38,148 nt of DNA from Candidatus Cloacimonadota bacterium (GTDB taxonomy: Bacteria; Cloacimonadota; Cloacimonadia; Cloacimonadales; Cloacimonadaceae): contig JAQVIX010000016.1 in assembly GCA_028695495.1 (NCBI GenBank), forward strand, positions 1 through 38,148, given 5' to 3'. A model generated the notes under the pieces. That model was not told where the DNA came from. It ran no database searches and saw nothing but the letters and a program-made list of their open reading frames with translations. Made by a program: the position numbers and the translations under genes. Positions 1-38,148 of the stretch are shown in pieces (position 1 is the stretch's first letter; each line of letters begins with the position of its first letter).

Positions 1-126
1 AATGATGGCTTTGATCTATCAAGCGCCAATCTCTAAAAGGAATGCTCATATTCGGAAAGAACAAATGGGAACCGAAGCAATGACTCGAAGTCAATCGGCA
101 TCCTCATCTGTCCCTTCCGTCTTTCT
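1..126. other. Host DNA left of the prophage
   Basis: Chromosomal sequence up to the insertion point. No complete gene is visible. When joined to the right flank at the target duplication, a minus-strand frame crosses the junction and reads about 41 codons (Met at 30316 on the right side, stop near position 24 here), so a small host ORF may have been split. Too little flank is present to decide. Confidence 0.6.
122..126. repeat. Target-site duplication, left copy (TTTCT)
   Basis: TTTCT directly precedes the TG that opens the prophage and recurs directly after the CA that closes it at 30278-30282. Five base pairs is the duplication length made by Mu-type transposases. Confidence 0.9.
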
Positions 127-160
127 TGTAAAGAGTCATCTATTTCTGCAAATTGGGTCA
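127..160 (+). repeat. Terminal inverted repeat, late-gene end
   Basis: It begins TGTAAAGAGTCATCTATTTC and continues through the first binding-site copy into the second. It matches the reverse complement of 30244-30277 at 33 of 34 positions; the only difference is A versus G at the eighth base. Confidence 0.92.
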
Positions 161-507
161 TCTATTTCTGCAAGGGTTGTAATCCTGTAATAGAGAGGGA
201 TTAGGCGGTGTTTTTGGCTATTTATTGGAGAGGGCAATCTTGGCGAAAAAGAGGGTAAATGGAGTGAAATGGGTCAGTGATTTCTGCAAATGGCGCGGGA
301 ATTTGCAGAAATAAATGACCTAAAAAGGCACTATATTGAGTGGATTAGACTAATTTGGGTCAGTGATTTCTGCAAATGTCAGTGATTTCTGCAAGGATTT
401 GGACACAGAAATACCAAGGAGAGCTATTTGTTTGACTCACCTGGTGTAGTTGAGTGAAGTTATTGGGTCAGTGATTTCTGCAAATTGGGTCAGTGATTTC
501 TGCAAAT
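135..507. promoter_or_regulatory. Array of eight transposase-binding-like sites
   Basis: Eight copies of GGTCAGTGATTTCTGCAAAT or its GGTCATCTATTTCTGCAA variant lie at 135-153, 155-173, 271-291, 301-320 (inverted), 357-377, 378-395, 465-485 and 487-507. Three tandem pairs have starts 20-22 bp apart, about two helical turns. The same motif recurs four times at the other phage end in opposite orientation, as expected of MuA end sites. Mu itself has three sites per end. Copies 271-291 and 301-320 form an inverted pair. Function is inferred from position and symmetry. No gene is seen in 127-681. Confidence 0.75.
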
Positions 508-681
508 TGGCAGAGAATCAGAGATTTGAGGATCCCCCTAGCAAGTAGTATAGTATAAACCATAAAAAGTATGTAGTATAGATGAGCATCGTAGAGCCGA
601 TGCCGAATAACTATGTGCAGTGTGGATATATATGTGTCCCGCGATTGGCGAATGAGTCGAATCAATATAGCTCTCATGATA
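508..681. other. Non-coding stretch between end sites and the last late gene
   Basis: No supported gene. It holds short AT-rich repeats of the type GTAGTATA near 546-585. No clear terminator hairpin follows the last late gene, whose stop is at 682. Confidence 0.5.
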
Positions 682-1335
682 TCAATCTCTGCTAATAACA
701 AGTAGATTGTAAATTGCATCGAGAGTGTCCTTGCCTGCAACGAGTCCGACCTCGACGACGACAAATCCTGCCTGATGAATAATATTGGCAATGTATAAGT
801 GACCGGCGCAGTGATTAACAAGGATCACAAAAGGGAGTTTAACATATTCGTAATTTAGGACATGTTTAGCGACATTGTCTATGCCGATTATTGCTGGACT
901 GCTAAAAGACTCATCGCCCTCGCCGTCTTTTTCATCCTGTATTTCGTGAACAATTTTTGACAAACTGAATTCGATAGCGTTCAGGTGTTCGGATGTGATT
1001 GCATCTTTAGCAAGCTTTTGGGCGGAGATTATGCCATCCTTTAGGTGATTATTATTAATGATTCCAGGCTGTAGTGCCCCGGAATCGAGGGGGCCTACGA
1101 AGCAGCATTTTCCGGAGAAAGCAGGCGGATTGAACACATCATCCCAGATTTCATAAAAACCGAACTGCGAAGGATCTGACGTAGAGAATTCGTAAAATCC
1201 GGTAAGCGAGAGGTCTGCAAGGAGAAGTCCAGATTCCCAGGCTTCGCCGGGGCGGACAAGACGCACTTTACGTTCAGTATCTGGCATACGCTGACCAGAT
1301 TCCACTTTATAGTAGGCGATGCCGTATTTATACAT
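682..1335 (-). CDS. Putative tail fibre / distal tail protein
   Basis: This is a 217-residue protein and the last gene of the late operon, where tail fibre or receptor-binding genes usually sit. The middle part, about residues 88-118, has the hydrophilic helical pattern (NNHLKDGIISAQKLAKDAI) seen in many phage tail fibres, where it leads into a trimeric stalk. The C-terminal 70 residues are hydrophobic and beta-rich. There is no signal peptide or membrane anchor. It starts 10 nt after the stop of the upstream tail gene. The tail-fibre role is inferred from position and this motif; the receptor is unknown. The DGR target, not this protein, is the diversified one. Confidence 0.6.
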   Translation of the reverse strand: MYKYGIAYYKVESGQRMPDTERKVRLVRPGEAWESGLLLADLSLTGFYEFSTSDPSQFGFYEIWDDVFNPPAFSGKCCFVGPLDSGALQPGIINNNHLKDGIISAQKLAKDAITSEHLNAIEFSLSKIVHEIQDEKDGEGDESFSSPAIIGIDNVAKHVLNYEYVKLPFVILVNHCAGHLYIANIIHQAGFVVVEVGLVAGKDTLDAIYNLLVISRD

Positions 1336-1345
1336 TTATGGCTCC

Positions 1346-1801
1346 TTAAAACTGATTTACGATTATATCATCATCTTCGAGCGAGGCGACCAGCCCGTAA
1401 TTAAAGTAAGGCGGAGTAATGAGGTATAAAGAGATCATTGTGAATTGGGTTTTATCCACAAATTCATGGAGATTATCCGGGCATTTGGGAGGCTCTTTGA
1501 GCCGGACAGGGAACTGCTGAAGTTGATTGGGAGTAGCCAAATATTCAAGGAAAAAATCTCCATCGGCTTTGAGAAAAGAAAGAAGAGATCTATAGTTATC
1601 TGGAGACAGGACAACAGATAACGTGAATGTATCTTCGTGATATTTTCCACGTCTGTGTATGATGGTGGGATCGAAAGGACTTGTTTTTTCATGTCGATAT
1701 TTTACGGAGGGCATGTAATCTATCTGTCCATTTGGGCATAGGATAGCGTAGGCAATACCTTCCGTGAGGCGAATGAGCTTGAATCCTGTTAAAGCTTCCA
1801 T
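1346..1801 (-). CDS. Phage tail protein (distal tail / baseplate)
   Basis: This 151-residue protein lies between the hub-like protein and the fibre-like protein. It overlaps the end of the hub gene by 13 nt. The sequence is beta-rich with a segment around residues 57-80 (DTFTLSVVLSPDNYRSLLSF) like those in distal-tail proteins. There is no signal peptide or transmembrane segment. I assign it to the tail from position and general character; the exact family is not recognised. Confidence 0.55.
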   Translation of the reverse strand: MEALTGFKLIRLTEGIAYAILCPNGQIDYMPSVKYRHEKTSPFDPTIIHRRGKYHEDTFTLSVVLSPDNYRSLLSFLKADGDFFLEYLATPNQLQQFPVRLKEPPKCPDNLHEFVDKTQFTMISLYLITPPYFNYGLVASLEDDDIIVNQF

Positions 1802-3270
1802 GATTTTACCTTATATTCATCACTTTGGAAATCCGTTTGAATTTCATATATATGATAATTTGAGTTTTTTACAGAGATTATATCTCCGAGATTGATTGAA
1901 TATTTTGCGATATTGTCGATGGTAAAATCGCAGGTGGTTTTAGCTGCGTAGAAATCAATCAGTTGGTTTTGAATTTCCTGCGCCAAAACAGTAGTATCTC
2001 CAGCCAATACATCGAGAGCAGAGGTATCTGGCAATTCCTGGTCTGCTCGGGACTCGACCATTGACAGTATATCTGCATCATCTATGGTATGTGTGGATAA
2101 AGGCAATGCTGATTTGAGGCGCAAATAGATGATACCGGCAGCATTGGCAGTAATAGTGGCGTTGTACAGCATGAGCATGGCCTGAAGCGCTTGGATAGAT
2201 GATGTATGTTCGGTAAGATGCGTTTCGTAGAATTTACCAGGATGCAGTTTAGAGGGGTAGAGATTACCAGTGCATACGATATCTAACCAAGACCCCATCA
2301 AATGAGATTGAGAATAAGAGCGCCCATCGGCAGCAGCGGAAGGAAGCAGCGAAGTTAAAGAATCAGGATTGACGCCGTTGTTTTGGAAGAATGTGCGGAA
2401 ATCTGCATAAAAATCTTCGATGTTATCCTCGTTGTCAAACCAATCCGTTTCTTTTTCGAATACTTCAACAAGAGGACAGACAGAATTAAAAAAGCGGATA
2501 ATATAGCCGAGATAACGCGCTTTGTAAAGAGAGATATAATGATCTGAAGGAGCCTCCAACAAGATATAATGTGCGAAACAAAAAGAAATGGAACCAGAGA
2601 GGGTATCATGCCGAAAGCCGCGGTCTGGCGAAGAATAAGAATAATCGTAATTGACCTGAACTGATCGGCCATAGGGCGGCAGTGGAAGCTCTAACATATA
2701 AGCGTAATCAATGCGTTTGATAACAAGAGGGTCGCTGGGCGATATATTGTAAGAAGGCAGAGGTAATGCGCCGTTATATGGGATGGAGATAGGAATGGTT
2801 TGGGTAATTTTTTGGATAAAATATCCGAGTATCCAGCCTGGCATATATCCAGCGGTAAGGGCATAGAAGTGTTTGACATCTGAAAAAATAGTTAATAGGC
2901 GGATTTTGTCATATGCGGTGATACTAATAAGCTCGGATGCGTGATCACGGGATAAGCTGGATGTATCGATAATGCCAGAAAAAAAGAGAGTATTGTTTTG
3001 GTACGCCTTAATTTCGTAATGGCTAATATAGCGAGGATGTTCATTTTGCGGGTTTAAAAGGCAGTCTTGCAGCCATGGATCAAGATAGCACTCGAAGCGC
3101 AAGCGGCGGGGTTCGCGAGTATAATTTGATACGCTTTGTAGCCGCTGTGGAGAGAGGGAAAGGCTGATAATCTGGCGGCTGATAGCTGAATCCGCAAGCG
3201 AATGAACGGAGTGTCCGTAATCCGAAGCAGTGGTACAACCTTGGATAAAATCGATGCGGAAGTGATTCAT
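1789..3270 (-). CDS. Tail hub / Tal-like baseplate protein
   Basis: This 493-residue protein follows the tape measure gene with a 4-nt overlap. The start region, with repeated beta strands, and the last 40 residues (INLGDIISVKNSNYHIYEI followed by a basic YKVKSWKL end) fit the hub fold that caps the distal tail tube: such proteins end with a strand describing a 'domain at which something is defined' pattern. The middle is Tyr/Ser-rich. No lytic peptidase or muramidase motif is apparent. The role is inferred from gene order tape measure, hub, distal proteins. Confidence 0.6.
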   Translation of the reverse strand: MNHFRIDFIQGCTTASDYGHSVHSLADSAISRQIISLSLSPQRLQSVSNYTREPRRLRFECYLDPWLQDCLLNPQNEHPRYISHYEIKAYQNNTLFFSGIIDTSSLSRDHASELISITAYDKIRLLTIFSDVKHFYALTAGYMPGWILGYFIQKITQTIPISIPYNGALPLPSYNISPSDPLVIKRIDYAYMLELPLPPYGRSVQVNYDYSYSSPDRGFRHDTLSGSISFCFAHYILLEAPSDHYISLYKARYLGYIIRFFNSVCPLVEVFEKETDWFDNEDNIEDFYADFRTFFQNNGVNPDSLTSLLPSAAADGRSYSQSHLMGSWLDIVCTGNLYPSKLHPGKFYETHLTEHTSSIQALQAMLMLYNATITANAAGIIYLRLKSALPLSTHTIDDADILSMVESRADQELPDTSALDVLAGDTTVLAQEIQNQLIDFYAAKTTCDFTIDNIAKYSINLGDIISVKNSNYHIYEIQTDFQSDEYKVKSWKL

Positions 3271-6206
3271 ATTTCGCTCCGGATAATTTTTCCGCGGTCT
3301 GCTATTTCTGAGATTTTTACGGGGTCGTTTGAGAGGGGATCGACATGGATATCGAAGTGAGTAGGCTGCTGAATAATCTGGATAAGAGATTTATTTATTT
3401 GGCTGAGCATCTCCACTACCGGAGAAGAGGAAGGGACGGCGCCACCAGAAGCAAAGGCATAGGCAGGAGCAGAGGGAAAGGACATGGGTGGCAGTGCAAG
3501 AGAGGAGAGAGCGGACTTGACTTTGGAGAGGGGTTCAAAATTTAGAAAATCGAAGAAGGATTTTCCGAGAGTGCGGACGCGTTCGCGAGCGATGATGTAT
3601 TCATCGCCTTCGGCTTCGATAAGGACACCTCCGCGTGCGTGCGAGGGTCCGGAGAGGAGTCCCCCGGTGGCAGCCTGGGGAGGGCGGAATTCCATGGCTT
3701 TGATATTGGCGACATTTTGCATCCCCGCCAAAATGGCAGCAGCAGCGGCGGCAATAGCAAGCGCGGGGCCGACCACTGGGATGCCAACCATGGCCTTGTA
3801 CGCGGCATTGGCAGAAGCGAAGGTATCTATAGTCGCCTGCATCATTGAGAGAGTTTTGGCGCGGTTGAAGCCTTTTTTTGTTTCCTTATCCTGGGAAGCG
3901 GCAAGATTGCCCAAGATAGAAGAGACTCCTTTGACGGCTGCTTCGGCGTATTTGGCTTTGACATCGAGGATCATCTTTTCGTTTTGTTCGGTGATTTCCG
4001 CTTCGGAGATGCCAGCTTTGATCATTTCTTCTTTTTTTCGTTCAAAGAATCGATTAATCTCACGAATGCGGGCAGAATAGGAGTCATTTTCGAGCCCTTC
4101 ACTGCGCCTGAGAAAGGCATCCTGAATATCTTCAATGGCCTGCGCTTCTGCGATAATGCGATCTCGCTTTTCTTTTTCATGTAGCCCGTGGCGGAGATTT
4201 GCTTCTTTGAGTTGGGCGAGGATAAGGTTGCGTTCTTTTTCGGGGAGGTTTGTTTTTGCCCACTCATAGTATGCTTCCATGGTGGACTTTAGGGCATCGT
4301 ATGAAGAGACGCCGAGGGAATTGAGATTGGAATAATAATCGATATCGGCGCGGAAGAGATTTTGGGTATCTGCGATGTGTTTTTGCTCGATTTTGTTGTC
4401 TTCAGATTCCTTCCAGGCATTGAGATTTTCGAGAGCAGTGGTCTGTGCGGCAGAATCTTTTTGGGTGGCAGCGGAGATGATATCCGAGCGGCGCTGGTAT
4501 TCGGCTTCGATGCGCTGAGTTTCGGAAAGGCGGAGGTTGGCGAGTTCGTCCATGAGTTTTTGGGCTTCGGACGAAATAGTCCCGGTAGCATCGCCGACAG
4601 GAACCTCGAAGCTGAGATTAGTGATATCTGCCAGGGCTTGAGAGTAGGCGGTGGCGAACTTGGAGAGTTCGGTTTTGGCAGCTTCGAGGCGCTCTGAAAC
4701 GGATGCGACTGTATCGATAATCATGGGTGGGTGCATGCCTTTGGGAGCCATGAATTCGACTCCTTTTTCTAGGAGTTCATTGTATTTGACCTGTAGCTCG
4801 GCAACCTTTCGCAATTGAGCCTGGTAGCGTTCGCCATAAATCTCCGTTATTTGTTTATTCAGGAGATTTTCAGATACTCCTTTGAGGGTATTTACAAGGC
4901 GATCGTAAGAAGAAGTTTCGAGATCGATATTGGATAAGTATTCGCCATAGGTCGAATTAAGGGTTTGAATGATGTTTTTAAGCTCGATTTTTTCCTGGGC
5001 AGTGAGATTGGTGGCGGACTTGAGTTCGAGCAGCCTAGCAGCCAGGAGATTGAATTTTTCAGACTGGACAGACACCTGGCGATTGGCGTCAGCAATTGCT
5101 TCTTCGACTGAGAGGTGGGTATCGGCAAAGCCCTGGGCGGCATCGGCGGCATCGCGGGTGGATGCGGCATAGGCGGCGTATGAGAAGGCGCCAATGGTGG
5201 CAGCGCCAGCAACCAGGGAAATAATGCCAGCGATGGGATTGATAACGGCTTTGAGGGCAACAATGGCCGTGGCAAGGGTGGTAATAGTAACGGCGAGCGT
5301 GGAGATGACGGGGATGGCGAGAGCGATGCCGGCAGTAAGCCCCTGAAGGACGGGAGGGAGAGATTGCCAGGCTTCCATTAGCCAGCGAGATGCTTGGAGG
5401 ATGGGATTGATGATTACATCCAGAAAAGAGCCGAGAGTTTCTTTGATATCTCCCCAGGTATTCATATTTTGGATGCGGAGATCTGCGAGTGCGGCAGCGG
5501 TACCGCCATAATCTGCGGTGAGTTTTTCTACGAGGTATGAAACTCCTTCGGTTTTGAGGCGGGTATCATCCAGAGAGATGCCATAACGGGAAAGCATGGC
5601 AGTATTTCCGTCCAAGGCACGACCGAAGAGATTGAAGGCCGTTTCAAGAGTCATTCCGGCGGCTTTATTTGCTTCGGCAAAATCAATAAGAAGAGGTGTG
5701 AGTGCGCGTACGTCTACGGCGGAGACCTTGAAGGTTTGAGAAAGCCGGGCCATGAGGGGCAAGAGGGCTTCATCGCCATAATTTGTGACGCTTTGCATGG
5801 CTGAGGCGAAGACCTTCATCTCATCGGCGGCGGAGCGGAAGGCAATTGCTGTGAGGATTTCTGCCTGGCGTTGGATAAGTGCGGAATCGAGGAAGGAATT
5901 GATGCCATTGGTGAGGGATTGGACGGACTTGATTACACCCTGGACAGCGATATTTAGGTCTCGGATGGTGCCGAGGGCCTGGGTGGTGGATATCCTGATT
6001 TCGGCGGGGGTTTCAATCTGTTCTTTGGTCTCTTTTGCGTTATCCTGAACGGCGCGTATTTTCCCGCGGGCATCTGTAGTAAGGATGCGGAGAGATGCGG
6101 GATCTTCGATTTTGAGGCGGGCGATTTCGGCTTCATCGGTTATGCGGATGAGTTTTTCGCGGACGCCGGCATCGTCCAGGATGACACGGAAGACGATATT
6201 AGCCAT
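3267..6206 (-). CDS. Tail tape measure protein
   Basis: At 979 residues this is the longest phage protein. It scales tail length and is carried inside the tail tube. About residues 1-130 are charged and helical. Around 270-350 lies a long Ala/Ile/Val-rich hydrophobic block (IALAIPVISTLAVTITTLAT and on), followed by coiled-coil-like helices to about 760. Near the C-terminus an Ala-rich hydrophobic segment is followed by GGLLSGPSHARGGVLIEAEG, a motif commonly seen in tape measures. At a rough 1.5 Angstrom per residue the tail would be near 150 nm. It overlaps the chaperone extension frame by 8 nt upstream and the hub gene by 4 nt. Confidence 0.88.
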   Translation of the reverse strand: MANIVFRVILDDAGVREKLIRITDEAEIARLKIEDPASLRILTTDARGKIRAVQDNAKETKEQIETPAEIRISTTQALGTIRDLNIAVQGVIKSVQSLTNGINSFLDSALIQRQAEILTAIAFRSAADEMKVFASAMQSVTNYGDEALLPLMARLSQTFKVSAVDVRALTPLLIDFAEANKAAGMTLETAFNLFGRALDGNTAMLSRYGISLDDTRLKTEGVSYLVEKLTADYGGTAAALADLRIQNMNTWGDIKETLGSFLDVIINPILQASRWLMEAWQSLPPVLQGLTAGIALAIPVISTLAVTITTLATAIVALKAVINPIAGIISLVAGAATIGAFSYAAYAASTRDAADAAQGFADTHLSVEEAIADANRQVSVQSEKFNLLAARLLELKSATNLTAQEKIELKNIIQTLNSTYGEYLSNIDLETSSYDRLVNTLKGVSENLLNKQITEIYGERYQAQLRKVAELQVKYNELLEKGVEFMAPKGMHPPMIIDTVASVSERLEAAKTELSKFATAYSQALADITNLSFEVPVGDATGTISSEAQKLMDELANLRLSETQRIEAEYQRRSDIISAATQKDSAAQTTALENLNAWKESEDNKIEQKHIADTQNLFRADIDYYSNLNSLGVSSYDALKSTMEAYYEWAKTNLPEKERNLILAQLKEANLRHGLHEKEKRDRIIAEAQAIEDIQDAFLRRSEGLENDSYSARIREINRFFERKKEEMIKAGISEAEITEQNEKMILDVKAKYAEAAVKGVSSILGNLAASQDKETKKGFNRAKTLSMMQATIDTFASANAAYKAMVGIPVVGPALAIAAAAAAILAGMQNVANIKAMEFRPPQAATGGLLSGPSHARGGVLIEAEGDEYIIARERVRTLGKSFFDFLNFEPLSKVKSALSSLALPPMSFPSAPAYAFASGGAVPSSSPVVEMLSQINKSLIQIIQQPTHFDIHVDPLSNDPVKISEIADRGKIIRSEI

Positions 6207-6318
6207 TGATTAGCCCCTTTTTTAGGTTTGTATAGGCTATACAGAAGCGTAGGTATAGCTCATCTATGGAAAGAGAAGCGAAGTCTGTAGCGTTGAAGCC
6301 GAGGGAGCGGAGTGCCAT
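6199..6318 (-). CDS. Tail chaperone second frame (gpT-like extension)
   Basis: A 39-codon frame from ATG at 6318 (MALRSLGFNATDFASLSIDE onward, ending in NLKKGLING) lies between the chaperone and the tape measure, overlapping the tape measure start by 8 nt. It is in the -1 frame of the upstream 110-residue gene and stays open upstream across that gene's stop codon. Lambda-type phages make a gpG/gpGT pair this way immediately before the tape measure. It could instead be translated alone, but the ribosome-binding site before the ATG is weak (only GAG). I favour a frameshift extension. Confidence 0.6.
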   Translation of the reverse strand: MALRSLGFNATDFASLSIDELYLRFCIAYTNLKKGLING

Positions 6319-6329
6319 TTCAAACTCGG

Positions 6330-6662
6330 TCAATTGGTTTTTCGATTTTTGGGAGCGGCTGCTGGGGATGCGATATTGGAAAGCCAGTCGCTGAATTTGC
6401 TTGCGTTGGCTTTCATATACGCGAAAAAAGAGAGGATAAGCTCCAGTCCGGCGATGGCATCGATGCTTTCGGGGTCCTGCCCCAGTATTTCTATAATGCG
6501 GGCATCGATCTGGGATTGGTAGATGAGATCGATAAGCTGGATTTCGGTGAGATTAAGGGAGCCGGATAGGAGATCGGCAAAGGATGTGCGGATAGGCTCG
6601 GCGGCAATGATGGCGCCGAGTATCTCGCGGAGTTTGGTATATGGGAGGGTGATTTGAGGCAT
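6330..6662 (-). CDS. Tail assembly chaperone (gpG-like)
   Basis: A 110-residue acidic, helical protein just upstream of the tape measure gene, the conserved place of tail assembly chaperones, which bind and keep the tape measure soluble during tube assembly. The C-terminus is short and basic (PKNRKTN), typical for the unshifted product of a frameshifting gene. The start has a good AAGGAG ribosome-binding site 5 nt upstream of the ATG at 6662. The mRNA near the stop contains two A5 runs where ribosomes could slip to the next frame. Confidence 0.7.
   Translation of the reverse strand: MPQITLPYTKLREILGAIIAAEPIRTSFADLLSGSLNLTEIQLIDLIYQSQIDARIIEILGQDPESIDAIAGLELILSFFAYMKANASKFSDWLSNIASPAAAPKNRKTN
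6338..6350 (-). promoter_or_regulatory. Candidate -1 ribosomal frameshift site
   Basis: On the coding strand two A5 runs, in CCCAAAAATCGAAAAACC, lie just before the zero-frame TGA (6330-6332). At the second run, zero-frame AAA can re-pair perfectly one base back, which enters the frame of the 6199-6318 extension. This is not a classic X-XXY-YYZ heptamer, so the exact slip point is uncertain. Confidence 0.45.
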
Positions 6663-6664
6663 TA

Positions 6665-6799
6665 TTACTCCTTTATGGTGTTTATCGGCTGCTTGAAGTA
6701 GAAAGCACTATCAAAAGGAACTGGAAAAGCAGGACCATGATAAGCGCTTTCTACTCCAATTTTTGAGCGCAGGGCAGCATTTTGTTCATGATTAAGCTG
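6665..6799 (-). other. Start-less coding-like frame after tail tube gene
   Basis: A 44-codon open frame with protein-like composition (it includes GVESAYHGPAFPVPFDSAFY) runs from the 3' end of the upstream tail gene to a TAA whose preceding AAGGAG is the ribosome-binding site of the chaperone gene. It has no ATG, GTG or TTG. It lies in the +1 frame of the tail gene that stops at 6792, so it could be a C-terminal extension made by +1 frameshifting near GCT TAA, or a decayed small gene. No function is assigned. Confidence 0.4.
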
Positions 6800-7319
6800 T
6801 TATTTTGTAGATGCGGATTTTATCGGAATTACCGGTAAAATTGGCAGTGAGGGTTACCTGTGGTACTTTATCGGATTCCGCCTTCCAATCAGCTTTGAAG
6901 CGCATGCCAATGAATATAACGGCATCTGTGCGATCTCGATTCAGGAGGATGATAGAGATATCCTTGGCAGCGAAAGCGCTGGACTCGAAATAGGCTTTTG
7001 TTTTATCCGAAATACCGGCAACGACCAATTCTATGCTGGATTCTCGGCGCCCAGGAATGCAGTAATTTCGAGTGCGTAATTTTTCTACAGAGGAATCTAC
7101 TTTTGCAGGAGCTTCGGCAAGCTCGCCCAGGGAAGTAAAAGAGGCGGCAAGGGCGGTGGCGAGAGACGTGCGCGTGGCAAACATGGTATTGATTGCGGAT
7201 ACGGTATCGGCGCCTTCGGCAAAGTAAACTTCATCGCCCGGCATTACTGCGGATAGGTCTGCAAAATCGAGCGAGGTACCGGCGGGGGGAATGGGGACTT
7301 CGGGTATAGTTTCTGCCAT
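6792..7319 (-). CDS. Tail tube-like protein, copy 2
   Basis: This 175-residue protein is a clear paralogue of the gene immediately upstream. Shared blocks include GELAEAP, a K/LRTRNY segment, a PG[KR]R segment and KAYFES, at matching spacing. Position before the chaperone and tape measure and the beta-rich sequence fit a major tail (tube) protein. One copy may form the tube and the other a terminator, tube variant or decoration; this cannot be decided here. The 3' end continues into an open +1 frame (see 6665-6799). Confidence 0.6.
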   Translation of the reverse strand: MAETIPEVPIPPAGTSLDFADLSAVMPGDEVYFAEGADTVSAINTMFATRTSLATALAASFTSLGELAEAPAKVDSSVEKLRTRNYCIPGRRESSIELVVAGISDKTKAYFESSAFAAKDISIILLNRDRTDAVIFIGMRFKADWKAESDKVPQVTLTANFTGNSDKIRIYKITA

Positions 7320-7331
7320 GATTATTCTCCT

Positions 7332-7871
7332 TTATTCGGCATCTGGAATGTTGGGGATGATGTAGATGTTTTGGCTGGTGGAGCCGCTAAACTCGGAAGA
7401 TATCACGATGTTATATAGCCCATCCACTTCCGCAGACCAGTCCAGTGTCCAGGCAAGGCCATTGAATAGGACAGCGCGGGAGCGTTCTCGGTCTATAACG
7501 CAGATAGAGAGAGGAACTCCCGATATTTGGGGACTTTCGAAATACGCTTTTTGGAGGTTTGAAATTCCAGCAATCGTAAGACTAACGGAGTTTGTGCGTT
7601 TCCCAGGTAGAGTGTAGTTTCGGGTTTTGAGTGCCTCCGCAGACGAACCAAAATCTCCAGGAGCCTCGGCAAGCTCGCCCATTAAGATGAAGCTATCCTC
7701 GATGGTGGCAGCGGCTATTTCCTTATCTGGGAAAAAGGTATCTGCATCAAAAGCCGCGAAGGCGCCTATTCCGAGAAAGATTTCATCGCTTGGAACTACG
7801 GCCAGCTGGGCACTAAAGGCGAGGTCTGTGGCAGATATGCCGCTCGGCAGAGTGGGTTTCTTGAAAGCCAT
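7332..7871 (-). CDS. Tail tube-like protein, copy 1
   Basis: This 179-residue protein is paralogous to the next gene (GELAEAP at about 68-74, then ALKTRNYTLPGKR and LQKAYFES). It is beta-rich without signal or membrane segments. It lies between the head genes and the chaperone/tape-measure pair, where the major tail protein is expected. Its ATG overlaps the stop of the upstream membrane-protein gene by 1 nt. The duplication looks old because identity is limited to the core motifs. Confidence 0.6.
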   Translation of the reverse strand: MAFKKPTLPSGISATDLAFSAQLAVVPSDEIFLGIGAFAAFDADTFFPDKEIAAATIEDSFILMGELAEAPGDFGSSAEALKTRNYTLPGKRTNSVSLTIAGISNLQKAYFESPQISGVPLSICVIDRERSRAVLFNGLAWTLDWSAEVDGLYNIVISSEFSGSTSQNIYIIPNIPDAE

Positions 7872-8224
7872 TAGAATACTCCCTTTATTTTGGTGATGAT
7901 GGAGCCAAAGTGTTTACGGTTTTTCCAGACGAATTCAACGGCTCCGCCGATAGTGCCAAAGACTTTTAGGAGGAGGTTTTTTTTCTTTTTGGGGAGATTT
8001 GCTTCGATGGTGGCAACGGCGCGCTGTTTTTTTACGGCATTTGTAATGTCTGGTCCGTTGGCGACATCCTGAACGATATCGAGGATCATGGTGAGTGCAG
8101 CGGCGATTTGGGTGCGGTCTGCCTGGCGTTTCCAGATAAGCCCAATGATCCAGACGATTACGACAGAGAGGGCAGTGATCACGAACTGCTGGTTTTGGGA
8201 TAAGAGATTGATAATAGTATTCAT
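7871..8224 (-). CDS. Small membrane protein, holin-like
   Basis: A 117-residue protein with one strong N-terminal transmembrane helix (FVITALSVVIVWIIGLIW, about 14-31) and a basic, partly amphipathic C-terminal half with a KKKK cluster near 80. One membrane span plus charged tail is compatible with a holin or lysis regulator, but also with other inner-membrane proteins. It lies between a signal-peptide protein and the tail tube genes. I do not recognise a family. Confidence 0.45.
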   Translation of the reverse strand: MNTIINLLSQNQQFVITALSVVIVWIIGLIWKRQADRTQIAAALTMILDIVQDVANGPDITNAVKKQRAVATIEANLPKKKKNLLLKVFGTIGGAVEFVWKNRKHFGSIITKIKGVF

Positions 8225-8239
8225 GTGTGTCTCCTTTTT

Positions 8240-8620
8240 TCACATGATATAGAAGAATAGGCGCACCTTTGCGGCGGTGGATTTAGCAGCGCGTCTGATC
8301 CAAATATGTGAGGTGCGGACATAGGGAAGGGTGTATGCCTTATCTTTTGTAATATACAACTGTTTTATTGATGCTGCGTATGTAGAATCTGGGCGGACTG
8401 CGACGGAATCTACGAGAGAGAAGAATTGGACGGCTACGGTTCCCTTAGGGAGCGGCACCTTTTGCCAGAGGGTATCTGTAGGTGCGACTTCGGTGAAATC
8501 GTAGGTGCGATAAATCTGCATGGGTATTTTGCGAGAATCCACGGGTAGAGTGGGAGCGCTCTGCGCAGCGAGAAGAGCGGCGCAGAGCAGGATGGCGAAG
8601 ATGGTGATGAATTCTTTCAT
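8240..8620 (-). CDS. Exported protein of unknown function in the virion gene cluster
   Basis: This 126-residue protein has a typical Sec signal peptide (KEFITIFAILLCAALLAAQS, cleavage likely near residue 19-20) and a beta-rich mature part of about 105 residues. An exported protein between capsid and tail genes is unusual, since structural proteins assemble in the cytoplasm. It might act in the periplasm during lysis or in superinfection exclusion. It starts 14 nt after the capsid gene. No family is recognised. Confidence 0.55.
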   Translation of the reverse strand: MKEFITIFAILLCAALLAAQSAPTLPVDSRKIPMQIYRTYDFTEVAPTDTLWQKVPLPKGTVAVQFFSLVDSVAVRPDSTYAASIKQLYITKDKAYTLPYVRTSHIWIRRAAKSTAAKVRLFFYIM

Positions 8621-8634
8621 AATATTATACTCCC

Positions 8635-10407
8635 TTAGGCGGCTTCGACATCGAGATCATCGTCTTCGGCAAAAGAGATATCAAAGATGCGTATAGGACC
8701 ATCGATGTAGGTGATACCGGGGCGGATGCGGATATACCAGTGGTATTTCCAGTCCGAACCGTGGTGTTCTACTTTGAGCTCGGCATCGGTGCGATAGCCA
8801 ACAATAATGAAGCGAGAGAGCCCAGCGATGAGGTTGGAATCTGGCATAAAGCGCGGTTTTACCGGAATGCCGGAATAGCTGAGCTTGCCACCTTCGAGGA
8901 GGAATTTGTCTCCGGCAGGGGAGTTGCGGCGGGCAACTTCGGCCTTGATGCGGATGTGGTCTTTGTGCGAGACGTAGAAGACAAAATCTTCCATTTCTTC
9001 AAGGACGTCATCCGAGAATTCAAGGAGAGCAGCTTCCAGCTTTTCATCCCAATTGATGTTCTTGAGACCATCAATGGTGGTAATTGCATCGGATTCCTCG
9101 GCGAGGGCGATAATACCATCGAGCGCTTTTAGGGCGGGGGTGGATGAAGAGCGCGAGCCGGAGAATAGGAGCTTACGGATGGCTTTTTCGGCTTTGCGGG
9201 CGATATGCCTCTCGACGTAAGCGCCGAATGCGGCTTCGCCGTATTTATCCTTGTAAAACTCCACGGTGTCTCGTCTGAGAGAAAACTTGGCATGGAGTAT
9301 CCCTGTGGGGCAGGCAATATCTGCTGAGGCGATGTTTTGGGAGGAAACGGCTCCATCCTCGGAGTTTTTGAAGACGAGATCGGCAACAGTGCCTACGTCT
9401 ATTTTTTCATCTTTGAGGAGCGGGACCACGGTAATGTCCTTAAGTGTATCCGAGGGGTCGGAGGAGATTACTTCATCGATGAAAAGTGCGGTGGTTGTGG
9501 GGGTAAGGATATTCATGGGAGCGCCGGCATCTACATTGGCAATGCTTTTGTAAAGCTCCATTTTTTGAGATTTGAGGATAAGCTTAACGCCATCGATATC
9601 CACAGAGGAATCAGATGGAGCGGTGGCGGGCTCTCCTTTGACGGAAGTGGAAATGGCTTTGGATAGGCTGACAGAGAGCTGTTGGATTTCGGAAGTAAGG
9701 GACTTGATAAGCGCGTTTGATGCCGCGGAGGCATCCTGGGTCTCAAGCTCGGCGATACGTGTCTGGAGGGTGGCGAGAGCGGGAGTGGGGTCTGTGCCGG
9801 GTGCAGCCTTGGCGGCTTTGGCAATGGCATCGATCTGGGACTTTAGTTCGGTGATGAGTGCAGAATTATCTGCAGGGGCGAGAGAGGTGGCACTTCCTGC
9901 GATGGATACGCCATTGAGGGCACCCTTTGCGACTTTTTGCCAGTAGGGAGAACTGAGATCAAGGCACTTGATAACCCCTACCCAAGAGCCGATGCGGGTA
10001 TCTGGGAAGTGCTGAGGGTCTGCACTTTTGAGGATATAAGATTCTGCAATCATGAACTCCGGGACGGGCGTGAAATTGTGGTTGATATCATTTCTACCTA
10101 CCAGCCCCTTGGCGGCGAAGGCGTGGGCAGCTTTGGCTATTTCAGCGGCGGTGTATGTATCTCCCTGAAAATCGGCGATATCCGGCTCCATAATGGTGCA
10201 ATAGATCAGTCCCTGGTCACCCTGGGTGATGGACTTTATTTTGCGGGAGCTGGTGATTACGGAGTGTCCACCGGATGCAGATTTGTAGATGGCGCCGCGC
10301 TGATTTGCGGGCATGATGTCGTCGAAAAGGAGCGAGATTAGCTCGACATCTACATTTGCGAGAGCCGCCTTTTGGATGCGGCGGCGATGAAAGAATAAGT
10401 GTTTCAT
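8635..10407 (-). CDS. XkdF-type prohead protease fused to major capsid protein
   Basis: A 590-residue polypeptide that appears to combine three head functions. Residues about 55-175 resemble XkdF-type prohead proteases: GLIYCTIMEPDIADFQGD, His110 in NDINHN, GSWVGVIK and Ser168 in NGVSIAG as likely catalytic residues. Residues about 180-270 are Ala/Ser-rich and helical, like a scaffold (delta) domain. From about 285 to the end is an HK97-fold capsid-like domain with a long helical region and a beta-rich C-terminus. No other protease, scaffold or capsid gene is visible nearby, so the fusion is likely the only source. The fused layout is read directly; the fold assignments are inferred. Confidence 0.75.
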   Translation of the reverse strand: MKHLFFHRRRIQKAALANVDVELISLLFDDIMPANQRGAIYKSASGGHSVITSSRKIKSITQGDQGLIYCTIMEPDIADFQGDTYTAAEIAKAAHAFAAKGLVGRNDINHNFTPVPEFMIAESYILKSADPQHFPDTRIGSWVGVIKCLDLSSPYWQKVAKGALNGVSIAGSATSLAPADNSALITELKSQIDAIAKAAKAAPGTDPTPALATLQTRIAELETQDASAASNALIKSLTSEIQQLSVSLSKAISTSVKGEPATAPSDSSVDIDGVKLILKSQKMELYKSIANVDAGAPMNILTPTTTALFIDEVISSDPSDTLKDITVVPLLKDEKIDVGTVADLVFKNSEDGAVSSQNIASADIACPTGILHAKFSLRRDTVEFYKDKYGEAAFGAYVERHIARKAEKAIRKLLFSGSRSSSTPALKALDGIIALAEESDAITTIDGLKNINWDEKLEAALLEFSDDVLEEMEDFVFYVSHKDHIRIKAEVARRNSPAGDKFLLEGGKLSYSGIPVKPRFMPDSNLIAGLSRFIIVGYRTDAELKVEHHGSDWKYHWYIRIRPGITYIDGPIRIFDISFAEDDDLDVEAA

Positions 10408-10424
10408 GAGGTCTCCTGTAATGA

Positions 10425-11609
10425 TTAGAAGTTTCGGTTTGATTTAAAAAGGGCGAGATCATCATCCTGGGTGAGGGATGTGATATTTCCGAAATCGAAG
10501 TGAGAGGGAAGGACTTTCCAGGCTGGGAAATCGTAATTGAACTCGTTGGCAAGAGCCAAGGCCAGGCGGAACTGGAGGGGTTTTATGACGAAGTGATAAA
10601 AAAGATTCATGTCGGAATTGTTGTCTCCACCGAGTTGGCCGGAAACGAGCTGGGAAACGATCCGGGGTGGTACGCGATGATAGGCAAAGATGCCATCGCG
10701 GAGGTCTTTTTTGAGGGTTTGGAAACCGCCATCTGGCAGAGATTGGCGGAGTGGTTCGAGCTTGATTTTGACGTCGCGTGATTCGGATTCGATGAGGATT
10801 GCGGAATGGGACTTGGCATTTCCTTTGGCCTCGCGCAAGGCGGCTTCGATTTGCTGGAAGGCATCTTGCATTACTTCATTGCCGTTTTCGTCTATTACTA
10901 CGCCATCGCGAAGTGAGCCGCCTTCTACAATCATGAAGTAATCTATGAGCAATCCATTTTTGAAGTTATTGTAATCGTAAGTTTTAATTTCATTTAGGAT
11001 TTCCAGCGAAATAACTATGGGGATGCAGGCAAGACCCCAGGCGGATGAGCGGTGAGTGGCTTTTTTGAGGTGGAGGATATCGGCGTAGCGGAAGTCTTTG
11101 CGGACGCCAGCTCGCACCTGGATGTAATCCGGGACGAAGAAGCCGAAATCATCGTAGCGTTCAACGATGCGCACTTCATTGGGGAGCAGGCGCTCAATGC
11201 CAGTCCAGACGCCCTGGCTATTGCGCATTTTGATGAAGAAGCCATTGCCGCAGGCTATGTAATACTTTAGAAGCTCGGTGAGGAGGGTTGATTCATCCTC
11301 GCAAGAAGGGAAGGATGCAGCTTTGAGCCAGGCTTTTACCTGAGAATGCGAGCATTCAAACTTGGTAATGGTGGACATGGCAATGGCATCGATGCAGCCG
11401 GCGTGATATTCGTCCTGGTCTATGAGATTGAGCAGCTTATCCATGGAATAGGGTGGAGCCGCTTCTTTTTTTTCGGCGGCCTTGGAGATGATACGGGTGC
11501 CCTTGACGCAGAGGCGTGAAAGATCGGGCAGTTCTGGGGCATAGGACTTTAAAATATCGGCGGCGGCGAGGATTCCGATATTATTGTGAGCGATGCGCTG
11601 GATTTTCAT
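10425..11609 (-). CDS. Portal protein (PBSX/P2-like)
   Basis: This 394-residue protein forms the dodecameric ring at the capsid vertex through which DNA enters and leaves. Family features include the helical N-terminal wing, WTGIERLLPNEVRIV, the adjoining DILHLKKA segment, WGLACIPIVISLEILNEIKT and a C-terminal RVPPRIVSQLVSG block, in the order seen in PBSX-family portals of about 350-400 residues. Mu's own portal (gp29) is different and larger, so this module is mosaic. The gene overlaps its upstream neighbour by 4 nt. Confidence 0.8.
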   Translation of the reverse strand: MKIQRIAHNNIGILAAADILKSYAPELPDLSRLCVKGTRIISKAAEKKEAAPPYSMDKLLNLIDQDEYHAGCIDAIAMSTITKFECSHSQVKAWLKAASFPSCEDESTLLTELLKYYIACGNGFFIKMRNSQGVWTGIERLLPNEVRIVERYDDFGFFVPDYIQVRAGVRKDFRYADILHLKKATHRSSAWGLACIPIVISLEILNEIKTYDYNNFKNGLLIDYFMIVEGGSLRDGVVIDENGNEVMQDAFQQIEAALREAKGNAKSHSAILIESESRDVKIKLEPLRQSLPDGGFQTLKKDLRDGIFAYHRVPPRIVSQLVSGQLGGDNNSDMNLFYHFVIKPLQFRLALALANEFNYDFPAWKVLPSHFDFGNITSLTQDDDLALFKSNRNF

Positions 11610-11989
11610 GCGTGGGCTCCGGGAAGTTTTTGGATGGAGATGCGGGCAATACGGACGAGGCGGGCGCCATCGATGCGGGAAGTGTAGTATTCTACGAAGC
11701 TAAAGTCGCGAGCTGCGGCGTCTTGCCAGGCGGTGCGGAAAGCTTCTTTGAGGGTATAGAGGTCAGCATCCGGATCGGCAACATTATGGGCATTGACGAT
11801 GAGATGGACGGTGAAAGAAAAATCTGAGGAGAGATAGCGGCGAGCCGTCTTTGCCATGCCTGTTTCGGATTCCAGTGTAACGATGGCAGCGGGTAGGGAC
11901 TTTGGAATGTCCGAGTTGGAATACATAATGGACTTGATGTCTGGGGTGTTTTGGAGAGCGGTGGTGATTTGGGAGCGCACTTTTTGCAT
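11606..11989 (-). CDS. Putative tail terminator / head-tail completion protein (gp37-like)
   Basis: This 127-residue protein with a pattern of alternating strands and two helices is typical of small tail terminator proteins that close the tail tube at the head. It is part of a run of three small genes between the capsid-related genes and MuF, comparable to Mu gp36-gp37. It overlaps the portal gene start by 4 nt. The family call is by position and general shape only. Confidence 0.45.
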   Translation of the reverse strand: MQKVRSQITTALQNTPDIKSIMYSNSDIPKSLPAAIVTLESETGMAKTARRYLSSDFSFTVHLIVNAHNVADPDADLYTLKEAFRTAWQDAAARDFSFVEYYTSRIDGARLVRIARISIQKLPGAHA

Positions 11990-11993
11990 CGAA

Positions 11994-12470
11994 TTAATCC
12001 AGGTTATCCAAGGTGATGGAATCTATTTGTTGGGTGATCCAGGCATCGAGATCATCGATGGTGGCTTTAAAGACGTCGCGTGCGGGGATGCCTTCGCGCT
12101 TGATTTTGGCTCGGATTAAACAAGCCATCTGCACCACGGAGAGGAGCTTTCCGGACTTCTTATCCGTCCAGGCGAGCTGCTTGCGCTCTACCCAGGCGAT
12201 GAGTGGGGCGAGTGGCGTCCAGGAAGGTACCTTACCCCCTTCTATAAAGGGGGCGTGGTGTACGTGGGAACCGACATGGAGGAGAAAACCATCGGGCAAG
12301 GGTGACACAATGTAATGGAAGGAATCGATGTAATCTCCGAGGTCTCGGATGCCCTCTTTTTCAGCGAGGCGGGCAGCATCGCGGGCGATGACGGAGCCGA
12401 TGAGATAAACGCGGGATTCGAGGACGCGGAGCAGGCTTTCGTAGATTTGCTCGAAGCTGGGGTTATTCAT
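11994..12470 (-). CDS. HK97 gp10-like head-tail joining protein
   Basis: This 158-residue protein contains HHAPFIEGGKVPSWTPLAPL and LIAWVERK around residues 70-92. That pattern, an aromatic/Glu-Gly site followed by a Pro-rich loop and a Trp-Val helix, is the hallmark of HK97 gp10-like proteins, which help to join head and tail or stop the tube. It overlaps the gene upstream by 4 nt. Confidence 0.6.
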   Translation of the reverse strand: MNNPSFEQIYESLLRVLESRVYLIGSVIARDAARLAEKEGIRDLGDYIDSFHYIVSPLPDGFLLHVGSHVHHAPFIEGGKVPSWTPLAPLIAWVERKQLAWTDKKSGKLLSVVQMACLIRAKIKREGIPARDVFKATIDDLDAWITQQIDSITLDNLD

Positions 12471-12997
12471 ATCAGCGAAATCCGGAGGGGTTTGGGATTT
12501 TCCGGAGAGAGAAGCTCCAGGGTTGCGAGACCAGCCGGCGAAAGCCAGGGCTGGATAGATAGAAGAGCGCGGCGGGTAAGGCGGGAGGCAAATGCTTCGA
12601 TTTCGTGGCCGGTAAGCAATTGGGTGGCGGCGGCATCGAGTCCAACGGTTTTTACGATGCCTTCGCCAAGGGTTTTCAGATTTAGAAACTCGGCAGTGGA
12701 AGCGAGGAGGAGGAAGGCGAAGGCGGCGCGGAACTGGATTTGGAGGGGCGTAAAGAGTGGCAGGGGGGCTTCAATATCATTCTCATTTTCTGATAGGTCG
12801 GGATCCGTATCCGTGAGGGGTGTAGTAGGCTCTGGAATATCCAGGGTTGCCTCTTCAAAGGCATCGGTAGTGGAGTAATCCTGCAGAAGGGACATGACGA
12901 GGAGAGTGTGAGAAGTGAATACAGGATTCCCCGCCAGGTCTAAAGGTAAATTGACCTGAGCAAGAGCAGCAACTGGGGTAAGAGGTATCGCTTTCAT
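12467..12997 (-). CDS. Hypothetical head protein at the start of the second late segment
   Basis: This 176-residue protein has a Pro/Thr-rich acidic middle (about 52-78) and a helical C-terminal half. No family is recognised; head-tail connector proteins of the DUF1320/DUF6712 type occupy this place in other phages. Its ATG lies inside the 64-bp promoter-like repeat (12995-13058) and there is no ribosome-binding site before it, so it is probably translated from a leaderless transcript. Confidence 0.5.
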   Translation of the reverse strand: MKAIPLTPVAALAQVNLPLDLAGNPVFTSHTLLVMSLLQDYSTTDAFEEATLDIPEPTTPLTDTDPDLSENENDIEAPLPLFTPLQIQFRAAFAFLLLASTAEFLNLKTLGEGIVKTVGLDAAATQLLTGHEIEAFASRLTRRALLSIQPWLSPAGLATLELLSPENPKPLRISLI

Positions 12998-13058
12998 GAG
13001 GTCAATAATTTGGGATGGGGTGATTGTGTCAAAAAAGCGTGCCTAAGCGTGCGACAGT
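12995..13058 (-). promoter_or_regulatory. Late promoter copy A
   Basis: It is identical at 62 of 64 positions to 19931-19994. On the minus strand it reads two direct repeats GCACGC-N4-GCACGC, TTTTTTGACA with the -35-like TTGACA at 13027-13032, a 16-bp spacer, AATTAT at 13005-13010 and then CTCATG. Transcription would start at or within a few bases of the ATG at 12997. Repeats 10 bp apart, next to the -35 box, suggest an activator site. Copy A gives a second entry point to the late genes. The activator is not identified. Confidence 0.6.
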
Positions 13059-13067
13059 TTTTTAAAT

Positions 13068-13964
13068 TCAAGATTGAATTTCGGAATCGAGGACGAGCTC
13101 GGTTTTCGTGCGGCATTTCCAGTGGAAGGGGGGGAAGGGGGTGTGGGGGCCGGAGACGCCCGTGGGGTTGCCTTCTGCATCGTATTCGATTTGTTTGGGA
13201 GAGACCCAGGGGGCGATGGCTTTGATGCGGTCTCGGGCGGATTCGAGTGATTCTGCTCCCTGGTCAATATCCAGGAGCTTATCCCTGATATCGAGGGCAG
13301 GGGCAAGGGGATAGACTTGATTTTGGGATACGAGGGCGAGGCAGATATCTGAGGTTCGGTCGTCCAGTGGGTTGACCAGGCGGTAGTAATTGATGCCTGC
13401 TTTTTCGTATCCGGAGAGGCGTCCAAACTCGCGGATGCGGAGGGCAGTGTGTTCGGCGAGGCCTTGCCAGTAATGGGCGGATTTTTGACCGAGGTCTGCA
13501 AACTGTTTTTCTAGGGCAGTGGCAAGGTCTCGCATGGTCCAGCCTTCTGAGAAGAAGCGGTTGAGGACGCTGCGGAAATCTTCGGCGATATCGGCATCGA
13601 AGTGGTTTTCAATCCAGAAGATATTTTGGCGGGCGATGATGTTGGCGAGATTTTGGTCTTTTACGCCATATAGTCCGATTGATATCTTGGTTTTCAGCTG
13701 GACGGCAACATCCTGGATTCCGATGCGGAGGGAGCGTTCGGTATAGGCGAATGTTTCGGAAGATACGGCGGCAGCGAACTTGGGGCCGAGTTCAACGGCG
13801 GCGATATTCATGATGTTATCCACGGTCTGCTGGTCTTTTCTGGACTGAGGGTCGATCTGAGAGAGCCAAGTGATGGCTTGCAGGGATGCGGCACGGAGTT
13901 TGGCACGCCAGGCGTTATTCAGGGGGCGGTAGTAGGCATACATGAGGCGATCGAAGTAGTTCAT
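13068..13964 (-). CDS. MuF-like minor head protein (Mu gp30 family)
   Basis: This 298-residue protein has a helical N-terminal two thirds and a C-terminal MuF domain with the characteristic DDRTSDICLAL segment (about 205-215) and the HWKCRTKTEL segment near 285. In phages such as Mu and SPP1 (gp7), the MuF domain attaches to the portal or is injected with DNA. Order terminase, then MuF, is as in Mu; the portal lies further away after a second promoter. It overlaps the terminase end by 4 nt (ATGA). Confidence 0.8.
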   Translation of the reverse strand: MNYFDRLMYAYYRPLNNAWRAKLRAASLQAITWLSQIDPQSRKDQQTVDNIMNIAAVELGPKFAAAVSSETFAYTERSLRIGIQDVAVQLKTKISIGLYGVKDQNLANIIARQNIFWIENHFDADIAEDFRSVLNRFFSEGWTMRDLATALEKQFADLGQKSAHYWQGLAEHTALRIREFGRLSGYEKAGINYYRLVNPLDDRTSDICLALVSQNQVYPLAPALDIRDKLLDIDQGAESLESARDRIKAIAPWVSPKQIEYDAEGNPTGVSGPHTPFPPFHWKCRTKTELVLDSEIQS

Positions 13965-15508
13965 ACAGTCATTTTCCGAATGCGGACACGGGTTCGAGAG
14001 GAGTATTCGCTGAAGCGCTCAAGGCATCCGGCAATGGCATCCGGACCATCGATGTAGCCATCGGGGTAGCTGAGGTATTGGGATTTGAGAGCGGGAGTAT
14101 CCTGCCCAACGGGAAAGAGGAGTCTGGCAGATTCGATGGTGGTTTCGGTGGCTTCGATGCGGAGGAATTTATTTTCGCGGTTATCAATGCGCTTGAAGAG
14201 GTGAGAGATGGGTTTTAGGGCGTTTTCTCGAGCCCAGCGATCGAATTCATCGAGGATGCGATGTTGCCCGAAGGTGGTTTCGATGGAGGGGCGGAAACGG
14301 GCTTTATAGGTAGCCAGCAGGTCAATAGTGGTGTCATAAAGATGGCGAAAGAAGGCTGTATTTTCAGTTTGTCGGAGCCAGATACGGAGGAGGTAGAAAC
14401 GTGCACCATCGTAAGCGATGGCGGCAACGGCCTTGAAACAACCTTTTTCACCCCAGGCGGGATCGCAATATAGCCATACCCGCGACACCTTTGATAGGGA
14501 CGGCGGAGCGCTGTAATGTGCGAACCATTCGTTTTTGAAGATATTTCCATCGATCACGGCAAATCCGAGCATTTCTCTCTGGTACCCTGTATGCCCATAG
14601 CGGATGCGAAGCTGGGGAAAGGAAGCGGCGGGATACTTTTCTGGCCAGGCGGATGAGCCATCCGGGTTTTCCAGGGGATATGCCAACAGCTTGCGTTGCG
14701 GCATGACAAGAGTGTGATGATAGGATGGCATAAAGTCCGGAGAATCCTGGCGAATGTGCGCAATAATGGACTCTCTGTACATGACGATAGAGTAGTTTGG
14801 GTGAACGAGATTGCCCAGGAGAATGACGACAGAATCTGGAGATTTGCGGATGGCGCCGCCGATTTCTTCCAGGATTTTGCGCAGCTTGCGGCGTCCGATA
14901 TTTTGATTACCCTGGTTGCGTTCGAGATCGATGTCGTCGCAGATAATGAGATCGGGACGGCGGGCAGTGCGGGGATTGATAAGACCGCGAAAAGAGGAAT
15001 TGATGCCAGCGGCGAGGATATAAGCGTTGTTTTTGAGGTAAAATTCGGATACATCGTCTCCATCGGTGCGAAGCTGAGGGAAATCTGTAAGGATTCGGCG
15101 ATTTTCGCTAAGCTGATGGTGCGTAAGAGCGGAACGATTTGCCGCGAGTTGTGCATCAGCGGCGATATGAACGATGAAAGTATCCCCACGAGCGATGCGC
15201 CAGATGGGATAAACAACGCCCATCAGGATGGTTTTTCCTAGTTCGCGGAAGCCAGTGATCCCAACAATACCAAAGTAATTGTGAGTGTGGCGGAACATGT
15301 CTTCGTGAGCCGGGCAAAAGGGGAGATCGAATATGTGAGGGAAATAGGTAGAGCAGAAATATGAAAATCCATCCCAGGAGTTATCTATGGCGCGGGTGAT
15401 GCGCTGGGATTTTTCTACGGGGGAATCTCCAGCGAAAGGCAGGACAGCAGGGGTCTTGGCGACAATGCGTGCGATGGCTTTTGATTGCCGCTGGGTAAAA
15501 CGCTTCAT
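13961..15508 (-). CDS. terL: Terminase large subunit
   Basis: This 515-residue packaging motor has an atypical Walker A (GFRELGKT, about 86-93), Walker B DLIICDDID (186-194), a coupling segment SVVILLGN near 226-233 and a nuclease-domain Asp in LYCDPAWGEKG (Asp349), with a later acidic pair in DGPDAIAG near the C-terminus. It resembles Mu gp28-type terminases, which cut host DNA next to the prophage at packaging and so carry flanking host DNA. It overlaps the upstream gene by 4 nt and the MuF gene by 4 nt, implying translational coupling. Confidence 0.85.
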   Translation of the reverse strand: MKRFTQRQSKAIARIVAKTPAVLPFAGDSPVEKSQRITRAIDNSWDGFSYFCSTYFPHIFDLPFCPAHEDMFRHTHNYFGIVGITGFRELGKTILMGVVYPIWRIARGDTFIVHIAADAQLAANRSALTHHQLSENRRILTDFPQLRTDGDDVSEFYLKNNAYILAAGINSSFRGLINPRTARRPDLIICDDIDLERNQGNQNIGRRKLRKILEEIGGAIRKSPDSVVILLGNLVHPNYSIVMYRESIIAHIRQDSPDFMPSYHHTLVMPQRKLLAYPLENPDGSSAWPEKYPAASFPQLRIRYGHTGYQREMLGFAVIDGNIFKNEWFAHYSAPPSLSKVSRVWLYCDPAWGEKGCFKAVAAIAYDGARFYLLRIWLRQTENTAFFRHLYDTTIDLLATYKARFRPSIETTFGQHRILDEFDRWARENALKPISHLFKRIDNRENKFLRIEATETTIESARLLFPVGQDTPALKSQYLSYPDGYIDGPDAIAGCLERFSEYSSRTRVRIRKMTV

Positions 15509-15720
15509 GACAATACCTCAATGATTTCATTTTTTAGTGCATTCCAATCTCCGCCAGCAGCAACAATCATGTTTTGGATGTCGTCCAAAGAAGAGCCAAT
15601 GGGCGCTTCGATATAGTCGAAGCTGTAGCCGTCTTCTGTGGGGGTGTGGTTCCATGTGACATAGATGAAATGCGAATAGATGAAGCAGGTGGGCATTATG
15701 TTGTCAGATGATCCGGTCAT
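15505..15720 (-). CDS. Small hypothetical protein between DGR and terminase
   Basis: This 71-residue acidic protein overlaps its neighbours by 4 nt on each side (ATGA), so translation is probably coupled across them. The N-terminal half is aromatic-rich and the C-terminal half looks helical. No family is recognised. Confidence 0.5.
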   Translation of the reverse strand: MTGSSDNIMPTCFIYSHFIYVTWNHTPTEDGYSFDYIEAPIGSSLDDIQNMIVAAGGDWNALKNEIIEVLS

Positions 15721-16064
15721 ACTGTATTCCTTTGTTCAGATTTGAACTTGTAGTAGTTTCCAATTTTAACAATTTGCGCACGAAAAGGGATTTTGGCCGC
15801 GTACTTTCTGATTTGATCGACTAAAACTATGCATCCTGAGAAAACCACGTGAAGCTCGCTATTAAGCTCGATTTGCAAGGTGAGGCAATATGGCGAACCG
15901 CCTTTTTTGGGGAATTTAGTCTCTTTGATGCGGTAGCCGCGGACGATCAAATCCTGATTTAGCAGATCATCAATTTTCATCTTTTCGCCTTCCAAGGTTT
16001 CGGAATCATCACCAAAATCACTGAAGTTATTTACATCGTCATTTTGTACATAGGATTCTTGCAT
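15717..16064 (-). CDS. Small beta-rich protein, possibly OB-fold, overlapping the RT
   Basis: This 115-residue protein starts inside the last 34 nt of the RT gene. An AAGGA ribosome-binding site 6 nt before the ATG at 16064 supports that start. About residues 29-115 alternate strands and short turns (IVRGYRIKETKFPKKGGSPY, then FSGCIVLVDQI and FRAQIVKIGNYYKFK), a pattern that would fit an OB-fold, single-strand-binding type domain. The N-terminal 28 residues are acidic and probably disordered. No Avd-like protein is found near this DGR, so this could be the accessory factor; that is inference. It could also simply be a phage ssDNA-binding protein. Confidence 0.5.
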   Translation of the reverse strand: MQESYVQNDDVNNFSDFGDDSETLEGEKMKIDDLLNQDLIVRGYRIKETKFPKKGGSPYCLTLQIELNSELHVVFSGCIVLVDQIRKYAAKIPFRAQIVKIGNYYKFKSEQRNTV

Positions 16065-17086
16065 TTCAATTCCTTACATGAGTTTATAATTTTGTTTTTC
16101 ACGCCGTCTGTAATGTGTTTACGGCGCAGTCTTAGCGTATTTGCGTGGCAAAGCCAGCCATAGTAGCTTACGAAGCTGGAGACGACAGCTTTCGCACTCA
16201 TTTTGCCGGATGCTATCAGCTTCATTTTGCGTTTGAAATTAAGTGCAATGGATTTGCGAAGCAGGGTATATCCGGAGAAAAAGCGATAGCCCAGGAAGTC
16301 AATACCACGGATAGATATGGGAAAAACCTGCCAGTTGTTATTCACGGATAGTTTTAGTTTTCGCAAAAGAAAAGACACGATCTCTTTGCGCAGTTTATGA
16401 AGTTCGTCTTTGTCCGAACCCAAGATCACCAGATCGTCACAGTAGCGGTAATAATGCTTTATGCGTTTTTCTTCTTTCAGCCAGTGATCAAAACCGCTAA
16501 GATAGAGGTTTGCCAAGTGTTGCGAAAGATAGTTGCCGATGGGAAGTCCCGATTCGGCACTTTCAATTATCTCATCTATCAAAGCCAAGGTGGGTTTGCA
16601 TTTTATCAGGCGGCGCACCAGCGATTTTAGTATGTCGTGATTCACGCTCGGATAAAACTTCTTGATATCCATTTTTAAGCAATAGCGGGCATCAGGAGCG
16701 GTGCGCAGAACGCGGGACAGCTTCTTTGCGCAGGAGTGTATTCCACGTCCGGGCACGCAAGCGTAAGTGTCTGCAATCAGATTTTTAACAAATATAGGGA
16801 GCGTGATCTGTAAAATAGCGTGATGTACAATGCGATCAGGATAATACGGGAGCTTATATATTTGTCTAATCTTGGAGCCGCAGCGCCTTTCCTGCTGCAC
16901 GTAAGGGGATGTGATGTATTTGCCTAAGATGAGCATTGTCCTGAGGTTTTCCAGGTATTGATCCCGGGCGCCATCTACTGCGCGAACTTCACGATACCAG
17001 CCCTTACCCTTGCGCGCATTTTCGTGCGCAAGCCACAGGTTCTCAATATCTGCTATTTTCATGAATAAATCACCAACTCTTTTCAT
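16031..17086 (-). CDS. Diversity-generating retroelement reverse transcriptase
   Basis: This 351-residue protein is a compact group-II-like RT. It carries LKMDIKKFYPSV (motif A Asp140), GLPIGNYLSQHLANLYL at 180-196, in which SQ replaces the QG found in other RTs (a DGR signature), and YRYCDDLVILG with catalytic YCDD at 215-218. The C-terminal thumb-like part is basic. There is no maturase, protease or RNase H domain. It lies 108 nt downstream of the template repeat and is on the same strand as the target gene, so the order target-template-RT is standard. Its start lacks a strong ribosome-binding site; Met9 is an alternative. Confidence 0.93.
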   Translation of the reverse strand: MKRVGDLFMKIADIENLWLAHENARKGKGWYREVRAVDGARDQYLENLRTMLILGKYITSPYVQQERRCGSKIRQIYKLPYYPDRIVHHAILQITLPIFVKNLIADTYACVPGRGIHSCAKKLSRVLRTAPDARYCLKMDIKKFYPSVNHDILKSLVRRLIKCKPTLALIDEIIESAESGLPIGNYLSQHLANLYLSGFDHWLKEEKRIKHYYRYCDDLVILGSDKDELHKLRKEIVSFLLRKLKLSVNNNWQVFPISIRGIDFLGYRFFSGYTLLRKSIALNFKRKMKLIASGKMSAKAVVSSFVSYYGWLCHANTLRLRRKHITDGVKNKIINSCKELKCKNPMYKMTM

Positions 17087-17193
17087 CTCTGCTTATTTCC
17101 GCCCGGAGCCTTCACCTTCAGGGCTACCAGCACCTATGGGCTTTCTTTGTTTTTTGCCAAGAGGCAGGGTGCCTGACATCAGTTTGTGTTTTA

Positions 17194-17313
17194 ATAAGCT
17201 TAGCTGCCTGCCGATATTCGCATTCCGATTACCGGAGCTGTTGCTCGCATTCACGCAGAACACGCCCGCATTACCGACGTTATTCGCATTCCCGCTGACT
17301 GCAACTACCCGCA
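17194..17313 (-). repeat. DGR template repeat (TR)
   Basis: It matches the variable repeat over 120 bp with 18 differences, all at adenines of the coding (minus) strand: 18 of 29 TR adenines are changed and 0 of the other 91 bases. The changes are A to G 8, A to T 8 and A to C 2. TR codons include eight AAY positions that became Ala, Ile or Tyr in the target. It sits between the target gene and the RT, and is flanked by an 86-codon frame (17093-17353) that is simply open and probably not a protein. A small inverted repeat (TTAGT-N3-ACTAA, 17332-17344) lies between the repeats. Confidence 0.95.
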
Positions 17314-17349
17314 TAGCCAAGCACCTTAATGTTAGTGATACTAATTTTT

Positions 17350-18819
17350 TCATAAGCAGAGCCGCCCGCCGATATACGCAATCCGATTACCGGAGCCGTA
17401 GCCCGCAATCACGCAGAACACGCCCGCAATACCGACGTAAATCGCAGCCCCGCCGACCGCAACCACCCGCAAGCCACTACTGCTCGATGGATAAAAGCGA
17501 TCCGTAAGCCCCGTGATAGAACTTCCACCCGCTACGCGTGGGATAAAACCGTAGTCCGCTAACTCCTCATAAATGCGGGTTATATAGCCTGATGGCATAT
17601 TAGGCTTTTCCCCTGCCTCGATAATACGCTCATAATTCGCCAGGGTGTCGCTAAATGGGTTTTGGCAAACATACACATCCGCTCTGTCCGTTGCGTGAAA
17701 ATCGTATAGCATGCCCTCAACCCATTGCCAAATGTGCCCGTAGGGATTTTCAATGCCGCGATAAGACGGTATCACGTCTTCCCAAAAAACATTCTTTTCA
17801 CCATCGAAAACAGGCAAACCCCGGTCGGGGTAAACATCGACCAAAGACACACAACCGGACGCGTTGCCTAAAGTCTCTGTGCCCCCGTTCGGAACTATTG
17901 GCAGATAGATCGAGCTGCCTTCGACAGCAGACGCCTCCCAGGTGGCAGACGGTAGATTCACCAACCCACCTGTGGGGCAGCCCGTGAGAGCAAGCTGGCT
18001 GTTAAAAGTGGCAAATTCGGTGAGCATTAAAAGCCGCTGAGCTTCCAGTAAGGGGTTGTCCAGCAAACGCCAGGTGCTATCATCTGAATTGTTATCTCGG
18101 CGACGTGCGGCTGCCCTAAACTCGGCTCGTGTGCCTCTGCCTACTGGCAGTTTCCCCGCTACTGATGCCAGACGCGGTTTTGACTGCAGGTAGAGCTGCC
18201 TTTCCAGGGTTACAACTCGCTGGTGTTCTCCCGTGTATTCGTAATAATCCTGGTATTCGTCATCCTCGTTTTGCAAAACGCCCAGGTACTTCGCTTTATA
18301 GCGAAAAGGAACCTCTGTGAGCTTGCCGCCGATCACCTTCAAAAAAGCGGGGTGTACATCGAATCCGGGCAGGGCATGAGGAGATATCCACCATTCTAAA
18401 TTGTCCGGACTGTTAGGATCATACACCGCTTGGTAGTAAAATTTTGGTATTTCAACCATTACCTGGCCGTCTTTTCCGGTGATATCTGCCGGGCTGCCAT
18501 CCGCGCGTAGGTTGGAATTTTGCGGATGCAGATAATACGCCACGCTGTCTTGCGGAGCGCGTGCATCCACATCATCGTCCACCACACAACACTGCATCTT
18601 TCTCTGGGTGAGCAGTTTGCGCGCAAGCTGCTCAGACCAAGGCAAAGCTCCGTTTTCATCGTTGAATTCTGCCAGACGACCGAGCCGCTCATAACGTCCC
18701 GCAGCGCCTCCGACAGGGAGTGAAAAGTTGAACCGGACGCCGTAGGCGCTTTCGTCTAAGCGTCCGATAATGCCAGCTTTATTCTGCGGCAGCATCAACC
18801 GGTGAGAAAGTCGCATCAT
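17350..18819 (-). CDS. DGR target: FGE/C-type-lectin-like variable protein
   Basis: This 489-residue protein's C-terminal 130 or so residues, with SGLRVVAVGG, a GVFCVIAG core and GSGNR ending at the VR, fit the CLec/formylglycine-generating-enzyme fold usual for DGR targets. The N-terminal 200 residues are beta-rich with several aromatic and acidic patches and probably attach to the virion. A conserved-looking PYGHIWQWVEGMLYDF near residue 370 resembles the FGE-type GNVWEWV motif. No signal peptide is seen. It is the fourth gene after late promoter B and follows its upstream neighbour with a 1-nt overlap. It likely binds host receptors, but its place on the virion is not shown. Confidence 0.88.
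   Translation of the reverse strand: MMRLSHRLMLPQNKAGIIGRLDESAYGVRFNFSLPVGGAAGRYERLGRLAEFNDENGALPWSEQLARKLLTQRKMQCCVVDDDVDARAPQDSVAYYLHPQNSNLRADGSPADITGKDGQVMVEIPKFYYQAVYDPNSPDNLEWWISPHALPGFDVHPAFLKVIGGKLTEVPFRYKAKYLGVLQNEDDEYQDYYEYTGEHQRVVTLERQLYLQSKPRLASVAGKLPVGRGTRAEFRAAARRRDNNSDDSTWRLLDNPLLEAQRLLMLTEFATFNSQLALTGCPTGGLVNLPSATWEASAVEGSSIYLPIVPNGGTETLGNASGCVSLVDVYPDRGLPVFDGEKNVFWEDVIPSYRGIENPYGHIWQWVEGMLYDFHATDRADVYVCQNPFSDTLANYERIIEAGEKPNMPSGYITRIYEELADYGFIPRVAGGSSITGLTDRFYPSSSSGLRVVAVGGAAIYVGIAGVFCVIAGYGSGNRIAYIGGRLCL
17352..17471 (-). repeat. DGR variable repeat (VR)
   Basis: The 3' end of the target gene, ending at its stop codon. Compared with the TR, 14 amino acids differ (for example N to I, N to Y, N to A, S to G, Q to R), plus three silent differences. 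Alternating conserved segments (RVVAV, GVFCV, GSGNR) keep the scaffold while the variable positions presumably face a ligand. Confidence 0.95.
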
Positions 18820-19124
18820 TAGAACCCGTAAACAATGAGCACCATGTCCGATTTTGCCGGAATGGTGATTTTCGTGAAGTGTGAGAGGTAGGTAAAGCCA
18901 TCTGGCACGAAATCATTGAGGGGTGAGAGATCGACTCCGATGCCGTTGATTTCGATGGAGTCTTCATCTTCGGGGAAGTCTGCATTGAATATGGTGATGG
19001 CAGAAAAAGAGCCGGTGATGATTGTATCATTATTCTCTGCGGCAACGAAAGGGATGCCATTATCCGGCATGGACTGCAGTTCTTTTTTTGCGAGGGAGCG
19101 CGAAGCTTTAGCTTGGGTGGTCAT
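18819..19124 (-). CDS. Small protein upstream of the DGR target
   Basis: This 101-residue protein has a basic N-terminus (KASRSLAKKEL) and a beta-rich remainder. It overlaps the target gene by 1 nt (TAATG), which suggests coupled translation and possibly assembly as partner of the target, for instance as a fibre base or decoration protein. No family is recognised. It follows a membrane-protein gene by 3 nt. Confidence 0.5.
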   Translation of the reverse strand: MTTQAKASRSLAKKELQSMPDNGIPFVAAENNDTIITGSFSAITIFNADFPEDEDSIEINGIGVDLSPLNDFVPDGFTYLSHFTKITIPAKSDMVLIVYGF

Positions 19125-19127
19125 GCG

Positions 19128-19403
19128 TTATTCTCCTTTTTTGGGGCGACTTTTTGGTGGTATGCGTCCGTCATTCATCAGATTTACTTCGATTTTTGCC
19201 CACCAGGAATCGAGTTTGGCATCGAGCTGGGAGAGGAAAAGATCGAAGCGGCGATCGAGATCGCGATCGATGTCTTCTTTTATTTTACGGATGTCTTTTT
19301 TTAGGTTTTGGATGTCTGACCATGCGGTTTTGAGAAGCCAGGACAAGACTCCGGCGTAGAGGGTGAAAAGGGTGAAGAAGATTTTTGTTGCGAGATCATT
19401 CAT
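19128..19403 (-). CDS. Membrane-anchored coiled-coil protein, holin-like candidate
   Basis: ATG at 19403 is favoured by a GGAG 6 nt upstream; a longer TTG-started frame exists. It encodes about 91 residues: an N-terminal transmembrane helix (IFFTLFTLYAGVLSWLL, about 8-24), then a charged coiled coil (DIQNLKKDIRKIKEDIDRDL) and a basic C-terminus (PKSRPKKGE). Such small proteins act as holins, spanin-like proteins or XhlA-type factors. It comes after a weak terminator and the small terminase. Confidence 0.5.
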   Translation of the reverse strand: MNDLATKIFFTLFTLYAGVLSWLLKTAWSDIQNLKKDIRKIKEDIDRDLDRRFDLFLSQLDAKLDSWWAKIEVNLMNDGRIPPKSRPKKGE

Positions 19404-19420
19404 TTTATACTCCAATACAG

Positions 19421-19455
19421 AAAATGCCCCGGAGGGGCGGAATCACCTCCAGGGC
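19421..19455 (-). terminator. Weak intrinsic terminator after the small terminase gene
   Basis: On the minus strand a 10-bp stem (GCCCTGGAGG with CCTCCGGGGC, one G-U wobble) has a 10-nt loop and is followed by AUUUUC. The U-tract is short, so it may only partly stop the late transcript and balance levels of downstream genes. Confidence 0.5.
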
Positions 19456-19480
19456 TTGGCGACGGCTGAGGGACTGGTGG

Positions 19481-19933
19481 TTATACATTACGTATCCTGA
19501 GATACTCGGACAAATCTACGATGATAGCCTGGAACTCTTTGAGCAAGCCATTATAGCCTTTTTCCAGGAAAAAATCAGTTGTTTGGTCCAGGAACTTGAT
19601 AATATATTCGTTCAGCTCTTTCGCTGGTTCCAAGCGCTTAGCTTCGTTTCGCAGAAGCGCCACGAGAGCCTGGAGCTGAGTATTGCGGGGATCGGCTGCG
19701 AATTCTTCCAGAGCTTTTACCACCGCGCGTTTGCGAGCTCGATCAGCGCGAATTTCAAGGTTTTCCATTTCTTTCGCCATTTTGCGCCAACTGCCGCGGG
19801 ATATCCAGTTAGACACCGTGCGAGGGGCAACGCCAAACTGCTGAGCCAGAACACGGTGATCCGTCTGCCCTGCAAGGTAGGCATCTTGGGCGGCTACTCG
19901 CGCCTGTCTGTAGTTTATTTTTTGCGTACTCAT
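19481..19933 (-). CDS. Terminase small subunit-like protein
   Basis: This 150-residue protein begins with a helix-turn-helix (HRVLAQQFGVAPRTVSNWIS, about 27-46), then helical segments, as in Mu gp27/DUF1804-type small terminases that select phage DNA for packaging. It is the first gene of the late operon. Its ATG lies within promoter copy B with no ribosome-binding site, so it is probably leaderless. The large subunit is about 4 kb away, separated by the DGR. Confidence 0.65.
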   Translation of the reverse strand: MSTQKINYRQARVAAQDAYLAGQTDHRVLAQQFGVAPRTVSNWISRGSWRKMAKEMENLEIRADRARKRAVVKALEEFAADPRNTQLQALVALLRNEAKRLEPAKELNEYIIKFLDQTTDFFLEKGYNGLLKEFQAIIVDLSEYLRIRNV

Positions 19934-19994
19934 GAGGTCAATAATTTGGGGTGGGGTGATTGTGTCAAAAAAGCGTGCCTAAGTGTGCGACAGT
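19931..19994 (-). promoter_or_regulatory. Late promoter copy B
   Basis: This near-identical twin of 12995-13058 sits directly after the early terminator. TTGACA is at 19963-19968, followed by a 16-bp spacer and AATTAT at 19941-19946; start would be at about 19934, adjacent to the ATG. Upstream GCACAC-N4-GCACGC (19973-19988) are 10 bp apart, suggesting an activator binding on one DNA face. It probably drives the DGR and packaging genes after an early-encoded activator is made. Confidence 0.65.
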
Positions 19995-20008
19995 ATTTTC
20001 GTGCAGAC

Positions 20009-20037
20009 AAAAAAAGCCCCGACAAAGAATCGGGGCT
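20009..20037 (-). terminator. Intrinsic terminator of the early operon
   Basis: On the minus strand an 8-bp perfect stem (AGCCCCGA/TCGGGGCT) with a 7-nt loop is followed by seven T. It lies between the last early gene (stop at 20054) and late promoter B, so it isolates early from late transcription. Confidence 0.85.
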
Positions 20038-20053
20038 GAGGGTATTATGATGA

Positions 20054-20257
20054 CTATTCGTCCTCTGGGACAGTCTTGCGCCTATCGAGATAGCGAATTA
20101 GATCGATGCCATTAACACGAAGCGGACCGCGTCCGGTGGGACGAAAAGCCGGAAGCGGATCCTCTATGTTGCGGATCATCCGATATACGGAGCTGCGGTC
20201 GATTGCCAGCAGAGTAGCAATTTCGTCAGGGCGGTAGATTCTATCAGGTTTTATCAT
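20054..20257 (-). CDS. MerR/excisionase-type HTH protein
   Basis: This 67-residue protein has a winged HTH_17 pattern (PDEIATLLAIDRSSVYRMIR at about 10-29, then RVNGIDLIRYLDRR). These proteins bind DNA through a short helix-turn-helix and wing, as in excisionases and small activators. It is the last early gene, just before the terminator and late promoter B, so it is a candidate late activator; Mor/C-type regulators are not visible. It overlaps the gene upstream by 14 nt. Confidence 0.65.
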   Translation of the reverse strand: MIKPDRIYRPDEIATLLAIDRSSVYRMIRNIEDPLPAFRPTGRGPLRVNGIDLIRYLDRRKTVPEDE

Positions 20258-20963
20258 CTGCCATCTCCTTTTTTGCTTGCTGGAAGTCTGCTTCCGCCCA
20301 TTCTGGACTTTTGCCGCTTATTACCTTGAGTGTCATCTGCTTTTCGGTGCGATTTTTGCGTAGACGCTCCGGCATATCGTATTTTGCCAGTGCTTCAGCT
20401 GAGGGGAATTGCAGAGTATGGCGCACGAAATCCGCCCAGGTAGCATGGGCATGCCAGGGAATAGAAAGCAGATTCGCAACCAGGCTGGCATCTGCTTTGC
20501 GAGATGTGGGGGTGGCGCGTTTGTTAGCGGCATCTCTTTTTTTCTGAAGCTCCTGGCGCGCAGATTCCAGCGCCCACCACTCCCCTAAATACTCATCGAA
20601 ATTACTCGGACGATAGAGCGTGCTCGGGCGCAGATAGCGATTCATTTTTTCATCGTGAAGCCAAAGCCGCACCATAGCCTCGTGGACGCGGCAAAAATCC
20701 TGAACAGTGTATCCACTCCTAATTAGCCGAATAATGGCGTTACTGGCGGTTTCCGTGGGCAGAAAACGTTTTTTGCTGCGCTCATTCAGATCTGCAATAA
20801 TGCTGGCTACATCTTGATCAAATAGACTGCTATTTTGGCTCTTATTTTCTTTGGCGCGCTCACTGCGAATAAGATTGCCGATCCAATTTCGGAAGCGCCG
20901 GGAAAGCTCCTGCGCACCGAGAAGATCGGATGCGATAGACCAGAGATCTTTATTGCGTGGCAT
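20244..20963 (-). CDS. Early DNA-metabolism protein with phage replisome C-terminal motif
   Basis: This 239-residue protein contains TVQDFCRVHEAMVRLWLHD, then MNRYLRPSTLYRPSNFDEYL at about 105-130. This is the pattern of the 'phage conserved C-terminal domain' of replisome organiser proteins (YLRP.TLF..FE.YL). The N-terminal part is basic and helical. It is probably a replication or DNA-binding helper, although Mu-type phages replicate by transposition; its role here is unknown. Confidence 0.5.
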   Translation of the reverse strand: MPRNKDLWSIASDLLGAQELSRRFRNWIGNLIRSERAKENKSQNSSLFDQDVASIIADLNERSKKRFLPTETASNAIIRLIRSGYTVQDFCRVHEAMVRLWLHDEKMNRYLRPSTLYRPSNFDEYLGEWWALESARQELQKKRDAANKRATPTSRKADASLVANLLSIPWHAHATWADFVRHTLQFPSAEALAKYDMPERLRKNRTEKQMTLKVISGKSPEWAEADFQQAKKEMADDKT

Positions 20964-20973
20964 TTTATACCCC

Positions 20974-21585
20974 CTATAGAGAAGGGAAGCTGAGCACGAT
21001 AGTAATGAGCTTGCCGTCGTTGCCAGCTTCCTGGAAGTTGTAATAGGTTTTGGTTTCTATCAGCTTCATGGATTGAGATATCAGTTCCATCGCTTCAATC
21101 CAGGCGGGGTCTGGAAAATCGAGCTGACGGAGTCCGAGAATTTCACGGGAATTGAGGTCTCCCTTTGCATCCACGCGGAAAGCCCGATTAACCAGTGCTA
21201 TTATTTTTTCGTTTGAGCCTGGCGACCAGGACTTGATACACTCGTCTATCTTGGCTTTTGCGAGGTTTAGCTTTTCATCGAATGTGAAGCGCTTGTAAAT
21301 GCGCACCGCGATGGCCTCGCTCATGTCGAAGTTGTAGAGCGTGGTGGCTCCTTCCCAATCAACGCCTTTTTCTGCGGCGATGCTATCCAGGTATTTGGCG
21401 ATTTGGCGGGACATAGTCTCCTTTTCTTTGGCGATATGGGTGCGGAGCTTGCGAGCCTGAGCTACGAGTTTTTCAACGAGTGCATCGCGCTTTTTATCCT
21501 GGGCAGGCACGTAATCGCTCGGCACTTCGCGCCCCGCAGAATCGATCCAATACACACTTCCATTGCGTTTTACTATTTTAGCCAT
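20974..21585 (-). CDS. DUF3164 family protein
   Basis: This 203-residue protein fits DUF3164 proteins of Mu-like phages (GSVYWIDSAGREVPSDYV, then KKRDALVEKLVAQARKLR). Such proteins occur in the early region of transposable phages; the function is unknown. The middle has coiled-coil-like helices and the C-terminus is beta-rich. It overlaps the gene upstream by 8 nt. Confidence 0.75.
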   Translation of the reverse strand: MAKIVKRNGSVYWIDSAGREVPSDYVPAQDKKRDALVEKLVAQARKLRTHIAKEKETMSRQIAKYLDSIAAEKGVDWEGATTLYNFDMSEAIAVRIYKRFTFDEKLNLAKAKIDECIKSWSPGSNEKIIALVNRAFRVDAKGDLNSREILGLRQLDFPDPAWIEAMELISQSMKLIETKTYYNFQEAGNDGKLITIVLSFPSL

Positions 21586-22069
21586 TGTTTGCCTCTTTTA
21601 GTTCGCTTATGGTTCGTTCGAGATATTGGATGTAAAGGCGCTCCCTGGCATCAGACCAAATCCCTGCTCGTTGCGCTGTTTTGCGGAAAAAGCTCAACAT
21701 TTCATGGAAACATGGATGCTCCGGGGATATGAGCAGACCCTCCGTATAAATAGGATCGCTGCCCCCCAAACTTGGAAGCTCTTCAATATCAGTGATAATC
21801 ATCTGCCTGTTGCAGGGATGTAAATCCGCGGCGGCTTGGGAGCTATGTGCGGATTTTCGCTTTGCCGAAACGTTTAGTTTGTTGCCCACCAGGCTGCGGG
21901 CGGGGCGTCCATCCGGAAGTTTTTTACGAACGCCTATTTTGCCGGAACCATCGCAAACGAGGCAGCGACTGGTGATGGGATCTCGATGCAGGAATTCATA
22001 TTCCTCTTGATTTTCTGTGATTTTGCCAGAACCTTGGCAAATGGGACAGGTGATTATGCCTTTGGCCAT
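21578..22069 (-). CDS. DnaJ-type zinc-finger early protein
   Basis: This 163-residue protein has CPICQGSGK (about 8-16) and CLVCDGSGK (about 36-44): two CxxCxGxG motifs as in the DnaJ zinc centre, enough for one zinc site. The remainder is an unclassified domain with an HPCFHEMLSFFRKTAQRAGI helix. It may act with nucleic acids or as a protein-binding adaptor; function is unknown. Confidence 0.55.
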   Translation of the reverse strand: MAKGIITCPICQGSGKITENQEEYEFLHRDPITSRCLVCDGSGKIGVRKKLPDGRPARSLVGNKLNVSAKRKSAHSSQAAADLHPCNRQMIITDIEELPSLGGSDPIYTEGLLISPEHPCFHEMLSFFRKTAQRAGIWSDARERLYIQYLERTISELKEANNG

Positions 22070-22091
22070 GTTCTTATTCTCCTTTTTTAGT

Positions 22092-22178
22092 TTATTTTGT
22101 TGAGACCGTGCGGTTTAAAAGCTCTTGAGAGCGGGCTTCGAGGGCTTCAGTTACTATGTTTTTGGCATATTTTATCAC
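22092..22178 (-). CDS. Possible 28-residue peptide
   Basis: A GTG-started frame overlaps the stop of the lysis gene by 4 nt (GTGA) and ends at 22092. It encodes a short amphipathic helical peptide (KYAKNIVTEALEARSQELLN). Overlap and composition are suggestive, but it is small and lacks any independent support. Confidence 0.3.
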   Translation of the reverse strand: MIKYAKNIVTEALEARSQELLNRTVSTK

Positions 22179-22774
22179 AGTTCCCCCTTACACAGCATTT
22201 CGGGCGCATAAAAAAGCGTGTAGCTCACAGCATCGGTGCCGAGATATTTCTGCTGCAAGCGCAGCAAATCGATAATTGTATCCATGTCCTGCGCATATTG
22301 GAGAACCTGGCACCCTGCGGAATATTTCCCTATCTTTTGCGTTTTGCCAGATGCCTGGGCGCGGTGGAGATTGATTCCAAAAAGTCCAGTCGTAATGGAT
22401 TGCGCATCCAAGTCCAGACGGTCATCTTGATTGTTATCGCGATAAATGCTGCATTTTCCCCGCTGAACCAGCGCGGGATGCCCGCGATGAAGCCCCAGCC
22501 GCCAAAGACCTGGATAGTGCCCAGGCACCAGGATGGCGGTGCCGTTGGGATTCATCGGAGACTTTAGGTAGTAGGCGCCGGGGTCGGTAGTGGCGGGGAA
22601 TGTGAGCACATTGAGCTTATCGTTCGCTTTCCAGATTACGCCAATGGTGTCGTCAAATTCGTCTGCAAGCATCCGTGAGTGGCGGATGCCAAAGATGTTC
22701 AGGGACATCGTCGCAGTATAAAACGGGCTATTAAGGTACTTGTATTCCTGCATCATTTTTTTGATAGTATCCAC
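22175..22774 (-). CDS. Putative endolysin with YkuD-like motif
   Basis: This 199-residue protein has the segment GLFGINLHRAQ...GKYSAGCQVLQY (about 131-158). His followed some 16 residues later by S-x-G-C is like the catalytic H...SxGC of L,D-transpeptidase (YkuD) folds, which act on peptidoglycan peptides. No signal peptide is found, so a holin or other export would be needed. A TM/coiled-coil protein is encoded just upstream. It is encoded with early genes, not with late genes. Confidence 0.5.
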   Translation of the reverse strand: MDTIKKMMQEYKYLNSPFYTATMSLNIFGIRHSRMLADEFDDTIGVIWKANDKLNVLTFPATTDPGAYYLKSPMNPNGTAILVPGHYPGLWRLGLHRGHPALVQRGKCSIYRDNNQDDRLDLDAQSITTGLFGINLHRAQASGKTQKIGKYSAGCQVLQYAQDMDTIIDLLRLQQKYLGTDAVSYTLFYAPEMLCKGEL

Positions 22775-22776
22775 CG

Positions 22777-23097
22777 TTATGCCCCCTTCAAAGCACGTTC
22801 TACCATGTTATAAAAGGCAATCAGATTTGTGGCTTGAACATATTTTTGGACTATATGCAGATTGGCTTTTGTAAGTTCCTCAATGCGGGTTTGGGCGATT
22901 TCCAATTCTTTTATGGCAGCCAACGCCTCTTTTTGAGATTCTGAGGCAGATTCTCGCCAATGGTCTGCGGCATTTTTGTATTGGCTAATGCGAATGATAT
23001 AATCCTGGCGATCACGGGCTGTGCCGGCTAATACAATTAGAATTGCAATTATTGACATGAATGCAAGGGCGGCTAAAAGCAAAATAAGGGTAATCAT
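22777..23097 (-). CDS. Rz-like inner-membrane coiled-coil protein (possible i-spanin)
   Basis: This 106-residue protein has a long N-terminal transmembrane helix (ITLILLLAALAFMSIIAILI, about 2-21) then a coiled coil (SESQKEALAAIKELEIAQTR). Type II anchor plus periplasmic coiled coil is the layout of Rz inner-membrane spanins, which pair with an outer-membrane lipoprotein. No clear partner gene is seen. Its start overlaps the gene upstream by 4 nt. Confidence 0.5.
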   Translation of the reverse strand: MITLILLLAALAFMSIIAILIVLAGTARDRQDYIIRISQYKNAADHWRESASESQKEALAAIKELEIAQTRIEELTKANLHIVQKYVQATNLIAFYNMVERALKGA

Positions 23098-23489
23098 TGT
23101 GGTTGCTCCTGTTCTTGGATAAGAGTGTTTAGCATGCGTATCGTGGAAATCCGTTCTTTTGAATCCAGGATGTTCCAGTGGCTTTTTTGAAAATGAAAGA
23201 CCATGTAGTAGCGGAGAGCTTCGTCTGAAAGCCCAGCTCGCTGCTGAAGAGCATACATGTAGCGCCCGTATGAGTCGTATTCAAAGCCTTCTGGCAGCGG
23301 AATACGATAGCCTGCAATGATATCGTGAAGTTGCGAAAGGCGGTGCTCTGGAAGCTCCCGTAGTGAGCGTCCAAAACCAAGCGCTTCCGTTATTTGTATA
23401 AATACGTCATCCGGCCATTTTAGCCGGGCGATGCGGTGCGCCTGGATTCTTTGTCGAAGGTAGCGCGCGTATGCTGTGTCTGTATTCAT
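23094..23489 (-). CDS. GemA-like (Mu gp16, DUF1018) protein
   Basis: This 131-residue protein resembles GemA: an N-terminal arm (YLRQRIQAHRIARLKWPDDV), then MYALQQRAGLSDEALRYYMVF and an ILDSKERISTIRMLNTLI helix. In Mu, GemA modulates host gene expression and DNA supercoiling. It follows the MuB gene and one unknown gene, as expected. It overlaps both neighbours by a few nt. Confidence 0.55.
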   Translation of the reverse strand: MNTDTAYARYLRQRIQAHRIARLKWPDDVFIQITEALGFGRSLRELPEHRLSQLHDIIAGYRIPLPEGFEYDSYGRYMYALQQRAGLSDEALRYYMVFHFQKSHWNILDSKERISTIRMLNTLIQEQEQPQ

Positions 23490-23947
23490 CAGTATATCCC
23501 TGCTTTTTGGCGCGCAAGACGAATCACGTCCCTCGGCACGCTAATACCTAAGAGTGAAAGGTCTTGGTTTGGTCCAGGATGATATCCCGTCTTTTTTACA
23601 ATCACCGCATCGATGTGGATGAGCGCTGCCAGGTATTTGCTACAAAACTCGTGAGACCGGCATATACGCTCGCTCAGGGCGCGAGAAGAGAAAGCCGGAC
23701 GCTTGCCAAGTTCTTGGATTATATAGCGCGCAATATCGGCATCGTAGCGCCAGCTTACCGTTCCGAAAGATGCCTCTCGGCAAAGCTTGCTTACAAAAAT
23801 GCCATCACCAAGATTCGCTACCATGCCCTTTTTGATGGCGCGGCGATGCGCCGGACTTATTTCCGACACAGGGCGCCCCAGTATTTCTGAAAGCTGAGCA
23901 AGCGAGTAGGGCTTTCGATAGGTGCTTAGGAAAACGTTCAAATTCAT
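23489..23947 (-). CDS. Early DNA-binding-like protein of unknown family
   Basis: This 152-residue protein appears to hold winged-helix-type repeats: YSLAQLSEILGRPVSEISPA at the N-terminus and FSSRALSERICRSHEFCSKY near residue 85-104, each with a helix-turn-helix rhythm. It is encoded 4 nt after the MuB gene and directly before the GemA-like gene. A regulatory role is plausible, but the family is not recognised. Confidence 0.45.
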   Translation of the reverse strand: MNLNVFLSTYRKPYSLAQLSEILGRPVSEISPAHRRAIKKGMVANLGDGIFVSKLCREASFGTVSWRYDADIARYIIQELGKRPAFSSRALSERICRSHEFCSKYLAALIHIDAVIVKKTGYHPGPNQDLSLLGISVPRDVIRLARQKAGIY

Positions 23948-23951
23948 TGCT

Positions 23952-24662
23952 TTAGCCTCCCAAATCCTTCATGGTGATCGTGCTGAGATTTTTCGCAAGC
24001 GCCAGGGATTCCATCGAGTCCATTACCTTGATTGCCTGGCGCAGGTTCCCACCAGATACGCGATGGATATAGCGCACCACATCTTCATCCATCTTTATTT
24101 CCAGGATGGAAGTGGCAACCATGCTGAGGTCTTTCAGACTGCAGGGTAGAAATTGGTAAAACTGAGAGCAGCGATCGAAGTAATAGCGATTGATCTGTAG
24201 TAGCCGCTCCATGGCGTTTTCCATGCCCACCAAAATCACAATGGCGAGCGTCTCGTCCACGATGTCGCGGATCGCGCCTAAAAGCAAAGGGTTGCGGAAG
24301 CCATAATCGATCTCGTCTATCAGAATTACCGTATGTGGATGCAGTGCCAAAAGATTTACTGAGCGCTGAAATAGATCATGCGCAGAGCCCGCTACTGCAA
24401 TATCACCATATCCCAAAGATTTAGATAGTGTCCGCAGCAAGGTCTTTGAAAAGTTCTTGGCGGTGGTGGTGGCTTCCAGGCGAAGGTAAATGTAGTTTTC
24501 GCGAAGCGCTGTCCGCGTTGCCCAGGTGGTTTTTCCCAGACCCGGCGCACCATATACGAGACCGAGACCGACCATTTCGAGCTTTGGGCGCCGCTGGAGT
24601 TCGCTAATGCAGCGATTTGCTTCCAGAACGTTGTGAGTGGGGATTAGCTTTCCTTGTTTCAT
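23952..24662 (-). CDS. MuB-like transposition ATPase
   Basis: This 236-residue AAA+ ATPase has Walker A GAPGLGKTT (38-46), Walker B VILIDEID (112-119), a sensor-1 region ILVGMEN and a C-terminal SGGNLRQAIKVMDS helix. In Mu, MuB polymers bind target DNA, attract the transposase complex and confer target immunity. It starts 1 nt after the transposase stop. It is shorter than MuB (312 residues) and lacks its N-terminal HTH, like many MuB relatives. Confidence 0.85.
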   Translation of the reverse strand: MKQGKLIPTHNVLEANRCISELQRRPKLEMVGLGLVYGAPGLGKTTWATRTALRENYIYLRLEATTTAKNFSKTLLRTLSKSLGYGDIAVAGSAHDLFQRSVNLLALHPHTVILIDEIDYGFRNPLLLGAIRDIVDETLAIVILVGMENAMERLLQINRYYFDRCSQFYQFLPCSLKDLSMVATSILEIKMDEDVVRYIHRVSGGNLRQAIKVMDSMESLALAKNLSTITMKDLGG

Positions 24663-24663
24663 T

Positions 24664-26700
24664 TTATATTCCTCCTATTCCTCTTCTTTTTAGTGCATCT
24701 GTGAAGCTATTGCCTTTCGGTTCTGCTATTTGTATATCTTTCGTTTTAGCCGTTTTTTGCAAAATTTTGGCAACTACTTCGTTGGCAGATTCCTGGTCAA
24801 TGGGCGGGCTGATCATGGGCGGCTGACGGAAGGTGGGGTTGTTTTGGGATATCTCGTCCATTACGGCATCTTTGATATACTGCGTCTTCTTGATTACGGC
24901 AGCAACGTTTCGCTGTGCGCGTTTCATGGTTTGAGCCGTGTTTTTTTCGATCTGTTTGCGGAGACGACGGGTTTCTGAAAGCTCCTGGACGAGGCTTTGG
25001 CGCGCAATGGGATTATCCATCTCAATGGCGATAAAGCCATGTTGAGCCTCGCGCATAGGTGCCTGTGCTATGAATCTGCCAGTCAGATCATACACCAGTA
25101 TCCAGCGTAGATCAGAGTAATCGTAGCGGATGATCACCGGCTGACCTATGTGTTTTACAAAGTTTTCATGCCAATATCTACACTTATTCAACCATATTCC
25201 TTCGCTCCTGAGTTTTTTCCGCTCGGCTTTCAGCATCATAAAGTTGAGCTTTTCCGGCGAAATTGTGCGCTGCGGATCTATTGCGCGTGCCGCAAAGACC
25301 TCATAAGGTTTTTGTCCATTCAGTCCGGGGTGCGGACGCATCCCATATACATGGCGAAAATAGTAATATACCATATCCAGCGCTTCTTCCAAAAGCAAGG
25401 GCTTGCCGCTCTGCATTTTCTTTGCCCACTTTTCATTACGGGAATATTGAGCGGGTTTGTCGTCGATATTGCGACCACGGAAAGTTTTTTGGAAGCGCTC
25501 AAATTGCTCCTGAAGGCTGCGGAAAAAGCGTTCAATCACCTTTGCGCGGGCGTTGTAGGCTTCTGCAAATTGAGCCTGGATGCCCAGCCGCGGGAATATT
25601 CCAGCAAAATCCGCGTTGAGATCGTGCTCTTCCCAGCGATCGTGAAAAAGCTTAGACTTGAAGCCCTTGCCGTTGTCCAGGTATATGAATCTGGGCAAGA
25701 AGCCGAGATGCATAATAGCATTGCGCACGGCTACCAGGATGTGCTCAGATGATTCCGTGAGCACCAGTGATGCCCCGATGGGATACCGCGATGCCCAATC
25801 AATTATCAAAATAAGCGTGAGCCGCGCCGGTTTCCCCGTATGGGGATTTATTGTGTCAAAAGCCAGTATGTGCCCATCTGCTACCAGGACGTCCCCGGGA
25901 ATTAACATCGAGGTATCACGAATGATAGATTTTACGATGTTATCCTTTACATATTTGCTGCCCTTGCGCGCCTGTGCCCATTCGTCCGGATTTTGTGCGC
26001 GCCAATCCGCAATCCAGCGCTTGAGGGTTGATTCTGAGGACGGGCTATCGCAAAGACCCATGTGGGTATCGTGTTTGAGATTGCCGATGGCGGAGCCGAT
26101 GGAGATTTTGGGGCCATCTAAAAGAAGCGCCAGGAGGTAGTCTTGCTCAAATTCCGTCACCTTACGCCCCCGCTGGGCATCGGTATTTTGATGCACCAGC
26201 GCAAACATGTCGCGTCCAGATTCGTGCCACTTGCTTAGCCATTCGCGCAGAGCACGCTCGGAGCGCTTGCCTTTTAGCTTATATAGCTCCGGAGCCAAGG
26301 ATTTATCGTTGTAGCTGCGGGTGATCTGTTTCCAGGCCGTTCCTTTGGTCTCGGCGGCGTCCAGGATGTTTTCGGCGGCTTCGAGGAATTGAGCAAAAAG
26401 CTGAGCCTCATCCATTTTGTGAAGCGGCAGATGCTCGGAAGGAGTGAAATCTGGGATGGGTTCGCATGGTTCGCATGGTTCGCATGGTTCGCATGGTTCG
26501 CATGGTTCGCATGGTTCGCATGGTTCGCATGGTTCGCATGCGATCAACCATGTTGTCCGTCCCGATATGCTCGGATGTGGAACTTCTTTTATTTGGTGCA
26601 CTCCTCTTGCGATTTGCTTTTGAACAGCCCGCTCGCTGAGGTTCATTCTGTCTGCGTATTCTTTCACTGAAAGCCAATTTACATCATGCTGTTCTTTCAT
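24664..26700 (-). CDS. MuA-like DDE transposase
   Basis: This 678-residue enzyme is supported from ATG 26700 by AAGGAG 7 nt upstream; a longer frame to 26727 has no such site. The order is an N-terminal winged HTH (VKEYADRMNLSERAVQKQI), a nine-unit CEP repeat linker (55-81), end-binding domains, then the RNase H-like core with D275 (VLVADGHI), D342 (YLDNGKGF) and E390 (AKVIERFF) as the likely DDE triad, and a basic C-terminal domain that would contact MuB. The transposase probably acts on the sites at 135-507 and 30154-30271. A cysteine-rich linker is not usual for MuA. Confidence 0.9.
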   Translation of the reverse strand: MKEQHDVNWLSVKEYADRMNLSERAVQKQIARGVHQIKEVPHPSISGRTTWLIACEPCEPCEPCEPCEPCEPCEPCEPCEPIPDFTPSEHLPLHKMDEAQLFAQFLEAAENILDAAETKGTAWKQITRSYNDKSLAPELYKLKGKRSERALREWLSKWHESGRDMFALVHQNTDAQRGRKVTEFEQDYLLALLLDGPKISIGSAIGNLKHDTHMGLCDSPSSESTLKRWIADWRAQNPDEWAQARKGSKYVKDNIVKSIIRDTSMLIPGDVLVADGHILAFDTINPHTGKPARLTLILIIDWASRYPIGASLVLTESSEHILVAVRNAIMHLGFLPRFIYLDNGKGFKSKLFHDRWEEHDLNADFAGIFPRLGIQAQFAEAYNARAKVIERFFRSLQEQFERFQKTFRGRNIDDKPAQYSRNEKWAKKMQSGKPLLLEEALDMVYYYFRHVYGMRPHPGLNGQKPYEVFAARAIDPQRTISPEKLNFMMLKAERKKLRSEGIWLNKCRYWHENFVKHIGQPVIIRYDYSDLRWILVYDLTGRFIAQAPMREAQHGFIAIEMDNPIARQSLVQELSETRRLRKQIEKNTAQTMKRAQRNVAAVIKKTQYIKDAVMDEISQNNPTFRQPPMISPPIDQESANEVVAKILQKTAKTKDIQIAEPKGNSFTDALKRRGIGGI
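26461..26541 (-). repeat. Nine-copy 9-bp tandem repeat in the transposase gene
   Basis: Nine tandem copies of TTCGCATGG (the last ends in C) encode nine Cys-Glu-Pro triplets between the HTH and the end-binding domains of the transposase. The unit is a multiple of 3 bp, so copy-number change by slippage keeps the frame. It separates two DNA-binding parts, so its length could alter enhancer-to-end coordination. Confidence 0.95.
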
Positions 26701-26739
26701 CCTGCATCTCCTTATTAATCCATACAAATCTCCAAAAAT

Positions 26740-27008
26740 GGGCGGTTAGGCGTCGACTCCCGACCGCCCGGAGTTGCAGGTTTTGGTGCGCTATTTTTAG
26801 GGTGCCACCCCACTTTGCCCCAAGGCAAAGTCCCTTTTGAGATGGCACGCTAAAAACAGAATAGGACGCCTCTCGATCTATAATCTGGAGGGATTGCAGA
26901 AAGCTGAGGCGTCCCATGCTTGTTATCGTTCCTTTTCTATTTAAAATATTGAACCCTCTGCCCGCAGATGATAATGATTGGAGTGTGTTTTTGATTGACA
27001 GAGGGTTC
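26740..27008. repeat. Cluster of long inverted repeats, possible structured RNA
   Basis: The 26701-27062 gap has no supported gene but holds four stem-loops: GGGCGGT/ACCGCCC (26740-26746, 26763-26769); a 14-bp arm pair with one mismatch (26794-26807, 26843-26856) enclosing a perfect 8-bp hairpin ACTTTGCC-CCAA-GGCAAAGT (26812-26831); GGACGCCTC/GAGGCGTCC (26864-26872, 26906-26914); and GAACCCTCTG/CAGAGGGTTC (26951-26960, 26999-27008). GATAATGATT occurs twice (26970-26979, 27031-27040). They precede the plus-strand gene and the transposase gene. They could form a leader RNA, an antisense RNA or a protein-binding site. Confidence 0.6.
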
Positions 27009-27062
27009 GCTTTCAAAATACCAGTTCCTTGATAATGATTATTCCAAAGGAGTGTGGACATC

Positions 27063-27485
27063 ATGTTAATTAAAGCACCAATGCAAGGAGTTCATAGCGC
27101 TGTATTGCACCGGAAGCTGTTTGAACGGCTATCGGCATTAGAGCGTGAGTTCCCTCACTATTCCAAAGCTTTCCAAGACCTGTCTCATCAAGAGCTTTCG
27201 CATTTTCTGGCTTATGAAATCCCAGAAATGAAGCCAATTTACGAAAAATGGAGCGGATTGGATCAAAAAGAACCAAGCGATTATTTCCCTGCATATTGCC
27301 GTCTAAGGCGAGTCTTTGAAATGATCGACCTGAATCAAAAAGAAATACCTCTGATTGATTCCCAAAGACACATGTTTTTGAACGACTTAGAGTTTCTTTG
27401 CTTTGCCGATTTGTCTCAAATTTTAACGCTGCAAGAGGTGTTTGACCTTTTGGGTATCGACCTACAGGTGTTGCCAGAAGAATAG
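27063..27485 (+). CDS. Plus-strand moron-like gene
   Basis: A 140-residue acidic, Leu/Phe-rich helical protein (ending in LGIDLQVLPEE) is encoded opposite to the early operon. ATG 27063 has AAGGAG 10 nt upstream; GTG at 27054 is too close to that site. Upstream sequence has a possible TTGACA at 26995-27000 but a poor -10. A minus-strand frame, 27070-27582, covers the same DNA but has worse codon use. An oppositely oriented gene in the early region is typical of morons that act in the lysogen, for example in exclusion or host fitness; the actual role is unknown. Confidence 0.6.
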   Translation: MLIKAPMQGVHSAVLHRKLFERLSALEREFPHYSKAFQDLSHQELSHFLAYEIPEMKPIYEKWSGLDQKEPSDYFPAYCRLRRVFEMIDLNQKEIPLIDSQRHMFLNDLEFLCFADLSQILTLQEVFDLLGIDLQVLPEE

Positions 27486-27503
27486 CTTTTATCATAACTG
27501 CTT

Positions 27504-27782
27504 TCATCTCGCCACCCCCTTCGCATCCGGCAACGGACATTCGGGCAGATAACTGCCGCCCTTTAAGGCGTCTGCCACGCAAGGATAGAGGTGGTGGATA
27601 GTGGGTTTACGAAAAAGCCCATTGTGGGTTTTTTCGATGATGGCGCGACAAACTTGGACGACTTTTAGGGATTTAAAGTTGTCGTTGTCGTTTATAAACA
27701 CTACTTTGGACGTCCGAAGCGGACAGTCCTTGCAGCCGGTAATCTGTATGCTGATTCTGCTTCTTTTTTTGAAGATACTCAT
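27504..27782 (-). CDS. Cys-rich small early protein, copy 2
   Basis: ATG 27782 (MSIFKKRS...) overlaps the previous stop by 4 nt; a longer frame to 27818 reads into the upstream gene. The 92-residue protein is paralogous to the next upstream gene: both have GC[KN]DCP, then QVCRAI/QVCSAI and HHLYPCVADA...GSYLPECPLP. The Cys positions match, so a metal- or disulfide-dependent small domain is likely. Function is unknown. Confidence 0.55.
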   Translation of the reverse strand: MSIFKKRSRISIQITGCKDCPLRTSKVVFINDNDNFKSLKVVQVCRAIIEKTHNGLFRKPTIHHLYPCVADALKGGSYLPECPLPDAKGVAR

Positions 27783-28045
27783 TTCTTGTCTCCTTCGCCC
27801 GCTTCTGGTAGCGGGCATTCAGGCAGATAACTGCCGTTATTGATGGCATCAGCCACGCAGGGGTAGAGGTGGTGTGTGACTGGTTTACAAAGGATGTGGT
27901 TATATGCTTTCATCGTGATGGCGCTGCATACCTGCAGCGTGTAATAGCCGCCGTTCCTGCCTTTATACACTTTGGGAATACGGTGCGGACAGTCATTGCA
28001 GCCCTTTACCTTCATCTCCGCTATCGCATTCTTATATAGTTTCAT
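27779..28045 (-). CDS. Cys-rich small early protein, copy 1
   Basis: This 88-residue protein shares its Cys-rich core (GCNDCP, QVCSAI, LYPCVADA, PECPLP) with its neighbour, marking a tandem duplication. It overlaps the downstream copy by 4 nt and the upstream gene by 14 nt. Early phage proteins of this size often inhibit host functions, but none is shown here. Confidence 0.55.
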   Translation of the reverse strand: MKLYKNAIAEMKVKGCNDCPHRIPKVYKGRNGGYYTLQVCSAITMKAYNHILCKPVTHHLYPCVADAINNGSYLPECPLPEAGEGDKK

Positions 28046-28250
28046 TCTGCACCTCTCTGCCTATTAGCTTATCCATCTTTTCCCCCATCTCCAACACAAT
28101 GGCATACCAGGTCTTACAGAGTTCCGTATTATCTGCACACATCCCCATCGCCACTGTCGCCTTCTCTACCGATAGTTGGAACATCGCCGCCATATTCATT
28201 AAGAGCATCTCCCGCTCAAGCAGCACCTTTTCTTCATGCCTCTTACACAT
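28032..28250 (-). CDS. Small helical early protein
   Basis: This 72-residue acidic, Met-rich protein (EREMLLMNMAAMFQLSVEKA) overlaps the genes on both sides. It is all-helical in appearance with no recognised family. Confidence 0.45.
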   Translation of the reverse strand: MCKRHEEKVLLEREMLLMNMAAMFQLSVEKATVAMGMCADNTELCKTWYAIVLEMGEKMDKLIGREVQNETI

Positions 28251-28464
28251 TGCCCACCTCCCTTACCGGCAGCCCGATGGCTCGGCTAAATGCCCTGTTC
28301 TCTTCCATCCCGCGCCCGCTGATCGGCGTCATCCGCTCCTTCTCCACCCCGTCTATCCGGGTAAAAAGATACACCAGCTCCTGCCTTTTTATCGGCGCCT
28401 TCTGTTCCTTCTCCACCCCGTTTATCCGGCTGTAGAGATACACCAGTTCTTTCCTCGTTTTCAT
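28243..28464 (-). CDS. Early protein with an internal duplication
   Basis: This 73-residue protein contains two copies of a 22-residue unit: KELVYLYSRINGVEKEQ and RQELVYLFTRIDGVEKER. The two units make up about residues 5-48. The start overlaps the upstream Cro/Ner-like gene by 4 nt (ATGA). The repeat may form a helical hairpin; function is unknown. Confidence 0.5.
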   Translation of the reverse strand: MKTRKELVYLYSRINGVEKEQKAPIKRQELVYLFTRIDGVEKERMTPISGRGMEENRAFSRAIGLPVREVGNV

Positions 28465-28655
28465 CGCATACCTCCATGCGTCTTTATGTATTCCTGTATT
28501 TGCGCTCTGCGCTCGCGCGCTACGCGTTTATCGTTCAATATCTTGCACACATAATCACTGCTCAGCCCCAAAGCCGCAGCCACTTCCTTCTGGCTGATCC
28601 CCTTCCGCGCCATCCCAGCCCGCAAGTCCCGAACTCCTATCTTTCTGTTTGACAT
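28461..28655 (-). CDS. Cro/Ner-like DNA-binding protein
   Basis: ATG 28655 has GAGGT six nt upstream, so 64 residues is preferred to the longer frame from 28733. It is an HTH protein (GISQKEVAAALGLSSDYVCK followed by KILNDKRVARERR). It is the first early gene, divergent from the repressor, which is where Mu keeps Ner and lambda keeps Cro. It probably turns down the early promoter and repressor. Confidence 0.65.
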   Translation of the reverse strand: MSNRKIGVRDLRAGMARKGISQKEVAAALGLSSDYVCKILNDKRVARERRAQIQEYIKTHGGMR

Positions 28656-28674
28656 TCTTACCTCACTAATTATA

Positions 28675-28734
28675 TTGTCAGTGTATAAGGACAAGATACA
28701 CAAACCTTGTATTATGTCAAGCAAAAAATACAAG
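28675..28734. promoter_or_regulatory. Divergent operator and early promoter
   Basis: On the minus strand TTGACA (28715-28720), a 16-bp spacer and TATCTT (28693-28698) can drive the Cro/Ner-like gene. Overlapping palindromes are GTGTAT-N9-ATACAC (28681-28701), TTGTC-N10-GACAA (28675-28694) and CTTGTATT-N13-AATACAAG (28706-28734). Binding of the repressor at these sites would cover the promoter. A plus-strand promoter for the repressor is not clear. Confidence 0.6.
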
Positions 28735-28755
28735 AATTATGTATTTAGGAGAACC

Positions 28756-29403
28756 ATGGAAGTCCCCGAAAGAATTAAAACCTTGATTAGCATGAACATG
28801 CTAACTCAAAAAAAGTTTGCCGAAAGTATCGGCATCAGTCCTGCGCGTCTTAATAATTACCTCGCTGGACTCTCTAAGGTTCCCCAAGATATTTCTATTA
28901 AAATTGCAGACAAATATAATTGTTCTCTCGCTTGGCTCCTTACCGGCGAAGGCGAAATGTTTAATAAGGAACGCACGCGCGAGGGGAAGTCGCCCATGAT
29001 CCGTCTGCCCGTGGTGGGAGATATTGCCGCAGGCGCGCCGATGGAGATAGTCCCGGACGAAGACCCGCGCTATATCGAGGTCTCGTTCAAATTGCTTCGT
29101 TATCCGCCTCCATATCTGGTCTTCAATATCGCCGGGGAGAGCATGCGCCCTTTCCTGGAGCCTGGGGATGTGGTGGTGTGTAGCCAGGATTGGCGCAATG
29201 TGGATATAGACGGTAAGATAATGGCGTTTCGCACGCCGGATGGAATCACAGTTAAAACCTTGCGCGAAGACTACCCGCACAAGACAACCTGGCTCATGCC
29301 AATCAATAATCAATACGCCCCGAAGCCTTATTGTGAGGATGATGAAGAGATCGTCATGATCGGGATTTTGGATTTGGTAATCAGGGAGATTAATAGGAGT
29401 TAA
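28756..29403 (+). CDS. CI/LexA-type phage repressor
   Basis: The 215-residue start at ATG 28756 is preceded by AGGAGA at 28747-28752; an upstream frame from 28675 is weaker. The N-terminus is an XRE-type HTH (LTQKKFAESIGISPARLNNY). The C-terminus is an S24 autoproteolysis domain with Ala92-Gly93 (AAGAPM), Ser129 (GESMRPF) and Lys167 (VKTL). This fits a RecA-stimulated repressor, so induction by DNA damage is likely, unlike Mu's c repressor, which is not LexA-like. Confidence 0.85.
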   Translation: MEVPERIKTLISMNMLTQKKFAESIGISPARLNNYLAGLSKVPQDISIKIADKYNCSLAWLLTGEGEMFNKERTREGKSPMIRLPVVGDIAAGAPMEIVPDEDPRYIEVSFKLLRYPPPYLVFNIAGESMRPFLEPGDVVVCSQDWRNVDIDGKIMAFRTPDGITVKTLREDYPHKTTWLMPINNQYAPKPYCEDDEEIVMIGILDLVIREINRS

Positions 29404-29405
29404 TT

Positions 29406-30128
29406 ATGTTAATCGTAGTGGCAATAGCCGGTCTTGTCATCGTAGTGTATTTTGTTTTCAAAAATAGAACTAATAACTTGCAAGACACCGTAGAAAGAGA
29501 CAGTATGCCTGATGAGCAAAATAGCCTTGGCATCAATATTGGACTTTGGGAAAATGATGAAGCCCTCAGGATTGCCCATTATTTATTTGGCATCTATCAA
29601 ACCTCCTCAAGAAGTGAAGCAGAATACCACTACAGGTCAAGATTAGAAGTTATATCCAGACACCTGTTCGATCTGAAAGAACATGTAGGGAATGAACATA
29701 TAAAAAAATCAAAAAAATATGTTGCCATTATATCTGAATACAACAGAGTGGCAGACCAGTACAAGCGCAGGAAAGATAAGCTTTTGGCAGACTCAAAATC
29801 TATTTCCCCGTCCTCTGATATGCGGCATTGCCCCTCATGTTTAGAAGATATTGGTAAAGAAGTTGCCAGAGTAAGAATGTGCCCTAAATGCGGCGAAAAG
29901 ATATTAATATTCAGAAGCATCCCGGATAACTGGTTTCTGGTGAACGAATCCCAAAATACTAAACTCAAAGAAATGTGGAGTGCTGTCGCTAATTATCAAG
30001 TTCCCAATATCCTTGATGCGTTTTGTTACAGTGAAAAAGTCGCCGCAGAATTAGAGCGTATGATCGACAAACATGTGAAAGAAGAAGAAAAAAAGAAAAA
30101 AGCCAAAAACCTAACCATCGATTATTAA
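29406..30128 (+). CDS. Repressor-linked membrane zinc-ribbon protein
   Basis: This 240-residue protein has an N-terminal membrane anchor (LIVVAIAGLVIVVYFVF, about 2-18), a helical middle, CPSCLEDI...CPKCGEKI (CxxC twice, about 142-161) and a basic, Lys/Glu-rich end. It starts 2 nt after the repressor gene with a ribosome-binding site inside that gene, so it is co-expressed in the lysogen. That makes it a candidate exclusion or lysogenic-conversion protein; its function is unknown. Confidence 0.6.
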   Translation: MLIVVAIAGLVIVVYFVFKNRTNNLQDTVERDSMPDEQNSLGINIGLWENDEALRIAHYLFGIYQTSSRSEAEYHYRSRLEVISRHLFDLKEHVGNEHIKKSKKYVAIISEYNRVADQYKRRKDKLLADSKSISPSSDMRHCPSCLEDIGKEVARVRMCPKCGEKILIFRSIPDNWFLVNESQNTKLKEMWSAVANYQVPNILDAFCYSEKVAAELERMIDKHVKEEEKKKKAKNLTIDY

Positions 30129-30153
30129 CAAAAAATCATATATCCTTTCCCCC

Positions 30154-30271
30154 ATTTGCAGAAATCGCTGACCCAATTTGCAGAAATAGATGACCCAAAA
30201 TCTTGTCGTCAATGGCGAGACGACTCCCATTTGCAGAAATCACTGACCCAATTTGCAGAAATAGATGACCC
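30154..30271. promoter_or_regulatory. Four transposase-binding-like sites at the repressor end
   Basis: Two tandem pairs of the same motif as at the other end, inverted: 30154-30174, 30176-30196, 30229-30249 and 30251-30271. Pair centres are 22 bp apart. Variant ATAGATGACC occurs at the outermost site of each pair, and ATCACTGACC or ATCGCTGACC at the inner one. The outermost copy lies inside the terminal inverted repeat. Confidence 0.75.
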
Positions 30272-30277
30272 TTTACA
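30244..30277 (-). repeat. Terminal inverted repeat, repressor end
   Basis: It matches 127-160 in reverse complement at 33 of 34 positions and ends CTTTACA, giving the TG...CA termini of a Mu-type element. Confidence 0.92.
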
Positions 30278-30282
30278 TTTCT
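30278..30282. repeat. Target-site duplication, right copy (TTTCT)
   Basis: Identical to 122-126, immediately outside the prophage terminus. Confidence 0.9.
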
Positions 30283-30587
30283 TCCGATGGCATGATAACC
30301 AACACCGGTTTCATGTCAAGAAGAAAAAGCTTGACAATAAATAGAGTAACAAGCGGCTTTTCCCAATTCCATTGGTGGGTTCTTTCGCGTCCTCGTGTCG
30401 AGCGAGGGCAAAGCCCGAGAATATAAGCAGCTACATTGTATATCAATATGTTGCGGTTCGGGAATTGCATGCGGTTTCCCAAAAGGGGCAGGCACACATA
30501 CCAGCCCCTACAATTATAATGTAACGTTTATCGTGCAGTTTTTGCATTTCTGGATAGCTCCAGAATACAAAAAAGCTGAAGAACTCT
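30283..30587. other. Host intergenic DNA
   Basis: No gene is supported apart from the small interrupted frame crossing the insertion site. It holds a hairpin GGGGCAGG/CCAGCCCC (30485-30492, 30501-30508) of the kind found in bacterial REP-like intergenic repeats. Confidence 0.5.
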
Positions 30588-31871
30588 TCATCTTGAAAAT
30601 CTCTGTGGCTTCAGCCTTAATATAAAGCGATCTCCACATATCCACACTTTGTCATCGCTTATGGCACACACATTTTTAAACATCGTGCTGTGGAAGGTGT
30701 TGTAGTTTATAGTCCAATTGGCTCCTGAATCTTGAGAGCTATAGATCAGCCCATAAAGTCCGGTCATCCACATTTTTGTGCCTTGAGGGCTGGCGACAAT
30801 GGATTTTATCTCCCTTTGTGACGGATGCTTTACGGAGGTCCAGGTTTGCCCCATGTCCACAGATTTATACAACTTGGCACTTGATCGGTATCCTCCTACC
30901 CACAGGGTGTTATCCGGAGCCTGGTATATTTGGTTCATTTCATACTCATCACTCAGCTTCCTGGTCCAAGTGCTCCCGCCATTGGTGGATACCAAAATCC
31001 CCTGTCCGGGCATAATGATGGTATCTCCATTAGCCCATATATCGCTGTAGGTATAGCTTCCGGGATTCTTAATCTGAGTCCAGCTCTTGCCGCCATCAAC
31101 CGTCTTTTTGATTGCCCCATATATGGAATTGATATACACCGTGTTTGCATCTTCTGCAAATACACCGCAATACTGTTCATCTGGGATGGTGCCAGCATCT
31201 ACGCTGCTGAAAGTGATACCACCATTTTCGGTCTTCAAGACCGTATTTTGATTGCCCACAATCCAGCCCTGGTCTTGATTGAGCCAGTGCATGTCCATCA
31301 GATAAGCATTGCTGCCGCTATCAATATTGCTCTAGGTATCACCACCATCGGTGCTCTTTTTGATCATGCCTCCGCTACCACAGATAAAGCCGTTGTACTC
31401 ATTATGAAAATAGATTCTGTTGATGTAAGTATTCTGAGGAAACTCAAGCACATCCCAGAGCATTGGAGGCATGGTAAGGGTGGCGTCCTCGCTATAAACC
31501 TCGCCGGCGTCGTTTTTGGCATAAGCCCTCACATAGTATGTAGTTCCAGGCTCAAGATCGGCAAAGTTGCAGAATCGTTTGTAGGGAAGCACAGCATCCT
31601 CATCTTCTGCACCAAACTTGTGGTTTGAACCGCTCATATCCGGTTTGGGAGACGTGCCCCAACATATTGCACGCTCGGTCAGACGTGAGGAGCCACGCGA
31701 AACTACTTTCATTTCTGCAAAGGCAATTCTTTCCATGATGATATGTAAAGATGATATCTCCACTACCGGTAGCTTGGTCTCCGGGGCGGTGGGTTTTTTT
31801 GAACAAGAAAGGCTAAGCCCTATCATGATTAAAACAAAAATGGCTCGAAATAAACGCTGGGCGGTATTCAT
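30588..31871 (-). pseudogene. YCF48/BNR-repeat lipoprotein gene with one in-frame amber codon
   Basis: One 428-codon frame is cut by TAG at 31332-31334. Both halves are in the same frame, so this is a nonsense change, not a frameshift. The first half starts with a lipobox (LSLSC near residue 23) and a fibronectin-like part. The second half has repeated GxxW units (GKSWTQIKN, GSTWTRK, GQTWTSVKH, GANWTINYN), typical of YCF48/BNR beta-propellers. TGG to TAG at a conserved GDTW-like site is the simplest reading. It could be a strain-specific pseudogene, a sequencing error or readthrough. Confidence 0.75.
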
Positions 31872-32148
31872 AATGAACTCCTATATTTTATCTGATTACA
31901 ATATTTTGACACAGCAGGATTTTCGTCAAGCTCTTTTCGCGGCAAAAGCTGTAAAAATCGCAATGAGTTCGAGTGGAATGGTGTGGATTCGCAGGGTAAA
32001 AAGCTGCCGGTATCTATTTTATGCGCCTGAGACAGGATAAGTGGGTGCTGAAGCTGAAATAGAGCATAATAAATAACAATATCAAGGACTTGTGGTATAC
32101 GCCATGAGTCCTTTTTTTGCGTGTTTTGCATGAGAACATGAAACAAAA

Positions 32149-32222
32149 CCCCAGCCCCCCTTGTAATTGATGGCACAAAACTCCCTCGGGTTTTGTACCA
32201 TCAATTACAAGGGGGGCTGGGG
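32149..32222. repeat. Large near-perfect inverted repeat in host intergenic DNA
   Basis: Two 33-bp arms (32149-32181 and 32190-32222, one mismatch) with an 8-nt loop. Arms start CCCCAGCCCCCCTTGTAATT and end with ACAAAAC next to the loop. No U-tract follows on either strand. A MITE-like element, a repeated intergenic hairpin or a structural RNA are possible. Confidence 0.85.
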
Positions 32223-32345
32223 GATAAAAAGGATTTCATCAAACATGCCTGTCACTCAGGGTGATCGTGCCCAAATATTTGCATGCTCATATTGAGGCAC
32301 TAACACTCTGGGCTAGCTAAAATGCCGTTCCTCCGGAACTTTGAA

Positions 32346-32774
32346 GGCTGCGCAAGCGCAGGTTGATTAGATTCTGGCGCATGGTGTGTGGAATTTGGTG
32401 ATAATACACTCTCGTTTCTTCATTTATCACGATGCTTAAAATAAATCCCATTTTGTCCACTCCTTGTCCACTATAGTTATATTGGGTAGCAGAGTGATGT
32501 TTTCTAAATATCAGTTTTTGCTGCCTGCGTGAGGCGTGGCGTGCCTAAGCCACGGGGCGAAGCTGTCTCCTCGCTTTGCGTTGCAATGAATGATGGCGGC
32601 TGCGCAAGCGCAGGTTGATCATAGCTGGCGCATGGTGTATGCAAATTACTCAGGATTCCTGAAGTCCTGCTCGCTTGTATAGGGCGTAAGTAGCGTGAAA
32701 GGCGGCAAGATGCCGCTATTACTCTTCTGTGGCAAGATGCCACAGCCACCCTCTGCCAAATCGGAGTTTGGCAG
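32346..32774. repeat. Degenerate host intergenic repeats and hairpins
   Basis: The 31872-32952 interval has no supported gene. A GGCTGCGCAAGCGCAGGTTG unit with following sequence occurs at 32346-32387 and 32597-32637. Three hairpins follow: GCGGCAAGATGCCGC (32702-32716), TGTGGCAAGATGCCACA (32728-32744) and CTGCCAAA/TTTGGCAG (32753-32774). Such clusters look like remnants of repeated elements. Confidence 0.55.
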
Positions 32775-32952
32775 ACCAAGTACCAGTCCGAGCGTCAGCA
32801 TCTAATAAACCATTGCGAAGCTCGCGAGCAATACCGCCATCATTCATCATTCATTATTCATTTGCGAGCTTGCGAGCAATACACCTAACACCTGCGAAGC
32901 GCATCGCAGGAAACTGCTTGACAAGAAAAGCCTTTATCCTTGTTTGCAATAT

Positions 32953-33468
32953 GTGAAAAAACCACGATTATACACTTGCGAGATCAAGCGCTACCGGCAG
33001 ATAGCCCCAGAGCTATGTGCTGTATGCCCGCGCGTGCTCAAATGCCGGTCATTTCGAGCCTGGTATAGTATTTACCATCAGGAATATCTCAATTTTGTGT
33101 TGGACATCGTGGATAAATTCCCCGAAAAATATGAACTGGAGGTTTATTTCATGGCAGAAAAGCAACACTTTGTGCAGATCGTGGATATGGCGACCGGCAA
33201 AATCGACCGCATCGCCAATCTGAAAGAGATCAACGCCATGAGCGCCGAAGAGAAACTGGCGCTTTCCCGCAACAAAAACCTATTTGTAGTCACCCACCGT
33301 CTGGAACCCATCGTAAAAGTGGAGATGAAGCGGACGGTGATCAGCAGCCCCATGGATTTTGCCAATCCTGAAGCACAGGAGGCAGAGAAAGAAGCACCCA
33401 AGGCAAAGGAAATCCCAGCGGTAGAAGCGTCTGCCCCTGCCAAGCCCAAAACGCGCAAGAAGAGCTAA
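32953..33468 (+). CDS. Small conserved-looking host protein with Cys motif and Ala/Pro/Lys-rich tail
   Basis: A 171-residue frame from GTG 32953 (a TTG at 32944 is also possible). Start is uncertain: an internal ATG at 33150 (MAEKQHFVQ) has GGAGG nine nt upstream. The part before it contains a real-looking LCAVCPRVLKC cysteine cluster. The C-terminal part ends in a basic, Ala/Pro-rich stretch (KPKTRKKS). Not recognised; a ribosome- or nucleic-acid-associated role is only a guess. Confidence 0.5.
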   Translation: MKKPRLYTCEIKRYRQIAPELCAVCPRVLKCRSFRAWYSIYHQEYLNFVLDIVDKFPEKYELEVYFMAEKQHFVQIVDMATGKIDRIANLKEINAMSAEEKLALSRNKNLFVVTHRLEPIVKVEMKRTVISSPMDFANPEAQEAEKEAPKAKEIPAVEASAPAKPKTRKKS

Positions 33469-33596
33469 ACTGCCGCTACTGGTAAAAAAAAGCTTTTCAA
33501 AATAGTGCCTTGTAAAAAGATGGCGCAAATGAGGAAATTTGGATTCAGGTGACTGAATCAAAATAGGTCAGTATTGTATTGACCAAGGAGATAGCT

Positions 33597-33965
33597 ATGT
33601 TTACACTGGATGAGAAGCATCTGGATGAAGCAAAGAAGATCGCCGCAGCAAACCGCAAAAAGAAACGCTGCGACGAGTGTTATGATCGCGGTTGGATTGG
33701 TGTAACCGATGAGAACCTGCTGGTATTATGTGCGCGCTGCGTGGATATGGATACAGCCGTGGATGGCTGGAAAGAATATGTAAGCCAGCATGAAGAGCTA
33801 AAAGAGCATTTTGCCGAGCTATTTGAAGAAGCCGCCGAAGCAGAAGCGCCCGAACAGGATAACCACCCTACTCAACAGATTTATGACCACAAGAAATCCC
33901 ATCCCGTAGCCCGGACTGCCTACGTTCCGGGACCCAAACGCACAGGAAGAGCCAAGAAAGTTTAA
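33597..33965 (+). CDS. Small zinc-ribbon host protein
   Basis: A 122-residue protein from ATG 33597, with AAGGAG six nt upstream. It has CDECYDRGWIGVTDENLLVL followed by CARC, a CxxC...CxxC zinc-ribbon pair, an acidic helical middle and a basic tail. It ends 6 nt before ileS, so it is probably co-transcribed with it. Function is unknown. Confidence 0.6.
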   Translation: MFTLDEKHLDEAKKIAAANRKKKRCDECYDRGWIGVTDENLLVLCARCVDMDTAVDGWKEYVSQHEELKEHFAELFEEAAEAEAPEQDNHPTQQIYDHKKSHPVARTAYVPGPKRTGRAKKV

Positions 33966-33971
33966 GTAATT

Positions 33972-36900
33972 ATGTACAAAAATATCGATCTGAAGGAAAA
34001 CCCCCGGGATTTGGAAGCCCGGGTACGCGCTTATTGGAATAGCCAGGATACGGCAAATAAAAGCATCTGCAACCGTGCTGATGCCCCCCAATTTATCTTT
34101 TACGAAGGTCCCCCCACCGCCAATGGCAAGCCAGGCATCCACCACGTATTGGCGCGCACGCTCAAAGATAGCGTTTGCCGCTATAAAACCATGCAGGGCT
34201 TTCAGGTAAGGCGCAAGGCGGGCTGGGATACCCACGGACTGCCCGTGGAGATCGAGGTGGAAAAGCTGTTGGGGCTGAGCGACAAGCGCGAAATCGAAGA
34301 ATATGGCGTGGAAGCCTTTTGCACCAAATGCCGCGAATCCGTATTCTCCTACGAAAAGCTCTGGCGCGAGATGACCGAGCTAATGGCGTATTGGATCGAT
34401 TTGGATAACCCCTATATCACACTGGATAATAACTATATCGAATCCGTTTGGTGGATTTTGGATAACTTCTTTAAGCGGGATCTCATCTATAAGGCGCACA
34501 AAATAGTGCCATATTGCCCCTCCTGCGGCACCCCGCTTTCTTCCCACGAAGTGGCACAAGGCTACAAAGACGTGGAAGACCCCTCCGTATTTGTAAAGTT
34601 CAAAGCGCTGGATGCCGAAAACACCTTTTACCTCGCCTGGACTACCACGCCCTGGACTCTGATCTCCAATGTGGCGCTGGCGGTAAATCCGGATGAAGCT
34701 TATGTAAAAGTAAGGCACAACGATGAATACCTGATTTTGGCAAAAGCCAGACTGGAAGTATTGGATGGCGAATATGAGATTCTGGAGGAGTTTGGCGGCA
34801 GCGCGCTGGAAAACAGGCGCTACGAGCCGCTCTTTACTTTTGTGGAAGTGGATAAAGCTGCCTGGATTATCGGGCTGGCGGATTACGTATCCATGAGCGA
34901 CGGCACCGGAGTGGTGCACACGGCGCCTGCCTTTGGTGCAGACGACTACTCGCTGGGCATGAAGTACGATTTGCCTTTCGTAAACCCCGTAGATGGCGAA
35001 GGCAAGTTCAATGACAAGATTACCCCCTGGGCGGGAGTCTTTGTAAAAACGGCAGATAAGGAGATTATCCGCCATTTGAAGGATGCGGGTGCGCTCTATC
35101 GCCGCGAGCAGATCAAACATAACTATCCGCATTGCTGGCGCTGCACCAGTCCGCTTATCTATTACGCCCGCGAAAGCTGGTATATCCGCACCACGCGCTT
35201 CAAAGAACAGCTGATTGAGAATAATGCCCAGATCAAGTGGTACCCCAGCTTTGTAGGTGAAAAGCGCTTTGGCGAATGGCTGGAAAACAACGTGGATTGG
35301 GCGCTTAGCCGCGACCGCTTTTGGGGAACCCCTCTAAATATCTGGGTGTGTGAGGATTGCGGGCATAAACGCTCCATCGGCTCCATTCATGAGCTTGCAC
35401 AGGTAGGCAAGATGCTTTCCGGCGAAGCGGTAAGCCCGGAAATTGAGCTGCATCGCCCTTATATCGATGATGTATATCTCCCCTGCGAAAAGTGCGGCAA
35501 AAGGATGCTGCGCACGCCGGAAGTGATTGACTGTTGGTTCGATAGCGGCGCCATGCCCTTTGCCCAGTGGCACTATCCCTTTGAAAACTCCGAATGCTTT
35601 GATACAGAGCTTTTCCCGGCAGATTTTATCTCCGAAGGCATAGACCAAACCCGCGGCTGGTTCTATAGCATGCTCACCATTTCCACCTTACTCAAAGGCG
35701 TATCTTCCTTCAAAAGCTGCCTGGTGAACGACCTTATTTTGGATAAACAGGGGCAGAAAATGAGCAAAAGCCGTGGCAATAGCGTTGACCCCATCCAGCT
35801 AATGCAGGATTACGGCGCCGATGCCATCCGCTGGTATCTCTTGGAAGTAAGCCCGCCCTGGGTGCCCACCCGCTTCGATGTGGATGGCGTGCGCGAGGTG
35901 CAAAGCAAGTTCATCGGCACCCTGAAAAACGTTTATTCTTTCTACGCTACTTATGCCAATATCGATGGCTTTGATGCGGCGAAATATCCGCATAACTGGC
36001 AGCGCACGGCGGAGATCGACCGCTGGATCGTCTCCCGCTTGCACAGCCTTAGCCAAAAGGCGCGGGAATATACTGATGTATATGATTTTACCCGCAGCGT
36101 GCGCGGCATTCAGAGTTTTGTAATAGATGAGCTTTCAAACTGGTATGTGCGCCGCAGCCGCAGGCGTTTTTGGAGCTTTGAGCTGGATGAAGATAAGGTG
36201 CAGGCATATCGCACTTTACATGCCGTTTTGGTGGAAGTATGCAAGCTAATTGCCCCCTTCGTGCCCTATTTGGCAGAGGAGCTGTATCTGGCGCTTACCG
36301 GTGGCGAAAGCGTGCATTTAGAGGATTATCCCTTAGGCGATCCGCAGTATATCGATGAAGCGCTCGAGCGCAATATGCAGGCGGTGATAGACGTGGTTTC
36401 CTTGGGCAGAACCGCCCGCGGCGAGTGCCAGATCAAGATTCGCCAACCCTTGGGCAGCATGTATGTGCCGGCAAAGCTCAAACCCCTTATTCAGGACATG
36501 GAATCCCTCATCAAAGAGGAAGTAAATATCCATGAAATCATTTATATGGCGGAAGATAGCGATTTTGTGCAATATGAGCTAAAACCTTCTTTCAAGGTGA
36601 TGGGTCCCAAATATGGCGCCAAGATGAAGAGCATCGCCAGCGCTTTGGCACTGGTAAATGGCGCCGAAGCCCTGCGTGCCTTTGCCGCAGAAGGCGTATT
36701 CCGCCTGGATTTGGCGGGGGAGAGCTATCAGCTATTGCCCGAAGACCTGCAAGTGCAGATTCTTGCGCGCGAGGGCTATGTATTTGCCAATATGAAGGAT
36801 ATCTACGTTGCTCTGGATACCCGCCTTTCCGAAGAGCTTATCTTGGAAGGATATGCCCGCGAATTGATCAATAAAATCCAGTTTTCCCGCAAAGAGCAAG

Positions 36901-37097
36901 GCTTTGAGATTATGGACCGCGTGGATTTGCATCTTGTGGCAGATGCCGAAGTGCAAAAAGCGGTAGCGCGCTATGAAGAATATCTGAAAAATGAAACCTT
37001 GTGCAACAGCATTAGTTACAAAGAAATAGCAGGAATGCAGGAAGTGGATGTGAACGGTAAAAGCGTAATGCTAAAGGTGCAAAAAGCAGGTAAATAA
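33972..37097 (+). CDS. ileS: Isoleucyl-tRNA synthetase
   Basis: This 1041-residue class I synthetase charges tRNA-Ile. Signatures are GPPTANGKPGIHH (HIGH region, about 46-58), WDTHGLPVE, an editing domain near 200-400, and QKMSKSRGNS (KMSKS, about 595). Cys pairs VCEDCGH and PCEKCGK are in the connective peptide region. Length and sequence style fit the IleS2 (eukaryote-like) type found in many bacteria, which is often less sensitive to mupirocin. No strong ribosome-binding site precedes it; it may be coupled to the gene upstream. Confidence 0.95.
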   Translation: MYKNIDLKENPRDLEARVRAYWNSQDTANKSICNRADAPQFIFYEGPPTANGKPGIHHVLARTLKDSVCRYKTMQGFQVRRKAGWDTHGLPVEIEVEKLLGLSDKREIEEYGVEAFCTKCRESVFSYEKLWREMTELMAYWIDLDNPYITLDNNYIESVWWILDNFFKRDLIYKAHKIVPYCPSCGTPLSSHEVAQGYKDVEDPSVFVKFKALDAENTFYLAWTTTPWTLISNVALAVNPDEAYVKVRHNDEYLILAKARLEVLDGEYEILEEFGGSALENRRYEPLFTFVEVDKAAWIIGLADYVSMSDGTGVVHTAPAFGADDYSLGMKYDLPFVNPVDGEGKFNDKITPWAGVFVKTADKEIIRHLKDAGALYRREQIKHNYPHCWRCTSPLIYYARESWYIRTTRFKEQLIENNAQIKWYPSFVGEKRFGEWLENNVDWALSRDRFWGTPLNIWVCEDCGHKRSIGSIHELAQVGKMLSGEAVSPEIELHRPYIDDVYLPCEKCGKRMLRTPEVIDCWFDSGAMPFAQWHYPFENSECFDTELFPADFISEGIDQTRGWFYSMLTISTLLKGVSSFKSCLVNDLILDKQGQKMSKSRGNSVDPIQLMQDYGADAIRWYLLEVSPPWVPTRFDVDGVREVQSKFIGTLKNVYSFYATYANIDGFDAAKYPHNWQRTAEIDRWIVSRLHSLSQKAREYTDVYDFTRSVRGIQSFVIDELSNWYVRRSRRRFWSFELDEDKVQAYRTLHAVLVEVCKLIAPFVPYLAEELYLALTGGESVHLEDYPLGDPQYIDEALERNMQAVIDVVSLGRTARGECQIKIRQPLGSMYVPAKLKPLIQDMESLIKEEVNIHEIIYMAEDSDFVQYELKPSFKVMGPKYGAKMKSIASALALVNGAEALRAFAAEGVFRLDLAGESYQLLPEDLQVQILAREGYVFANMKDIYVALDTRLSEELILEGYARELINKIQFSRKEQGFEIMDRVDLHLVADAEVQKAVARYEEYLKNETLCNSISYKEIAGMQEVDVNGKSVMLKVQKAGK

Positions 37098-38148
37098 TGT
37101 CGTCTGAAAAGAGATTGGAGGATACCATTACAAACTTTTGTTTCAATTGTGGGAAGGAAGTACCCGAAAAGGCGAAGTTTTGTCCGGCGTGTGGGGAAAA
37201 CCTCAAGGTTTTAAGCGTGAAGGAAGAGCAAGCGCCAGAAACGGCAAAGAAAGACAGAGATAGCGGCTCGATTCCCAAGTATCAGGAGCTTATCGGAAAA
37301 AGCTTTACCTTGCTGAATCCGGGTGATAGCTTTCAGGGCTATACCATTTTGAAGATGATCAATAAGGATTCTGAAGGCATCAAGTATATTGCGCAAAAAG
37401 ATAATAAAGACCATGTCTTAAAAGTATTTAATCGCAGCAGTTTCCAAAACGTAAATACCCTGTATTCCCTGCAAATGATGTTCAGCCGTTTAAATAAATT
37501 GCAGGATGCACATATTGCCAAAGTGGTGGAGATCAATCAAACCCATATCCCTGCCTATATGGCGGCGGAATATGTGCATGGCATCTCGCTGGCGGAGATG
37601 AAGAAATACAACCCCGAACGCCTGGATGAAGCCTTCATGCGCCCCGTGCTCAAGATGCTGGTGGAAACTACCATTCTCATTCGCCGGCAGGGACTTACCA
37701 TTACAAATTTGGAGGCTTCCGGCATCATGCTCAGCAGTGCAGATGAGCCTATCATCCTTTCCAGCGGCATCGACTATGAAGATGTGGACGAGCGTGAAGA
37801 CCTCTTTACTTTGGCGAAGCTCACCGCACAGATGCTTTCCCAAGCTACTTTTGCCACCAAAATCTATGGAGATGACAGCCTGCGTGAACATAAATATCAA
37901 TATATCAATGGCGTAAGTATTGAACTTAATAAGATTTTGGGGGAATGCCTGCACCGCAATATCATTCAGCGTTATGCCACTTTGGAAGATTTGAAACATG
38001 CTTTGGAGGCTTTGGGAAGTGTAGCGGAAATCTGGACTCAATCCGAGCAAAGAACCCTTGAATCCCGAAATGGCGACGTGGATATCCGGGGTCCCAAACG
38101 CCGCATTGAATACGGTTTTTGGATTCTGGTAATTCTCGTGCTTGGGCT
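37097..38148 (+). CDS. Zinc-ribbon, degenerate protein-kinase-like membrane protein (partial)
   Basis: ATG overlaps the ileS stop by 1 nt (TAATG) and the frame is open to the end of the window, giving at least 350 residues. N-terminal Cys15, 18, 29 and 32 form a zinc ribbon (NFCFNCGK, KFCPACGE). Then a kinase-like fold shows HVLKVF for the ATP-binding lysine, but the HRD and DFG positions (TITNLEASGIML, SSGIDYED) lack catalytic residues. A hydrophobic helix begins at the window edge. It is probably a pseudokinase linked to a membrane; the C-terminal part is outside the window. Confidence 0.65.
   Translation, partial: MSSEKRLEDTITNFCFNCGKEVPEKAKFCPACGENLKVLSVKEEQAPETAKKDRDSGSIPKYQELIGKSFTLLNPGDSFQGYTILKMINKDSEGIKYIAQKDNKDHVLKVFNRSSFQNVNTLYSLQMMFSRLNKLQDAHIAKVVEINQTHIPAYMAAEYVHGISLAEMKKYNPERLDEAFMRPVLKMLVETTILIRRQGLTITNLEASGIMLSSADEPIILSSGIDYEDVDEREDLFTLAKLTAQMLSQATFATKIYGDDSLREHKYQYINGVSIELNKILGECLHRNIIQRYATLEDLKHALEALGSVAEIWTQSEQRTLESRNGDVDIRGPKRRIEYGFWILVILVLG

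Follow-up and report, generated by a model that had tools for sequence, protein, structure and literature searches.

The accessory protein Avd is found in most but not all diversity-generating retroelements (DGRs) and is not strictly defining for them. In Bordetella BPP-1 a helical Avd lies between the variable repeat (VR) and the template repeat (TR) of a cassette whose target is a lectin-fold tail protein. A homologue of the accessory gene is lacking in about a quarter of DGRs, and Wu's lineage 3, to which crAssphage LMMB was assigned, has the order target-TR-reverse transcriptase (RT) and no avd (PMC7290462). Replacement of Avd by 'another small protein' has been suggested, without identification of that protein (PMC5883640), and an accessory gene without a Pfam family is attributed to Wu et al. 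2018 (10.1093/nar/gkx1150) in the account given by PMC10053308. DGRs are also known from Mu-like phages, namely from Firmicutes (Toussaint 2013, as cited in PMC5883640), from Faecalibacterium phage Mushu (PMC5883640) and from hankyphage (PMC6199706), where replicative transposition and active DGR mutagenesis were demonstrated together (PMC12135933).

We analyzed a stretch of 38,148 nucleotides from a Candidatus Cloacimonadota bacterium (contig JAQVIX010000016.1), here called the window. At this locus VR and TR diverge at adenines only, the RT is intact and of DGR type, the target has a lectin fold, and the transposon ends are exact. Very probably, this is a complete DGR (target with VR, TR, RT and accessory gene) that lies between the terminase genes of an intact Mu-like prophage, in the slot for the receptor-binding protein, with a small protein that we call ACC as the RT partner doing the job of Avd.

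The described systems each share some of these traits with the window. Hankyphage p00 (Bacteroides; BK010646; PMC6199706, PMC12135933) is also a Mu-like phage with a DGR in VR-TR-RT order, 5-bp duplications and an ACC domain, and like the window it has no match to an Avd profile seeded from BPP-1 Avd, though a figure in PMC12135933 labels an Avd. However, its ACC is fused to the C-terminus of a far diverged RT, and its target is a huge tail gene that ends the tail operon rather than a gene between the terminase genes. CrAssphage LMMB and other 'lineage 3' DGRs share the target-VR-TR-RT order and are reported to be avd-less (PMC7290462). The LMMB RT is 44% identical to that of the window, but LMMB is a crAss-like phage in which a separate ACC gene was not found. 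Mushu and Bacillus BalMu-1 are likewise Mu-like phages with a DGR or DGR-type RT, but Mushu carries Avd (PMC5883640), and so by a profile search does BalMu-1, which also has MuA and a DGR-type RT. BPP-1 shares the cassette logic and the lectin-fold tail target, but has its Avd, has no ACC and is not Mu-like. Finally, the archaeal virus ANMV-1 (PMC4372165) has the order target-TR-RT followed by an ACC-family gene (AJP62065); PMC4372165 marks an 'Avd' among its DGR parts, and the gene after its RT belongs to the ACC family, while the DGR stretch of this virus gave no match to the Avd profile.

The prophage and those of its features that are used here are as follows.
127 to 30277, unstranded: Mu-like transposable prophage of 30,151 bp, with TG...CA termini, inverted repeats, a 5-bp target-site duplication, MuA/MuB, terminase, portal and tape measure
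122 to 126, unstranded: left target-site duplication, TTTCT
30278 to 30282, unstranded: right target-site duplication, TTTCT
127 to 505, unstranded: left end, with the terminal inverted repeat, seven 17-bp cores GTCANNNATTTCTGCAA and one inverted core at 303, which are probable MuA-binding sites
30151 to 30277, unstranded: right end, with the terminal inverted repeat and four inverted copies of the left-end 22-bp unit
24664 to 26727, minus strand: MuA-like transposase, 687 aa (Mu-transpos_C E 3e-17; phrog_310 transposase E 4e-83)
23952 to 24662, minus strand: MuB-like ATPase (phrog_296 DNA transposition protein E 2e-25)
28675 to 29403, plus strand: CI/S24-type repressor (HTH_3 and Peptidase_S24)
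19481 to 19933, minus strand: small-terminase-like protein (TerS), one edge of a variable slot
13961 to 15508, minus strand: large terminase (TerL), the other edge of the slot (phrog_38 E 1e-53)

The initial annotation had described a Mu-like element with intact ends, and the termini bear this out: TG at 127 and CA at 30277 bound 34-bp inverted repeats that are identical at 33 of 34 positions, TTTCT flanks both sides, and the 22-bp units are repeated at both ends in opposite orientation. The gene set comprises MuA, MuB, the S24 repressor, terminase, portal, protease/capsid and tape measure. The assembly contains one insertion of the element. No empty insertion site was found in the genus, where conservation of the right flank is confined to the vicinity of ileS, and the target-site duplication therefore stands in for empty-site proof. 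Within the host family a MuA match is present in 35 of 196 genomes and relatives with a MuA about 50% identical are common; viral_contigs holds only four MuA relatives, also about 50% identical. Beyond the prophage, at 32140-32321, lies a dispersed repeat that contains a 33-bp inverted repeat (32149-32222) and has more than 10 copies of 79-89% identity in the same genome; it is a MITE-like or REP-like element.

In most relatives that share the terminase genes TerS directly adjoins TerL. Elsewhere the interval is filled by other genes (L153) or, in the nearest sister (L158), by a glycine-rich fibre-like protein at 9992-11281, and no RT of the window's clade was found in the related prophage stretches that were fetched. 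Thus, the DGR occupies a variable slot, and we infer that this slot between the terminase genes is the receptor-binding slot.

On the minus strand the cassette reads target with 3' VR, TR, 107-nt spacer, RT and 115-aa ACC gene.
17350 to 18819, minus strand: DGR target, a tail protein of 489 aa, variable protein with C-type-lectin (CLec) fold (phrog_5302 tail E 2e-67; model pTM 0.84; best PDB match TaqVP 5VF4)
17352 to 17471, minus strand: VR, from repeat comparison
17194 to 17313, minus strand: TR, from repeat comparison
17087 to 17193, minus strand: TR-RT spacer of 107 nt, a candidate structured RNA that may recruit and prime the RT, proposed from its position and by analogy with BPP-1 (PMC12875486)
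16031 to 17086, minus strand: DGR reverse transcriptase, 351 aa, with IGNYLSQ and YCDD (RVT_1; phrog_1423 E 2e-116; PDB 8UB7; tree)
15717 to 16064, minus strand: ACC, small OB-like accessory protein of 115 aa that overlaps the RT stop, the proposed Avd substitute (family and adjacency, genome-wide specificity, RT fusions, structure, no Avd)

Recomputing the repeat pair gave the same coordinates, mismatch count and adenine-only pattern that had first been annotated. Specifically, TR and VR each span 120 nt at a fixed offset of 158 and differ at 18 of 120 positions; these differences hit 18 of the 29 TR adenines and none of the 91 other TR bases, and comprise eight A>G, eight A>T and two A>C changes. 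A repeat scan for adenine-specific pairs ranks this pair top in the region. The adjacency of TR and VR resembles a tandem duplication, as would be expected if a gene end had been duplicated and its copies had diverged in the ordinary way, or if the differences were the product of A-to-G deamination. This reading is extremely improbable, since 18 random differences would all fall on A with a probability of 3e-14 (29 A among 120 bases) and 10 of the 18 changes are A>T or A>C. The initial annotation had also counted 14 amino-acid changes, mostly at AAY codons, which agrees with our recount of 14 (8 at AAY codons and 4 at AGC) together with 3 silent codon changes. It had further proposed related loci as a check on the A-only pattern, and homologous RT loci likewise show A-only TR/VR differences; in the same repeat scan A-specific TR/VR pairs adjoin 34 of the 49 loci (L001-L049) that were fetched by RT similarity.

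It could also be supposed that the cassette is a defunct DGR whose A-only differences are a trace of past activity. In keeping with this, the hairpin 3' of the VR is not significant: its 5-bp stem, TTAGT-ATC-ACTAA, was equalled in 13% of shuffles and so does not exceed chance. However, a dead cassette is expected to collect random changes, and here 0 of 91 non-A template positions have changed and all genes are open, so that we regard a defunct element as quite unlikely. There is no long A-free IMH at the window VR, where variable adenines extend to about 10 nt from the repeat end.

The target ORF (18819-17350) terminates in the VR with its stop codon at 17352-17350, as had been noted at the outset. 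A comparison of its predicted structure with PDB gives TaqVP 5VF4 as the top match (E 3e-8), followed by BPP-1 Mtd (E 7e-3), indicating that the VR forms the 3' end of a gene with a predicted C-type-lectin fold. Thus, of the lectin/FGE-like context annotated initially, the lectin-type fold stands on structure, while Pfam gave no FGE or lectin family match and Pfam/NCBIfam no meaningful match of any kind. A pattern search found no close relatives of the target in viral_contigs. An 86-aa ORF (17353-17093) runs across the TR, its start overlapping the target stop (ATGA) and its frame staying open through the TR, features that could suggest a genuine protein. It matches the tail family only because the TR copies the VR, and in homologues the TR frame is mostly 46-52 aa and stop-bounded with no conservation of the longer frame. 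A genuine protein here is very improbable, and we rejected the TR as a coding gene on account of the short open frame in homologues.

The RT (17086-16031) is intact, and the DGR-type SQ and YCDD motifs that had been ascribed to it are both present, as SGLPIGNYLSQ, which contains the DGR motif (I/V/L)GxxxSQ, and YRYCDD. Against solved structures 8UB7 is the best match (E 6e-42), with group II intron RTs well behind (E 6e-21); the RT in 8UB7 is 328 aa, the same length as BPP-1 Brt. In a 114-row tree the window RT falls in a 76-row clade (97% SH-aLRT) that takes in crAssphage LMMB and other TG-VR-TR-RT cassettes, with BPP-1 and BalMu-1 outside and the Avd-bearing RTs apart. Placement outside the DGR RTs had been named as a result that would count against the annotation; both the tree and the structural ranking put this RT among them.

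The interval first annotated, 16031-18819, holds DGR parts as claimed but leaves out the small gene at 15717-16064. Using a profile seeded from two small genes that follow RTs in the window's genome, we found the ACC family at 50 of 113 non-redundant RTs: 46 copies lie downstream of the RT, 2 lie upstream and 2 are C-terminal fusions to it. Most of the 46 downstream genes overlap the RT stop and the remainder lie within 400 bp. One fusion is a single 438-aa open frame in a Prevotellaceae genome (L020 9971-11287). The other is in hankyphage (L184 38740-40047), where the ACC domain corresponds to residues 328-423 of the annotated RT and matches a profile built without hankyphage at E 1.5e-16. 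Among 15 genomes with the window RT lineage ACC occurs only at the RT, save for one marginal fragment (E 1e-3). When 395 Bacteroidota genomes were scanned blind, 5 ACC matches emerged, all directly beside a DGR-type RT and one of them in the known centre genome. These coincide with the five strongest RT matches of the same genomes (Fisher p 8e-11, a guide only as the rows share ancestry). The family is also present in two archaeal viruses, vir525 and ANMV-1. PHROGs places most of it in the unnamed phrog_19665, and it has no meaningful match in Pfam/NCBIfam.

In the window and several relatives ACC sits among phage late genes, and about a third of the clade has no detectable ACC, both of which would fit a neighboring phage gene that has no DGR role and is kept by phage synteny. 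We consider this unlikely, as ACC accompanies the RT in phages unrelated to one another and in archaeal viruses, has no copy away from the RT in the tested genomes, precedes the RT in two cases and forms one protein with it in two more, and is mutually exclusive with Avd. The ACC profile left about 26 RTs of the 76-row clade without a match, so ACC is not universal; in these RTs it may be fused, too diverged to match or truly missing.

The favored reading of ACC as an RT partner is also consistent with its predicted structure. The model, of moderate quality (pLDDT 79), has the strand order b-b-b-a-b-b, which fits a five-stranded OB barrel. Sequence and fold searches of PDB returned nothing significant, with no match better than E 0.2. 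Against viral models, phage reverse transcriptases rank highest (E 3e-6 and 1e-5), with the RT of crAss-like cr7_1 a weak match (7e-3); uncharacterized proteins and phage ssDNA-binding proteins (E 0.03-0.09) follow further down. Counting against nucleic-acid binding, the window ACC is acidic (pI 5.8), although the family median is 8.7. As the simplest reading of the model, we propose that ACC would be an OB-like nucleic-acid-binding partner of the RT.

No match to the Avd profile was found near the window RT. The 17 non-redundant RTs that have Avd alongside all fall outside the 76-row clade of the window RT, and none of the 113 non-redundant RTs has both Avd and ACC. ACC itself does not match the profile of the helical, PF05635-like Avd, and its predicted b-b-b-a-b-b order is not all-helical. 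Separately, a group of Bacteroidota DGR-type RTs (L208-L227) has neither Avd nor ACC detected nearby. The ACC family may be the accessory gene without a Pfam family of Wu et al. 2018, as that gene is described in PMC10053308, in which case it may have been described before. No account of a 'CH1' gene turned up in the literature searched.

The initial annotation had considered a full DGR in a Mu-like element unusual. This does not hold, given the precedents of Toussaint 2013, Mushu and hankyphage and a second case in the same genome; the window cassette adds a further example of a known pairing, that of a DGR with a Mu-like phage. The second Mu-like element of the window's own genome (G000 contig C71; L154, L230) has Mu-transpos_C, a TniB-like ATPase, Portal_Mu and DUF3164, and carries its own DGR and ACC gene in the same cassette order. 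Its RT is 49% identical to the window RT, and its TR and VR differ at 14 A and 1 other position. The C71 TR region is 77% identical to the window TR over 86 nt.

Taken in order, TR RNA would be made along with the late genes and copied by the RT, which would misread template adenines. The cDNA would then replace the VR, and the lectin face of the tail protein would change at up to 14 or more residues. The TR would persist as the master copy. ACC, made directly after the RT, would be the nucleic-acid-binding partner of this RT lineage and do the job that Avd does in BPP-1, a step for which the comparative support is strong. It would act in trans in the window DGR and in cis, as an RT C-terminal fusion, in hankyphage.

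More generally, we tentatively suggest, at somewhat less than an even chance, that Avd-less DGRs have a dedicated cofactor not previously described as such. Such a cofactor would be a small OB-fold protein, encoded next to the RT or as a C-terminal extension of it; it would bind template RNA, cDNA or the target strand, and mutagenic retrohoming would depend on it. ACC is a concrete candidate for the replacement of Avd in these DGRs, and because hankyphage has an RT-fused ACC domain, is active and resides in a tractable commensal, the question is open to a direct deletion test.
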